Shown here one piece after another: positions 1-64,000 of a DNA stretch of 64,000 bases. The stretch is from NCBI RefSeq assembly GCF_000020005.1, contig NC_010718.1, forward strand, positions 3,058,001-3,122,000, in the 5' to 3' direction. The translations under genes were made by a program, and so were the position numbers. The notes under the pieces were generated by a model that saw nothing but the letters and a program-made list of their open reading frames with translations, was not told the origin of the DNA and searched no databases. The stretch is from Natranaerobius thermophilus JW/NM-WN-LF (lineage in GTDB: Bacteria > Bacillota > Natranaerobiia > Natranaerobiales > Natranaerobiaceae). Each line of letters begins with the position of its first letter. Position 1 is the stretch's first letter.

Positions 1-2694
1 TACTAGCAACAAAGATAAAGCCAAAGCTCCACCTAGCTCTAAATATGAGGACCACATATCCTCGTAAGCGCCCCCATAATTTAGGCGATAACCTTGCGGG
101 ATATCCACATTATCTAATCTATCTTGGATACTATTTACCGCTCCCCGAACATCTCTTGTTTCCGAATCGGCTGAAATTGTTACATAGCGCTGACCGTCCT
201 GTCGATTGATAACCGTAGGGCCTGGCTCTTTTTCAACTGTGGCAATATCCTGGTATTTTTCTTTTATTTCTTCAGTAGACTCAGGTCCTTCGCTAAAGTA
301 ACCTAATACTATGGGGATCTCTCTACCATCTTCTCTAAAAATTGTTGCTCTTCTTCCTGTTAAATCAGTTTCTAAGTCTTGAGACATTTGAATGGGAGTA
401 ATTCCTTTTAACATGCTTTGTTCGTCTTTGGGAGAAACCTGTAGTTCTGGTCTGGGTGTAGGTAAGTTTCTCGAAACATTTGAAACAACTTCTAATTCAG
501 AAACTTCATTAGCTATATCTTGAGACAGTTCCCTCAGTGTGTCAAGTTCTGGACCGATTAAGTCAATTTCAATAGCATCACCACCCATCTCTAAATCTCC
601 CTCCATCTCGGAAGCGCTAATTGAGGCCTGGTCATGATCGTAAAATTCACTCTCAACTTGTTGGGCAAGTTTTTCTTGCTCATCTGTTTCCAATATCACC
701 ATCAATTCACCGCGATGGGGAGTTCTTTGAGTGTACCCTGCTCCTTCTCTTTGACTAGCTCGCTCACCTATGGTTGCGTATACAGAGTCAACTTCTTCCT
801 CATCTAAAAGATATTGTTCTACTTCTGTAACAACTTCTTCTGTGGTTTCCAAATGAGTTCCGGGTGGTAATCGTACGTCTACTGTAAATTCGGATCTAGT
901 TATGGGTGGTAAAAATTCTCCACCCAAATTTGGGAGCAAAGTAAAGGATATTACCATTAATATAATAGCTCCACCTAAAACATATTTTCCTTTTTTCGAT
1001 AGATAGTGCAGGCTTTTTTTATATCGTTTTTTCAAATTTTCAATGGGTATGAACTTTGAAATGGCTTGATTATGCCCAATTAATAACACTGAGAGTACAG
1101 GAATAACCGTTAAAGCTGTAAATAACGACATGGCAAGCGAAAAAACTACCATATAGGACAAATCTGCAAAAATAATACCTGCTAGGTCTTCTAATAAAAA
1201 TACAGGTAGAAAAACCGCAATAGTAGTTAAAGTTGATGCGATTATGGGAGAACTAACTTCTTCTGTCCCCGTGATAGCTGCTTCTTTAATTTGTTTTCCC
1301 TGTTCTACGTGTCTAAAAATATTTTCTAGAACCACAACTGAATTATCTACTAACATTCCTATCCCTAGAGCTAATCCCGATAGTGTCATTATATTGAGAG
1401 ATAGCCCCGTAAAGTAAGCTAGAGGAAAAGTGGCTAGAATAGATGCTGGAATGCTAATGGCTACTATGAGGGTACTTTTATAATTTCTTAGAAACACAAA
1501 TAGTACCAGGGCAGCCAAAAATCCTCCTAAAACGGCATTTTGTTGTACCATTGAAAGCACTTCTTCAATAAAATTGCCTTGATTCCAGGTGGGTACTAAA
1601 TTAAGTTCTTGGTATTCACCCTGAATTTTGGCCAATTCTTCATTAATATTTCTGGTAACTTGAACTGTATTTGCGTCAGATTGTTTTTGGATAATCAATC
1701 CCAAAGCTTTATCTCCATTGAGACGAACTAAACTTTCCCTTTGATACTCATCTCTAATATCTGCTATATCATCTAAATATACTGGTTCTCCATAATCACC
1801 AGAAAACTCTTCTCCCTGCCTTCTATCAGTCGAAAATTCGGTAGAAACCTCTGGATTCTGATCAGCAGGTAACTCATCGCCAGAGGAAAATGAATCATTT
1901 AAGCCATTGCTAGTTTCTCCTGGAAAATCAGGTGTGTTTATCCCAACAGTGGTTTCTTCAAGTTCATCAAGACTACTGAATTCTGACACAGATCTCACCA
2001 AAAGCTCCTGTTCTTCTTCCACAATTCTTCCACCTGGCACATTGATATTTTGTCCTGATAGTATCCCGTAAACTTCTTGAGAATTTAAATCATATTTTTC
2101 CATCTGATCTTCATTTAAATCAACTCTTATTTCCCTTTCACCTACACCAGAAAGTTCTACAGATGACACACCATCAATTCTTTTTAAACGATTAACCACT
2201 TGATTTGAAACCAGGTGTTCTAAATCTATTAAATCTCGGTGTTCTCCTTCTGCTTCTTCCAGTCCCACACTTACAAACATAACTGGCATCAAGGATGGAT
2301 CTACTTTAACGACTTGAGGGGATTCAGCTCCTTCTGGTAAATTCTCCCTAACAGTGTCTATTCTTTCTCTCATTTCCAGTGATGCAAAATCCATATCAGT
2401 CCCCCAGGAAAATTCTACCATAACCATGGACAATTCTTCATAGGATCGAGATGAAATATTTTCTATTCCAGCCGTTGTACCAACCATCTCCTCCATGGGT
2501 CTCGTAATCATATTTTCAATTTCCTGAGGACCTGCTTCTGGATATTGAGTCACTACAACCGCCATAGGATAATTCATTTGAGGAAGTAGGTTTAATGGTA
2601 ATCGAGGGTATATTAAAAATCCTAATATTAATACGGCTAATAATACCATAATAGTAGCTATTGGTCGTTTTACTGCAAGACGCGATAAACTCAC
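1..2694 (-). CDS. RND-family (AcrB/SwrC-like) efflux pump permease, C-terminus outside window
   Basis: Inner-membrane proton-driven efflux permease of the hydrophobe/amphiphile RND family. About 898 codons are present; the family is usually 1000-1050, and the frame is still open at the window edge. Reading starts at a GTG at 2694 preceded by GGGGTGAG; an in-frame stop lies just upstream. The first membrane helix is at about residues 12-30, followed by the large extracytoplasmic porter domain, a block of helices with GLALGIGMLVDNSVVVLENI (RND motif A/D region), then the second porter domain. Residues about 244-299 are an acidic, Ser/Glu/Asp-rich insertion not typical of the family. Substrate unknown. 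No membrane fusion protein is visible on this side. Confidence 0.9.
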   Translation of the reverse strand, partial: MSLSRLAVKRPIATIMVLLAVLILGFLIYPRLPLNLLPQMNYPMAVVVTQYPEAGPQEIENMITRPMEEMVGTTAGIENISSRSYEELSMVMVEFSWGTDMDFASLEMRERIDTVRENLPEGAESPQVVKVDPSLMPVMFVSVGLEEAEGEHRDLIDLEHLVSNQVVNRLKRIDGVSSVELSGVGEREIRVDLNEDQMEKYDLNSQEVYGILSGQNINVPGGRIVEEEQELLVRSVSEFSSLDELEETTVGINTPDFPGETSNGLNDSFSSGDELPADQNPEVSTEFSTDRRQGEEFSGDYGEPVYLDDIADIRDEYQRESLVRLNGDKALGLIIQKQSDANTVQVTRNINEELAKIQGEYQELNLVPTWNQGNFIEEVLSMVQQNAVLGGFLAALVLFVFLRNYKSTLIVAISIPASILATFPLAYFTGLSLNIMTLSGLALGIGMLVDNSVVVLENIFRHVEQGKQIKEAAITGTEEVSSPIIASTLTTIAVFLPVFLLEDLAGIIFADLSYMVVFSLAMSLFTALTVIPVLSVLLIGHNQAISKFIPIENLKKRYKKSLHYLSKKGKYVLGGAIILMVISFTLLPNLGGEFLPPITRSEFTVDVRLPPGTHLETTEEVVTEVEQYLLDEEEVDSVYATIGERASQREGAGYTQRTPHRGELMVILETDEQEKLAQQVESEFYDHDQASISASEMEGDLEMGGDAIEIDLIGPELDTLRELSQDIANEVSELEVVSNVSRNLPTPRPELQVSPKDEQSMLKGITPIQMSQDLETDLTGRRATIFREDGREIPIVLGYFSEGPESTEEIKEKYQDIATVEKEPGPTVINRQDGQRYVTISADSETRDVRGAVNSIQDRLDNVDIPQGYRLNYGGAYEDMWSSYLELGGALALSLLLV

Positions 2695-2899
2695 CCAAAC
2701 TCACCCCGTTTATTTTGCTAAATAACGAATTGCTTTTTACAAATTAGACTGTATTAAAGTTGTGTGTGGATAACTATAAGATATAAATTTTCTCAAATTG
2801 CTTAACTCATTGGTTTTTATCCTTGGTGTTAGTATAAATTCTTGGACACATCATGGTTAAGTCACTTACAATATTAATAACGAAAGGATGTGTCCAGTA

Positions 2900-3166
2900 A
2901 TGAGTAATAAGAGATATAATGAAGACTTCAAAAGAACAATTGTAGATTTATATAATTCAGGTAGTTCTGTGAAGGATTTGTCTAGCGAATATGGTGTGAC
3001 AGAGGTTACTATTTATAAATGGATCAAAGATTTCTCTCCAAACCAACAATCTGGCAGTGAGGGAGCCACTTCAAAAGATGTGGAAGAAATGCAAAAAGAA
3101 ATGGCTCGCTTGAAAGAGGAGAATGAAATCTTAAAAAAGGCTATGACCATATTCGCCAAAAAGTAG
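2900..3166 (+). CDS. IS3-family transposase OrfA (helix-turn-helix)
   Basis: DNA-binding subunit of the IS3-type transposase. The protein begins MSNKRYNEDFKRTIVDLY, has a helix-turn-helix (VKDLSSEYGVTEVTIYKWI) and ends in a leucine-zipper-like coiled coil (EEMQKEMARLKEENEILKKA), the usual OrfA architecture. ATG 2900 is preferred because AAAGGATG lies nine bases upstream; an ATG at 2888 overlaps that ribosome site. About 88 residues. Its 3' end carries the slippery heptamer that joins it to OrfB. Confidence 0.88.
   Translation: MSNKRYNEDFKRTIVDLYNSGSSVKDLSSEYGVTEVTIYKWIKDFSPNQQSGSEGATSKDVEEMQKEMARLKEENEILKKAMTIFAKK
3133..3139 (+). other. Programmed -1 frameshift heptamer A-AAA-AAG
   Basis: The heptamer AAAAAAG sits in the OrfA reading frame as TTA-AAA-AAG, exactly the A_AAA_AAG register used by IS911/IS150-type elements. 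After a -1 slip the reading frame stays open (GYDHIRQKVDN...) through the whole of OrfB to 4041. A second run, CAAAAAG near the OrfA stop, does not fit the rule as well. Confidence 0.75.
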
Positions 3167-4041
3167 ACAATACAGAGCTTACTGAATTTATAAAAGAACA
3201 AAAGGACGAGCATACTATCAAAGCTATTTGTGATGCTCTAGACTTTCCGAGAAGTACTTATTACGAAACAATAAATCGAGTTGAATCTAATCGTGACAAA
3301 GAAAACAGAGAACTATTAGATCAAATAACTCAAATTCATAAAAACAGTAAAAAGCGATATGGTGCACCAAAGATCCACGCTGTGCTAATCAATAAAGGAT
3401 ACAAAGTCAGCTTAAAAAGAGTCCAACGATTAATGAGAAAAGAGGGTATCAAATCAATTGTCAGGAAAAAATATCGGCCTTATCCTAGTAGAGAAAAAGT
3501 AGTCGAACGAGAGAATCTCCTAAAACAAGACTTTTCAACTACATTTGTCAATCAAAAGTGGGTTACTGATATTACATACATTGATACTGTTAAAGACGGC
3601 TGGTGCTACTTAGCCTCTGTAATGGATTTACACACCCATAAAATTGTTGGATACTCTTTTAGCAAGACCATGACAACAGATTTAGTTATTAAAGCTGTTA
3701 AAAATGCTTATGATACACAGAAACCTGGCAATGGACTTATTCTACATAGTGATCTAGGTACCCAGTACACTAGCGATGACTTTAAGCGTTTTTTAAGGTA
3801 CAAAGGGATCAAGCAATCATTTAGCAGAAAAGGCTGCCCTTATGACAATGCACATATCGAATCATTTCATGCTACTTTGAAAAAGGAAGAAGTTAACCAT
3901 GTTAAGTACTTAGACTTCAAATCGGCTGAAATTGCTCTATTTAGGTTCATTGAGAGCTGGTACAACAGAACAAGAATCCATGGAAGTTTGGAGTTTTTAA
4001 CTCCTCAACATGTTGAGGATCTAGCAAAGCAATCTGCTTAA
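3139..4041 (+). CDS. IS3-family transposase OrfB (DDE integrase core), made by -1 frameshift
   Basis: Catalytic part of the transposase. The -1 frame is open from just before the frameshift site to 4041. It carries an N-terminal HTH_21-like region (TIKAICDALDFPRSTYY) and an rve integrase core. The acidic triad is visible as WVTDITY, LHSDLGTQY and HIESFHATLKKEE (DDE). The first ATG-like codon in this frame would be an internal ATA/CTG region near 3382, without a ribosome site, which supports production as an OrfAB fusion. Length and motifs are full-size for the family, with no internal stop. Confidence 0.87.
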   Translation, partial: GYDHIRQKVDNTELTEFIKEQKDEHTIKAICDALDFPRSTYYETINRVESNRDKENRELLDQITQIHKNSKKRYGAPKIHAVLINKGYKVSLKRVQRLMRKEGIKSIVRKKYRPYPSREKVVERENLLKQDFSTTFVNQKWVTDITYIDTVKDGWCYLASVMDLHTHKIVGYSFSKTMTTDLVIKAVKNAYDTQKPGNGLILHSDLGTQYTSDDFKRFLRYKGIKQSFSRKGCPYDNAHIESFHATLKKEEVNHVKYLDFKSAEIALFRFIESWYNRTRIHGSLEFLTPQHVEDLAKQSA

Positions 4042-4183
4042 TACTTAACTTTTTGGTGTCCAAAATTTTGACCTAAGTCCACCTCCTTTAACTAAGGTCA
4101 CCTTTATTAAGTTTTTTTATGTTGGTATTGTCTAACTGTTTAGTAAGGATATTCAATATTGTTAAAAAAGTATCTAATTTATG

Positions 4184-4208
4184 TGTCAATGTTCTTTGAA
4201 AATGTCAC
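4184..4208. repeat. Left terminal inverted repeat of ISNCY-like element
   Basis: These 25 bases are the exact reverse complement of 5613-5637. The next base outward on each side no longer matches, which fixes the element boundary. Confidence 0.88.
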
Positions 4209-4233
4209 TATGACTAAAAAGGTGACATATCAA

Positions 4234-5553
4234 ATGACCCAAGAAGAAATTAAAAAACTAAATATTATCAATCAAACAATTGATGGCTACTTAACCATTA
4301 GAGATGCAGCACGAGCTTTGAACCTCAGTGATCGACAAATTAAACGACTGAAGAAAGGAGTGCAACTAGAAGGACCCAGTTTTGTCATACATAAAAGCCG
4401 AGGTAAAAAGCCTGATCATTCTGTTCCTGAAAGTACTGAAAAACATATCATTTCTCTAAAGTTAGAAAAATACCCAAATGCAAATTTCACTCATTTTACA
4501 GAACTTTTAAACGAGCGAGAAAAAATCTCTATCAGTAGGCCAGTTGTTCATAGAATTCTTAGTAAAGCTGGAATTTCTAGTCCTAAAAAACATAAAAAGA
4601 GTAAGAGTCACCACAGACGCAAACGCAAGGACAGAATGGGACTTTTAGTACAAATAGACGCCTCACCTTATGACTGGTTTGACACTGGCTTTGATTGTGA
4701 TTTACACGCTGCTATCGATGATGCCACAGGAGCTTTGCTAGGATTATTTTTTGTTGAAAATGAATGTCTTGAGGGATACTTTCAGATTATGCATCAGTTA
4801 ATTTCAAACTATGGTATTCCTGCAAGTCTTTATAGCGATAAGCACACTATTTTTAGATCACCTAAATCGGACAAGCTTTCGATTGATGAACAGCTCGCAG
4901 GTAAACAAGTTAAGCCTACTCAATTTGGTGCAGCTATGGAAGAGTTAGGAGTCACTATTATACCTGCTAACTCTCCACAAGCAAAAGGACGAGTTGAAAG
5001 GCTTTTTGATACTTTACAAAGCAGACTGCCCACACTTTTTAAGCTACACAATATAACTACCATGGAGAAAGCTAATGAATTTTTACAAAAAGATTTCTTG
5101 CCTGATTTTAATAAAAGATTTGCCCTAAAGCCCGAAAATGAGCTATCGGCTTTTACCTGTTTAAATCAAGATATTAATCTTGATCATATACTTTGTTCTA
5201 AATTCAAAAGAACTGTGGACAACAGTGCCACTTTCTCTTTTGAAGGAAGTTACTATCAAATTTTAGATAAAAATAGTCAACTGGTTCCTAAATCTAAAGT
5301 TACTGTCCTATCTAATCCTAAATTTGGAGTTAAAGTAAAATATAAAGATATGGTGTTTGAAACTCAAATTGTGGACAAGCCTTCAACTACTAAAATGACC
5401 AAAAAAGTTAAAACAACGCAATCACCTAAAAATAGAATAGTCCCAGATGAAAATCACCCTTGGAGAAAACAAAGTGAAAGAACAAATCTTAACTACGACC
5501 TGACTGATCAAGAACTTTTAGATACTATACTAAATACCAGGGACCGAGTTTAA
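4234..5553 (+). CDS. ISNCY-family (IS1202-like) DDE transposase
   Basis: About 439 residues. An N-terminal helix-turn-helix (TIRDAARALNLSDRQIKRLKK) is followed by a basic linker (HKKSKSHHRRKRKDR) and an rve-type catalytic core with acidic residues in VQIDASPYDWF, LYSDKHTIF and KGRVERLFDTLQ. A C-terminal beta-rich domain follows. I chose ATG 4234 because AAGGTGA lies nine bases before it. Longer in-frame starts exist (ATG 4210, ATG 4189, TTG 4159), but they lack a ribosome site and the last lies outside the element. The frame is intact. The IS family is assigned from overall layout rather than a database match. Confidence 0.85.
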   Translation: MTQEEIKKLNIINQTIDGYLTIRDAARALNLSDRQIKRLKKGVQLEGPSFVIHKSRGKKPDHSVPESTEKHIISLKLEKYPNANFTHFTELLNEREKISISRPVVHRILSKAGISSPKKHKKSKSHHRRKRKDRMGLLVQIDASPYDWFDTGFDCDLHAAIDDATGALLGLFFVENECLEGYFQIMHQLISNYGIPASLYSDKHTIFRSPKSDKLSIDEQLAGKQVKPTQFGAAMEELGVTIIPANSPQAKGRVERLFDTLQSRLPTLFKLHNITTMEKANEFLQKDFLPDFNKRFALKPENELSAFTCLNQDINLDHILCSKFKRTVDNSATFSFEGSYYQILDKNSQLVPKSKVTVLSNPKFGVKVKYKDMVFETQIVDKPSTTKMTKKVKTTQSPKNRIVPDENHPWRKQSERTNLNYDLTDQELLDTILNTRDRV

Positions 5554-5612
5554 AACTCGGTCTACCTTCCTGGGGGGTGACATTTTCTCTGAACAAATTT
5601 ATGCGTTTTTAG

Positions 5613-5637
5613 GTGACATTTTCAAAGAACATTGACA
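5613..5637. repeat. Right terminal inverted repeat of ISNCY-like element
   Basis: Exact reverse complement of 4184-4208. Its outer end includes TTGACA (5632-5637), a -35-like hexamer pointing outward, but no -10 sits at proper spacing from it. The working promoter appears to be the next TTGACA, in the flanking DNA. Confidence 0.88.
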
Positions 5638-5638
5638 T

Positions 5639-5667
5639 TTGACAATGTTAAGTCGCAATGATAATAT
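5639..5667 (+). promoter_or_regulatory. Sigma-A promoter for the M-box/mgtE transcript
   Basis: TTGACA (5639-5644), a 17-base spacer, then TAATAT (5662-5667): a near-consensus vegetative promoter. Transcription would begin near 5674, about 55 bases before the riboswitch. The insertion sequence ends at 5637, one base before the -35 box. Confidence 0.7.
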
Positions 5668-5729
5668 TTACCCGTAGTTACAGAGAATATTTAAACTAAA
5701 TTAACTAAATAAAATTATAAATTTATAAA

Positions 5730-5904
5730 CTCGTTAGGTGAGGCTCCTGGGTGGATATAAGCTGCTGCCCAAAAACGTCGAGAGACGCCAATGGGTATAA
5801 CAGACAGTGTCGGCTTAAGGCCTGTCTAATGCAGCTGGTCCTCTTCTACCTTATTAGATATTAAATTTCGGATCTACGTCACCCAGTGCCAAAGCTAAGA
5901 CGAG
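5730..5904 (+). ncRNA. M-box (ykoK-type) Mg2+ riboswitch
   Basis: The leader has the hallmarks of the M-box: CGTTAGGTGAGGCTCCT at the start, GCTGCTGCCCAAAAACG followed by AGAGACGCCAATGGGT, and the TTAAGGC/TGTCTAATGCAGCTGG segment. The closing stem pairs CTCGT (5730-5734) with ACGAG (5900-5904). It is followed by an intrinsic terminator and then mgtE, the classic target. High Mg2+ is expected to favour the aptamer fold and termination, shutting off Mg2+ uptake. Assignment rests on recognised conserved blocks; I did not fold it computationally. Confidence 0.93.
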
Positions 5905-5989
5905 GAGTGCGTAAGCTGTTTATTGTTTTAATAAACTAGTTTAGTTAACCTATGTTTATTATTACTATATAGGTAGTAGTTTAGCGGCT

Positions 5990-6015
5990 GCGGCTCCTCT
6001 GAGCCGCTTTTTTTA
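5990..6015 (+). terminator. Riboswitch-controlled intrinsic terminator before mgtE
   Basis: A seven-base-pair stem GCGGCTC/GAGCCGC (5990-5996 with 6001-6007), a CTCT loop and an eight-T run. It lies between the M-box and the mgtE start, so it is the likely expression platform. Confidence 0.88.
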
Positions 6016-6077
6016 TTGTATAATTGGTTACAATAATACTAATAATCACTTAATATTTTTAGCAAGGAGGTGATTAG

Positions 6078-6221
6078 ATGAAACAGGACTCTACAGAAGT
6101 TCCCAAACCCAAACAAGTCTTTGATTCTTTCAGAACATCACCAAAATTACAGGAGGGATTAATATGGAGATTTTCGAGAAAGCACAAAATTATCTTCACA
6201 ACAAACAGATGGATGATCTAA
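6078..6221 (+). CDS. Short ORF overlapping the mgtE start, possible leader peptide
   Basis: A 47-codon frame (MKQDSTEVPKPKQVFDSFRT...) begins with ATG 6078 behind an almost perfect ribosome site (AAGGAGGTGAT) and runs through the mgtE start in another frame, stopping at 6221. It resembles no family I know. Translating ribosomes would cover the mgtE ribosome site (CAGGAGGG, about 6150-6157), so it could couple or modulate mgtE translation. Pro residues early in the peptide recall other Mg2+-transporter leader peptides, but that parallel is speculative. It may also be a chance frame behind a relic ribosome site. Confidence 0.4.
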   Translation: MKQDSTEVPKPKQVFDSFRTSPKLQEGLIWRFSRKHKIIFTTNRWMI

Positions 6222-7540
6222 AAAGATTACTTATCGAAACGGAAATACATGATATTATCCAAATTTTAAAAGAGCTTTCATCTGAAGAACGAATAATGGT
6301 ATTTCGATTACTTGATAAAGACCGTGCTATTGAGATTTTTGAATTACTTGATCCATCTCTACAGCACGACCTAGTTAAATCTTTTACAGAAAGAAAGGCT
6401 ATTGAAGTATTCTCAGAGCTTGATCCGGATGACCAGGCCAGACTTTTAGATGAACTTCCTGCAAAAGTAACAAAAAGATTATTGAATTCAATTAGCAAAG
6501 AAGAACGAGAAGATGTCATGGTACTACTAGGTTACGAAAAGGGTACTGCCGGAAGATTAATGACTCCAGAATATATTAATGTTAAAAAAGACCAAACAGT
6601 AAGCGAAGCTCTTGAACGAATTAGACAAAAGGGCTATAACGAAGAAACTATATATACTTTATATGTTACAGATAATGAAAGGAAACTAGAAGGTGACGTC
6701 TCTCTAAGCAGTCTAGTACTAGCTTCACCGGATACAAAAGTTAAAGAGTTATTGAGAACAGACACTGCCGAAGTAAATACTGATACAGATCAAGAAGAAG
6801 CTGCCAGATTGTTAAAGGATAGGGACTTACTAAGTTTACCTGTACTTGACAAGGAAGATAGATTAGTAGGAATCATCACAATAGATGACGCTATGGACGT
6901 TTTAGAAGAAGAACAAACAGAAGATTTATTTGAACAAGTTGGCTTGACTGGAGTAACCGGAACTACTCAACAGGTAGAAAGTGGTAGAAGTCTTAGAATG
7001 GTTGAAGGTAGCTTTCTAGAAATCTGGAGGGTTAGGCTTCCTTTCCTAGTAATCACTCTTATTGGCGGTATGCTGGCTGGATTTGTTATTGAAAGTTACG
7101 AAGAATCATTACAGGCTATTCATGCTCTTGCTTTCTTTATCCCTGTTATAATGGATATGGGTGGAAATGTTGGTACTCAGTCTTCTACAATTTTTGCTCG
7201 TGCTGTTGTTCTTGGTCACATCAGTCTTAATAGATTTATAAGACATTGGTTAAAAGAGATAGCCGTTGGAAGCAGTATGGGTGCAATGATAGGAATAGCA
7301 GCTGGAATAATTGCAAGTGTATGGCAACAAATTGAAGGAATTGGCCTGGTTATCGGGATCTCTCTCTGGGCTACCGTTACTATAGCAACAGCTTTAGGAT
7401 TTTTAATACCCTTTATCTTGCTAAAGCTTGATTTTGATCAGGCAGCCGGTTCAATGCCTGTTATTACTACCATAAAAGACATTTCTGGACTATTAATTTA
7501 CTTTTATGTAGCAGCTATTTTCTTGGGACATTTAATCTAA
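6164..7540 (+). CDS. mgtE: Magnesium transporter MgtE
   Basis: Mg2+-gated Mg2+ channel of the cytoplasmic membrane. The 458 residues show the usual order: N-terminal superhelical domain (about 1-130), two CBS domains (about 135-260; GTAGRLMTPEYINV and LLSLPVLDKEDRLVGIITIDDAMDVL), a connecting helix, then five membrane helices (about 285-458) with the pore motif PVIMDMGGNVGTQSST. ATG 6164 has CAGGAGGG six bases upstream. Expression is controlled by the upstream M-box. A strong terminator follows, so it is probably monocistronic apart from the short upstream ORF. Confidence 0.96.
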   Translation: MEIFEKAQNYLHNKQMDDLKRLLIETEIHDIIQILKELSSEERIMVFRLLDKDRAIEIFELLDPSLQHDLVKSFTERKAIEVFSELDPDDQARLLDELPAKVTKRLLNSISKEEREDVMVLLGYEKGTAGRLMTPEYINVKKDQTVSEALERIRQKGYNEETIYTLYVTDNERKLEGDVSLSSLVLASPDTKVKELLRTDTAEVNTDTDQEEAARLLKDRDLLSLPVLDKEDRLVGIITIDDAMDVLEEEQTEDLFEQVGLTGVTGTTQQVESGRSLRMVEGSFLEIWRVRLPFLVITLIGGMLAGFVIESYEESLQAIHALAFFIPVIMDMGGNVGTQSSTIFARAVVLGHISLNRFIRHWLKEIAVGSSMGAMIGIAAGIIASVWQQIEGIGLVIGISLWATVTIATALGFLIPFILLKLDFDQAAGSMPVITTIKDISGLLIYFYVAAIFLGHLI

Positions 7541-7562
7541 TATGAACACTAAAATAGTAAAA

Positions 7563-7607
7563 GAGCTACTACTACCAGCCTTAGCTGGTAATAGTAGCTC
7601 TTTTTTT
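7563..7607. terminator. Intrinsic terminator after mgtE, probably bidirectional
   Basis: A 17-base arm starting GAGCTACTACTACC pairs with its near-perfect complement ending GTAGCTC at 7600, around a CTTA loop, followed by seven T. On the minus strand the stem is followed by TTTTACTATTTT, so it can also end the converging flagellar/mbl transcript. Confidence 0.88.
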
Positions 7608-7629
7608 ATTACTTAACTTTTTCTGCCAA

Positions 7630-8037
7630 TCACCTTTGATATGAAGTGAATTGTTCATATATTTTGTCCGCCAAACCAAAGCCTCCGGATTCAGCCATTT
7701 TCTCGGAGTAATGTTGGTCTAATTTACTTTCAAAGACATCTTCAGCAAAACCACCGTCGATAAGGTCTGATTCTGGTATGGTCTCTCTCATTGACTTCAT
7801 CATTTCCTGAATAAACATGCCTTCAAATTTTTGTGCAGCTTGATAGAGTTCTTGCGATTCTTTTTCTTGTGCATTTGCGTCTTGAGATTGTTCTCCTTCA
7901 ACTGAGTTTTGTGAGTCAATTCGTTCTTGCGCATCTTCTAATTGCTGTTGAAATTTTTCTGGATTCTGTTCGATTTTCTTCCCAGGATCCAATAACTCCG
8001 GTTGACTACTGGGGAATTTGATTCCTTCAGTTATCAT
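7630..8037 (-). CDS. Rod-binding protein, FlgJ N-terminal type
   Basis: A 135-residue protein with the FlgJ rod-capping domain in its second half (LYQAAQKFEGMFIQEMMKSMRETIPES ... YSEKMAESGGFGLADKIYEQF). It lacks the peptidoglycan hydrolase domain found in proteobacterial FlgJ. The first 60 residues are Gln/Glu-rich and low in complexity. It follows the two rod genes and likely helps assemble the flagellar rod beneath or within the wall. In B. subtilis flhO-flhP have no such gene directly after them, so the placement is a clostridial-type variation. Confidence 0.82.
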   Translation of the reverse strand: MITEGIKFPSSQPELLDPGKKIEQNPEKFQQQLEDAQERIDSQNSVEGEQSQDANAQEKESQELYQAAQKFEGMFIQEMMKSMRETIPESDLIDGGFAEDVFESKLDQHYSEKMAESGGFGLADKIYEQFTSYQR

Positions 8038-8088
8038 TGTATATGCCTCCTATAGCCCGTTAATCTTCAAATGCCCGGATAATATCAA

Positions 8089-8886
8089 TTACATTTTAAG
8101 GTTGTTGGCAATACTCATCATTTCATCGGTGCTTTGAATAGACTTGGAGTTGGTCTCATAAGCGCGCTGTGCAGTGATCATGTTGACCATTTCTTCAGCT
8201 ATATTTACATTAGATCCTTCTAAAAAACCTTGTTGTAGCTGACCTCTACCGTTTTCCCCCGGAAGCCCTACGGAAGCATCGCCAGAAGCTGCTGTTGCAG
8301 AGTACAAATTGCTACCTTGAGCTTCCAAACCAGCTGGATTTATAAAACTGGCTATTTCTATTTCGCCAATTTCGTCAGTCTCCCCGTCTTCCAAGGTAGC
8401 GATAACTCTACCCTCTTCTGTGATTGAGACATTTGTAGCTTCTTGGGGGATTTCTCCATCAAAACTCTGTACATGTAACCCATCTGAAGTCACTAAATTA
8501 CCTTCACCATCAATTTTAAAGGAACCGTCACGAGTATAATATTCTTCTCCTTCAGTACCTTCAATTATAAAAAAACCGTCACCTTCAATTGCCAAGTCAA
8601 AATCTTGTTCAGTTTCTTGCATACTACCTGTACTAAAGTCTCTTAACGTTGCAGAATTTTTAGCACCATGACCAATTTGAATACCTGCTGGTGTTGACCT
8701 ACCATCGTCACCCAGATCGTCTGGTCCATCGGGACGCTCTAATGTGGCATATATTAAGTCTTGAAACTCCGCTCTACTATTTTTATAACCAGTAGTATTG
8801 GCATTAGCCAGATTATTTGAAACCACATCCATATTTTTTTGCTGGGCATTCATCCCTGATGCACCCGTCCATAAAGAACGAAACAT
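8089..8886 (-). CDS. flgG: Flagellar basal-body rod protein FlgG (FlhP)
   Basis: Distal-rod component. The 265 residues begin with the conserved rod signature MFRSLWTGASGMNAQQKNMD then VSNNLANANTTGYKNSRAEF and end with the flg_bbr_C region (LEGSNVNIAEEMVNMITAQRAYETNSKSI...MMSIANNLKM), the usual terminal helices that form the coiled rod core. Length is close to the normal 260. It sits 51 bp after flhO, matching the flhO-flhP pair downstream of mbl in B. subtilis. Confidence 0.93.
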   Translation of the reverse strand: MFRSLWTGASGMNAQQKNMDVVSNNLANANTTGYKNSRAEFQDLIYATLERPDGPDDLGDDGRSTPAGIQIGHGAKNSATLRDFSTGSMQETEQDFDLAIEGDGFFIIEGTEGEEYYTRDGSFKIDGEGNLVTSDGLHVQSFDGEIPQEATNVSITEEGRVIATLEDGETDEIGEIEIASFINPAGLEAQGSNLYSATAASGDASVGLPGENGRGQLQQGFLEGSNVNIAEEMVNMITAQRAYETNSKSIQSTDEMMSIANNLKM

Positions 8887-8937
8887 GGTAATGTCACCTC
8901 CGATTTTATTATCTACATTTATCAGTCAAAATTACAG

Positions 8938-9780
8938 TTATGTAACGGGTCTACCTATATCGTTAACAGCTCGCTCCAGGGTATCATCGTGGCCCTGAAT
9001 TGCCCGCTGATTCGATTCATATGCCCTTAATGCATTTATCATACCCGTCATCTCATCAACCGAATTTACATTGGAACTTTCGATCTTCCCTTGATGTACG
9101 GATAGTATACCAAAATCTTCTCCGTCTAAATCTAATTCTTGTGGGGCACCAGATTCTTCAGTTTGTTCTAATAAATTATCACCGTAGCGAGCTAGGCCTT
9201 GAGGGTTTTCAAAGTTCACTAAAGCAAGGTTGTCTATTAGTTCAGCCTCATCGTCTTGCCCTTGATATATCGCCCCATTTTCAGTTACGGTGATGTCCTT
9301 TTCTCCAGAGAGTTGGATAATCCCCTCCTCTCCCAATACGGGATCACCTTGGAGGGTTACAAGGGTAGCTTCTTCAGAAGTTTCATCATAGGATAATGTT
9401 AATGCCCCGCTTCTAGTAAAATATTCTTCACCATCAGGGCCGTTAACTGTAAAGAATCCGTCGCCCTCCAGGCCAAGGTCCAGGGTGTTACCCGTCTCCT
9501 TCAGAGGTCCCTGAGAAAAGTCTTTCACCGTCTCATCTAATAGTACTCCTGTTCCCAACTCACCTATATAAGGTCGATTATCTACTTGTGGACTTTGTGG
9601 TGGACCTATATTTTCTGGGTCATTTATCCGGCTGATCAACATGTTTGAAAATTCACTTTTAACCGACATATCCCTTTTATGACCTGTAGTATTTAAATTT
9701 GCCATATTATTTGATTTCACTTCCTGAACTCTTTGCTGGGTAAGCATTCCTGATGAGGATGTATATAAACCACGTAGCAC
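8938..9780 (-). CDS. flhO: Flagellar hook-basal body protein FlhO (FlgF-like)
   Basis: Proximal-rod-like protein of 280 residues. The N terminus (MLRGLYTSSSGMLTQQRVQEV...NMANLNTTGHKRD) and C terminus (SSNVNSVDEMTGMINALRAYESNQRAIQGHDDTLERAVNDIG) are the paired helices of the flagellar axial family, with an acidic central domain. Translation starts at GTG 9780 behind GGAGGTGA. Position after mbl and before flgG identifies it as FlhO rather than a hook protein. Confidence 0.88.
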   Translation of the reverse strand: MLRGLYTSSSGMLTQQRVQEVKSNNMANLNTTGHKRDMSVKSEFSNMLISRINDPENIGPPQSPQVDNRPYIGELGTGVLLDETVKDFSQGPLKETGNTLDLGLEGDGFFTVNGPDGEEYFTRSGALTLSYDETSEEATLVTLQGDPVLGEEGIIQLSGEKDITVTENGAIYQGQDDEAELIDNLALVNFENPQGLARYGDNLLEQTEESGAPQELDLDGEDFGILSVHQGKIESSNVNSVDEMTGMINALRAYESNQRAIQGHDDTLERAVNDIGRPVT

Positions 9781-9843
9781 CTATATTCACCTCCTCCCCA
9801 CATTTCATCTCATATAATTCAGTCCTGATCATTACCTAGATCC

Positions 9844-10881
9844 CTAGTGCCTATTTTTTTTTGAAATACTTTTACTACTTATTAAGGAACTCTCAAGCTT
9901 GTCCAGGTATTCAAGGGCTTTTCCCGTACCTTCAGCTACTGATCCTATAGGGTTATCTGGTATATAGACTGGTGTATCTACTTCATCTTGTAACAGCTTG
10001 TCCAATCCATGGAGGAGAGAACCTCCCCCTGTAATTACAATCCCCTTGTCCATAATATCAGCTGAAAGTTCTGGTGGGGTTTGCTCTAAAACTTGCTTTA
10101 TGCATTCCAAAATACTACTAACAGGCTCCTTGAGAGCTTGATAAACTTCTTCTGAGGAAATTGTTACATTGCGGGGCAATCCAGACACTTGATCTCTACC
10201 CCTAACTTCCATGGTATCCTGTTTTAATTCAGGATAGGCAGTCCCAACTTGTTTTTTAATATCTTCAGCAGTTCTCTCACCAATAACTAGATTATGATTA
10301 TTTTTCATATATTGGACAATTGCTTCATCAAATTTATCTCCACCAATTCTTAGTGAGGTACTAGTGACCAAGTCTCCTAAACTAAGAACTGCCACATCTG
10401 TAGTCCCGCCTCCGATATCAACCACCATGCTACCACTGGGTTCGAAAATGTCTAGATTAGCACCTAGGGCCGCCGCCCTGGGCTCTTCAATTAGAAAAGT
10501 CTGTTTGGCACCGGCCCTGGTTGCCGCCTCAAGGACAGCCCTCTGTTCCACAGAAGTGATTCCCGCTGGAACACAAACCATTATTCTGGGTTTCAAAAAC
10601 ATTTTCCTTTTACATGCTCTTTCAATAAAATTTTTAAGCATAATTTCTGTTACGGAAAAATCGGCAATAACACCGTCTTTCATTGGTCGTATGGCAACTA
10701 TATTTCCAGGGGTCCGTCCAATCATATTATAAGCTTCTTCACCTACGGCAAGTACTTTGCCTAAATCATTATTGACCGCAACTACAGAAGGTTCCTGGAG
10801 AACAACACCTTTCTTTCTACGATAAATCAGCACCGTCGCTGTACCTAAATCCACTCCTATATCCGTATTTAAACCGAGCAT
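9844..10881 (-). CDS. mbl: MreB-like rod-shape protein Mbl
   Basis: Actin-fold ATPase that forms membrane-associated filaments guiding lateral wall synthesis. About 345 residues. Phosphate-1 loop in NTDIGVDLGTATVLIY, phosphate-2 loop in MVVDIGGGTTDVAVLSLG and adenosine motif in GIVITGGGSLLHGLDKLL. ATG 10881 is chosen because GGGAGG lies seven bases before it; a TTG at 10896 would start on the ribosome site itself. The spoIIID-mbl-flhO-flhP order of B. subtilis identifies it as Mbl rather than MreB proper. Confidence 0.94.
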   Translation of the reverse strand: MLGLNTDIGVDLGTATVLIYRRKKGVVLQEPSVVAVNNDLGKVLAVGEEAYNMIGRTPGNIVAIRPMKDGVIADFSVTEIMLKNFIERACKRKMFLKPRIMVCVPAGITSVEQRAVLEAATRAGAKQTFLIEEPRAAALGANLDIFEPSGSMVVDIGGGTTDVAVLSLGDLVTSTSLRIGGDKFDEAIVQYMKNNHNLVIGERTAEDIKKQVGTAYPELKQDTMEVRGRDQVSGLPRNVTISSEEVYQALKEPVSSILECIKQVLEQTPPELSADIMDKGIVITGGGSLLHGLDKLLQDEVDTPVYIPDNPIGSVAEGTGKALEYLDKLESSLISSKSISKKNRH

Positions 10882-11029
10882 AGCAGATCCTCCCAAAATT
10901 TCATATTGTCAGTGAGAAATACTGGTTTCACTGAAGTCTAAATTAATGTTAATAATACATAATGATACACTTTGGCAATAAAATATCTTCGACGTGTGCG
11001 TAACTAATTCCTGTTTAAGAGACAAATTT

Positions 11030-11347
11030 TTAGTTGGAAATTGAAGAATTTTCTTTAATTAGCTCTTTTTCTTGATCAATTTCAGATTCATCAATTTCAT
11101 GGGGTTGTGAATATTTCTTCCTAGTAGCTTCTCCACCTCGTATATGTCTCTCTGCTTTGTTTTGGTTCAATATTTTTTTTATATCTTTTGCTCTGTCAGG
11201 TTTAATTAAGGGGAGTCGCTCAGTTATATCTTTATGGACGGTGCTTTTACTAACGCCAAAATTTTTAGCCACTTGACGTACTGTTGCTTTCGTGTCTAAA
11301 ATATATTGGCTAATTTCAAGTACACGCTCTTGAATGTAATCTTGCAT
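11030..11347 (-). CDS. spoIIID: Stage III sporulation transcription regulator SpoIIID
   Basis: Small DNA-binding protein that modulates sigma-E and sigma-K genes in the mother cell. The helix-turn-helix is VRQVAKNFGVSKSTVHKDITERL (about residues 23-45), and the conserved IRGGEATRKKY follows, part of the basic second DNA-contact region. The C-terminal 25 residues are an acidic tail longer than in Bacillus. The ribosome site AGGGGGCG lies five bases before the ATG. It is flanked by spoIIQ and mbl as in Bacillus. Confidence 0.95.
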   Translation of the reverse strand: MQDYIQERVLEISQYILDTKATVRQVAKNFGVSKSTVHKDITERLPLIKPDRAKDIKKILNQNKAERHIRGGEATRKKYSQPHEIDESEIDQEKELIKENSSISN

Positions 11348-11400
11348 CTCCTCGCCCCCTTATGTCATTCTGGTTAAATTTATATGTGTTCAGATTTCGA

Positions 11401-12258
11401 CTAATGACTATCATCTGGGAGAACCTGCTTTGGATCTATAGATCGATCGTCAATTAATACAGAAAAGTGTAAATAACTGCCTTCACTGGCATCCAACTCT
11501 GCTGTAGTACCTACTATTCCAATCTCCTCACCTTGATATACCTGTTGACCTTCTTCCACTTCTAAACTTTCTAAATTAGCATAAGTTGCCGAAAAACCAT
11601 CACTTGCAATTACCATCTTTAAGCCTAAGGATGTGTCTTCACTAACTGTTTCCACCACTCCATCCCATGCAGCTTTGACTTCTTCACCTTCTGGTGCTTT
11701 AATATCAATTCCATTATGAAAGCGATATTGGTTGTTAACTTGGTATAATTCACCATGAGTTGTCAGAATATCTCCTGTGACTGGCCAAAGAGCCTCGGGT
11801 ACATCTTGGGCAGAAGTCACTTCAACCGCTTGTTCTTTTTCCTCGGATTCTGCTGCTGATTTTTCTTGTTCCTCTTTCTCATGATTATCTTTGTCTCGTT
11901 CTTGATAGCTCTCAAACTTGTCTTCTTCACTAGCTTCTCCTACCTTTGAATCAAATTCTTCCTCTCCACCTATATCCATGGTGACTGAATTATCTTGTTC
12001 ATAATCTTCTTTGACAGACGAGCTGTCTTCTTCGGCCGCTGAATCAAATATTTCTTCAACATCAATAGAACCTGGTTTTTCTTCTTCCTCCAAATCTGCT
12101 TCGGGTATACTTGGGTCAGGTGATGCAAATACTCTAAAGAGTAAAAACGCAATTAAAATAACAACAATAACTCCATATACCCCGATCAATGCAGTTTTTT
12201 TAGGAATTCTTTTTAGATATGCCACAAGATTTCTTATAAACTGTCTGACTTTATGCAT
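11401..12258 (-). CDS. spoIIQ: SpoIIQ-like forespore LytM/M23 protein, degenerate catalytic site
   Basis: Forespore membrane protein that with SpoIIIAH links forespore and mother-cell membranes during engulfment. The 285 residues comprise a short cytosolic tail, one membrane helix (about 23-45), an unusually acidic linker (about 50-150) and a LytM/M23 domain (about 165-275). The zinc ligands H181 and D185 (HNGID) and the last ligand His264 (LHFSV) are kept. The catalytic YAH motif reads YANLES, and the first His of HxH is Tyr, so hydrolase activity is unlikely. Position between spoIID and spoIIID supports SpoIIQ. Confidence 0.88.
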   Translation of the reverse strand: MHKVRQFIRNLVAYLKRIPKKTALIGVYGVIVVILIAFLLFRVFASPDPSIPEADLEEEEKPGSIDVEEIFDSAAEEDSSSVKEDYEQDNSVTMDIGGEEEFDSKVGEASEEDKFESYQERDKDNHEKEEQEKSAAESEEKEQAVEVTSAQDVPEALWPVTGDILTTHGELYQVNNQYRFHNGIDIKAPEGEEVKAAWDGVVETVSEDTSLGLKMVIASDGFSATYANLESLEVEEGQQVYQGEEIGIVGTTAELDASEGSYLHFSVLIDDRSIDPKQVLPDDSH

Positions 12259-12280
12259 TAGTAACTCACCTCCTATAACT

Positions 12281-12310
12281 CATTGTTCCCTTGGCTAGTC
12301 CAAAATATGT
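12281..12310 (-). promoter_or_regulatory. Sigma-F-type promoter of spoIIQ
   Basis: On the minus strand ACATA (12306-12310), a 15-base spacer and GGGAACAATG (12281-12290). The -10 matches the known sigma-F consensus GGnnAnAHTR at every defined position; the -35 differs from GYWTA only in the first base. spoIIQ is a known sigma-F gene. The group II intron ends at about 12313, three bases before this -35. Confidence 0.65.
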
Positions 12311-12324
12311 AAATCGAGTAGGTA

Positions 12325-12394
12325 GAAGCCACAGTAATTAGCTGTGGCTTCGTTCCTCTCACAGAACCGTGCTTACGGGCCACGTACACGGCTC
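12325..12394 (-). ncRNA. Group II intron domains V and VI
   Basis: Domain V covers 12364-12394 and reads GAGCCGTGTACG ... AAGCACGGTTC on the minus strand, the conserved catalytic hairpin. Domain VI (12325-12351) is a perfect 10-bp stem, GAAGCCACAG with CTGTGGCTTC, closing a seven-base loop. No bulged adenosine is visible in the stem, the feature that normally provides the branch point for lariat formation. Confidence 0.85.
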
Positions 12395-12408
12395 CTAGTA
12401 GACCTCGA

Positions 12409-13677
12409 TCACTTTCTAAAGTGATGCAAAATACCAACTTGATAGGTACTAATATTAATTAGACCTATCTCGTCAAACCACTTATTGGGTAGTGCTAAAC
12501 TTATGAGAGGACTTGATGAGTTTCTCCATTTATTCATGGAGATTTTCTCAAATTCCCCTTTGTAGCCTTTTCTGCGAAGAGTTTTGTGTAGTTGTTTCCA
12601 ACTTTTCCATTCTCGCATTTTCTTCATCCTAAGTCTTCTTCTAATCCATTTCATTAAGTTCTCAAATTGTTTCTTACAATTGGCTATTCGGAAGTAATTT
12701 GCCCATCCTCTTAATACTGGATTTAGCTCTTTTATGATTTCGGATAGATTTCTACCATGATTTCTTGGTGTAAGAGTTCTGACTTTTTCTTTGAATTTCT
12801 GTATCTTTTCAGGCTGGATGGATATGTTTTGACTCCTTATGATAACTCCTAGGTAGGGAACACCTTTGCGGTCATTTGTTATGTGAGTTTTCTCTTTATT
12901 AACTGTTAGTTTTAATTCGTCTTCTAATATTTCAGTAGCTATATCTTTATATCTTTTCGCTTGTCTTGGTGTGTAGGCGAATATTAAAATATCATCGGCA
13001 TATCTTACTATTCGGATATTGCGACTCTTCATTTCTTTATCAAATCTGTCTAGGTAAATGTTGGTTAGTAGTGGTGATATCACTCCACCTTGAGGGCTCC
13101 CTATTTCTGTGTCTTCTAGGGCTCCATCTTCCATTACTCCGGACTTCAAAAACTTCTTTATTAATTTGAGAACACTTCCATCACTAACTTTCTTGGCTAC
13201 TTCTTCGATAATCAACTCATGGTTTAATTTATCAAAGCATTTAGATAGGTCCATATCTACTACATGTCTTAGATTGTATTTATTAATGAACTGTTCTGAT
13301 TTAGCTATTGCTTTGTGACATGAGCGATTAGGCCTGTATCCGTAGCTTGACGGGTGGAAGTCTGGATCAAAAATCGGTTGAAGTATATTTAACGTTGCTT
13401 GTTGGACTACCCTGTCTTTTACGGTTGGAATCCCTAATGGGCGAGTACTTCCATCTGGTTTGGGTATCTTAACTCGCCTCACAGGTTGTGGTTTGTATGC
13501 GCCAATTTTAAGGTCATGATGAAGGGTTTCCAGATTTTCTTCTAGGTTGGAGCCATAAGCCTCCACGGTTACCTGGTCTATGCCGGGTTTACCTTTGTTA
13601 GCTCTGACCCTGCGGTAGGCGTCTTCTAGATTCTTTTTGGAATAAATCTTGTCTATTAAACTGTACCATTTCTTCAT
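12409..13677 (-). CDS. ltrA: Group II intron reverse transcriptase/maturase
   Basis: About 422 residues. Reverse transcriptase blocks are complete: PDGSTRPLGIPTVKDRVVQQ (RT2), VVDMDLSKCFDKLNH (RT3), EIGSPQGGVISPLLTNIYLD (RT4) and the catalytic YADD near residue 229 (RT5). A maturase X/thumb domain follows (LNPVLRGWANYFR). There is no D/En endonuclease module, as expected for class C. ATG 13677 is preferred, with AAGGTG six bases before it; GTG 13686 overlaps that site. It promotes folding and splicing of its own intron and reverse transcription into new sites. The frame is intact. Confidence 0.93.
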   Translation of the reverse strand: MKKWYSLIDKIYSKKNLEDAYRRVRANKGKPGIDQVTVEAYGSNLEENLETLHHDLKIGAYKPQPVRRVKIPKPDGSTRPLGIPTVKDRVVQQATLNILQPIFDPDFHPSSYGYRPNRSCHKAIAKSEQFINKYNLRHVVDMDLSKCFDKLNHELIIEEVAKKVSDGSVLKLIKKFLKSGVMEDGALEDTEIGSPQGGVISPLLTNIYLDRFDKEMKSRNIRIVRYADDILIFAYTPRQAKRYKDIATEILEDELKLTVNKEKTHITNDRKGVPYLGVIIRSQNISIQPEKIQKFKEKVRTLTPRNHGRNLSEIIKELNPVLRGWANYFRIANCKKQFENLMKWIRRRLRMKKMREWKSWKQLHKTLRRKGYKGEFEKISMNKWRNSSSPLISLALPNKWFDEIGLINISTYQVGILHHFRK

Positions 13678-14414
13678 CAATTGCACCTTCTTTCGCTGTG
13701 TGCCTTCCCTCTTTCTACACTTTTAGTTGTGGTTTCTTTGAACGTGCTTAACGGTGTCTCTAGCTCTTTGGCAATCTTACCTATCAGGGTACGCTCTACT
13801 TCCACTAGGCGGACGGTAAAGCAAGTAAGCTCGTCACCACCTGACTTTCCGTTCCCTTTAGCATTTCAGCTTCAGTTTTCTTCCTACCTAAAGTGTCTAC
13901 TCGAGTTCTTGCTACACTCTTTGGTCTACTTTCACCCCTTCACACTACATAATTCCCTTTCGGTCATTATGTACCACTACAACCAGGTGTAGTGTCCTTT
14001 CGGTTTTATCCTCCAGACTGTTACCAGCTTTCTTTGGCCGAAAGTTCTTCAATACTACGGGTTCATCTGCCTCCTGCACTGCTTTAGTTAAAACTCATGT
14101 TTCCACTTGTCTTAACTTTACTTGTCGTCACAAGACAATACAGGTATCTCCCCGGTTAAGTCTGCTTGCCTGAATTTGAACGCATCCGTCCTAACCTTTT
14201 AGGTTATCCAGCTTTCGGGCTTTCCCATAATTTGCAAGGTTACCCACCTAAAAGGCCATCCTCGGTTTGTTCTCACTATGTTCCAAATTCCCCCTTCAGC
14301 TTCCTTCAGACTCCACCGTCACCGGTGACGCCCTTGCCTTATGGTTGTCTTCCTGCTGGTTAGGTGACAGGGTTTCTTTCAACCCATCGGCGCGGCAGGC
14401 ATGCCGGGCAAACA

Positions 14415-14443
14415 AATAAAAAAAGTCCCTTTTCGGGACTTTT
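14415..14443 (-). terminator. Intrinsic terminator of spoIID, target of the intron
   Basis: On the minus strand AAAAGTCCC, GAAA loop region, GGGACTTTT and a continuing T run. It lies 18 bases after the spoIID stop, and the group II intron starts immediately after its T-tract. Confidence 0.87.
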
Positions 14444-14460
14444 CAGCAGTTCAATATAAG

Positions 14461-15498
14461 TTATTTATATAAATTATCTTTTATTTTAACTCCTTCAAAA
14501 TAGTATTTAATTATATCCTGATAGTTTTGGCCATCTCTGGCCATACCATCAGCTCCGTATTGACAAAGGCCGACACCGTGGCCAAACCCCTTTGTAACGA
14601 CTCTTACAGAATCGTGTTCAGGTATCCATTCTATGTTTGTTGAAGGTATATCAAACATTGACCTGATATCATGACCTGAAAGCTGATTACCTAATAGATT
14701 TGCTTTTTGAATTCTGCCAGTTTCCGATTGCTTAGTAACTTGCAACTCGGGCATCTCTCCAGCAGCTAAAACAGGAATTTCAAAGCCTGCTTGACTGAAG
14801 CCTGCTTCTAAATCTTTTTTATTGAGGTTTCTTTCAGCTCGATAGTATGAAGAGTGATCGCAATAATCACATTCAACAGATTGCAAGAAAGGAAAATCAG
14901 CTGACCAAACAGCTCCAGCTGTTTCTGTCTGCCCTCCACAAGTTGAGTGATAAGGTGCTTCCGGAACGGGATCACCATTATAAGTCATAATTTCACCTTT
15001 TGTTGCCAAAACCGCATCTTTTACTCTGTCATAATATTTATTAGCATTCTCTCCAAAAATATTTTCTACTGTTTCTTTAGTATAATGAGCTTGACAGAAA
15101 TCAGGATCCGTACAAACATCAGCTTCCTGATGATTATCACAACCAGGGCCACCTGTTTTATTCAATCTGGATAATGTGTAACTTCTTGCTACAACCGCTT
15201 GAGATTTTAGTGCTTCTTGATCAAATTCAGGTGGCATTTCAGAAATCACTACTCCTACCAGATATTCTTCTAATTTTAATTCTTTAACTTCTTGTTCTTC
15301 ATGAAAATATACTCTTACTACAATGTCATCCCGATCTAGAGTCAGAGGTTCAAGTTCTGGTGGCTCTTCGGGTTCTGGATCATCTGCTAAATAATAATAG
15401 GTAGAACTTATTGCCATAATTATCATTAAAAGTATAGCTCCTATAGCAGCTCCAACAATTAGAATTTTTTGTAATTCATTTTTCTTTTTTTTGACCAT
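14461..15498 (-). CDS. spoIID: Stage II sporulation protein SpoIID
   Basis: Mother-cell lytic transglycosylase of the SpoIID-SpoIIM-SpoIIP engulfment machine. The 345 residues have a membrane anchor (about 11-35), an acidic Pro/Glu linker and the SpoIID domain with the catalytic glutamate in the conserved GVVISEMPPEF and the following QAVVARSYTLSR. Several Cys/His residues (CDNHQEADVC, CDYCDH) fit the zinc site described for clostridial SpoIID. It ends with the family motif VTKGFGHGVGLCQYGADGMA. Complete, with terminators on both sides, hence monocistronic. Confidence 0.95.
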   Translation of the reverse strand: MVKKKKNELQKILIVGAAIGAILLMIIMAISSTYYYLADDPEPEEPPELEPLTLDRDDIVVRVYFHEEQEVKELKLEEYLVGVVISEMPPEFDQEALKSQAVVARSYTLSRLNKTGGPGCDNHQEADVCTDPDFCQAHYTKETVENIFGENANKYYDRVKDAVLATKGEIMTYNGDPVPEAPYHSTCGGQTETAGAVWSADFPFLQSVECDYCDHSSYYRAERNLNKKDLEAGFSQAGFEIPVLAAGEMPELQVTKQSETGRIQKANLLGNQLSGHDIRSMFDIPSTNIEWIPEHDSVRVVTKGFGHGVGLCQYGADGMARDGQNYQDIIKYYFEGVKIKDNLYK

Positions 15499-15523
15499 AC
15501 CAGCACTCCTAATAAGTTGATCT

Positions 15524-15551
15524 ATAATACGACTCTATTTATAGATATGGC
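15524..15551 (-). promoter_or_regulatory. Possible sigma-E promoter of spoIID
   Basis: On the minus strand GCCATAT (15545-15551), 13 bases, then CGTATTAT (15524-15531). This resembles sigma-E elements (KMATATT and CATACAMT) with five of eight matches at the -10. spoIID is sigma-E dependent in Bacillus. The match is partial. Confidence 0.4.
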
Positions 15552-15558
15552 TATATGC

Positions 15559-15600
15559 AAAAAAAAAGAACACCTGGACAACTTAATGTCCAGGTGTTCT
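15559..15600 (-). terminator. Intrinsic terminator of murA
   Basis: A perfect 14-bp stem (AGAACACCTGGACA with TGTCCAGGTGTTCT) and a tract of nine T on the minus strand, 27 bases after the murA stop. Confidence 0.93.
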
Positions 15601-15626
15601 TATAATGAATTTGAATAAAAGTTAAT

Positions 15627-16910
15627 CTAACTGTTGTTAACTGCCTCTTTTAAAAATTCTTCGTTCCTCCAGATATTAGCACCTAAATCTTGCAACCTTT
15701 CAACCATATTGTAATAACCTCTTTCAATATGATGGATATCCGATATCTCTGTTTTTCCATCTGATATTAATCCTGCCAAAATTAGACTCGCTCCAGCTCT
15801 TAAGTCTGAAGCCTTAACAGGAGCTCCTGTAAGCATTTTACCGCCTTTAACTTGAGCAGTTCTTCCATCTATAGAAATATCAGCATTCATCCTAAGCAAT
15901 TCATCAACATGTTTGAATCTATTTTCAAAAACAGTTTCCGTAACTGAACTTTCGCCGATAATTTTAGTCATTAGTGCCATCATCTGTGGCTGCATATCTG
16001 TTGGAAAACCTGGGAAAGGCATAGTTTTTAATTTAATAGGAGCTAACTCATCATAACTTTTGACAAATAAACCAGAAGCTTCTTCAGTGATTTCTACTCC
16101 CATTTCTTCCATTTTTCGAATTACTGGTCTGATATGATCAGATATAACATTTTCAACCAGAACTTCTCCTCCAGTAATGGCAGCAGCAGCCATAAAGGTG
16201 CCTGCTTCAATACGGTCTGGAATTACAGTGTGATCTGTCCCTTTAAGTTCATCAACACCCTCTATTTTAATGGTATCAGTTCCCGCACCGATGATCTTTG
16301 CACCCATCTGATTTAGAAAATTAGCCAAGTCTACAATCTCTGGCTCTTCAGCAGCACTTTCTATGACAGTGGTACCTTTAGCCATAGTTGCCGCCATCAT
16401 GATATTTTCTGTAGCACCTACACTGGGAAAATCCAAATAGATTCTATTCCCCTGAAGTCCTTTGGCTTCTGCTTCTACGTAGCCGTGACCAAAATTTATA
16501 TCGGCACCTAAAGATGAGAAACCTTTCAGATGTAAATCGATTGGGCGACTGCCAATGGCACAGCCACCCGGCAAAGATATTCTAGCTCGACCTTGTTTTG
16601 CTAACAGTGGACCCATGACTAAAAATGAAGCCCTCATCTTGCGCATTAGATGATAGGGAGCTTCTATGTTTTTAACATTTGTTGGATTAACAGTGACTTC
16701 ACCCGGTAGGGAATCACGAACCTCACATCCCAAGTGTGATAATACCTCACACATAGTACCAACATCTTTTAATGGAGGGACTTCATTAATTTTGACTGGC
16801 TCGGTAGCCAGCAAAGATGCAGCCATTATTGGAAGAGAAGCATTTTTTGCTCCATTAATCCTAACTTTCCCTGTCAGCTTATTACCACCTACCACATTTA
16901 TTTTATCCAA
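15627..16910 (-). CDS. murA: UDP-N-acetylglucosamine 1-carboxyvinyltransferase MurA
   Basis: First committed step of peptidoglycan synthesis: transfers enolpyruvate from PEP to UDP-GlcNAc. The 427 residues match the family in length. Lys22-Asn23 ([11 protein letters not shown]) and the PEP-adduct Cys117 ([15 protein letters not shown]) are present, so the enzyme should be fosfomycin-sensitive. The start is a TTG at 16910 behind GGGAGG; no better in-frame ATG exists upstream. Gene order ywmB-murA-spoIID is as in Bacillus murAA. Confidence 0.95.
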
Positions 16911-17162
16911 GATATGATTCCTCCCATTCTGAAAACTATCAATGACTTTATAAGTTTACACTTTTCCGCAAATAATAAAAACTAAAAATCAACTTCATTA
17001 TCTTAGAGTGCATCTTTCTTATTGATAATATCATAAATCATTTATAGGACCTTACAGGGATTAATTACTGTAGTTTCCTTTCTATCCTGAAACTCCAAAT
17101 TCCTTCTTTATTGCGTAATTTCTAGATATTTCTGGTTTCAGTTTTAGTTTAAGCAATATATA

Positions 17163-18077
<915 letters not shown>

Positions 18078-18083
18078 GGACCC

Positions 18084-18162
18084 TCCTCCTGAATAAAAAA
18101 GTAGCTGGGTGTTCTCCTAATTAAAGAGTGTTGACATTATTAAGTAACTTTATTCAGGAGGA
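18084..18162 (-). promoter_or_regulatory. Inverted repeat that would sequester the ywmB ribosome site
   Basis: Two perfect 14-base arms, 18149-18162 and 18084-18097. On the minus strand TCCTCCTGAATAAA comes first, and TTTATTCAGGAGGA follows 51 bases later; the second arm holds the GGAGGA ribosome site of ywmB. No T-tract follows, so this is not a terminator. The 51-base loop is AT-rich and could hold an alternative pairing or a binding site. Confidence 0.55.
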
Positions 18163-18190
18163 AAAAATTTTTTATTAAATTTTTATTTAT

Positions 18191-18784
18191 CTAGTTATTT
18201 TCACATGATTTACATTTTTTCCCTAACAGTTTATCCAAAAATGATAGTTTATTATAATATTCTACTTCGTCTGGAGCTTTTTCAGCTAGCTCTTGATAAC
18301 AATCGAGACATAATAAGCTACCCCTAGAAGTGTTAATAATTTTTTCGGATACACCTAGTTCTTTCAGCTTATCACTACGAGATTGTACATAAATATCATC
18401 TTCATTTACAGCTTCATCACTGACTACAATCAAAGCTACTGGACCTTCAAAATCAGGGTCGTCAACAGTGGTAAAAGATAACCCCTCATGGCGAGCTAGG
18501 TTAATATAATCTCGTGCATAATTTAAATCAACCTTGCGACTGATTATTAAATGCCGTGCTTTTGGGTGACGTATAGCTTCTTTTATTTCTGGATAGGTCC
18601 CTTCTTCGTGTACCTGATCAAAAGTTAATGCTTTAATCACTCGTTCCCTAAACTCACCTAGATGTTTCTTCTTTTCTGTTTTCTTTAGTTCAGGAGTACC
18701 ATGTATTCCCGTAAACAACTTTTGTTCTAGTTTAGATTTAGATGATAAGCCCTCACCATTATTATTGTTGTTTTCATTAACCAT
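18191..18784 (-). CDS. YueI-like DUF1694 protein with C-terminal cysteine pairs
   Basis: A 197-residue soluble protein matching the DUF1694/YueI family (LEQKLFTGIHGTPELKKTEKKKHLGEFRERV; EVKEAIRHPKAR-like segment; AVNEDDIYV). Function unknown. The C terminus (CLDCYQELAEK ... KKCKSCENN) adds two CxxC pairs that could bind zinc or form disulphides; I do not recall these in the shorter Bacillus protein. Isolated between ywmB and the atp operon, with its own ribosome site (GAGGTG). Confidence 0.7.
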   Translation of the reverse strand: MVNENNNNNGEGLSSKSKLEQKLFTGIHGTPELKKTEKKKHLGEFRERVIKALTFDQVHEEGTYPEIKEAIRHPKARHLIISRKVDLNYARDYINLARHEGLSFTTVDDPDFEGPVALIVVSDEAVNEDDIYVQSRSDKLKELGVSEKIINTSRGSLLCLDCYQELAEKAPDEVEYYNKLSFLDKLLGKKCKSCENN

Positions 18785-18910
18785 CTTGACACCTCGCTTT
18801 CCATTAAGCTGAGTTTATCAGGGTTTCAACTTAGAAAATGTTCGAGATAAAATTGTGAACTAATCACTATTCTATGTAATTCTAGTAAAATAATATTTTG
18901 TTATCAAGAA

Positions 18911-18947
18911 ACAACAAAAGGCCCCCGAGTAGCATCGGGAGCCTTTT
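18911..18947 (-). terminator. Intrinsic terminator of the atp operon
   Basis: On the minus strand AAAAGGCTCCCGA pairs with TCGGGGGCCTTTT around a TGCTAC loop, followed by TTTTGTTGTTT. It lies about 85 bases after the atpC stop. Confidence 0.88.
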
Positions 18948-19032
18948 GATCTATACTCAATAGTTAATATACCCTTTTTTGCTCTAGTTATACTTAATAG
19001 CCACCCTATTAACTTTATCAATAATTGGTCAT

Positions 19033-19458
19033 CTAGTCATCATTTCTTTGTGCTCTAGCAGCATCTATTCGGGCAATGGCACGTTTCAGGCTAGCTTCAG
19101 CTCGACTGTAGTCAATAGCTTCATCACTTGCTTGTAATCTCTCTTCAGCACGTTCTTTAGCTTCTTGGGCTCTCTCCAATTCGATTTCATGGGATAATTC
19201 AGCTGTCTGGCATAATACAGTCACTTTTTGCGGAGTTACTTCCAAATAGCCAGAACCACTGATAGCAACATTTTCCTCTTGACCTTCTTGCGTGATAAAG
19301 CTAAAAGGGGCAATTTGCAATTTCGTAACTAGGGGGCGATGATCGTGTAAAATGCCTAAACGACCATCTTCCGCCTGGGCAGTGATAGACACCACTTTAT
19401 CAGAATACACAATTCGTTCTGGGGTGACTATCTCCAATTGAAATTCCTTTCTAGCCAT
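19033..19458 (-). CDS. atpC: ATP synthase F1 subunit epsilon
   Basis: Central-stalk subunit that couples gamma to the c ring and can inhibit ATP hydrolysis. The 141 residues have the N-terminal beta sandwich (VVSITAQAEDGRLGILHDHRPLVT, with the conserved GxLGIL-H) and the two C-terminal helices (ERAQEAKERAEERL...ASLKRAIARIDAARA). Last gene of the operon, 27 bp after atpD, and followed by the terminator. Confidence 0.96.
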   Translation of the reverse strand: MARKEFQLEIVTPERIVYSDKVVSITAQAEDGRLGILHDHRPLVTKLQIAPFSFITQEGQEENVAISGSGYLEVTPQKVTVLCQTAELSHEIELERAQEAKERAEERLQASDEAIDYSRAEASLKRAIARIDAARAQRNDD

Positions 19459-19485
19459 CTAACAACACCCTTTCCCGGGAGACAG

Positions 19486-21866
<2,381 letters not shown>

Positions 21867-21948
21867 TCCATCACCACCTAATTCTCCGAAGAAAATTAAT
21901 ATCTGTAAAAAACAGTCTCAAACCAGTAAACAAGTTAAGCGTAGTCTG

Positions 21949-24021
<2,073 letters not shown>

Positions 24022-24025
<4 letters not shown>

Positions 24026-24510
24026 GATACCCTACCTACCTCTTTTAGATATTTTTGCACAAGTTTTTTCTGTTGATCCTTGTCAATGGTGTCATTAAGA
24101 ACTCTTTCAGTTATTTGAATGGTTAGGTCGGATACTTCGCTTCTAAGTGATTCAATTGCTTTCTTTTGCTCTTGATTGATTTCTTCTCGAGCGCGGGCAA
24201 TCATATCATCTGCTTCTTGTTTCGCTTCTTGTTTCGCTTCTTTAATAATTTCCTCTTCCCGCTGGCGAGCTTGTTGAATAATTTCTTGAGCTTCGGATTT
24301 GGCACCACGAAGTTTTTCATAATACTGTTCCTTTAGCTTTTCTGCCTCTTGCCTTTCTTTTTCCGCATCTTCTAAATTCTGCTTAATTTCATTTTTCCTG
24401 TTTTCCATAAACTCCCCAATTGGCTTAAAGAGAAACCGTTTCAAGAGATAAAACAGGACCAGAATATTTACTATGGTTAACACAAATGTAACTAAATTCG
24501 GATCTACCAA
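24022..24510 (-). CDS. atpF: ATP synthase Fo subunit b
   Basis: Membrane-anchored peripheral stalk. The 162 residues have one N-terminal membrane helix (VTFVLTIVNILVLFYLLKRFLFKPI) and a long charged coiled coil (EKERQEAEKLKEQYYEKLRGAK...QEAKQEADDMIARA). The start appears to be TTG 24510 behind AAAGGGGG, and the family motif around LKRFLFKPIGEFMENRK is intact. Confidence 0.95.
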
Positions 24511-24528
24511 GGTCTTTCGACCCCCTTT

Positions 24529-25422
<894 letters not shown>

Positions 25423-25481
25423 TCATTACCTCCCTTCTTAGGGGTTAAGACAGTGGATATTTTTAAGAACCAGTTGCCTGT

Positions 25482-26135
25482 TTAATCTTCTGCTAAAGAT
25501 ATATAAGTCATTGTTAGCATAACAAAAATGAAGGTTTGAATAATTCCGGCAAAGATATCGAAATACATGTGTGGTAAAACTGGTATCAGGATAGGAGCAA
25601 AAGAATAAATAAGTGCCATTATGATAAAGGCTCCTACCATATTCCCGAATAAACGGAATGCCAGGGAAAATGGTTGAGCTATTTCACTGACTAAATTTAA
25701 TGGCAATAAGAAAGGCAATGGTTCCGCAAAGCTTTTCATATAACCGGCAGCTCCCTTACTCCTGACTCCACTGTAATGGACTAAAACAAATGTGATCGCT
25801 GCCAAGCCAAATGTGGTATTAACATCGGATGTGGGAGGACGAATGTTTAATAGCCCAGTTAAGTTAGCAATAATCAGGTAAAGGGTTAAAGTTCCCATGT
25901 ACGGCAAGAAAGCTCTGTTTTTTTCGCCCATGGTACTATCTACCAGCCACTCAATCCCTTCATAAACTAATTCCATGAAATTTTGTAGGCCTGATGGTAT
26001 TTTTTCCAAGTTTCTAGTAGTTATAATGGATATTATAACTAAAAAGGCCATAATTACCCAGCTGACTATAATGGTTTCTGTCAGAGCTCCAAACTCAAAT
26101 TCCACAATTTCGCGTGGAGCAAAATCGGTATCCAC
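25482..26135 (-). CDS. atpB: ATP synthase Fo subunit a
   Basis: Stator subunit forming the two ion half-channels. About 217 residues and five to six membrane helices. The essential arginine is in PFSLAFRLFGNMVGAFIIM; the last helices contain FAGIIQTFIFVMLTMTYISL. GTG 26135 is preferred, seven bases after GAAGGGGG; a TTG two codons upstream is the alternative. It precedes the two c genes. Confidence 0.96.
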   Translation of the reverse strand: MDTDFAPREIVEFEFGALTETIIVSWVIMAFLVIISIITTRNLEKIPSGLQNFMELVYEGIEWLVDSTMGEKNRAFLPYMGTLTLYLIIANLTGLLNIRPPTSDVNTTFGLAAITFVLVHYSGVRSKGAAGYMKSFAEPLPFLLPLNLVSEIAQPFSLAFRLFGNMVGAFIIMALIYSFAPILIPVLPHMYFDIFAGIIQTFIFVMLTMTYISLAED

Positions 26136-26168
26136 TAGCAATCCCCCTTCCTGCGCATATGCGCTTAA

Positions 26169-26561
26169 TTAGTTCTTATTTTCTTTACTTTTATTTTTTA
26201 GAAAACCTAGTACTAGGTATTCCCAAAGAATAGCTAGTTTTGGAATAAATAATGCCAGTATCGCACCGAGTATGTGTATATCTTCCCTCATAGCTGCAAT
26301 GTACATTGCTAAAAAAATTATAAAAAACCTCAGCATATAGTGTGCAACAGCATAAAATTTGGCCTTTTGGGGTGAAAAACCAACAGAATTTTGCACAGTT
26401 TTAGCCAAAAGTAACCAGTTTATAATAGCTATAATAGTACCATAAAATAATCCAAAAGCGAATTCTGAATATCCAAAACCAAAGGTGAATGCTATGATAA
26501 CGAAGGAGATTAAAGCAGTTTGTTTGATAACTTTTAATTTAAGCTCAATAACTTGATTCAT
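26169..26561 (-). CDS. atpI: ATP synthase I-like protein (AtpI/UncI type)
   Basis: Small membrane protein of about 130 residues with four predicted helices (TALISFVIIAFTFGFGY, FALGLFYGTIIAIINWLLLA-like segments, FFIIFLAMYIAA, GAILALFIPKLAILWEYLVLGF). The family is proposed to help c-ring assembly or Mg2+ supply; this is not shown by sequence. ATG 26561 overlaps the atpZ stop as ATGA; ATG 26573 is an alternative. Confidence 0.82.
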   Translation of the reverse strand: MNQVIELKLKVIKQTALISFVIIAFTFGFGYSEFAFGLFYGTIIAIINWLLLAKTVQNSVGFSPQKAKFYAVAHYMLRFFIIFLAMYIAAMREDIHILGAILALFIPKLAILWEYLVLGFLKNKSKENKN

Positions 26562-26773
26562 ATTTGCCACCATTTCGAAAGTAATTTATAAGCACTGTAT
26601 AGACCACCCAAAAGACCAAACAAGGCCAGTGCAATTATATATCCACCTGATATATCAAACCTGTCTTGTAAAATCGAACCAATAAAAAAAGCACCAAGAA
26701 CAGGAGTGATAATCACTAAACCAACTTGGCCTAAAACAGCCAAGTATTTAATATTATTCCAAATGAAAATCAC
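26558..26773 (-). CDS. AtpZ/AtpI-family small ATP synthase membrane protein
   Basis: A 71-residue protein with two membrane helices, matching the F0F1-ATPase gene-1 family (GQVGLVIITPVLGAFFIGSILQ and GGYIIALALFGLLGGLYSAYKLL). First gene of the atp operon, in the usual position. The start is uncertain: GTG 26773 is taken, and no strong ribosome site precedes it. Studies in other bacteria link AtpZ-AtpI to divalent ion transport and c-ring assembly. Confidence 0.82.
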   Translation of the reverse strand: MIFIWNNIKYLAVLGQVGLVIITPVLGAFFIGSILQDRFDISGGYIIALALFGLLGGLYSAYKLLSKWWQI

Positions 26774-26839
26774 CTGCCAGACTATTCACAAAACACCATT
26801 AATTTCCTGGCACACAGTACATCAACGGCGCTTGTGAAT

Positions 26840-26868
26840 ATTGTATCATATTCTCTGTGTTAATTCAA
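26840..26868 (-). promoter_or_regulatory. Sigma-A promoter of the atp operon
   Basis: On the minus strand TTGAAT (26863-26868), 17 bases, TACAAT (26840-26845), about 67 bases before the first gene. The 376-bp gap 26774-27150 otherwise contains AT-rich DNA, this promoter and a palindrome near sdaAB. Confidence 0.6.
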
Positions 26869-27088
26869 TTAGTTATTCAGAAGAGAAAAAGCAAAAGAAG
26901 ATAAATTCCGAAGATAATTTTCTAAGATATGAAATTTTCTGTATTGTTTTAAAATCCGTATACTTTAACACACATTCTATATTATATTAAAAATACCTTC
27001 TTTTTATTACGTGGGAATCCATTTATAAAATGTATATATGTACTAGTTTTAATAAAAGCTTTTACAAAAACCTACCTTTAAGTTAAGA

Positions 27089-27104
27089 TACCACATATGC
27101 GGTA
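27089..27104. promoter_or_regulatory. Palindrome upstream of sdaAB, possible operator
   Basis: TACCACATATGCGGTA is a 16-bp inverted repeat with one mismatched pair, 46 bases before the sdaAB start. It could be a repressor site for the serine dehydratase operon, but nothing identifies the regulator. Confidence 0.3.
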
Positions 27105-27150
27105 ATTTTATCAAGCATTAGCAAATTAAATCTATAAGAGGTGATTATAT

Positions 27151-27816
27151 ATGAATACGAGCGTTTTTGATGTGTTGGGGCCTGTTATGATAGGTCCATC
27201 TAGTTCACATACAGCGGGAGCATGTCGTTTGGGTTTAATGGCAAGAAAAATACTGCAAGATGAGCCAGTACAAGCAACAGTATTCCTTCATGAATCCTTT
27301 CAAAAAACTAGATACGGTCATGGTACTGAAGTGGCCATTCTTGGTGGAATATTGGGAATTGCCCCGGATAACGAACAATTAAATGAAGCCAAGGAAATTG
27401 CTAAATCAAAACAAGTCTCTTTTTTATTTCAGGAGAAAGATTTAAAAGGAGAACATCCTAATTCATGTCAAATTAACTTAACAGCTCCAGATGGTAACCA
27501 GGTTACAATTGTTGGTTCTTCACTAGGTGGGGGTCTGATACAGATTTCACAAGTTGATGACTTTAATGTTAAGTTGTCAGGACAATACCATGCCTTAATA
27601 ACCAAACATTTGGATCGTCCAGGATTAGTTTTCCGAATTACAAGATATCTTTCCGATCAAGAAATTAATATTGCCTATATGCAAGTTTCACGGACTAGAA
27701 AGGGAGATACAGCATCTTTAATACTTGAAACTGATGATCCTATTTCCGAGTCTATTAAAGATAACTTAACCCAGGACGATGATATAGAACAAGCAAGAAT
27801 TATTCAGCCGCTATAG
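27151..27816 (+). CDS. sdaAB: L-serine dehydratase, iron-sulphur-dependent, beta subunit
   Basis: Converts L-serine to pyruvate and ammonia together with SdaAA. The 221 residues begin with the family block VFDVLGPVMIGPSSSHTAGACRLG and end with an ACT domain (DRPGLVFRITRYLSDQEINIAYMQVSR, about residues 148-220), a likely serine-sensing site. The ribosome site is AGAGGTGAT. It forms a two-gene operon with sdaAA, 35 bp apart, read opposite to both neighbours. Confidence 0.94.
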   Translation: MNTSVFDVLGPVMIGPSSSHTAGACRLGLMARKILQDEPVQATVFLHESFQKTRYGHGTEVAILGGILGIAPDNEQLNEAKEIAKSKQVSFLFQEKDLKGEHPNSCQINLTAPDGNQVTIVGSSLGGGLIQISQVDDFNVKLSGQYHALITKHLDRPGLVFRITRYLSDQEINIAYMQVSRTRKGDTASLILETDDPISESIKDNLTQDDDIEQARIIQPL

Positions 27817-27851
27817 ATTTAACTAGAACTCAATGATTAGGAGGGATAAAT

Positions 27852-28766
27852 ATGAGCCATAACAATATCAGAGAAAGTTACAAAAACGGAAAGGACTTCG
27901 AATTTAATTCTTTAAGAACCTTGAAAGACTTGGCCAATCAGCATAATAAAAATATATCTTGGATAGTTAAACATTATGAAGCCCAAACTGCACAACAGGA
28001 TGTTAAAAAACTTGAGAAATTAATGGATGACCGTATTAGGATTATGGAAGATTCTGTAACAAAGGGGATTGAAGATCCGAAGCGCTCCTTAGGAGGATTA
28101 ATAGGTGGAGAAGGTAATAAAATGACTCAATATATAGAGCAGAACACTCCTCTAATGGGTAGCTTAGGCGGCCTCGCTTTATCTAGGGCCCTAGCAGTTT
28201 CAGAGGTTAATGCATCTATGGGAAAAATTGTGGCCTCTCCTACTGCAGGTGCCTGCGGAATTTTACCAGGAGTTTTATTGACAGTATCTGAACACAAAAA
28301 TCTTAGCCGGAAACAATTAATTGACGGCTTCTTTACGGCCTCTGGCATTGGAATGGTTGTTGCTGAGAAAGCAACAGTAGCTGGAGCCGAAGGAGGATGT
28401 CAAGCCGAATGTGGTGTTGGTGGTGCCATGGCAGCTGGTGCAGCAGTTGAACTAATGGGAGGTAGCCCAGAAATGGTTTTAAATGCTGTAGCTATTAGCT
28501 TAAAAGGTGTTTTAGGTCTAGTTTGCGACCCTGTGGGGGGATTAGTGGAGGTGCCCTGCCAAAAGAGAAATACCATGGCTGTATCTCAAGCTTTAGCTTC
28601 TGCTGATATGGCTTTAGCTGATATAAAGAGCGTAATACCAGCTGATGAAGTAATTGAAGCTATGTATGATATTGGTAAAAGTCTGCCTCCAACTTTACGA
28701 GAAACAGCTGAAGGTGGCCTGGCTATTACACCTACAGGACAAAAAATTAAAGAAAAACTAGATTAA
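27852..28766 (+). CDS. sdaAA: L-serine dehydratase, iron-sulphur-dependent, alpha subunit
   Basis: Catalytic [4Fe-4S] subunit. The 304 residues include SPTAGACGILPGVLLTV, GCQAECGVGGAMAAGAAVEL and CDPVGGLVEVPCQKRN, which supply the cluster cysteines. The cluster is oxygen-labile, fitting an anaerobe. GAGGGAT precedes the ATG. The following hairpin is shaped mainly for the opposite strand. Confidence 0.95.
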   Translation: MSHNNIRESYKNGKDFEFNSLRTLKDLANQHNKNISWIVKHYEAQTAQQDVKKLEKLMDDRIRIMEDSVTKGIEDPKRSLGGLIGGEGNKMTQYIEQNTPLMGSLGGLALSRALAVSEVNASMGKIVASPTAGACGILPGVLLTVSEHKNLSRKQLIDGFFTASGIGMVVAEKATVAGAEGGCQAECGVGGAMAAGAAVELMGGSPEMVLNAVAISLKGVLGLVCDPVGGLVEVPCQKRNTMAVSQALASADMALADIKSVIPADEVIEAMYDIGKSLPPTLRETAEGGLAITPTGQKIKEKLD

Positions 28767-28805
28767 AAAAGTCAGCCCGGATAACAATTATACCGGGCTG
28801 ACTTT
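28764..28805 (-). terminator. Terminator overlapping the end of wecB
   Basis: A 13-bp stem (AAAGTCAGCCCGG with CCGGGCTGACTTT), followed on the minus strand by six T. The first arm contains the last codons of wecB (YKVSPV), so the structure doubles as coding sequence. On the plus strand no good T run follows, so sdaAA termination is less certain. Confidence 0.8.
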
Positions 28806-29969
28806 GTAATCTGGTTCTGGGGCATCTTTATGGCCATAATAATGTTCAATAGCAGAAACAATTCTTGAAGAGGCAAAACCGTCTCCATAAGGATTGTCTT
28901 GTTTGCGCATGGTTTCATAAAGTTCTTTATCTGTTAGCAATTTCTTGGATTCTTGATATATTCGCTCTTGTTCACGTCCTATGAGCATAACAGTCCCCTG
29001 TTTCAATCCCTCTTCTCGTTCTGTTTTTTCTCTCACTACTAAGACAGGAACTCCAAAGGAAGGTGCTTCTTCTTGAATTCCACCTGAATCAGTTAACACC
29101 AGATAACTTCTAGCGATTAGATTATGGAAGTCTCTTGTTGGTAAAGGATCAGTTAATATTATCCGATCATGATTTCCAAGAATTTCGTATGCTGTTTCTC
29201 TCACCGCAGGATTTCGATGAACGGGAAATACTACCATAACATCTTGAAATTCATCTACTAATTTCTTAATTCCTTTAAATATATTTTTCATAGGTGCACC
29301 CCAGTTTTCTCGGCGATGAACTTCTAAAGTTATAAGTTTTTTATTAGCTGTTGTGCGATTAGAGAGAGAAGGTAAATCTAAGCTGGCAAGTTTAGGATCT
29401 TGAAATTGGTATTGGGGTTGAACTGATGTCTTCAAAGCATCTACGACAGTATTTCCAGTCACAAAAATCTTATTTTCGGAAATCCCTTCAGTTAATAAAT
29501 TGTTCTTCGCCTTACTTGTGGGTGCAAAATGAAGATCAGCCAAGGGACCTACCAAATTTCTGTTCATTTCTTCTGGAAATGGAGCATATTTGTCCCATGT
29601 TCTCAATCCCGCTTCCACATGTCCTATAGAAATCTTTTGGTAATATGCAGATAAGGCCGAGGCAAAAGTAGTAGTAGTATCTCCGTGTACTAGTAGCAGA
29701 TGAGGGTTCATATCTTGGAGAATTTGTTCTAATTTTAAAATTACATTAGAAGTGATTTCTGAGAGGCTTTGTCTAGTTTTCATTATGTCCAAATCGTAAT
29801 CGGGCTCAATTTTAAAAAGATCTAGCACCTGGTCCAGCATTTCTCTGTGCTGGGCTGTTACCACCACTGAAGATGTCAGATTAGGAGAAGATTCAATGGC
29901 GGAAACCAGGGGGGCCATTTTGATAGCTTCTGGCCTTGTTCCAAAGACGCTAACAACCCGGTGTTTCAT
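28788..29969 (-). CDS. wecB: UDP-N-acetylglucosamine 2-epimerase (non-hydrolysing)
   Basis: Interconverts UDP-GlcNAc and UDP-ManNAc for teichoic acid linkage units or surface polysaccharide. About 393 residues, GT-B fold. Visible family blocks: [53 protein letters not shown] and [23 protein letters not shown] 29969 follows AGGAGGT by seven bases; longer starts would include the ribosome site. The start lies inside the preceding deaminase gene by about 20 bases, so the two are probably coupled. Confidence 0.94.
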
Positions 29970-30414
29970 TACCATACCTCCTGACTTTAATACCTGCTTC
30001 GGCAAGTACTTCTTTTGAAAGTTCATCTGGATAGCTCCGTTCAGCTACTATTTCACTCACGCCGGCATTTACCAGCATTTTGGCACATAAAGAGCAAGGA
30101 AAGTCAGTAGTATAAAGGGTGCTCCCCCGAGTGGTTACACCATGAAGTGCCGATTGAATAATGGCATTTTGCTCTGCATGAAGGCCTCTACAGATTTCAT
30201 GGCGTTCCCCCGAGGGAACGTTTAATTCCTCTCTAAGGCAACCTGTTTCACTGCAATGAGGTAGATCTTGAGGGGCACCATTATAGCCCGTAGCCAATAT
30301 TCTTCTTTCACTAACCATGACAGCTCCAACCTGACGTCTCAGGCATGTAGATCTTTTTTTGACAGTTCCGGCAATTTCCATAAAATAGCTATCCCAATCG
30401 GGTCTTTGTCTCAT
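29950..30414 (-). CDS. dCMP deaminase-family protein (ComEB-like)
   Basis: Zinc-dependent deoxycytidylate deaminase supplying dUMP. About 154 residues. The zinc site is HAEQNAI (catalytic HAE) with PCSLCAK; a second Cys/His group ([11 protein letters not shown]) matches the extra site of the ComEB family. ATG 30414 is chosen because GGAAGTGAT precedes it; GTG 30423 overlaps that site. It lies between upp and wecB, consistent with pyrimidine salvage. Confidence 0.9.
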
Positions 30415-30428
30415 AGTTATCACTTCCG

Positions 30429-31058
30429 TTACTTAGTTCCAAATAGTCGGTCTCCAGCATCTCCAAGACCAGGTACTATATAAGCCTTCTCATTGAGTTT
30501 TTCGTCTACTGCACAAGTCCAGATATCCACATCTGGATGAGCTTTTTGAAGTTCCTCAACCCCTTCGGGGGCTGCATTAATGCACATAAATCTAATATTA
30601 GTACCGCCCCGATCCTTAATGAATTGAATGCTAGCTTTAGCCGATCCTCCTGTAGCAAGCATGGGATCTAAAACTATCAATTCGCGCTCGTGAATATCCT
30701 GGGGTAGTTTACAGTAATACTCTACTGGTTGAAGGGTTTCTGGATCCCTATACACCCCTATATGACCAACCCGAGCCGCAGGAATTAAATTTCGAACACT
30801 CTCTACCATTCCAAGACCTGCTCGCAAAATAGGTACTAATCCCAGCTTTTTTCCGGACAAAATGCGTGTCTTTGCCGTACTAATTGGTGTTTCCACTTCA
30901 TACTCTTCTGTTTGTAATTCCCTTGTCACTTCATAGGCCATCAACATTGAAACCTCATTAACAAGTTCCCGAAAAGTCTTAGAACCCGTCTCCTTGTCTC
31001 TAATAAAAGCTAACTTGTGCTGAATCAATGGATGATCCACTACATGTAATTTGCTCAT
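30429..31058 (-). CDS. upp: Uracil phosphoribosyltransferase
   Basis: Makes UMP from uracil and PRPP. The 209 residues are full length. Landmarks: [21 protein letters not shown] at the N terminus, [15 protein letters not shown], the PRPP loop [15 protein letters not shown] and the uracil-binding end [17 protein letters not shown]. It follows glyA as in Bacillus. Confidence 0.97.
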
Positions 31059-31145
31059 ACTATAACCCCCTATTTAGTCCAATTAATTTTATCCAATCTT
31101 AAATCACATCTATAATAACACAAATTTAAAGGGGATAAAACTAGA

Positions 31146-32384
31146 TTATTGACGATACAAGGGGAATCTATGACATAAGTCGGTTACCTGTTTTTTACAT
31201 TTTTCTAGATTTTCCTGATCTTCTAATCCGGTAATTACTTTATCGAGCAACTGAGCAACTTCTTTGATTTCATCTTCTGCAAAACCTCTGGTAGTAACAG
31301 CAGGTGTCCCCAGTCTCAATCCACTTGTTACAAAAGGACCTTCTGGATCATTAGGTACGGCATTTTTATTGACAGTGATATGAACATCATCCAGAACTCG
31401 TTCAGCTTTTTTACCAGTTACACCTTTTTTCTGAAGATCAACTAGCATTAGATGATTATCAGAGCCTCCTGCTACCAAATCGTATCCTAAATTATTAAGT
31501 TCATCAGCCAAAACGCTAGCATTTTTTATTACTTGTTTTTGATAATTTTTAAATTCAGAACTTAAAGCTTCCTGAAAGCTGACGGCCTTGGAAGCAATAA
31601 CATGCATTAGAGGTCCTCCCTGTAGACCTGGAAACATGGCTTTGTCAATTTCTTTTTTGTACTCTTCTTTACATAGAACCACTCCACCACGTGGACCCCT
31701 TAAAGTTTTGTGAGTAGTTGTGGTCACAAAGTCAGCATAAGGGACTGGGTTTGGGTGTAGCCCCGCTGCCACAAGCCCTGCAATGTGAGCCATATCTACC
31801 ATTAGATAAGCCCCTACCTCATCAGCGATTTCGCGAAAAGTAGCAAAATCAATAATGCGTGGATAAGCACTAGCGCCAGCTACTATCATTTTAGGTTTAT
31901 GTTCTTTTGCCAACTCCCGGACTTTGTCAAAATCAATTTTACCTGTATCCTCTAAAATACCATAATGATGAAAATTGAAATATTTACCAGATATATTGAC
32001 CGGACTTCCGTGGGTTAAATGTCCACCATGATCTAAGCTCATACCCAAGACAGTATCACCGGGCTTCAATGCTGCCAGATAAACCCCCATATTTGCTGAG
32101 GCTCCTGAATGGGGCTGGACATTGGCATGATCGGCATTAAATAGCTCTTTAACTCTACTGATAGCCAGTTCTTCTACTTTATCAACAAATTGACATCCGC
32201 CATAATATCTCCTTCCGGGATATCCTTCTGCATATTTATTCGTTAGGACACTACCTTGAGCTTCCATCACTGCCCGAGAGGCAAAGTTTTCAGAAGCTAT
32301 TAATTCAATACCTTCCTCCTGTCTTTTCCATTCTTCTTCAATCCAAGAAAAAATAGTTGGATCTGTCTTTTTAACGTTTTCCAT
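31146..32384 (-). CDS. glyA: Serine hydroxymethyltransferase
   Basis: PLP enzyme converting serine and tetrahydrofolate to glycine and methylene-THF. The 412 residues are full length. The PLP lysine lies in [23 protein letters not shown] and [14 protein letters not shown] are conserved. ATG 32384 has AAAAGGAGG. Lies between rpiB and upp as in Bacillus. Confidence 0.98.
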
Positions 32385-32398
32385 TAATGATCCTCCTT

Positions 32399-32887
32399 TT
32401 AAGAGTATTTTTGTTCTAACTTTGTAATTTTATTTACTCGCCTTTCATGGCGACCGCCTCCAAAGGGACTGTTTAAGAAGGTGTCAACAACTTCTAAAGC
32501 AAGACCCTTTCCTATTATTCTTTCACCAAGGGCAATAATATTTGCATCGTTATGCTCTCTTGCCATACGGGCCGAGAAACAGTCATGACAAAGGGCTGCT
32601 CTAATCCCGGGAACTTTATTGGCACTTATCGAAATACCTATCCCCGTCCCACATACTAATATCCCGTATGAAATTTCATTATTCACAAGTTTTTGTGTAA
32701 GTTTTTCTGCATAATCAGGATAATCCACCGACTCATCCTGGTAGCAACCTAAGTCTTCGATTTTTATACCTGAATCTTGTAAGTGATTTATAATCTCTTG
32801 TTTTAATTCCAGGCCACCATGATCACTGGCGATTCCAAGAATTTGACCTGTTTCAGTTAGCACTTTTTTCGGCGTTAAATATGTCAT
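32399..32887 (-). CDS. rpiB: Ribose-5-phosphate isomerase B
   Basis: Interconverts ribose 5-phosphate and ribulose 5-phosphate. The RpiB/LacAB fold is clear: [53 protein letters not shown] (catalytic Cys in CGTGIG) and [15 protein letters not shown]. At 162 residues it has about 15 extra N-terminal residues before the first beta strand. ATG 32887 has AAAGGGGAT upstream. Confidence 0.95.
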
Positions 32888-32981
32888 AATTATCCCCTTT
32901 CTGATTAATAGTGATCACAAGTTATATTACAGTATCTGCTTTTTATCGGATATAAACTTGTTTGAAAAAGTTTATCTAAAT

Positions 32982-34649
32982 TTATCCTAAGAATAAATCA
33001 GCTCCCAGGACACCTTTTACACTACCATATGCATCTAAAATGGGCAGACTTACAGTTACACAGGGACGATCATTGGCCTGTGAAATATAAACATTCGAAA
33101 TATATTCCTCTCCTTTAATAGCCTCTTTATACCAGGGGCGATAAGAAACATCGGAGACACCCACATCTCGAGAAATATAGACGATTTTCCCATCTCTATC
33201 GGTAGTAAATAACATTTCAACATTAGGATTATTAGCTAGTTCATTTAAATAAGGGTCTTGTTCTTGTTTGTCAATTTCAATCTCTTTCAAGTTTTCAGAG
33301 GCTTCTTGGAGTTTTTCTTTAATATCATTAATCCCATCTTGGTATTTTTGGTAGACCTCTTCACTGGCTAGAGTTTCATTCACAAGCTGCAATAGTTCCT
33401 CCGAAATCTTACTCAAATTGTCAGAAGATGTATTCATTTCATCCATTGTGGCTGTATGCTCTTGAGTAGATGCAGCGGTTTCTTCTGCCCCTGCCGCATT
33501 ACTTTGAGCTATTTCGTTAATCTTTTGAACAGAATCCTGAACTTCCTGAATACTTTCTTTTAGAACCTGAGCTCCGCTCTGAACATCATCAACTTTTTCC
33601 GCTACTCTATGAACTGCAGTTACTATCTCTTTCAGAGCGTTTCTGGCTGTATCGGCATATTCAGCACCCTGGCGTGAATTGTTAACACTTTGTTCAACTA
33701 ATCTATCCGCCTCATTAACCATCTCTTTAACTTTGTAAATCAAATTTGAAATCTCTTCTGCTGATTTTCCCGATTCCTCAGCCAAATTCCTGACTTCTTG
33801 TGCCACTACCGCAAAACCTTGACCTGAATCACCAGCCCGGGCCGCTTCTATTGACGCATTTAGAGCTAGGAGATGAGTTTGTTCTGATATATCAGTAACA
33901 ACATTCACAATTTCAGTAATTTTTTCTGCTTGATCTGTTAGTTTCTTAATCATTTCTCTAGCCTTCTGATTGTTTTCGGCGGTTTCTTCAGAAGATTTGA
34001 TTAAGTTTTCTACTTTGCTGGAACTATCTTCGATGACTTGTTCCATTTGTTCAGCTGTTTCTTGGGCACTTTTTGCATTACTTGAGATCCGTTCCACTTG
34101 TTCTAAGCGTTCATTTACTCCTTGAAGAGTCTGATCTGTTGCTTGAGACTGTTCTTCTGCTCCTGAAGAAATATCGTTGACTGTGGTTGCAATCTGATTA
34201 ATAGCTTCATTAGCTTCTTCTATACCTGAAGCCAGTGACTTAGCATACTCCTGGGTTTGTTCTGCCGATATCTGAATTTTGCCTACCATTTGACGCAATG
34301 ATCCAAATAACTGACCCATCCCAACTTCTATTTGCCTAATTTCCCTGATTTGTGAACTTGGTTCCACTGTCCTTAACAAATCTCCGCGAGATGCCTGTTC
34401 ACAGGCCTTTAACAAATATGATAAGGGACCAAGGACTCTGGATCTTATGTAAAAATAAACTAAAAGTGCAAATACAACTGTAATGCCTACAATCACAAAT
34501 ATCTGCCAAGGTCTGATTACCAGCATATCTTGCACCGCTAGTAATATTGCAGAAGTCAGCAAAGGGACAGCGGCTAAAATAAACACTAATACTCCTAAAA
34601 CCATACCTAAAGATTTATACTTTTTAGGATGATCCGTAGAATTTTCCAA
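32982..34649 (-). CDS. Methyl-accepting chemotaxis protein with C-terminal PDC/Cache-like domain
   Basis: Chemoreceptor of 555 residues. Two membrane helices (about 15-38 and 47-68) are separated by only a short loop, so there is no outer sensor domain. A HAMP-like segment and long helical signalling domain follow, with the hairpin tip LNASIEAARAGDSGQGFAVV...EVRNLAEESGKSAEEI. After the coiled coil, residues about 460-555 form a PDC/Cache-like domain (MLFTTDRDGKIVYISRDV ... YRPWYKEAIKG ... VTVSLPI ... KGVLGADLFL). Placing the sensor at the C terminus implies cytoplasmic sensing. Ligand unknown. Confidence 0.88.
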   Translation of the reverse strand: MENSTDHPKKYKSLGMVLGVLVFILAAVPLLTSAILLAVQDMLVIRPWQIFVIVGITVVFALLVYFYIRSRVLGPLSYLLKACEQASRGDLLRTVEPSSQIREIRQIEVGMGQLFGSLRQMVGKIQISAEQTQEYAKSLASGIEEANEAINQIATTVNDISSGAEEQSQATDQTLQGVNERLEQVERISSNAKSAQETAEQMEQVIEDSSSKVENLIKSSEETAENNQKAREMIKKLTDQAEKITEIVNVVTDISEQTHLLALNASIEAARAGDSGQGFAVVAQEVRNLAEESGKSAEEISNLIYKVKEMVNEADRLVEQSVNNSRQGAEYADTARNALKEIVTAVHRVAEKVDDVQSGAQVLKESIQEVQDSVQKINEIAQSNAAGAEETAASTQEHTATMDEMNTSSDNLSKISEELLQLVNETLASEEVYQKYQDGINDIKEKLQEASENLKEIEIDKQEQDPYLNELANNPNVEMLFTTDRDGKIVYISRDVGVSDVSYRPWYKEAIKGEEYISNVYISQANDRPCVTVSLPILDAYGSVKGVLGADLFLG

Positions 34650-34673
34650 GCCAAATCCCCCTTAAACATTAAA

Positions 34674-35225
34674 CTAGTTATGGTTCTTCACAATAATCTC
34701 AATCAACTCTTCTAATTCAAAAAACACAGCTTGATATTCATCATAGGTTCCACCTATGGGGTCTTTAACTTCACTTTTTTCCCCATCTTTACAACTATTG
34801 ATCGAAGTTGACTCGGATGTGCCTGTCTGATTTAATTCCTCAGGGTTTTCTAGTAACTTAGAGACATATTCTGTAATTAAATAAACGGACGCGTTATTAT
34901 TATCAGAGCTATAATTACTTTCAACAAAATGTTTTTGCTCAGCTGTCATGGTCAGGATTAAATCAGCTTGATCCACTAACTCCTGTTTAACCACTTGCGC
35001 CCTATGCTCTGATAAGTCACCTCCTTTTGAGTTAACTATTTTCTTGGCATGTTCTGATGCTTGAGTTCCATCAACAGCAAAAATTCCTGCAGATTTTCCT
35101 TGTAATTTATCAGAAAGGCCCCATTCTTCAACTTTGTTATTAAAGATCCATTCTGCCATGGGGCTACGACATGTATTTCCTGTGCAAACAAATAATATAG
35201 TCCTAATAATAAGTCCTCCTTTCAT
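34674..35225 (-). CDS. ywlE: Low-molecular-weight protein phosphatase, YwlE-like
   Basis: Phosphatase of the LMW-PTP family. The P-loop CTGNTCRS (Cys14, Arg20) has Thr after the Cys, the residue linked to phospho-arginine specificity in Bacillus YwlE, and the general-acid Asp is in VKDPIGGTYDEY. Residues about 126-152 are a Ser/Thr/Glu-rich insertion just before that loop, making 183 residues against about 150. Neighbours ywlC and rpiB match the Bacillus order. The start is doubtful: AAAGGAGG lies inside the first codons, so an ATT at 35207 may be the true start. Confidence 0.85.
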   Translation of the reverse strand: MKGGLIIRTILFVCTGNTCRSPMAEWIFNNKVEEWGLSDKLQGKSAGIFAVDGTQASEHAKKIVNSKGGDLSEHRAQVVKQELVDQADLILTMTAEQKHFVESNYSSDNNNASVYLITEYVSKLLENPEELNQTGTSESTSINSCKDGEKSEVKDPIGGTYDEYQAVFFELEELIEIIVKNHN

Positions 35226-35269
35226 TTATTGGATCTAGCTGTTTAATAATTGTGTAAACAAGTAGTGAT

Positions 35270-36373
35270 TTAAAGGACTTTACCATTTGATGCCTTTAAG
35301 AGCCTATTCATAAGAGCAACACCAATTCCCTTGGGAGAAAATGTACGACATAAAATGATTTCTATTCCTTGTTGGTCCATTTCCCTAAGGGCATCGTATA
35401 AGCTATGAGCCACTTCTGTCAGTTGATCTTCATTGCCGAGGCGTCTTACATAGCAAAACTTATGAAGGTTGCCATCCTCTTCTAATAGTTCATTAGTCAA
35501 CAATATTCCGATCCTATAACCCTGCTTTGAAAAATCATTTGCATATTCATACATTTTATGTAAAAGCTTGTGTCCACTACCTTCCACCAGATATAACTCA
35601 CCTTGAGGAGAATAGTGTCGATATTTAACACCTGGTGATTTAATGGAATTTTTATCCTTTGTAATCATTTCGTCACAACTTGATTGATTTCCTTCCGCGT
35701 AATAATCCTCCTCTGATCCTGTATACAAAAAGGTATCCTGACAATAATCAAGGGCAGAAGCAAGTTGTTCTGCTGTGATTCCTCCTGGGCGCAACACCTG
35801 ATAAGGTTTCTCGGAAAGATCAATCACAGTTGATTCCAAACCAACCCCTGTTGTTCCTCCATCTATGATCATGTCTATTCGACCGCTAAGATCGAGTTCC
35901 ACATGGGCAGCTGTTGTTGGACTGGGACGTCCTGATAAATTAGCACTAGGAGCAGCCATGGGAACCTGAGCTTCCTGGATTAAAGCAAGGGCTACGTTAT
36001 GATCCGGCATTCTAACCGCTACTGTATCTAAACCTCCAGAGGCCTCCCTTGGGACAATATTTTTTTTAGGTATAATCATAGTCAAGGGACCAGGCCAAAA
36101 TTTTTCGGCTAAAAAAAAGAATTCTTCAGGTGGAAAGCCTAGTGTTTCAACTTGATTGACAGAGTGCAAATGTAAAATCACCGGATTATCCAATGGGCGG
36201 TTTTTTGCCTGGAATATTTTTTGTATTGCAGCAGGACTAAGTCCATTCCCTCCTAGTCCATAGACAGTCTCTGTTGGAAAGGCGACTAAACCGTTCTGGC
36301 GGACAATTCCTGCCGCTTGTTTTATAATAGTTTTATCTGGTTTTATTTTGTCGACTTTTTCAAACTTAGTCAT
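35270..36373 (-). CDS. ywlC: Threonylcarbamoyl-AMP synthase (Sua5/YwlC)
   Basis: Forms threonylcarbamoyl-AMP from threonine, bicarbonate and ATP for the t6A37 modification of tRNAs. The 367 residues hold the YrdC domain (about 15-205; GLVAFPTETVYGLGGNGLS, KNRPLDNPVILH, APSANLSGRPSPTTAAHV) and a C-terminal Sua5 domain (about 245-367), with the linker motif SPGVKYRHYSPQGELYLV. ATG 36373 follows GGAAGTGAT. Confidence 0.95.
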   Translation of the reverse strand: MTKFEKVDKIKPDKTIIKQAAGIVRQNGLVAFPTETVYGLGGNGLSPAAIQKIFQAKNRPLDNPVILHLHSVNQVETLGFPPEEFFFLAEKFWPGPLTMIIPKKNIVPREASGGLDTVAVRMPDHNVALALIQEAQVPMAAPSANLSGRPSPTTAAHVELDLSGRIDMIIDGGTTGVGLESTVIDLSEKPYQVLRPGGITAEQLASALDYCQDTFLYTGSEEDYYAEGNQSSCDEMITKDKNSIKSPGVKYRHYSPQGELYLVEGSGHKLLHKMYEYANDFSKQGYRIGILLTNELLEEDGNLHKFCYVRRLGNEDQLTEVAHSLYDALREMDQQGIEIILCRTFSPKGIGVALMNRLLKASNGKVL

Positions 36374-36515
36374 TTTTTATCACTTCCTTATTGCAAGCTT
36401 TTTGATTCTCTATGATTTTCTACATTTATTAATTATTTCCTGTTAATTGACCCATTTTTCACCATGACATATAATTTTAATAGTGACGATAACGAAAAAC
36501 TGAGAGGTGAAAGCT

Positions 36516-37280
36516 TTGAAAAGAGAACAAATATTGGAAATCTTAAATAAAGTTTCTAGTGGTAACTTAGAACCAGAAGATGCTGCCAATAAAATTAAGC
36601 AAACAGCTTTTGAAGACCTAGGTTACGCCAAAATTGACCATCACAGAAGTCAAAGGCAAGGATTCCCAGAAGTAATTTACTGTCAAGGTAAAGAGCCTCA
36701 TCAAGTAGCAGAAATATTTCAAAGTCTTGTAAAACATAACGATAATGTACTGGCTACCAGGGCGAGTGATAAAATATTCAACAAAGTACGCCATTTAATA
36801 CCACAAGCTAGATACAACGATCTCGCTAGAACTATTATATACCAAAAAGAAGCTTGTAAAACACCAAATTCAAAGTATGGGAAAGTGGCCCTAGTTTCAG
36901 CAGGGACATCCGATTTAGCTGTCGCAGAAGAAGCATTTGAGACTGCTCAAGTTATGGGAGCTCCTGTTGAAAAGTTTTACGATGTTGGTGTTGCGGGAAT
37001 TCATCGCTTATTAAATTTTTATGATCAGTTGACAGAAGCTAGTTGTGTAATAGTAGTAGCGGGCATGGAAGGAGCCCTTGCTAGTGTAGTAGGAGGACTT
37101 GTTGATGTACCAGTAATAGCTTGTCCTACAAGCATAGGCTATGGTGCAAATTTTAATGGATTGAGTTCCATGTTAACAATGTTAAACAGCTGTGCTTCGG
37201 GAGTAAGTGTAGTCAATATTGATAACGGTTTTGGCGCTGGTTATCAAGCCGCTTTAATTAGTAAACTGGACACAAGATAA
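36516..37280 (+). CDS. larB: Nickel-pincer cofactor biosynthesis carboxylase LarB
   Basis: Carboxylates nicotinic acid adenine dinucleotide at C5 and hydrolyses the anhydride, the first step of nickel-pincer nucleotide synthesis. About 254 residues with a PurE-like core: KVALVSAGTSDLAVAEEA, VGVAGIHRLL, VVAGMEGALASVVGGLVDVPVIACPTSIGYGAN. TTG 36516 is preferred, five bases after GAGAGGTGA; GTG 36507 lies within it. It starts a two-gene operon with larC. Confidence 0.93.
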   Translation: MKREQILEILNKVSSGNLEPEDAANKIKQTAFEDLGYAKIDHHRSQRQGFPEVIYCQGKEPHQVAEIFQSLVKHNDNVLATRASDKIFNKVRHLIPQARYNDLARTIIYQKEACKTPNSKYGKVALVSAGTSDLAVAEEAFETAQVMGAPVEKFYDVGVAGIHRLLNFYDQLTEASCVIVVAGMEGALASVVGGLVDVPVIACPTSIGYGANFNGLSSMLTMLNSCASGVSVVNIDNGFGAGYQAALISKLDTR

Positions 37281-37312
37281 GCAATTTAAAACAAAGGAGT
37301 GTAAGATTACAT

Positions 37313-38548
37313 ATGGAGAAAATTCTATACCTCGATTGTTTCTCGGGAATTTCTGGGGATATGTTTTTGGGTACAGTAGTAGATCTAGGAGCTTCTTTAG
37401 AAAAAATTGAAGCTTCTTTAAAAGAACTTCCACTGCCTGATTTTAATTTAGAAAGTGAACAAGTTAGTTATAATGGCATTACAGGCACAAGTATTCATGT
37501 CCGAGTTCCTAAAGAAAATGCCCACCGACACCTAAAAGATATCCTCAAATTAGCAGATGAAGGTCCATTTAATGATAATGTGATTGATAATATTCATTCT
37601 TTATTCCACAATCTAGCCCAGGCAGAAGCTAAAGTTCACGGAACAAGTCCAGAAAAAGTCCATTTTCATGAAGTGGGAGCCCTGGATTCTATTATTGATA
37701 TTTTTGGTTCAGCCATTGGTCTGGATCTGTTAAATATTAACAAAATTTATTCATCTCCAGTTCATTTAGGTACTGGCTTTATTGAATGCGAACATGGAAA
37801 AATTCCCGTACCGGCACCTGCTACTTTAGAACTTTTATCCTATAAAAATGTCCCAGTTTATTCTCAAGGCATTCAGAGCGAGTTATGCACCCCTACCGGG
37901 GCCAGTATTTTAAGCAGCCTGGCTGATGGCTTTGGCCCATATCCTGAAATGAATATTATCAAAACTGGTTACGGTGCAGGAAAAAAACAATTGGAACAAC
38001 CCAATTTGTTGAGAGGAATATTGGGAACGGAAGTTATATCTAATAACTCGGATAAAGATCTCAATAACAATTCCAAGGAAAAACTAATACATGAAAATTG
38101 CGATAGAGTATTTGTATTGCAAGCCAATATTGATGACATGAATCCAGAATTCTATACTTATTTAATGGAACAGGCCTTTGAATACGGAGCACTAGATGTT
38201 TTCTTTACACCTACACAAATGAAAAAGCAAAGACCTGGAACTCTAATTGAAATACTATCACCTCCTGATAAGGTGAATCAATTAAGAGAGCTCATGTTGA
38301 AAGGGACTACCACTTTAGGAGTCAGAAGTTCTTTAATGGAAAGAGTTAAACTAACCAGACATCAAGATGAGGTAACAACTTCTTTGGGCAAAGCAGTTAT
38401 CAAAAAGGGTATTAAAGATGGAAAGGTTTATAATTGGGCACCTGAATTTGAAAGTGTTAAGTCCTTAGCAGCTAAACATGGTCTCCCTATTAAAGAAGCT
38501 TATCAAATTGTGTGCAGTGAGTACCAGCCAAATCCAAATATTCCATAG
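37313..38548 (+). CDS. larC: Nickel insertion protein LarC
   Basis: Inserts nickel into the dithiolated pincer precursor (CTP-dependent cyclometallase). The 411 residues begin with the family block YLDCFSGISGDMFLGTVVDLGA and contain VHFHEVGALDSIIDIFG and QANIDDMNPEFYTYLMEQAFE. Here LarC is one continuous frame, unlike the frameshifted larC1/larC2 of Lactobacillus plantarum. Convergent with larE, which shares the terminator. Confidence 0.94.
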   Translation: MEKILYLDCFSGISGDMFLGTVVDLGASLEKIEASLKELPLPDFNLESEQVSYNGITGTSIHVRVPKENAHRHLKDILKLADEGPFNDNVIDNIHSLFHNLAQAEAKVHGTSPEKVHFHEVGALDSIIDIFGSAIGLDLLNINKIYSSPVHLGTGFIECEHGKIPVPAPATLELLSYKNVPVYSQGIQSELCTPTGASILSSLADGFGPYPEMNIIKTGYGAGKKQLEQPNLLRGILGTEVISNNSDKDLNNNSKEKLIHENCDRVFVLQANIDDMNPEFYTYLMEQAFEYGALDVFFTPTQMKKQRPGTLIEILSPPDKVNQLRELMLKGTTTLGVRSSLMERVKLTRHQDEVTTSLGKAVIKKGIKDGKVYNWAPEFESVKSLAAKHGLPIKEAYQIVCSEYQPNPNIP

Positions 38549-38550
38549 TA

Positions 38551-38588
38551 AAATATCCAGGGTTTTTGACAAACCCTGGATATTTTTT
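38551..38588. terminator. Terminator between convergent larC and larE, bidirectional
   Basis: A 15-bp perfect stem (AAATATCCAGGGTTT with AAACCCTGGATATTT), TTGAC loop, six T on the plus strand and an A-rich flank on the other side. Confidence 0.9.
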
Positions 38589-38636
38589 ATTAACTTGTTG
38601 TGTTTAATTTACTTTTATGACAGTTTAAGATTTTGG

Positions 38637-39473
38637 TTAAGAGCTTTGCAATTCTTCATTCATACTTCCCGTTCGATATCCCTCTAAATCTAAAGTGACT
38701 TTTTGAAAGCCCAAATTCTTCAATTCTTGTGAAATGTATTCACTATGCTTAATGGCGATATCGAACTCTTCTTTGCTCAACTCAAGGCGTGCCATACCTC
38801 CGTGGTATCTAAGCCTAAATTGGGAAAAACCTAGCTCATCTAGGACATCCTCCCCTTTTTCAACTTGGTCAATTTTTTCTCTCGTCAATTCTTCACCGTA
38901 AGGGAATCTTGATGAAAGACAGGCCATAGCTGGTTTATTCCAAGTGGGAAGCCCTAGCTCTTTAGATAACTGACGAACATCTTCTTTGGTAAATCCGGTT
39001 TCTTTCAATGGGCTTTGCACTTGTAGCTTGGCAGCTGCCTCCAGGCCAGGGCGAAAATCGCCCCCATCATCGTAATTGGACCCGTCAAGAACATAGCTAA
39101 ATCCATAACTTTTTGCTATCTCCCAAAGATGGCTGAACAACTCCTGTTTACAGTAGTAACATCTATTGGGGGGATTTTTTCGAAATTCTTCTTGTAGTAT
39201 CTCTTCTGTGTATATCGTTTTGTGTTTAGCACCAATATCTTCAGCTAATTCTTTTGCCCTGTCAAGCTCACGTTCGGGAATGGTTTCTGAAGTTGAGGTA
39301 ACAGCTAACACCTGATCAGATAAAACTTCTTGAGCCACTTTCAAAAGTAAAGTACTATCAACTCCACCTGAAAATGCAACAACAGCACCATCCATTGTGC
39401 TTAAATAATTCTTTAATTTTCGATGCTTCTCCTCTAATCCCATTTTATCATTCGCTCTTTGTTTTTGGCTCAT
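38637..39473 (-). CDS. larE: Sulphur transferase LarE, probably Fe-S-dependent type
   Basis: ATP-dependent sulphur insertion into the pincer precursor. About 278 residues with the PP-loop AFSGGVDSTLLLKV. Three cysteines are placed as CYYC (about 106 and 109) and ACLSSR (about 186). Single-Cys LarE sacrifices its own sulphur; the three-Cys pattern matches enzymes reported to hold a [4Fe-4S] cluster and turn over repeatedly. ATG 39473 follows AAAAGGAGGG. It overlaps the end of the YibE/F gene. Confidence 0.92.
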   Translation of the reverse strand: MSQKQRANDKMGLEEKHRKLKNYLSTMDGAVVAFSGGVDSTLLLKVAQEVLSDQVLAVTSTSETIPERELDRAKELAEDIGAKHKTIYTEEILQEEFRKNPPNRCYYCKQELFSHLWEIAKSYGFSYVLDGSNYDDGGDFRPGLEAAAKLQVQSPLKETGFTKEDVRQLSKELGLPTWNKPAMACLSSRFPYGEELTREKIDQVEKGEDVLDELGFSQFRLRYHGGMARLELSKEEFDIAIKHSEYISQELKNLGFQKVTLDLEGYRTGSMNEELQSS

Positions 39474-40803
39474 CACGTTTAGCCCTCCTTTTATTATCGG
39501 GGGTTAACATAAATCCGGAAGCTAGAGAAGTCAATGGAATAACTACCAGCAGTCCAATGGAACCGGCTAAAGCTCTAATTATTTCCGTTGCCATCAAATC
39601 CATATTAACAATTTCAATATAGCTCATATCATATAGAGTCAACAACAGTAGTAGCGGCATAGCGCTCCCTGCATAGGCGAGAATTAAAGTATTGGCCATG
39701 GTTCCCATAATATCTCGACCTATGTTCATCCCTGCCTGAATCAATTGGGAACGCTGAACCCTGGGATTAATTTCAACCATTTCCTGACAGGCTGAAGCTA
39801 TACTCATACCAATATCCATAACAGCTCCCAATGCACCTATAATAATTCCAGCAAATAACAATCCTTGTAAGTCCAGGTCAGCCACATCGGCAAATTGGAG
39901 CATCTGGGCTTCTTCACTAGATAATCCCGTAAGAGAAGCTTGGTTTCCAACATATAAAGCCAGGAAACCAGCAACGATTAATCCTCCAATTGTACCCAAG
40001 ACTGCAATTATTGTTTTTTTAGCTAAACCACCAATAACTGTGAGAGTGACAACTGCCACAAAAGTACTTATTAACACACTTAAAATAAGTGGATTATATC
40101 CCTCCAAAATAAGAGGCAGTAGCACTTTAATTACCATAAAGCCAGTGAAAACAAGAGTAAGGATAGTCTTAATACCCGTGACGCCACCAATGAGCAGTAT
40201 CAAAACCAAAAATGATCCTAAAGCGTAATATATATATCTATCCCTGGCCACATCGTATAATGTCAGCTCCAATATTTCTCCATTCTGATAGTTGGCAGCT
40301 AATAATACCTCTTGATTTTCTTCTAAGTGGATATCATATTGAGGGTTACCTGTTATAATATTTTCTATTTCACGAGTTTCCCCCTCTAAGGGGCCAGAGG
40401 TTAGTTCAACTTCAGCATATTGAGTGTCAGAAAAGAACCCATCTGTTTGCGCATCGCCTTCTCTTTCTTCAATGGACAAAACACGACCTCTAAATATTTC
40501 CATCTCTTCTTCAGGAATAACTTCCGCTTCGGGGTGTGGAGACTCCCCTTTTTCTTGTGTGGGGTCCACAGAGGGAGCTTTCTCAGAAGGTTTTTCCTCA
40601 GGGGATTCCAGTTCTTTCGATTCTTTGTCTTGGTCTTTTTGTTCAGTTTGCTCATCTGTATTTTCAATAGCTAGAACGGAATCATTAGTGAAACTAACAA
40701 AAGGTATCATAAGCTGCAAAATTAATAACATCACAAGTACTGTACACAGTTGGGCTGTTAATCTTTGTGATTTTAGCTTATTAAATTTAGGTGACCACTT
40801 CAT
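39448..40803 (-). CDS. YibE/F-family membrane protein
   Basis: About 451 residues. A signal/anchor helix (LCTVLVMLLILQLMIPFVSF) is followed by an acidic Glu/Pro/Lys-rich linker (about 50-105), a small beta-rich extracytoplasmic domain (FRGRVLSIEEREGDAQ...EVLLAANYQNG) and seven or eight membrane helices with the family motifs GIIIGALGAVMDIGMSIAS and MGTMANTLILAYAGSAMPLLL. Function is not established. ATG 40803 is five bases downstream of the fur stop, with GGGGAGGA about nine bases upstream. Confidence 0.85.
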   Translation of the reverse strand: MKWSPKFNKLKSQRLTAQLCTVLVMLLILQLMIPFVSFTNDSVLAIENTDEQTEQKDQDKESKELESPEEKPSEKAPSVDPTQEKGESPHPEAEVIPEEEMEIFRGRVLSIEEREGDAQTDGFFSDTQYAEVELTSGPLEGETREIENIITGNPQYDIHLEENQEVLLAANYQNGEILELTLYDVARDRYIYYALGSFLVLILLIGGVTGIKTILTLVFTGFMVIKVLLPLILEGYNPLILSVLISTFVAVVTLTVIGGLAKKTIIAVLGTIGGLIVAGFLALYVGNQASLTGLSSEEAQMLQFADVADLDLQGLLFAGIIIGALGAVMDIGMSIASACQEMVEINPRVQRSQLIQAGMNIGRDIMGTMANTLILAYAGSAMPLLLLLTLYDMSYIEIVNMDLMATEIIRALAGSIGLLVVIPLTSLASGFMLTPDNKRRAKRDEPKTKSE

Positions 40804-40808
40804 AATTG

Positions 40809-41258
40809 TTAGTCCTCCCCTTCTTGGCAATCCTCACAATATCCATAAAACTCAAGTCTATGATCATAAATGCTAAAGTTATGCTCTTCTTCTATATTTT
40901 CTTCTAACTCATGAAGTAAAGAATCCATTACTTCAATGATTCGCTGACAATTCATACAAACTAAATGGTGATGATGATGTTTCATTTCCCGCTGTACTAG
41001 TTCATATCTACTTCTACCATCACCAAAGTTAACTCTATTTATTATTTTAAGTTTTTCAAATAAATCTAGGGCACGATAAACCGTTGCAAAACCAATATCA
41101 TTATTTTTTTCTTGGGCATACTTAAGAATTTCTTCTGCACTCAAATGTCCTCCGTGATTTTCTAGAAAAACTTGTAAAATAGCTTTTCTTTGTGGGGTCA
41201 GTTTGTGTTCTTTAAATTTATGCTCGTACTCTTTTAGTTTATGATCATCTTTTTTCAT
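40809..41258 (-). CDS. Fur-family metal-responsive regulator
   Basis: Transcription repressor of the Fur/Zur/PerR family, about 149 residues. A winged helix (LTPQRKAILQVFLENHGGHLSAEEI ... IGFATVYRALDLFEKLKII) is followed by the metal-sensing dimerisation domain with the His cluster MKHHHHHLVCMNC and two CxxC pairs (CMNC, CEDC) for structural zinc. Which metal it senses cannot be decided from sequence. ATG 41258 is taken, with GGAGTG upstream. Adjacent genes do not fix the regulon. Confidence 0.88.
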   Translation of the reverse strand: MKKDDHKLKEYEHKFKEHKLTPQRKAILQVFLENHGGHLSAEEILKYAQEKNNDIGFATVYRALDLFEKLKIINRVNFGDGRSRYELVQREMKHHHHHLVCMNCQRIIEVMDSLLHELEENIEEEHNFSIYDHRLEFYGYCEDCQEGED

Positions 41259-41317
41259 GGGGCTCACTCCAATAAAATCAATAAGAAATTAATCAAAGTA
41301 ATTTGCTAAATCAATTT

Positions 41318-42928
41318 TTAGTCATCACCAAAGATAGCTTCACTTAAGTTAGTTGAATGGTCTCCAATTCGTTCGAAATTACTTAAGATATCAAGATACA
41401 CCACACCTGAAGAAGGATGACAGCGCTTTTCATTCAATCTCATCATGTGATGCTTTCTCAATATTTTTTCCATTTCATCAATCACATCATCATATTCAAC
41501 AACTTCTCTTGCTTTTTCGTAATCTTCGTCTTCAAAGGCATTAATAGCTTTTTGGTACATTCCAGACACTTTTTCGTGGAAGTCCGAAAGTTCTTTGATA
41601 GCTGTATCACTAAACGGAAGATTATCTTCTATAATTGCTTTTGTCAGATTGACTAAATTTTCGCTATGGTCTCCTACCCTTTCAATATCGTTAATAGCGT
41701 TCATGAGAGAAGTTACTTGTTTACTTTGACTGGTAGTCAACGAACTATAAGAAATAGCCGATAAATAAGTTGAAATCTCTTTCTCTAGTTGGTCTACCAC
41801 ATCTTCTTTTTGCTCTACTAACTTCATTTTTCGAAAATCCTTTTCTAAAAAACTTTCATAAGCTTCATCAACCATCTCGTGAGCTAGCTTACCCATACGA
41901 ATAACTTCTTTTCTAGCATTTGAAATGGCCACACTTGGGGTGGCCAAAACACGTTTATCCAAATACTTACTTCCCTGCTGGATACCTGTTTCTTCACCAG
42001 GGATAAGTTTTATTACTAAATTGACAAATTTATTAGTAAAAGGTAAAAAAACAACGGCCATTCCCACGTTAAAAATTGTGTGAGCATTTGCCACCTGTCT
42101 AGGGACTGTATCTGCTGTCATACGTACAATTTCTGAAAAAGGTGATAAAATAATTAGTATCAACAAGGTTCCAATGGTATTAAAAATTATATGCGCAGCA
42201 GCTGTACGCCTGGCAGCTAAATTTGAACCCACACTTGCAACTAAAGTGGTAGCGCAAGTACCGATATTGGTTCCTAAAATTAAAGCCACACCTGATTCAA
42301 AAGTGAGCAAATCCTGTAATGTTAAAGCAATAATTACACCTGTGGCGGCACTACTGCTTTGAACAGCAATAGTGAACATAGCTCCTGCCAGAACCCCTAA
42401 GGCCGGAAAGGCTCCAAACTGTTTCAGCATATTAATAAACATTTCCTGTTCTCTTAGGGGCACCATGGCATCACTCATCATAGTTAATCCTAGAAAAAGG
42501 ATACCAAAGCCCAGGATAGATCTTCCCACGTATTTTTTCAATCGTCGCTTTGCAAAAGAATTAAGAGCCACCCCTACAGCAATGGCAGGTAAAGCAAACA
42601 TACCCAGGTCAAAAGAAACTACCTGGGCGGTAATTGTCGTTCCAATATTTGCTCCAAATATAGTTCCAACAGCCTGTCCCAGGCTCATTAAGCCTGCATT
42701 TACAAAGCTGACAATCATGACTGTACTTGTACTACTACTCTGAACTAGTACAGTTAGAATGACGCCTGTAAACATTGCTATGACAGGGTTTTTTGTTAGA
42801 ACTTCAAGTATATTCCTGAGCTTGTCTCCCGCAGCCTTTTGCATCCCTTCAGACATGATTTGCATGCCATAAATAAAGAGACCCAAACCACCCAAAAGGC
42901 CCACCAATACCTCTCCAATTGTTCCCAC
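41318..42928 (-). CDS. Na+/phosphate cotransporter-family protein with PhoU-like domain
   Basis: A 536-residue transporter with two inverted QSSS repeats (VLVQSSSTSTVMIVSFV and IAVQSSSAATGVIIAL) and GANIGTT/GTNIGTC partners, the signature of the NptA/NPT2 family. The C-terminal 200 residues are a helical PhoU-like domain (NAINDIERVGDHSENLVNLT; LSNFERIGDHSTNLSEAIF). Likely imports phosphate with Na+, which fits a Na+-based energy economy. Confidence 0.92.
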   Translation of the reverse strand: MGTIGEVLVGLLGGLGLFIYGMQIMSEGMQKAAGDKLRNILEVLTKNPVIAMFTGVILTVLVQSSSTSTVMIVSFVNAGLMSLGQAVGTIFGANIGTTITAQVVSFDLGMFALPAIAVGVALNSFAKRRLKKYVGRSILGFGILFLGLTMMSDAMVPLREQEMFINMLKQFGAFPALGVLAGAMFTIAVQSSSAATGVIIALTLQDLLTFESGVALILGTNIGTCATTLVASVGSNLAARRTAAAHIIFNTIGTLLILIILSPFSEIVRMTADTVPRQVANAHTIFNVGMAVVFLPFTNKFVNLVIKLIPGEETGIQQGSKYLDKRVLATPSVAISNARKEVIRMGKLAHEMVDEAYESFLEKDFRKMKLVEQKEDVVDQLEKEISTYLSAISYSSLTTSQSKQVTSLMNAINDIERVGDHSENLVNLTKAIIEDNLPFSDTAIKELSDFHEKVSGMYQKAINAFEDEDYEKAREVVEYDDVIDEMEKILRKHHMMRLNEKRCHPSSGVVYLDILSNFERIGDHSTNLSEAIFGDD

Positions 42929-43015
42929 TTAAGGTACCCCCCGCTAGTTTGTTTACTATCACTCTACGCCATTATAATTTATTACACAGACTTTAGCAAC
43001 CGGAAAGATCTTGAT

Positions 43016-43720
43016 TTATGATAACAGTTCAGAAACCCATTCAAACAATACAAATTTAAGTTCTAGCTCATCACTATCCCCTTTTGTCTCCTGATCTTCT
43101 TCGGGATCTTCTAATTTCTCGTCATTCATGACTGCCAAGTCCACGTAGCATAATGGGGGGAATAGGACGCACCACCAATTGCTTCCCTGACCTTTATCTA
43201 AAGTAACAACTAGAGATTCGTACTCTCCTCCTGGTAAAACTTCAGTCCGATATCTCCTAGTTGGAAACACTTTCTCCTTTAGGGATAAGTTAACATCATG
43301 GTAATAACCGTTATTTACTAAGTGATTTTCCATTTCCTCCTCAAGTTCATCCTTATGGGTTTCTATGTAATTAGTAAATGCCCTTCTGTTTTTTATCTCC
43401 CTGTTTTTCATTAATTCTCCTATTAGCCAATTTCTAACTTTTTCCTTAGCATCTTGATCCTGTTCCAGATCACTATTTGGTATTATATGTAATCTAAGTA
43501 TATCTTCATCAACTTGATTTTGAGACTCATGCCTATGGCCAATAGAGTTCGTTAACTCTTCTACACCTAGAAACAGTGAGTGGGTAGCAAAAAATACTCC
43601 CAAAACACACATAAATATAATTAGAAATGTTCTCTTAGTTATCTTGTGCGTAATGATTAATAGTTTTGTACGGTCTGTTAACTCCCTGAATTTATTAATA
43701 AATTTGTTCATATTAATCAT
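43016..43720 (-). CDS. spoIIR: Stage II sporulation protein R
   Basis: Forespore-secreted signal that triggers SpoIIGA to process pro-sigma-E in the mother cell. The 234 residues have one N-terminal membrane/signal helix (TFLIIFMCVLGVFFATHSLF) and the SpoIIR domain: DILRLHIIPNSDLEQDQDAKEKVRN and the conserved end NWWCVLFPPLCYVDLAV. The C-terminal tail is acidic. Its start overlaps the sigG stop by eight bases, so the two share a transcript. Its chromosomal position near prmC-prfA is as in Bacillus. Confidence 0.95.
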   Translation of the reverse strand: MINMNKFINKFRELTDRTKLLIITHKITKRTFLIIFMCVLGVFFATHSLFLGVEELTNSIGHRHESQNQVDEDILRLHIIPNSDLEQDQDAKEKVRNWLIGELMKNREIKNRRAFTNYIETHKDELEEEMENHLVNNGYYHDVNLSLKEKVFPTRRYRTEVLPGGEYESLVVTLDKGQGSNWWCVLFPPLCYVDLAVMNDEKLEDPEEDQETKGDSDELELKFVLFEWVSELLS

Positions 43721-44534
43721 CTTGATTCGACCTCCCCTCCCGATTAGCTGCCACTTCTTCTTTAACTAGTTTTCTCAACTGTAATAAAGCTGATTTCTCC
43801 AAACGAGAAACCTGGGCCTGAGAAATATTTAACTCATCTGAAACTTCTACCTGGGTTTGTCCTTTAAAAAATCTGCGGTTGACAATATTCCTTTGTCTCT
43901 CCGGAAGCTTAGCAATGGCTTCTTTTAAAGTCATATTTTCGACCCAGTTTTCAAGTCGTTCTTCTTCGTCTTTAATTTGATCTACCAACAGCACGGGGTC
44001 TGTGCTATCCGAATAAACGGGATCATATAAACTTAAAGGTTCAGAAGAAGAGTTCAAAGCCTCCACAAGCTCTTCTCGGCTAATATTCAATTCACTGGCA
44101 AGTTCTTCTATTGTAGGTTCATAAGGTTTTTCCTTTCGCAGCTTTTCTTTGGCTTTCGCCGCCTCTTGACCAAGCAATTTCAAACTTCTACTGACTCTCA
44201 TGGGACTATCGTCTCTTAGATATCTTTTTATTTCTCCCATAATCATAGGAACAGCATAAGTAGAAAATTTAACACCTTGTTTGGGGTCAAAATTATCCAC
44301 GGCTTTAACTAAACCTAAACAACCTACTTGAAATAAGTCGTCCAGGTTTTCTCCCCGATTTTTAAACTTATTAATCACGCTCAATACCAGTCGCAAATTA
44401 CCGTTAATTAACTCTTGTTTGGCTTGTTCATCTCCCTGCTCTAACCTCTCAAAAAGTTTTTGAGTTTCTTCAGATGAAATAACTGGTAATTTGTATGTAT
44501 TTATACCGCTCAGAGTAACTCTTTGTAACTTCAT
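43713..44534 (-). CDS. sigG: Forespore sigma factor SigG
   Basis: Late forespore RNA polymerase sigma factor. About 273 residues: the SigG-type N terminus (VTLSGINTYKLPVISSEET), region 2 (NGNLRLVLSVINKF...DDLFQVGCLGLVKAVDNF then FSTYAVPMIMGEIKRYLRD), and region 4 (ERQRNIVNRRFFKGQTQVEV then QAQVSRLEKSALLQL). The LPV segment after Gly-Ile-Asn-Thr separates it from SigF. ATG 44534 follows GGGAGGG; a start at 44585 has no ribosome site. In Bacillus sigG follows sigE; here it is paired with spoIIR. Confidence 0.9.
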   Translation of the reverse strand: MKLQRVTLSGINTYKLPVISSEETQKLFERLEQGDEQAKQELINGNLRLVLSVINKFKNRGENLDDLFQVGCLGLVKAVDNFDPKQGVKFSTYAVPMIMGEIKRYLRDDSPMRVSRSLKLLGQEAAKAKEKLRKEKPYEPTIEELASELNISREELVEALNSSSEPLSLYDPVYSDSTDPVLLVDQIKDEEERLENWVENMTLKEAIAKLPERQRNIVNRRFFKGQTQVEVSDELNISQAQVSRLEKSALLQLRKLVKEEVAANREGRSNQDD

Positions 44535-44568
44535 TATACAACCCTCCCTATTAACAAAAAGGCAAGGG

Positions 44569-44599
44569 CTTTTAAGCCGGCTCAAAAGCGCCTCTATAC
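44569..44599 (-). promoter_or_regulatory. Sigma-F-like promoter of sigG-spoIIR
   Basis: On the minus strand GTATA (44595-44599), 16 bases, then GGCTTAAAAG (44569-44578), against the sigma-F consensus GYWTA and GGnnAnAHTR (two mismatches in the -10). Predicted start of transcription is about 25-28 bases before the sigG ATG. Both sigG and spoIIR are sigma-F genes in Bacillus, which supports the call. Confidence 0.55.
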
Positions 44600-44753
44600 C
44601 AGAGTATTGCCAGTTTTTTCAAAAATTAGACATAAAAATTACAAATAACTTAAAAAATTTTTCACAGTTCACTCGTTAGAAGTACTGTTAAACACAAGAA
44701 TCTATTTATTGAAAGTTTTTCAGTATCAACGACTAAATATAACAGCACATAAA

Positions 44754-44782
44754 TTAAAAAACCGGCGGTTTTCCCGCCGGTA
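44754..44782 (-). terminator. Intrinsic terminator of the prfA-prmC operon
   Basis: On the minus strand ACCGGCGG, a GAAAA loop, CCGCCGGT and six T, 31 bases after the prmC stop. It isolates the translation-factor operon from sigG. Confidence 0.9.
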
Positions 44783-44811
44783 AATCTTAATAAGTTGCAA
44801 TATTTAGTTCA

Positions 44812-45777
44812 TTAACCAAATGGTTCGTATCCTCTACTAGCTGCAATCAACCGTGGTCGCCCTGCCAAATCTTGTTCACTTGTCACTACAAGGTTTTGAG
44901 TTGAAAGCATATTTTCAACCTCTTCTTGCTGATCTTCGCCAATCTCAAAGATAAGTACCCCATCCTGGGATAGATATTTTTTAATCTGTTGCGAGATTTT
45001 TTTATAATAATATAGACCATCTTCCCCTGCTAGTAGGGCATGAGCTGGTTCCAACTTAACCTCTTTAGATAGTGTCGAGTAATGTTTTGAAGAAATGTAA
45101 GGGGGATTAGCTGTTATTAATCGATAATTATCATCCGAAGTATTAGAAAATAAATCACTTTTAACAAACTTACATTGAGATAGCAAACCTAAATTGGAAG
45201 CATTAATATGGGCTATCTCTAAGGCTTTATCCGAGATATCTGATAGAGTTAGTTCTAAATTTTGCCCATACATTTTGTTAAAATAATAAGCAATTGAAAG
45301 GCCAATGTTGCCACTACCTGTACAGATATCCAATATTTTAATAGGAGAATTCAGTTCATTAAATTGTAATTCCTTTTTATTATTAGGATTATCTTTCAAA
45401 ATAATTTTTCCAAGACAATTTAAAGCAAATTCCACAACCACTTCTGTATCAGGTCTGGGAATCAACACATTTTCTGTAACAGTAAATTCAAGTCCCATAA
45501 ACTCTCTTTTTCCCGTTAAGTAGGCATAGGGAGTTCCTTCAGATCTTTTAATTACGAGTTCTTTCAATTCCTTGTACTGACCACTGCTCAGATGTTTTTC
45601 CGGATATGCTAATAATTTGCTTCTATCCCAATCTAAGATAAATGCTAATAAGAAATCTGCTTCTTTAATGTAATTTTCAATCTTGGCTCTTTTTAAATAA
45701 TCAGAGGCCCATTTTCGGGCCTCTGCCACTGTCACGTCATTTTCTCTATTTTCATATTCGGCTTCGTAGTCTTTCAT
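44812..45777 (-). CDS. prmC: Release factor N5-glutamine methyltransferase PrmC
   Basis: Methylates the Gln of the GGQ motif in release factors. The 321 residues contain the SAM-binding motif ILDICTGSGNIGLSIA and the catalytic ITANPPYIS. The C terminus (IFEIGEDQQEEVENML ... DLAGRPRLIAASR) is typical. It follows its substrate gene prfA by 19 bp. A Lys/Asn-rich insertion interrupts the region before the SAM motif. Confidence 0.95.
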   Translation of the reverse strand: MKDYEAEYENRENDVTVAEARKWASDYLKRAKIENYIKEADFLLAFILDWDRSKLLAYPEKHLSSGQYKELKELVIKRSEGTPYAYLTGKREFMGLEFTVTENVLIPRPDTEVVVEFALNCLGKIILKDNPNNKKELQFNELNSPIKILDICTGSGNIGLSIAYYFNKMYGQNLELTLSDISDKALEIAHINASNLGLLSQCKFVKSDLFSNTSDDNYRLITANPPYISSKHYSTLSKEVKLEPAHALLAGEDGLYYYKKISQQIKKYLSQDGVLIFEIGEDQQEEVENMLSTQNLVVTSEQDLAGRPRLIAASRGYEPFG

Positions 45778-45796
45778 TTTTACACCTTCCCATAGT

Positions 45797-46870
45797 TTAG
45801 GCTCCCATTTTTTTCAATTGTTCAGCTTGTTCTGTAGTTATTAAAGCATCAATTAATTCATCGATTTCGCCTTCTAACACTTGTTCCAGTCTATGAGTTG
45901 TGAAGTTTATCCTGTGATCGGTAATTCGCCCCTGGGGAAAGTTGTAAGTTCTTATTCTTTCGCTCCTATCGCCACTTCCCACCTGACTTTTTCGTTCTTC
46001 TGCCTCTTGCTGTTGTTGTTCCTCCAGATACATATCATATATTCTAGCTCGCAATACTTTCATGGCTTTATCTCGATTCTTATGCTGAGATTTCTCATCC
46101 TGGCAACTAACAACAACTCCAGTTGGTTCATGGGTGATTCTAACTGCCGATTGTGTGGTATTAACACTTTGCCCTCCTGGTCCTGTAGCACAAAATGTAT
46201 CTATTCTGAGTTCATTGGTATCAATTTCAATTTCTACATCTTCCGCTTCAGGCAATACAGCAACAGTAGCAGTTGAAGTGTGAATCCTACCAGAAGATTC
46301 GGTAGAGGGCACTCGCTGTACCCTGTGGACACCACTTTCAAATTTTAGACGCGAATAAGCATTTTTACCTTCTATCATGAAAACAATCTCTTTAAAGCCA
46401 CCCATATCTTTCTCATGACTATCCATTATTTCTGTTTTCCAGTTCATTATCTCAGCATAGCGGGTATACATACGATACAGATCCGCAGCAAATAAAGCTG
46501 CTTCATCACCACCCGCTCCGGCTCTAATTTCAACAATTACGTTCTTTTCATCATTGGGATCTTTGGGCAATAACAGAATTTTAAGAGAGTCATAGATCTC
46601 TTGCATTTGATTTTCCAGTCGAGGAATTTCATCCTTTAAAAATTCTTCCATATCCGGATCTTCATCATTTTCTTCTAGCATTTCCTTAGCCTCTTCAAAT
46701 TCTTGTTTTGTTTCAAGATATTGTCGATATTTATTAACGATTTCCTCAAGAGATGCATGTTCTTTAGAATATTGTTTTAACTTTTCAGGGTCATTTATAA
46801 CTTCAGGATCTGACATTAAATCTTCCAGTTCCTGATATCGTTTTTCTATACCTTCTAATTTATCTAGCAT
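45797..46870 (-). CDS. prfA: Peptide chain release factor 1
   Basis: Terminates translation at UAA and UAG. The 357 residues include the GGQ motif ([19 protein letters not shown]), the PxT-type anticodon-like recognition loop ([17 protein letters not shown]) and the conserved end [23 protein letters not shown] 46870 overlaps the yqhQ stop by seven bases. Confidence 0.97.
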
Positions 46871-47751
46871 GGATTCACCTCTCTTTCCTCACTTTCAGAA
46901 ATCAAGTTGTTTAAAGCAGTCAAAGCCACTTCTATCTGCTCAGCATCGGGTTCTCTCGTTGTAAACTTTTGTAAAAACAATCCTGGTACTGATATCAACC
47001 TAGTAAAAGTGTTTTTCTTTTTTCCAGCCAGTCTAATAACTTCATAAGAAATTCCTGCAACCAGCGGAAGTATTGCTAATCGAATGACAAATCTCATAAG
47101 TAAATTGGGCCAGCCAAAAAAAGAAAACAAAATAATACTAGTCAACATAACGATCAACAAAAAGCTGGTACCACATCTAGGATGTAATGTAGTATATTTT
47201 TTGGCATTGTCTATGGTTAATTGCTCTCCCGCTTCATAACAATGAATAGCTTTATGCTCGGCACCATGATATTGAAAAACTCTTTGAATATCTTTCATCC
47301 GGGAAATCAACAGGACATATCCCAGGAAAATGCTAATTCTGATTAGACCTTCACCAAGGTTTATTAGAAGAGGTGTTTCAATAGGGCCCTTAACTATTCC
47401 CATAATGAAAGTAGGTAGCAAAAAAAACAAGCTGACACCAAACAGTAAAGATACAAATACTGTCAGAAAAAGTTGGAAATCAGTAAGTTCCTCTTCCTCT
47501 TCTTCCAAAACTTGGTTAGCAGAATAAGTTAGGGTTTTAACACCCAATACAAGAGATTCAAAAAATGCCACCATACCACGTAATATCGGTAATTTAAATA
47601 GGGAAAACCGCTCTCCTAAAGATACTATGGGTTGACATTTTATTGAAATGTTGTCTTCTGCCTGTCGAACTGCTATGGAGAGTTTTCCCTTAGATCGCAT
47701 CATAACACCTTCGATGACAGCCTGGCCACCAATGTGTTCTTTTTGATTCAT
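46864..47751 (-). CDS. DUF1385 (YqhQ-like) membrane protein
   Basis: A 295-residue membrane protein of unknown function. Conserved family blocks: [22 protein letters not shown] at the N terminus, [18 protein letters not shown] and [16 protein letters not shown]. Four to five predicted helices. The His/Glu/Cys pattern suggests a metal site, untested. Usually found with prfA-prmC-rpmE in Firmicutes, as here. Confidence 0.88.
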
Positions 47752-47769
47752 ATAACAACCTCCTACAAA

Positions 47770-47799
47770 AAGAGCAGAGCTATTACGCCCTGCTTCTCA
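47770..47799 (-). terminator. Weak terminator after rpmE
   Basis: On the minus strand AGAAGCAG can pair imperfectly with CTGCTCTT, followed by five T. One mismatch and one wobble weaken it, so read-through into yqhQ-prfA is likely. Confidence 0.4.
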
Positions 47800-47811
47800 C
47801 GAATCCTTGTT

Positions 47812-48012
47812 TTATTCAAGGCCATATTTTCTCTTAAATTTCTCAACTCTTCCACCGCTATCTACTAACTTTTGCTTCCCTGTAAAGAAAGGATGGCAAC
47901 TGGAACAAATTTCAACTTTTAGCTCTTCTTTAGTAGACCCGGTTTCAAAAGAGTTACCACAGGCGCAAACCACTTTGGCCTTTTTGTATTCTGGATGAAT
48001 TTCTCTTTTCAT
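47812..48012 (-). CDS. rpmE: 50S ribosomal protein L31, zinc-binding form
   Basis: A 66-residue ribosomal protein. [20 protein letters not shown] is the usual start, and the two pairs CAC (about 16-18) and CSSC (about 37-40) mark the zinc-binding C+ paralogue. The order rho-rpmE-...-prfA is as in Bacillus. GAGGTG precedes the ATG. Confidence 0.96.
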
Positions 48013-48111
48013 TATATTTCACCTCGCTCATATAAATTCAAGTTAGAATATTATTTTCAAATTCGCAACCATTATCATAACACAAGTCCCTTCTAAGAGC
48101 AACAGCCCATT

Positions 48112-49356
48112 TTACATATGATGAAGATTCTTTAAAAATTCATCATTGTTTGAAGTTCGTTTTAATTTTTCTCCTACAGTTTCTAAGAATTCTTCTGGAC
48201 TAGCATCCATCATAGCTCGCCTGAGAGTCCAAATTAACTCTAAATGTTTTTTATCTTGTAACAGCTCTTCCCTTCTGGTACCAGAACGTGAAATATCAAT
48301 AGCTGGAAATATTCTTCTATTAGCCAGTTTTCTACTCAAGTGAAGCTCCATATTACCAGTACCTTTGAATTCCTCATAAATTACGTCATCCATACGACTT
48401 CCAGTATCAACTAGGGCAGTAGAAAGTATTGTTAAACTGCCTCCCTCTTCTATATTTCTGGCAGCTCCAAAGAATTTCTTTGGTTTGTGTAGAGCTGAAG
48501 GGTCAATACCTCCAGATAAAGTTCTGCCACTGGGGGGAATTACCAAGTTATAAGCTCGAGCCAGACGTGTCATAGAATCCAACAAGACTACAACGTCCTT
48601 TTGGTTTTCCACCATGCGCTCAGCCCGTTTCATAACTAGTTCAGCAAGTTTGACATGATTTTCAGGATAATTATCAAAGGTAGAACTGACCACTTGAGCA
48701 TCAACAGACCTTTCTATATCAGTAACTTCTTCTGGACGCTCGTCAATTAATAAAATTATAATCTCAGTTTCTGGATGGTTTTCAGCTATACAATTGGCTA
48801 GCTGCTTAAGCAACACAGTTTTACCTGCTTTAGGAGGACTAACTATCATCCCTCGCTGTCCGCGCCCTATTGGTGAGAATAAATCAATCATGCGAGGTGC
48901 TAACATATCTTGCCTAATTTCTAATCGAAAAGGGGCATCTGGGTGAATCGGGGTAAGGATAGAAAAATCTTTTCTTGTTTTTGATTCTTCAGGGGGACGT
49001 GAATTCACAGCTTCTACATGCAACAAAGCCATATATTTTTCATTATCCTTGGGTGGACGCACTTTACCAGAAACCAGATCGCCAGTTTTTAATCCAAATC
49101 TCTTGATTTGAGATGCCGAAATATAAATATCATTACTACCAGGAGTATAGCCGTCCGGTCTTAAAAAACCATATCCGTCGGGCATAATTTCTAAAACACC
49201 TTCAGAAAAATTATAACCATCTTTTTCAGTATAGCTTTCAATTAATTTAAAAATTAAATCACTTTTTTTTAATCTAGTATAGTTTTTCACGCCATATTTT
49301 TTGGCAATTTCATGTAGTTCAGATACTGTTTTTTGTTCTAAATCTTTAATATCCAA
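48112..49356 (-). CDS. rho: Transcription termination factor Rho
   Basis: Hexameric RNA helicase that ends untranslated transcripts. The 414 residues contain the N-terminal Rho domain ([29 protein letters not shown]), the cold-shock-like RNA-binding domain ([21 protein letters not shown]), P-loop [11 protein letters not shown], Walker [17 protein letters not shown] and the secondary-site region. The only plausible start is TTG 49356 behind AAGGAGGTAA, a sign of modest translation. Confidence 0.96.
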
Positions 49357-49579
49357 TTTTTATTACCTCCTTAAAAACTACCCCAACCTAATTACGAATA
49401 TTACCTTGTAACATCTTTTAACAAGGTAAAATCAATTAAAACATAAAATTTTAAATTGATGTATAGATTGACATAATAGGGAAACTATTGGGTAAGAAAT
49501 TATTCTTCAGAATGGGGATAAACAACAAACCTCACTTAACGAGTATAAATTATTTATTTAAAATAAACTAAATGTAACA

Positions 49580-49719
49580 GGCGCCTATTTAAAATAGGTT
49601 AAGTGGGGATTGGAAGGTTAAACAACCATTGCTTGTAGCGTGGCAAGCGTGCAAGCTCAAAATGCTAGACAACATTAAGATTTTCCTGGTTGCCATAGTA
49701 AAGCAACCAGGAAGTTTTT
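49580..49719 (+). ncRNA. Candidate structured RNA between rho and glpX, no known family
   Basis: A gene-free 367-bp gap (49357-49723) holds a cluster of short stems on the plus strand: CCTATTT with AAATAGG (49584-49598), GGTT with AACC (49616-49627), GCTTG with CAAGC or GCAAGC (49631-49656), AATG with CATT (about 49660-49675), closed by an 11-bp hairpin and T-tract at 49683-49719. The core is GC-richer than the surrounding gap. No riboswitch consensus I know fits. No convincing promoter: TTGACA at 49468 has no good -10. It could also be read on the minus strand as a rho leader. Confidence 0.35.
49683..49719 (+). terminator. Intrinsic terminator-like hairpin downstream of glpX
   Basis: An 11-bp perfect stem (TTCCTGGTTGC with GCAACCAGGAA, 9-base loop), followed on the plus strand by GTTTTTG. 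The minus side (AAAATCTT) is poorer, so the strand it serves is unclear; it may still end the glpX transcript. Confidence 0.6.
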
Positions 49720-49723
49720 GACA

Positions 49724-50695
49724 CTACTCTTCATAATAGTAAGAGGGTTTTTTATCCAATCTGTGAATGGCATCAATAAATCTAACTGTACCAGTTTTTG
49801 CTCTCATAACCAAACTATGAGAGCGTGCTTTCTTTCCAGCTTCATATCTGATGCCTCTTAATAAGTCTCCATCTGTAATTCCAGTAACTGCAAACATAGC
49901 ATCATCTCCACTGACTAGGTCCTCCATTTGCAGTAATCTAGAGGGGTCATTGATCCCCATATCTTTAAGCCTATCTTCTTGTTCTCCATTTTTAGGCTTC
50001 AAGCGTGCTTGCATTTCGCCTTCTAGACATTTTAATGCAGTAGCTGCAATTACACCTTCAGGAGCACCCCCAACACCGAATAAAACATCTACTCCAGTAT
50101 CAGGTATAGCAGTAGCTATGGCTGCTGAAACGTCACCATCGCTGATTAATTTGATTCTAGCTCCTGCCCTTTTAATTTCATGGATAATATCTTCATGTCT
50201 TGGTCTATCCAATACGATGGCTACTAAATCAGAAACATCCTTTCCCTTAGCCTTGGCAATAGCTGATAAATTTTCCTCTACTGGAGCGTCCAGATCAATA
50301 CACCCTTTAGCTTCCTTACCTACAGCTATTTTTTCCATATAAATATCAGGGGCATACAATAATCCATCTTTTGGTGCTACAGCTACTACAGAAAGGGCAT
50401 TGGGAAGACCCTTGGCCACTAAGTTAGTGCCTTCTACCGGATCAACGGCTATATCAACGGGAATTCCATCTCTACTTCCAACTTCTTCTCCTATATATAG
50501 CATGGGTGCCTCATCTTTTTCACCCTCTCCAATCACCACACGTCCATCTATTTGAACGGTATCAAAAGCCCTTCTCATCGCATCAACTGCGGCTTGATCC
50601 GCACCTTCTTTATCTCCACGACCCATCATTCTTCCTGAAGCAAGAGCAGCAGCCTCGGTTACTCGTACTAGTTCTAAAGCTAATTCTCTCTCCAT
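49724..50695 (-). CDS. glpX: Fructose-1,6-bisphosphatase class II
   Basis: Gluconeogenic phosphatase. The 323 residues contain [41 protein letters not shown] (metal-binding acidic residues), [16 protein letters not shown] and [22 protein letters not shown] 50695 follows AAGGAGGAGG. Together with fsa and fba it forms a sugar-phosphate cluster as in Bacillus. Confidence 0.96.
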
Positions 50696-50747
50696 TAGCC
50701 AGCCTCCTCCTTATTTAACATTCGAAAAATCTAGTTAACCTGCTTAT

Positions 50748-51395
50748 CTATTTTTGTTTATTCTTATGCCAGTCTTCCATGAATTTTTCTATTCCTTTAT
50801 CCGTTAAAGGGTGATTTACCATCTTTTCTAACACAGCTTTTGGTATCGTTACTATATCGCAGCCGATTCGAGCTGCTTCAGTAACATGTCTTGGGTGCCT
50901 AATACTAGCTGCAATCACCTCGGTATTTATGGCATATTGATTAAAAGTAGTCACTATCTCTTCTACTAACTGCATACCATTTCCACCTATGTCGTCAACC
51001 CTGCCTACAAAGGGACTAACATAGGTCGCACCAGCCTTTGCAGCTAAGATAGCTTGATTTAGTGAAAAAACCAGGGTTAGATTAGTATTAATATTCTTTT
51101 CAGATAAAACTTTAGTTGCTTGCAATCCATCTTGAGTTAGAGGGATTTTCACAACTATATTAGGAGAAATTTTGGTTAATTCCTCTGCTTCTGCCACCAT
51201 TTCATCTCGTTTGTCAGCGATAACTTCTGCACTAATAGGGCCATTACATATTTCAGCAATTTGGTTGATTCTGTTCTCCAGAGATACCCCTTCTTTAGCC
51301 ACAAGACTTGGATTTGTAGTAACTCCATCTACGACACCTAAAGATACTCCCGCTTTTATATCATTTAAGTTGGCAGTGTCTAAAAATATTTTCAT
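50748..51395 (-). CDS. Transaldolase-like fructose-6-phosphate aldolase family protein
   Basis: Class I Schiff-base aldolase of the small TalC/FSA group, about 215 residues. [27 protein letters not shown], the Schiff-base lysine in [12 protein letters not shown] and [18 protein letters not shown] are all present. The small family includes both true transaldolases and FSA; sequence alone does not settle which. ATG 51395 is chosen (GGGTGAT upstream, family start MKIFLDTAN); in-frame GTG 51407 is less likely. Confidence 0.92.
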
Positions 51396-51424
51396 ATACT
51401 TCATCACCCTTCAGTGGTGTAATA

Positions 51425-52279
51425 TTATACTTTTCCTGAAGACCCAAATAATCGCATTTTTTCTTTAATAACTTCTTTCATAGAGTCCTTGGCAGGGCCT
51501 AATAGTTTTCTTGGGTCATATTCTTCCGGTTTTTCTGAAATAACCCCTTTTAATCCAGAAGTAAAGGCCTGTCGCAATTCAGTATCAATATTGATCTTTC
51601 GAACTCCTAGCTCAATCCCTTTTTTAATAGATTCTTCTGGTACTCCTGAAGCACCGTGCATCACAATGGGAGCTTCAGTCAATTCTCTGATTTTTTTAAG
51701 TCTGTCAAAGTCCAATTTTGGCTCACCTTTATATGGACCATGGGCAGTCCCAATGGCAACAGCCAAATAATCAACTTCTGTCTCTCGCATAAATCGTTCA
51801 GCTTCCTTAGGATCTGTCATGAAAGCCTCTCTTTCATCAACAGAAATATCATCCTCTGTACCTGCAATTTTACCCAGTTCACCTTCAACGGATACACCAG
51901 CAGCTTGCCCTACTTGAACCACTTGTCGAGTTTTGTGAATATTTTCCTCTAGAGAGTATTTAGAGCCGTCAAACATAACAGAAGTGAATCCTTTCCTGAT
52001 ACACTGCATGTTTTGTTCAAAGCTAGTTCCATGATCTAAATGTAGCGCAAGGGGAACATCAACTTGTTCACTAGCAGCTTTTACCATGGCAACGATAAAA
52101 TCAATTCCGGCATATTTAATAGCTCCCTGACTAGCCTGTAAAATTGCAGGTGAACGTTCTTCTTGAGCAGATTCAATGATAGCTTTGATAATTTCAAGAT
52201 TGTTCACATTAAATGCACCAACAGCAAAGCCATTCCGCTCCGCTATATCTACCAGTTGTTTGCCTTTAACTAATGGCAT
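51425..52279 (-). CDS. fba: Fructose-bisphosphate aldolase class II
   Basis: Zinc-dependent aldolase of glycolysis/gluconeogenesis. The 284 residues include the zinc and catalytic motifs LALHLDHGTSFEQ, VEGELGKIAGTED, AVAIGTAHGPYKG and VMHGASGVPEESI. ATG 52279 follows AGGAGGG. Next to spo0F as in Bacillus fbaA. Confidence 0.96.
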   Translation of the reverse strand: MPLVKGKQLVDIAERNGFAVGAFNVNNLEIIKAIIESAQEERSPAILQASQGAIKYAGIDFIVAMVKAASEQVDVPLALHLDHGTSFEQNMQCIRKGFTSVMFDGSKYSLEENIHKTRQVVQVGQAAGVSVEGELGKIAGTEDDISVDEREAFMTDPKEAERFMRETEVDYLAVAIGTAHGPYKGEPKLDFDRLKKIRELTEAPIVMHGASGVPEESIKKGIELGVRKINIDTELRQAFTSGLKGVISEKPEEYDPRKLLGPAKDSMKEVIKEKMRLFGSSGKV

Positions 52280-52313
52280 TGGTACTCCCTCCTATTATGT
52301 ATCGTTTAAACTA

Positions 52314-52346
52314 ACTAACAAAAATTCTCCGCTTCCTAAGAAGCGG
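52314..52346 (-). terminator. Terminator between spo0F and fba
   Basis: On the minus strand CCGCTTC, a TTAG loop, GAAGCGG, then AGAATTTTTG. The T-tract starts five bases after the stem, so the terminator is modest. Confidence 0.65.
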
Positions 52347-52370
52347 AAACTCCCTACAATAATATTATAA

Positions 52371-52742
52371 TTAGGCTGTTATTTGTTCAAGGCTTCTTTG
52401 GACTTTTTCTTTTAAAGTTTGTAGGTCGAAAGGTTTTTCCATATAATCGGCAACCCCCTGTTTTTTCACCTTCTCCCTTGTTTCAGGGCAGCCTATACCA
52501 CTGATCACCATGGCTTTAGATAACGAAGCATACTTATTTAATTCAGTAAGTAACTCCGATCCAGCATATCCAGGCAGTAATAAGTCAACAATCATAAAAT
52601 CGTAATCATCCTGTTTTAGTAAGTTAAAAAAATCCTCGCCTGTAGAAACAGTCTCAACCTGATGGCTCTCTAACTCCAATACTTCTTTAATAAGCATTCG
52701 GATTCCTGCCTGGTCATCCACCACTAATATCCGGCCTTTCAT
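52371..52742 (-). CDS. spo0F: Spo0F-like single-domain response regulator
   Basis: A lone receiver domain of about 123 residues. Asp9-Asp10, the phospho-acceptor Asp53 (FMIVDLLLPG), Ser81 (VISGIG, usually Thr) and Lys103 (DYMEKPFD) complete the active site. There is no output domain. Location beside fba matches Bacillus spo0F, the first relay protein of the sporulation phosphorelay, but no Spo0B or kinase gene is nearby. ATG 52742 follows GGGGGGCG. It could instead serve another two-component pathway. Confidence 0.8.
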   Translation of the reverse strand: MKGRILVVDDQAGIRMLIKEVLELESHQVETVSTGEDFFNLLKQDDYDFMIVDLLLPGYAGSELLTELNKYASLSKAMVISGIGCPETREKVKKQGVADYMEKPFDLQTLKEKVQRSLEQITA

Positions 52743-52999
52743 GTTTTCGCCCCCCATTATTTTCTGAGTTATCCAGATAAAACATACATACTAAAGATAA
52801 ACCCAAGAATAACCGTCTAAAAATTCCGAAAATAATCGAAATATTGCTCTAATTAACACCTACCTAAATATTTTATGAAAACAACCACTGACACTAAGGT
52901 GATTTTAGTAAAAATTTCTACGGAGGGTTTGTTAATTCCTTCCTGATAATTTTATTAATATAAATGTGGGCATATTTTATTATAAAACTAGTACTTTTG

Positions 53000-53902
53000 T
53001 TATAAAATATCCACCTGCCCTGAGAAAATAGTAACACCAGTTCCTTCAACCAGTACACTTCCCTGTTCTTCTGGAGTTATATACATTCTGGAAGGCCTAC
53101 CTAGAGTGTCACCCTGATCAATTAGTAATCTTTTCCCATAATCAACGGCTCCGTATTGGGCCAAATAGTAAGCTAATCCACTATTTGCAGAGCCAGTTGC
53201 TGCCTCCTCATCTATTCCTACTAAGGGAGCGAAGTTTCGGACAAATAAGTCCCCGCCTCGAGGACTAGAAAAAGTAAATAAATGTAGTCCTACAATATCC
53301 ATTTTTCTTGATAATAGTGCTAATCTGTCTAAGCGAGGAACTAAATCTTGTAGGGTTTTTACGTCTTTCACGGGAACATGAAGGTCAGAAATCCCGACAT
53401 TAATCACTTGTAAAGGCAAATCCATAGGGCAAAACTCATTAACACTAGTAAAAGTAGCATTCACTGAATTTTTAATATAAAACAGGTCCTCTAATACATA
53501 AGGAGAAACCTTATCTCCCATCTCGATATCTTTATCATGTTTCCAAGTGCATATTAAGGGAGAACCATTTCCTCTGGGATAAACAGTCACCGGAAAAGAT
53601 CCTTCTTGAGTAGTTTGAGTATAGGTAGTACCATCTTGATCTGGTGTTAGGTATCCAGAAGTCACTAAAGCATGAAAAGCCGCTACTGTTGCATGTCCAC
53701 AGTAGGAAACTTCTACTGTAGGAGTGAAGAATCTAAACTCCAAACCCGGCAAAACAAAAGCCGTCTCAGAAGCATTGACTTCCTTGGCCAAGTTTTGCAT
53801 CGTCTCACGAGGTAACTCTTGTTCAGAGATAATTACCCCTGCCGGGTTGCCACCAAAAGATGTCTCTGTAAAAGAATCAACCTGAAAAAATTTTGCTTTC
53901 AA
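53000..53902 (-). CDS. PhzF-family isomerase/epimerase-like protein
   Basis: About 300 residues with the two-domain diaminopimelate-epimerase-like fold. Family marks: KFFQVDSFTETSFGGNPAGVII, the catalytic-type Glu in NASETAFVLP, FFTPTVEVSYCGHATVAAFHAL and FAPLVGIDEEAATGSANSGLAYYL. Reaction unknown; PhzF itself isomerises a phenazine precursor, but most relatives are not phenazine genes and no phenazine genes are here. TTG 53902 is chosen, five bases after AAAGGAGGT; upstream in-frame codons read through the ribosome site. Confidence 0.87.
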   Translation of the reverse strand: MKAKFFQVDSFTETSFGGNPAGVIISEQELPRETMQNLAKEVNASETAFVLPGLEFRFFTPTVEVSYCGHATVAAFHALVTSGYLTPDQDGTTYTQTTQEGSFPVTVYPRGNGSPLICTWKHDKDIEMGDKVSPYVLEDLFYIKNSVNATFTSVNEFCPMDLPLQVINVGISDLHVPVKDVKTLQDLVPRLDRLALLSRKMDIVGLHLFTFSSPRGGDLFVRNFAPLVGIDEEAATGSANSGLAYYLAQYGAVDYGKRLLIDQGDTLGRPSRMYITPEEQGSVLVEGTGVTIFSGQVDIL

Positions 53903-53975
53903 AGTTAACCTCCTTTGCAAATCAAGGGTTCATAATTATAATCGTATCTCTGTTCATGTACTAGTTTTCAAAAAT

Positions 53976-55175
53976 TCAAACACCCTTTGTTCGAGCTCCA
54001 GTAATTTTTTTAAAAAACCTCTTAATTAACTTCTTGATAAATAATATCAAAGGTTTTAGATCCTGCAAATCAAATATGGCATAACTTAAGGGCCCAATAT
54101 ACGATTTGATCCATCTAAAAAAGCTTAATTCACCACTTGACATGTAATTAAAAGCTGCTTTGACATCTTCATAAAAATAAACGAATTTCAGACCCTCTTC
54201 GCGGTTTATCTGTTGGGAAAGTGATTCACCAATCATGTCGTAATATTGGGCAGCAGGAAGATTAATCCCACTTGTTAAAATCACATTGTTAAAATTGGTA
54301 ACTCGGGGATTGATTTCAATCATATAAAACTTGCCATTACGAGGATCTTTTTTTAATTCAATTTCAACTATTCCATGATACCCAATTTTTTTAAGAAAAT
54401 CTTCGCCTAATTGTATGATTCTAGGTTCAAATACGCTTTCAGTAAAGACTGATGCTCCAAAATGTATAGGAAACTGCCTTTGTTTTCGATTGGTAAATAC
54501 CTTAACAGGTTCAGCATTTCTATTAAAATAGGCATCATAAGTATAAACATGATCATCTGGACCAGGAATAATTTCTTGAATCATTACATCTAAATCGGCA
54601 TCAGTAGCCGAAGATACCGCTTCATATAGTTGGCGGTAGTTACTGACTTCAAAAACCTTTTTTCGGAATTTCTTTACAAATTCGTGGCTCAATTCGGGTT
54701 TAACTATACAAGGGTAAACCATTTCATTCTTAATATTTTCTAAATCTTCAATACCTTGAACAAAAAAAGTTTTAGGTATTGGCATTCCATGTTTTTGAGC
54801 AAGTTTGTAGAGTTTATGTTTATTAACTAAATCAGACACCAGCCCCTTAGGTAATGGGGGGAATAAGTAATAATCCTCCAGTTCATCAACAGAATTAGAT
54901 ATCATTATGGCATAGGGGTCAGCGGCAGGCAATAATACAGGTTTTTCTGAAAACTTTTTTCCAAAGTTTTTTAAAAATTCGACTACCTTATTTTCACCTT
55001 CTTTATTAATATCAGGAATCAACACCTGTTCAGACACATATTTGGAACCAAATCCATAGGATAGAGGATCATAATCCATGGCAATTACGGGAATGCCTTC
55101 TTTTCCTAAAGAGCGAATAGCACTAAGTCCAATATAATAATTTACTCCTAGAACAATAGCCTTGCGCTTAGTCAT
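53976..55175 (-). CDS. ATP-grasp carboxylate-amine ligase-like protein
   Basis: About 399 residues. A Rossmann-like N terminus (KAIVLGVNYYIGLSAIRSLGKEGIPVIAMD) precedes an ATP-grasp core (YPCIVKPELSHEF; VMIQEIIPGPDDHVYTYD; GIVEIELKKDPRNGKFYMIEINPRVTNFNNV, supplying the Mg2+-binding Glu and Asn). The basic C-terminal tail (LFIKKLIKRFFKKITGARTK) may contact the membrane. Relatives include D-aspartate ligase and uncharacterised peptide or cell-wall ligases; the substrate cannot be told. ATG 55175 follows CGGAGGAA. Confidence 0.82.
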   Translation of the reverse strand: MTKRKAIVLGVNYYIGLSAIRSLGKEGIPVIAMDYDPLSYGFGSKYVSEQVLIPDINKEGENKVVEFLKNFGKKFSEKPVLLPAADPYAIMISNSVDELEDYYLFPPLPKGLVSDLVNKHKLYKLAQKHGMPIPKTFFVQGIEDLENIKNEMVYPCIVKPELSHEFVKKFRKKVFEVSNYRQLYEAVSSATDADLDVMIQEIIPGPDDHVYTYDAYFNRNAEPVKVFTNRKQRQFPIHFGASVFTESVFEPRIIQLGEDFLKKIGYHGIVEIELKKDPRNGKFYMIEINPRVTNFNNVILTSGINLPAAQYYDMIGESLSQQINREEGLKFVYFYEDVKAAFNYMSSGELSFFRWIKSYIGPLSYAIFDLQDLKPLILFIKKLIKRFFKKITGARTKGV

Positions 55176-55240
55176 AAGCAATTCCTCCGAATCAAATCAT
55201 CCAAAACTTACTGTTGTGTCGTATTTCTTATAGGGTAATA

Positions 55241-55267
55241 ACGGGGTAAATGTAACATTTACCCCGT
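55241..55267. repeat. Perfect 13-bp inverted repeat with one-base centre
   Basis: ACGGGGTAAATGT and its exact complement are separated by a single A. No T-tract follows on either strand (TAACTC on plus, TATTAC on minus), so it is a poor terminator. It lies between the ferredoxin stop and the ATP-grasp start and may be a repressor site or a transcript-stabilising hairpin. Confidence 0.6.
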
Positions 55268-55329
55268 AACTCTTTGAAAACACTTTAAGTAACGTCAAAT
55301 AATCTCTCCTAAAATAAAACTTCAGGAGG

Positions 55330-55569
<240 letters not shown>

Positions 55570-55612
55570 TTATTTTACATATCTCTGGGAACAATGGGGA
55601 TGAGGTGATTTT

Positions 55613-55966
55613 ATGAGCCACATCAAACTAGTAGTCATAGGATTGATCACTGGAAGTATCAATGGTTTACTAGGTGTAGGAGGAGGCACTTTTTTAATTC
55701 CAGCTTTGACTCATGTAAAAAAACTCAAACAGCATATCGCTCATGGTACTACCATATCTGTAATCTTACCCACCGCCCTGGCCAGTGCTGCCATTTATGG
55801 TTTTCATGATAGGGTAGATTATTTATTAGCTCTGAAAGTAATTGCTAGTGGAGCCCTGGGTAGCTTCTTAGGAGCTAAACTTATGAATTTCTTAAACCCA
55901 GATTTTTTAAAGAGAATTTTTGCAACTTTCATTATTATTACAGGAATTTGGTTGATAATGTCATGA
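55613..55966 (+). CDS. Half-size TauE/SafE-family transporter, first subunit
   Basis: A 117-residue membrane protein with three to four helices, equal to one half of a normal TauE/SafE anion exporter. The repeat motif is NGLLGVGGGTFLIPAL; HIAHGTTISVILPTALASA follows. Substrates in the family include sulfite, sulfoacetate and related organic anions. It overlaps the next gene by four bases (ATGA), so the two probably form a heterodimer. Confidence 0.86.
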   Translation: MSHIKLVVIGLITGSINGLLGVGGGTFLIPALTHVKKLKQHIAHGTTISVILPTALASAAIYGFHDRVDYLLALKVIASGALGSFLGAKLMNFLNPDFLKRIFATFIIITGIWLIMS

Positions 55967-56325
55967 TATTAGAGACAATCTTAATTTATGTTATTGGTTT
56001 TATAACAGGTATAGTGACAGGGCTAGCCCTTGGCGGTGGAGCAGTTTTGATACCTTTTTTGGTACTTCTGGTACAAATAGAACAACATGTAGCCCAGGGA
56101 GTCACTTTAATCGCCTTTTTACCTATGTCTATTATTGCCATAATAACCCATTACAAACAAGGAAATGTCAACAAAAGTCTTATAATTCCACTGGCTAGTG
56201 GCAGTATTATAGGAGCGATAGGAGGAGCTATTTTAGCTATGTCTTTTTCTCCAGAAGTTTTGACTAAAATATACGGTGGTTTTCTAATTGTTATGGGATG
56301 TTACGAATTTTACAGTTCTATGTAG
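55963..56325 (+). CDS. Half-size TauE/SafE-family transporter, second subunit
   Basis: About 120 residues, four helices, with the partner half-repeat TGLALGGGAVLIPFLVLLV and QHVAQGVTLIAFLPMSIIAI. ATG 55963 overlaps the stop of the first half as ATGA, indicating coupled translation and equal dose; GTG 55948 is an alternative. Two half-genes rather than one fused gene is a recurrent Firmicute arrangement. A GCTATAAT/ATTATAGC inverted repeat lies in the gap to the next gene (about 56377-56420). Confidence 0.86.
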   Translation: MILETILIYVIGFITGIVTGLALGGGAVLIPFLVLLVQIEQHVAQGVTLIAFLPMSIIAIITHYKQGNVNKSLIIPLASGSIIGAIGGAILAMSFSPEVLTKIYGGFLIVMGCYEFYSSM

Positions 56326-56514
56326 ATACTCAGTGATGACAAAACTCCCTACAATCAGATAAAATAGATGGGGGCAAAGCTATAATATGGATGTGACACT
56401 CCCAATTATAGCCCAGGGAACAGGCAAACAATATATACCAATTGCTTTTTTTAATTGAGCCATATTGTCCATTTTAGTGCCAATCCTGGTAAACTTTTTC
56501 ATCGCCCTATAGAA

Positions 56515-58632
56515 CTAATCGTTATCTTCTTGAAAAAATGGCCACCAAGGAGGAGGAAAGCCAGGGCCTTCCTCTTTTTCTGGTAAATGTACATCACAAT
56601 CATTATCGGGTTGGGTTCTCGGTTCAAAATATTCAGTTGTTACTACTTCTTCAGGACAATAATCTGTTGCTAGTTTCCCCGAATCTTCACAGATTTCACG
56701 TTCAATTAGTCCATCAGGACGAGAAAAGTCTTCATGATCCAATTTATGAGAAACAGAATTCATAAATTCACTCCAAAGAGGTGCAGCTAAACTCCCTCCA
56801 GTTCCGGGAACGGGTTCTACATTGCCATCATCACTTACAAATACAGTAGTTACTAGTTCGGGGGTATAACCTACAAAAACTGCATCCATTCGGCCTTCCG
56901 TTGTGCCTGTTTTCCCGGCAGCTGGAAAATCAATTTCATCCCATATACTTGAAGCCGTGCCTCTAGGAGAAATCACATCCTCCATTATACTGGTCATTTG
57001 ATAAGCTGTTTGTTGACTCAGCTCTACTGACCGCTCTGGCTCATTTTCATAGATAACTGTGCCCCTACTATCTTCAACCTTTTTTATCAGTTTCGGTTCT
57101 ACCAAAATTCCTTCATTGGCAAAAGGTGTATATCCTGATGTAAGTTTTAAAGGCGAAGCTTCGACCTGTCCTAGAGGAAAGGAAAGGGTAGTTGGAATAT
57201 CGTCAATTACTCCCATACTTTCAGCCTGCTCCACACTAGGATACCGCCCCATATCATCATGAACTTTAACAGCAGTTACATTACACGATTCCCGAATTGC
57301 TCTGCGAATTGTCAGGTCATCATTATGGTAAACACCGCCATAATCAGTAGGTACGAAGGGGCCATTATCCCATCCCGGTTCCTCTGGGTATACAGTTTCC
57401 TCACAAGTAAAGGTAGTAGCAGGTGTGATTTCATTTTCCGATAAAGCTGCAGCATATACAAATGGTTTAATCGTAGAACCAACTGGTCTATTAGGACTAA
57501 TAGGATTAGCTCGATTGAAAGGGGTTTCTTCATAGTCCCGACCACCTACGAAAGCTCTCACCCTACCGGTATCAGGCTCCAATGCTACCATAGAACCTTG
57601 TGGTTGACGAATTTCCGAATCCCCTCTTTCAGCATATCTGACTACTCCCAAGTCTTCATCTAAAATTCTTTCAGCTTCTGACTGCATTTCCTGATCTAAA
57701 GTAGTATATACACGAAAGCCTCCCCTTTGAAAATCTTCTGTATAATCTTCTGGCAATTTCTCTTCTAGTCGCCTGTTAACCTCATCTGCAAAATAAGAAG
57801 CATTTTCCTTGGGAGGATTATATCCAGTAACATCTAGTGCTTCAACAGCAGCTGCTTGAGCTGTGTCCTGATTAACCACTCCTTCTTGAGCCATTATATG
57901 TAAGACTGCATCACGTCTTTGTTGAGCATTTTCTGGATTTCGAAATGGTGAATAATAATAGGGACTTCTCGGTATTCCAATTAACATAGCAATCTCTTGA
58001 AGCTCTAATTCATTGGTATTTTTTCCAAAATACATTCTACTGGCAGCTTCTACACCATAAGCTCCATGGCCGAAATAGATACCGTTTAAATACTGTTCCA
58101 AAATTTCCTCTTTACTCAATGTCCTTTCTAGATGCAAAGTCAAGAAAAATTCTCGAACTTTTCTATCTATTGTCCTGGAATGATCTAAAAAGTAATTTTT
58201 AGCTAATTGTTGGGTAATAGTACTACCACCCTCGACGACTTCTCTGGCTCTAATATTACGCCACATAGCCCTAGTTATACCTCTTATATCTATTCCTAAG
58301 TGTTCCTTGAACCTCCTGTCTTCTACGGCCATGATCCCTTCTACCATTTCTTCTGGCATTTCATCTATTGAAATATAAATCCGATAATCATCGTACTCAT
58401 GATAGAATTCCTCTCCATTTTTATCTAACATAACAGTAGCACTTTCAAATTCAGGAGGCGAGACATCTTCTAAAGCAGATACTACAACTGGTAATAAGAT
58501 AATAAATCCAATGACAGAAATAATTGCTACAATAAACAGCAATTTGAAAATTTTTTTAAATATATTAATAAAGCCCGGTCTTTTTTTGTTCTCTAGGTAT
58601 TGTTCTTTTGATGGCGATCTTTTGCGCCTCAA
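56515..58632 (-). CDS. Class A penicillin-binding protein (PBP1a family)
   Basis: Bifunctional peptidoglycan polymerase of 705 residues. One N-terminal membrane helix (about 30-52), a GT51 glycosyltransferase with catalytic Glu104 (MAVEDRRFKEH) and GGSTITQQLAKN, and a transpeptidase with Ser384 (GSTIKPF), SCN (447-449) and KTGTTE (572-577). The C-terminal tail has three Cys and a Pro/Glu-rich end (PPPWWPFFQED). Acidic throughout the extracellular part. Stands alone between divergent neighbours. Confidence 0.95.
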   Translation of the reverse strand: MRRKRSPSKEQYLENKKRPGFINIFKKIFKLLFIVAIISVIGFIILLPVVVSALEDVSPPEFESATVMLDKNGEEFYHEYDDYRIYISIDEMPEEMVEGIMAVEDRRFKEHLGIDIRGITRAMWRNIRAREVVEGGSTITQQLAKNYFLDHSRTIDRKVREFFLTLHLERTLSKEEILEQYLNGIYFGHGAYGVEAASRMYFGKNTNELELQEIAMLIGIPRSPYYYSPFRNPENAQQRRDAVLHIMAQEGVVNQDTAQAAAVEALDVTGYNPPKENASYFADEVNRRLEEKLPEDYTEDFQRGGFRVYTTLDQEMQSEAERILDEDLGVVRYAERGDSEIRQPQGSMVALEPDTGRVRAFVGGRDYEETPFNRANPISPNRPVGSTIKPFVYAAALSENEITPATTFTCEETVYPEEPGWDNGPFVPTDYGGVYHNDDLTIRRAIRESCNVTAVKVHDDMGRYPSVEQAESMGVIDDIPTTLSFPLGQVEASPLKLTSGYTPFANEGILVEPKLIKKVEDSRGTVIYENEPERSVELSQQTAYQMTSIMEDVISPRGTASSIWDEIDFPAAGKTGTTEGRMDAVFVGYTPELVTTVFVSDDGNVEPVPGTGGSLAAPLWSEFMNSVSHKLDHEDFSRPDGLIEREICEDSGKLATDYCPEEVVTTEYFEPRTQPDNDCDVHLPEKEEGPGFPPPWWPFFQEDND

Positions 58633-58743
58633 AATAATTCCCTCTTTTCCTAATAATTTTTCTATCTATATAAGTCTTCCCAGAATTTGAGGTTGTTATC
58701 CAATTATTCAATGGATTCTCCCTGTTCCGCAAATAGATAAGTC

Positions 58744-58752
58744 TGATATAAT
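58744..58752 (+). promoter_or_regulatory. Extended -10 promoter upstream of kamA
   Basis: TGATATAAT gives a consensus -10 (TATAAT, 58747-58752) with the TGN extension; the -35 region is weak. It is about 85 bases before the kamA start in a gap shared with the divergent PBP gene. Confidence 0.45.
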
Positions 58753-58835
58753 ATCTATAAAATAATTTATTTGAGATCTAAAATGTTAAAAAATTCAATA
58801 AAAACACAAATAAAAATTAAAGGAGGCGGGTTTTG

Positions 58836-60086
58836 ATGACTGAATTTAATCCGTTATTTAGCCATGTAAGTACTCAGGATTGGCAAGATTGGAACTGGCA
58901 GTTAAAAAACAGGATCACTGATTTAGAATCACTAAAAGAGATTATTAACTTAACTGACAAAGAGGAAGAAGGAATCCAGCAAGCTTTAAAAACTTTAAGA
59001 ATGGCCATCACCCCTTATTATGCATCTTTAATGGATAAGGATGATCCTAGCTGCCCCATTAGACGCCAGGCAGTTCCAAGCTCCCTGGAGTTGAATTTTG
59101 GTGATTCTGACCTGGAAGATCCTTTGAGTGAAGATACTGACTCTCCCGTAGAAGGTATTACTCACCGATATCCAGATCGGGTATTGTTTCTGGTAACCGA
59201 TCAATGCTCCATGTACTGTCGTCACTGCACCAGAAGAAGAATAGCCGGTACCACAGATAAAGCTGCTCCTAAAGAAGTAGTTGATAATGCTATTGAATAC
59301 ATTAAAAACACCCCTCGTGTGAGGGATGTACTAATTTCCGGTGGAGATGGTTTAATAATTTCAGATGAAAGGCTAGAATATATCCTGGACCAATTATATA
59401 AAATTGAGCACGTAGAGATAATTAGGATTGGCACTCGCGCTCCTGTAGTACTTCCTCAGAGAATCACGGATGATCTGGTTTCAATATTGAAAAAATATCA
59501 TCCTGTTTGGCTTAATACCCATTACAATCACCCTAAAGAATTAACCTCAGAAGCGCAAAAAGCCCTGGCAAAATTAGCGGATGCTGGTATACCTTTAGGT
59601 AATCAGTCTGTGTTGTTAAAAGGAATCAACGATTGTCCCGGAACTATGAAAAATTTAGTTCACGAGTTAGTTAAGCATAGAGTTCGACCTTATTACATTT
59701 ATCAGTGTGATCTATCTCAAGGTATTGAACACTTTAGAACTTCCGTATCGGCAGGTCTTGAAATTGTGGAACATCTAAGAGGGCATACTAGTGGCTTTGC
59801 CGTGCCAACCTATGTGGTAGATGCCCCAGGAGGCGGTGGAAAGATCCCTGTAATGCCCCAATATTTAATTTCTCAATCTCCTGAAAGTGTTATTCTAAGA
59901 AATTATGAAGGTGTAATAGCCAAGTACTCAGAACCACAAGATAAGAGCAGAGGGTGTGGCAAACAAAGCTGCAACGATTGTCAGTTATCTGATAATACAG
60001 CCACAGGAGTGACAGCTCTAATGGAGGATAAAGAAATCAGCTTAGAACCTAGAAATTTAGCACGAAGACAACGTCGAAAAAAATAA
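58836..60086 (+). CDS. kamA: L-lysine 2,3-aminomutase
   Basis: Radical-SAM, PLP-dependent enzyme making beta-lysine from lysine. About 416 residues. The cluster motif is CSMYCRHC followed by TRRR; the PLP lysine is in APGGGGKIPVMPQY (about 337). Asp in YQCDLSQGIEHF (about 293) and VVDAPGG (about 330) are the lysine-binding pair of clostridial KamA and argue against glutamate 2,3-aminomutase. A Cys group near the end (GCGKQSCNDC) plus C268 fits the zinc site. ATG 58836 follows AAAGGAGG. No ablB acetyltransferase is adjacent. Confidence 0.92.
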   Translation: MTEFNPLFSHVSTQDWQDWNWQLKNRITDLESLKEIINLTDKEEEGIQQALKTLRMAITPYYASLMDKDDPSCPIRRQAVPSSLELNFGDSDLEDPLSEDTDSPVEGITHRYPDRVLFLVTDQCSMYCRHCTRRRIAGTTDKAAPKEVVDNAIEYIKNTPRVRDVLISGGDGLIISDERLEYILDQLYKIEHVEIIRIGTRAPVVLPQRITDDLVSILKKYHPVWLNTHYNHPKELTSEAQKALAKLADAGIPLGNQSVLLKGINDCPGTMKNLVHELVKHRVRPYYIYQCDLSQGIEHFRTSVSAGLEIVEHLRGHTSGFAVPTYVVDAPGGGGKIPVMPQYLISQSPESVILRNYEGVIAKYSEPQDKSRGCGKQSCNDCQLSDNTATGVTALMEDKEISLEPRNLARRQRRKK

Positions 60087-60105
60087 ATTTAAAATCATAA
60101 TTTAA

Positions 60106-61816
<1,711 letters not shown>

Positions 61817-62899
61817 TTAACACTCATTTATGCTTTGTTGATTATTACAGATTATAGCTACAAAATCCTGTAAAATTTTAAACCTAACCTGTTCTCCAAT
61901 ATTTACAACCTTTTCTGGATGAATATGCATTAATAGTTCCTTTTTGCCGTTTGTAAACTGAACCTCTACCAGAGCATCGATAGTTTCTCCTCTATAGATT
62001 GATTCCTTCAATATTCCTTCAAAAGGACCATTATCATCTAGTTCTAAACTTTCAGGTCTAATAGAAATATAAACTTCTCCATCTAAATTCAAATTATATT
62101 TATGAGGATATGGAATTTGCCCAAGTTCAGTCTCAACAAACAGTCCATCTTCTGCTATCTTTCCTTTTAAGATATTGGTTTGCCCAACAAATTCGGCAAC
62201 AAATTTGTTCTCTGGAAACTGATAAATTTCTCTTGGAGTGCCTCTTTGCTGGATAGTCCCCTTATTCATCACTATAATTTCATCAGAGATTGCAAAGGCA
62301 TCAAGCTGATCATGGGATACAAAAATCGCCGTTGCTTGTGCCTCCTTTATAATTTTCTTGACTTCATTCCTCATATTTGCACGCATATCTGCGTCCAAAT
62401 TACTAAAAGGTTCATCTAGTAAAACTACTACTGGCCGGGGAGCTAAAGCCCTAGCCAGTGCTACCCTTTGTTGTTGTCCACCAGATAATTCGTGGGGATA
62501 ACGATTTTCGAAACCCTGTAAACCAACTAAATTAATAACTTCTCTGATTCTGCTAAGTCGATCCTTAGCTTTATAGCCAAAACCTATATTATCAAATACA
62601 TTAAGATGAGGAAATAAAGCATAGTCTTGAAAAACCATCCCCACACCTCGTCTTTCAGGTGGAACCCAATAATTATTATCACTTACTACTTGATCTCCCA
62701 AAGTTATTACACCATTATCAGGACATTCAAAACCTGCTATCAATCTAAGAGTGGTTGATTTGCCACAACCGCTTGGACCTAGTAATGTAATTATTGAACC
62801 TTTTTCAACGGCCAAACTAATATTGTTAACAGCTGGTTCAAATGATCCAACATAAGTTTTACTTACCTGGTCTAACTTGATAGTAAACTTCTCCTGCAT
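61817..62899 (-). CDS. ABC transporter ATP-binding protein, FbpC-like
   Basis: ATPase of an importer, 360 residues. Walker A GPSGCGKST, Q-loop MVFQDYALFPHLNV, signature LSGGQQQRVALARAL, Walker B VVLLDEPFSNLDADMR and H-loop FVSHDQLDA are intact. The C-terminal third is a TOBE/FbpC-type regulatory domain (VYISIRPESLELDDNG). Together with the fused permease this points to ferric iron or a related anion/thiamine-type importer; the substrate is not determined. It is 12 bp after the permease gene. Confidence 0.92.
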   Translation of the reverse strand: MQEKFTIKLDQVSKTYVGSFEPAVNNISLAVEKGSIITLLGPSGCGKSTTLRLIAGFECPDNGVITLGDQVVSDNNYWVPPERRGVGMVFQDYALFPHLNVFDNIGFGYKAKDRLSRIREVINLVGLQGFENRYPHELSGGQQQRVALARALAPRPVVVLLDEPFSNLDADMRANMRNEVKKIIKEAQATAIFVSHDQLDAFAISDEIIVMNKGTIQQRGTPREIYQFPENKFVAEFVGQTNILKGKIAEDGLFVETELGQIPYPHKYNLNLDGEVYISIRPESLELDDNGPFEGILKESIYRGETIDALVEVQFTNGKKELLMHIHPEKVVNIGEQVRFKILQDFVAIICNNQQSINEC

Positions 62900-62910
62900 C
62901 TCCTCACCTC

Positions 62911-64000
62911 CTAGTATTTGTTTAACATGTATTTTAAAGGAATAAGTGACACTAAAATAATCAGTAATGCCCCGGGGGCTGCCATATGGTAAATCCCATC
63001 ATGAGCATCTGAATAAATGCGAACGGCCAGAGTATCAAAACCAGGTGGCCTTAACATTAAGCTAGCCGGTAGCTCTTTTAGAGAACTAACAAAAACCAAG
63101 GCACCACCAGATAGAATCCCTGGCAGCATGTTAGGAAGAACCACTTTAAACATTACTTTCCATGGAGGATATCCCAAACTACGAGCAGCTTCATCAATTC
63201 TTGGTGAAATAAAACTCAAAGCCGCATCTCCCGCCTGTAAGGCTTGTGGAAGAAAGCGTACTACTAAAGCTAACGCTATCATATAAAAAGTACCATATAA
63301 CCAAGGAATGTGATTATTAAAGATAAACACAAATCCCAAAGCTACAATAACACCCGGTAGAGCATAACCTGAATAGCTAATATTGGATATAACAGTTGAA
63401 ACTATGGAAGGGTATCTGGATTTCAAATAAATCACTGGCATGGTAAATACCATACAAATTAAAGCTGCAATTCCAGAAACTAACAGGCTGTTGAATGCAT
63501 ATTCCAAATAATCTACACTTAAGGCACCCATGGAAATACCTATACTTGACCAATAAATCAAAACACTAATTGGTATTAATACCGATAAAGCAAAGATCAA
63601 GGCTACAAAAATTAAAGCTAGAGGTTTCCATTTACCCAGCTTTAAAATAGCAGGTGCCCTAAAGCTATTTGATGTTTGATAGTATTTGTTTTTCCGGCGA
63701 GTACGTGATTCTATCCAAATTATAATTGCTGTTAGCAGGATGAGCACTAGACTAAGCACTGAGGCAGAAGCTGTGTCAAAACCCGCTCTTTGGAAATAGA
63801 TAGCAGCGGTAAAGGTTACATATCTAAGCATTGATACGGCCCCGAAATCAGAAAGTACATACAATGATACCAAAATACCGGCTGCACCAATAGCAGGGCG
63901 CAGCATTGGTAAATTTACTTTACGAAATATTTCAAGTGTTCCCATGCCTTGAGCCCGTGCTGCTTCTTCGTAATTACAATTCATTTTTCGTAGAGAGGCA
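62911..64000 (-). CDS. ABC transporter permease, FbpB-like fused type, N-terminus outside window
   Basis: At least 363 residues; the frame is open at the window end. Two EAA motifs are visible: EEAARAQGMGTLEIFRKVNLP near the start and DEAARSLGYPPWKVMFKVVLPN about 230 residues later. This is the duplicated-permease layout of FbpB/CysTW-like fused importers; the missing part is probably the first permease half. An ATG at 63984 is internal, because the upstream codons continue the family pattern. No solute-binding protein is in view. Confidence 0.9.
   Translation of the reverse strand, partial: ASLRKMNCNYEEAARAQGMGTLEIFRKVNLPMLRPAIGAAGILVSLYVLSDFGAVSMLRYVTFTAAIYFQRAGFDTASASVLSLVLILLTAIIIWIESRTRRKNKYYQTSNSFRAPAILKLGKWKPLALIFVALIFALSVLIPISVLIYWSSIGISMGALSVDYLEYAFNSLLVSGIAALICMVFTMPVIYLKSRYPSIVSTVISNISYSGYALPGVIVALGFVFIFNNHIPWLYGTFYMIALALVVRFLPQALQAGDAALSFISPRIDEAARSLGYPPWKVMFKVVLPNMLPGILSGGALVFVSSLKELPASLMLRPPGFDTLAVRIYSDAHDGIYHMAAPGALLIILVSLIPLKYMLNKY

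Follow-up and report, generated by a model that had tools for sequence, protein, structure and literature searches.

Intrinsic terminators typically have hairpin loops shorter than 7–9 nt. One part of PMC4824070 describes repression by ribosomes of terminators located a few base pairs past a stop codon, and it describes some terminators as bidirectional with unequal efficiency. For the gene encoding the termination factor itself, part of PMC12350095 describes Rho-dependent attenuation as an established control of Bacillus subtilis rho. The same part reports two candidate Rut sites, one in the 5′ UTR and one in the early coding sequence, with Escherichia coli Rho, and none with B. subtilis Rho. 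Our literature search for the rho/glpX/rpmE intergenic region together with B. subtilis found no paper.

Here, we focus on the gap between rho and glpX of Natranaerobius thermophilus, in which positions 49580–49719 had been put forward as a structured intergenic RNA. We conclude that the hairpin at 49683–49713 probably belongs to an intrinsic terminator where the fba–fsa/tal–glpX genes meet rho, and that the remainder of the interval is probably upstream region of rho rather than a separate structured RNA family.

The gap and its hairpin

Coordinates are those of the window, that is, the whole 64,000-nucleotide stretch of DNA that was analyzed. The genome comprises 3,191,453 bases in 3 contigs, and the chromosome 3,165,557 bases. 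The gap between rho and glpX spans 49357–49723 (367 nt), and both flanking genes lie on the minus strand; fba and fsa/tal precede glpX, and rpmE follows rho. Gene calls in our scripts are longest-ORF approximations. The features of the locus are as follows.

48112–49356, minus strand: rho, transcription termination factor (Pfam Rho_N and Rho_RNA_bind)
49443–49522, minus strand: stretch with C in excess over G (C/G 4.0 in 78 nt), candidate Rho-loading region
49580–49678, both strands: remainder of the proposed interval; stems at chance level, no homologue found
49683–49713, folds on both strands: terminator-type hairpin, stem of 11–12 bp, loop of 7–9 nt, z -5.63 for 49678–49719
49715–49719, plus strand: T5 tract 3′ of the hairpin, antisense to glpX, from the sequence and its tail score
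49724–50695, minus strand: glpX, fructose-1,6-bisphosphatase (Pfam FBPase_glpX)

The original prediction placed its candidate in gene-free sequence, and the interval does lie inside the gap, free of known genes. The elevated G+C content that had been noted relative to the flanks holds on one side: the fraction is 0.43 at 49590–49679 versus 0.17–0.32 in windows within 49380–49589, while glpX, on the other side, also reaches 0.43.

The strong hairpin with a T-tract that had been reported is borne out. On the plus strand, the hairpin reads TTCCTGGTTGC-loop-GCAACCAGGAA at 49683–49713, followed by a G and then by TTTTT. Folding of 49678–49719, a stretch picked because it contains the hairpin, gives z -5.63, with none of 500 shuffles as good. 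The stem has 12 pairs, six of them G-C, as befits an intrinsic terminator. The hairpin begins 10 nt from the glpX stop codon. Immediately after the stem on the plus strand comes the U-tract GTTTTTGAC, as expected of an intrinsic terminator, with a value of 2.24 on a simple tail score. The corresponding tract in the glpX sense (minus strand), AATCTTAATG, scores 0.77, and its longest T run is 2, so it does not qualify as a terminator U-tract. The plus-strand flank preceding the hairpin core is AACATTAAGATT; neither this flank nor the sense tail is what a symmetric terminator working in both directions would have, which counts against the terminator reading. The locus thus combines a strong hairpin, positioned at the gene boundary, with a good U-tract on the plus strand only.

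Hairpins of this kind are frequent in the window, not rare. Specifically, 18 have a perfect stem of at least 9 bp with at least 4 G-C pairs, and six of these reach at least 12 bp. Also counting against a terminator, our simple terminator scan lists the hairpin at 49683–49713 on neither strand; its loop limit is 8, and the loop is 9 on the plus strand. The scan instead returned a weaker 5-bp site on the minus strand at 49648–49631 (1 found versus 0.3 expected).

The interval had also been described as a series of consecutive short stems, and this part of the description fails. Folded whole, 49580–49719 gives z -2.83 and -2.88 in two runs on the plus strand and -3.29 on the minus strand. With the hairpin removed, 49580–49678 gives z -0.59 on the plus strand, where 122 of 500 shuffles fold equally well, and -0.18 on the minus strand, where 213 of 500 do. 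The loss of the fold signal upon removal of the hairpin indicates one strong structure rather than a series. Hairpin-free stretches of greater length have z values from -0.75 to -2.10, a modest excess at most; the entire gap less the hairpin (49357–49678) gives -2.10 on the plus strand and -1.69 on the minus strand. That the interval owes its fold signal to the hairpin speaks for a terminator. Elsewhere in the gap, an inverted repeat, CCTCACTTAAC / GTTAAGTGGGG, pairs 49530–49540 with 49598–49608, encloses 57 nt, contains one non-Watson-Crick pair, and appears in the predicted folds of both strands.

Counterparts in relatives and known RNA families

Within the order, we compared the window's genome with one from the same family and another genus (G001) and one from another family (G002). 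The glpX–rho order is kept in both. Their gaps measure 182 and 200 nt versus 367 nt in the window, and alignment with the two identifies no counterpart for the initial portion of the 367-nt gap. In favor of the terminator reading, a hairpin stands at the end of glpX in all three genomes. In G001, the nearest relative compared (locus L003), a 12-bp hairpin starts 16 nt past the glpX stop and is followed in the sense direction by CTTTTAAAG, with a tail score of 1.90 sense versus 0.33 antisense. In G002, a 9-bp hairpin overlaps the glpX stop and has no U-tract on either side. Across 30 glpX loci, 11, the window's included, have a hairpin of at least 8 bp near the glpX stop and the other 19 have none, so the hairpin is not general at the glpX junction, a point against the terminator reading. 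T runs of at least 4 occur in the sense direction in four of the 11 and antisense in three, two of the latter from one genus and the third being the window. In these sequences, the hairpin position is shared by the order and is found only sometimes beyond it.

For the interval itself, no relatives were found in the genomes searched. DNA homologue searches of 60 relatives and of 397 other genomes of the phylum, a set overlapping the 60, retrieved nothing besides the own genome. A covariance model search of 31 genomes likewise matched the own genome and none of the 30 relatives; the model, R1, was built from the window alone at two extents and therefore hardly goes beyond a model of one sequence. 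Run against 30 sources, namely the window plus 29 glpX loci, R1 matched itself and, more weakly, two other places in the window, one on the complement of the hairpin region (E 0.00015) and one at 61749–61815 (E 0.013). With no homologue found by DNA or covariance search, compensatory changes are not countable. The original prediction had named a lack of structure conservation among close relatives as grounds for abandoning the candidate. The absence of homologues points in that direction, though the nearest relative compared belongs to another genus, and absence from another genus is compatible with a genus-specific RNA.

No riboswitch family had been recognized at first reading, and the Rfam scan agrees: none of 4227 families reaches its gathering score in the gap. 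At E values up to 10, the gap yields SNORA14 and nothing else (17.5 bits versus 36, E 0.72), a chance match. The G001 locus, L004, and 13 of 27 further glpX loci likewise contain no family at gathering score. Some bacteria carry two 6S RNA copies. We rejected a divergent 6S RNA at the interval from lack of a match there; the sole RF00013 match of the genome at E≤0.001 lies elsewhere (G000:C2:1365893-1366073). Other parts of the window do hold known RNAs: an M-box magnesium riboswitch at 5723–5914 on the plus strand (144.2 bits) and a group II intron at 12313–14328 on the minus strand (D1–D4 match at 14161–14328, 77.7 bits; Intron_gpII match at 12313–12396, 43.9 bits).

A mobile or repeated element was also considered and set aside. 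The own-genome search lists 14 places up to E 10, self included, of which the best other is the hairpin's complement (E 0.03) and the remaining ones have E 0.18 or worse. A phage search of the interval gave no match in a search set from which near records are possibly absent. An exact 22-base scan of genome contigs hit one place, in a Maricaulis MAG, where the similarity beyond the 22 bases is a 10-base chance match. We take the hit to be coincidence because the surrounding frame, read by eye, is an ABC-transporter ATP-binding motif.

A possible plus-strand RNA, rho leader, or short gene

The orientation of the U-tract is awkward for an operon-end terminator: a U-tract opposite glpX counts against one and is what a dedicated plus-strand transcript predicts. 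We surveyed orientation across 364 kb of the chromosome, made up of the window and 15 further stretches of 20 kb each. There are 28 co-directional intergenic hairpins, of which 22 lie no more than 80 nt from the stop codon of the upstream gene. A T run of at least 4 occurs on the sense side in 11 of these 22, on the antisense side in six, and on neither side in nine; thus, hairpins lacking a sense U-tract are common in this genome. An antisense run of at least 5 with a sense run below 4 is found once in the 22, at rho–glpX, and an antisense threshold of 4 adds one more (position 6351 of L045). The orientation is uncommon, yet it is based on a single five-base run.

That single case, together with the good plus-strand U-tract itself, favors a lineage-specific small RNA transcribed from the plus strand, starting near 49484 or 49571, ending at 49719, and acting in trans or antisense to the rho leader. 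Consistent with such an RNA, there are promoter-like sites on the plus strand at 49450–49477 (with an extended -10 TG) and 49536–49564, and the gap, at 367 nt, is longer than those of the two nearest relatives compared (182 and 200 nt), so that it contains extra sequence. The promoter matches are nevertheless at the shuffled level (3 on both strands versus 2.3, sd 1.5, over 49300–49800), and the presumptive body of the RNA folds near chance on the plus strand (z -0.92 for 49571–49678 and -1.72 for 49484–49678). Nor does the RNA have a homologue in the 60 relatives or 397 phylum members, or a covariance match in the 30 relatives. We therefore regard it as unlikely. Support for a genus-specific version is thin, comprising the U-tract, the extra gap length, and promoter matches at chance level. 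Of the suggestion that a small RNA ends at 49719, what stands is that the plus-strand U-tract points to a 3′ end near 49719; a structured RNA as such does not, given the chance-level fold outside the hairpin. A more specific proposal, that a genus-specific plus-strand RNA opposite the rho leader ends at 49719 and tunes rho expression by base-pairing to the 5′ region of rho, strikes us as very improbable. If true, an antisense RNA would control the very termination factor whose normal effect is to suppress such RNAs. In the N. thermophilus transcriptome literature, the closest paper among the matches listed is PMC12388727, which concerns RT-qPCR reference genes.

The original prediction alternatively invoked a rho leader on the other strand, and on the minus strand the interval is indeed the sequence upstream of rho. 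A cis-regulatory leader with an attenuator or protein-binding element made up of the hairpin and the stems after it would draw on this location between glpX and rho, on the minus-strand fold of the whole gap (z -4.17), on the small terminator-like site at 49648–49631, and on the C-over-G stretch. However, the whole-gap value falls to only -1.69 once the terminator hairpin is removed, the hairpin lies more than 300 nt before the rho start and has a poor sense U-tract (0.77), and the G001/G002 alignment contains no counterpart of the initial portion of the gap. An attenuator of this type seems to us quite improbable. The C-over-G stretch also enters our preferred reading, in which the sequence outside the hairpin is upstream region of rho. 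These 78 nt have the greatest excess of C over G in that region on the rho sense strand. They rank joint 5th among 98 leaders in the 364 kb (four of the other 97 are higher and one is tied; another count gave six of 98, this one included). The stretch would plausibly suit autoregulation of the B. subtilis type, with Rho possibly limiting its own production through attenuation at a C-rich, G-poor leader sequence.

We note a separate pattern among the 19 loci with rho downstream. Eleven have a TTGA(C/A)-type promoter match after glpX, and in four of the 11 a CTTC..GAAG hairpin follows close behind the promoter, and the accompanying T run is 5 long in L008, 4 in L005 and L019, and 3 in L029; L012 combines a promoter with another kind of stem. 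In L008, L019, and L029, rho comes next, and in L005 about 600 nt, with an open frame, intervene. These four are among 13 scanned loci with no Rfam match. Their hairpins possibly represent a shared leader or attenuator, and they look more promising in this respect than the rho–glpX interval.

Finally, a short gene, a 30-aa frame at 49629–49721 on the plus strand that overlaps the hairpin, is open, has a hydrophobic middle, and has GGAAGG 11 nt upstream of its TTG, but it passes through the terminator, gives nothing at E≤0.001 in 60 relatives (best non-self E 0.42), and, like the other of two small ORFs tested, matches no Pfam family, all of which leaves it extremely improbable.

A probable operon-end terminator compared with known systems

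Returning to the terminator hairpin at the end of glpX, we consider that it probably descends from an operon-end terminator that still has its glpX-sense U-tract in G001. Given the good U-tract on the plus strand, it would now chiefly shield glpX from antisense transcription by stopping plus-strand transcripts before they reach the gene. In the glpX direction, it could serve as a weak terminator or as a hairpin protecting the 3′ end, in line with the ribosomal repression near stop codons and the unequal two-way efficiency described in PMC4824070. The remaining gap sequence would be a poorly conserved upstream or leader region of rho. The interval thus looks ordinary. Its value lies mainly in calibration: a single terminator hairpin accounts for what looked like a run of plausible stems in raw sequence. 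The slightly unusual orientation of the U-tract would matter if the plus strand proved to be transcribed opposite the leader of rho.

Two known systems frame the locus. A possible likeness to the B. subtilis rho leader is the C-rich, G-poor stretch upstream of rho here, which falls outside the interval originally singled out. The other system is the intrinsic terminator: an 11–12 bp hairpin, one base, and then T5 on the plus strand, at a gene boundary, with the differences that the loop is longer than usual and that the better U-tract here is opposed to the preceding gene, glpX.
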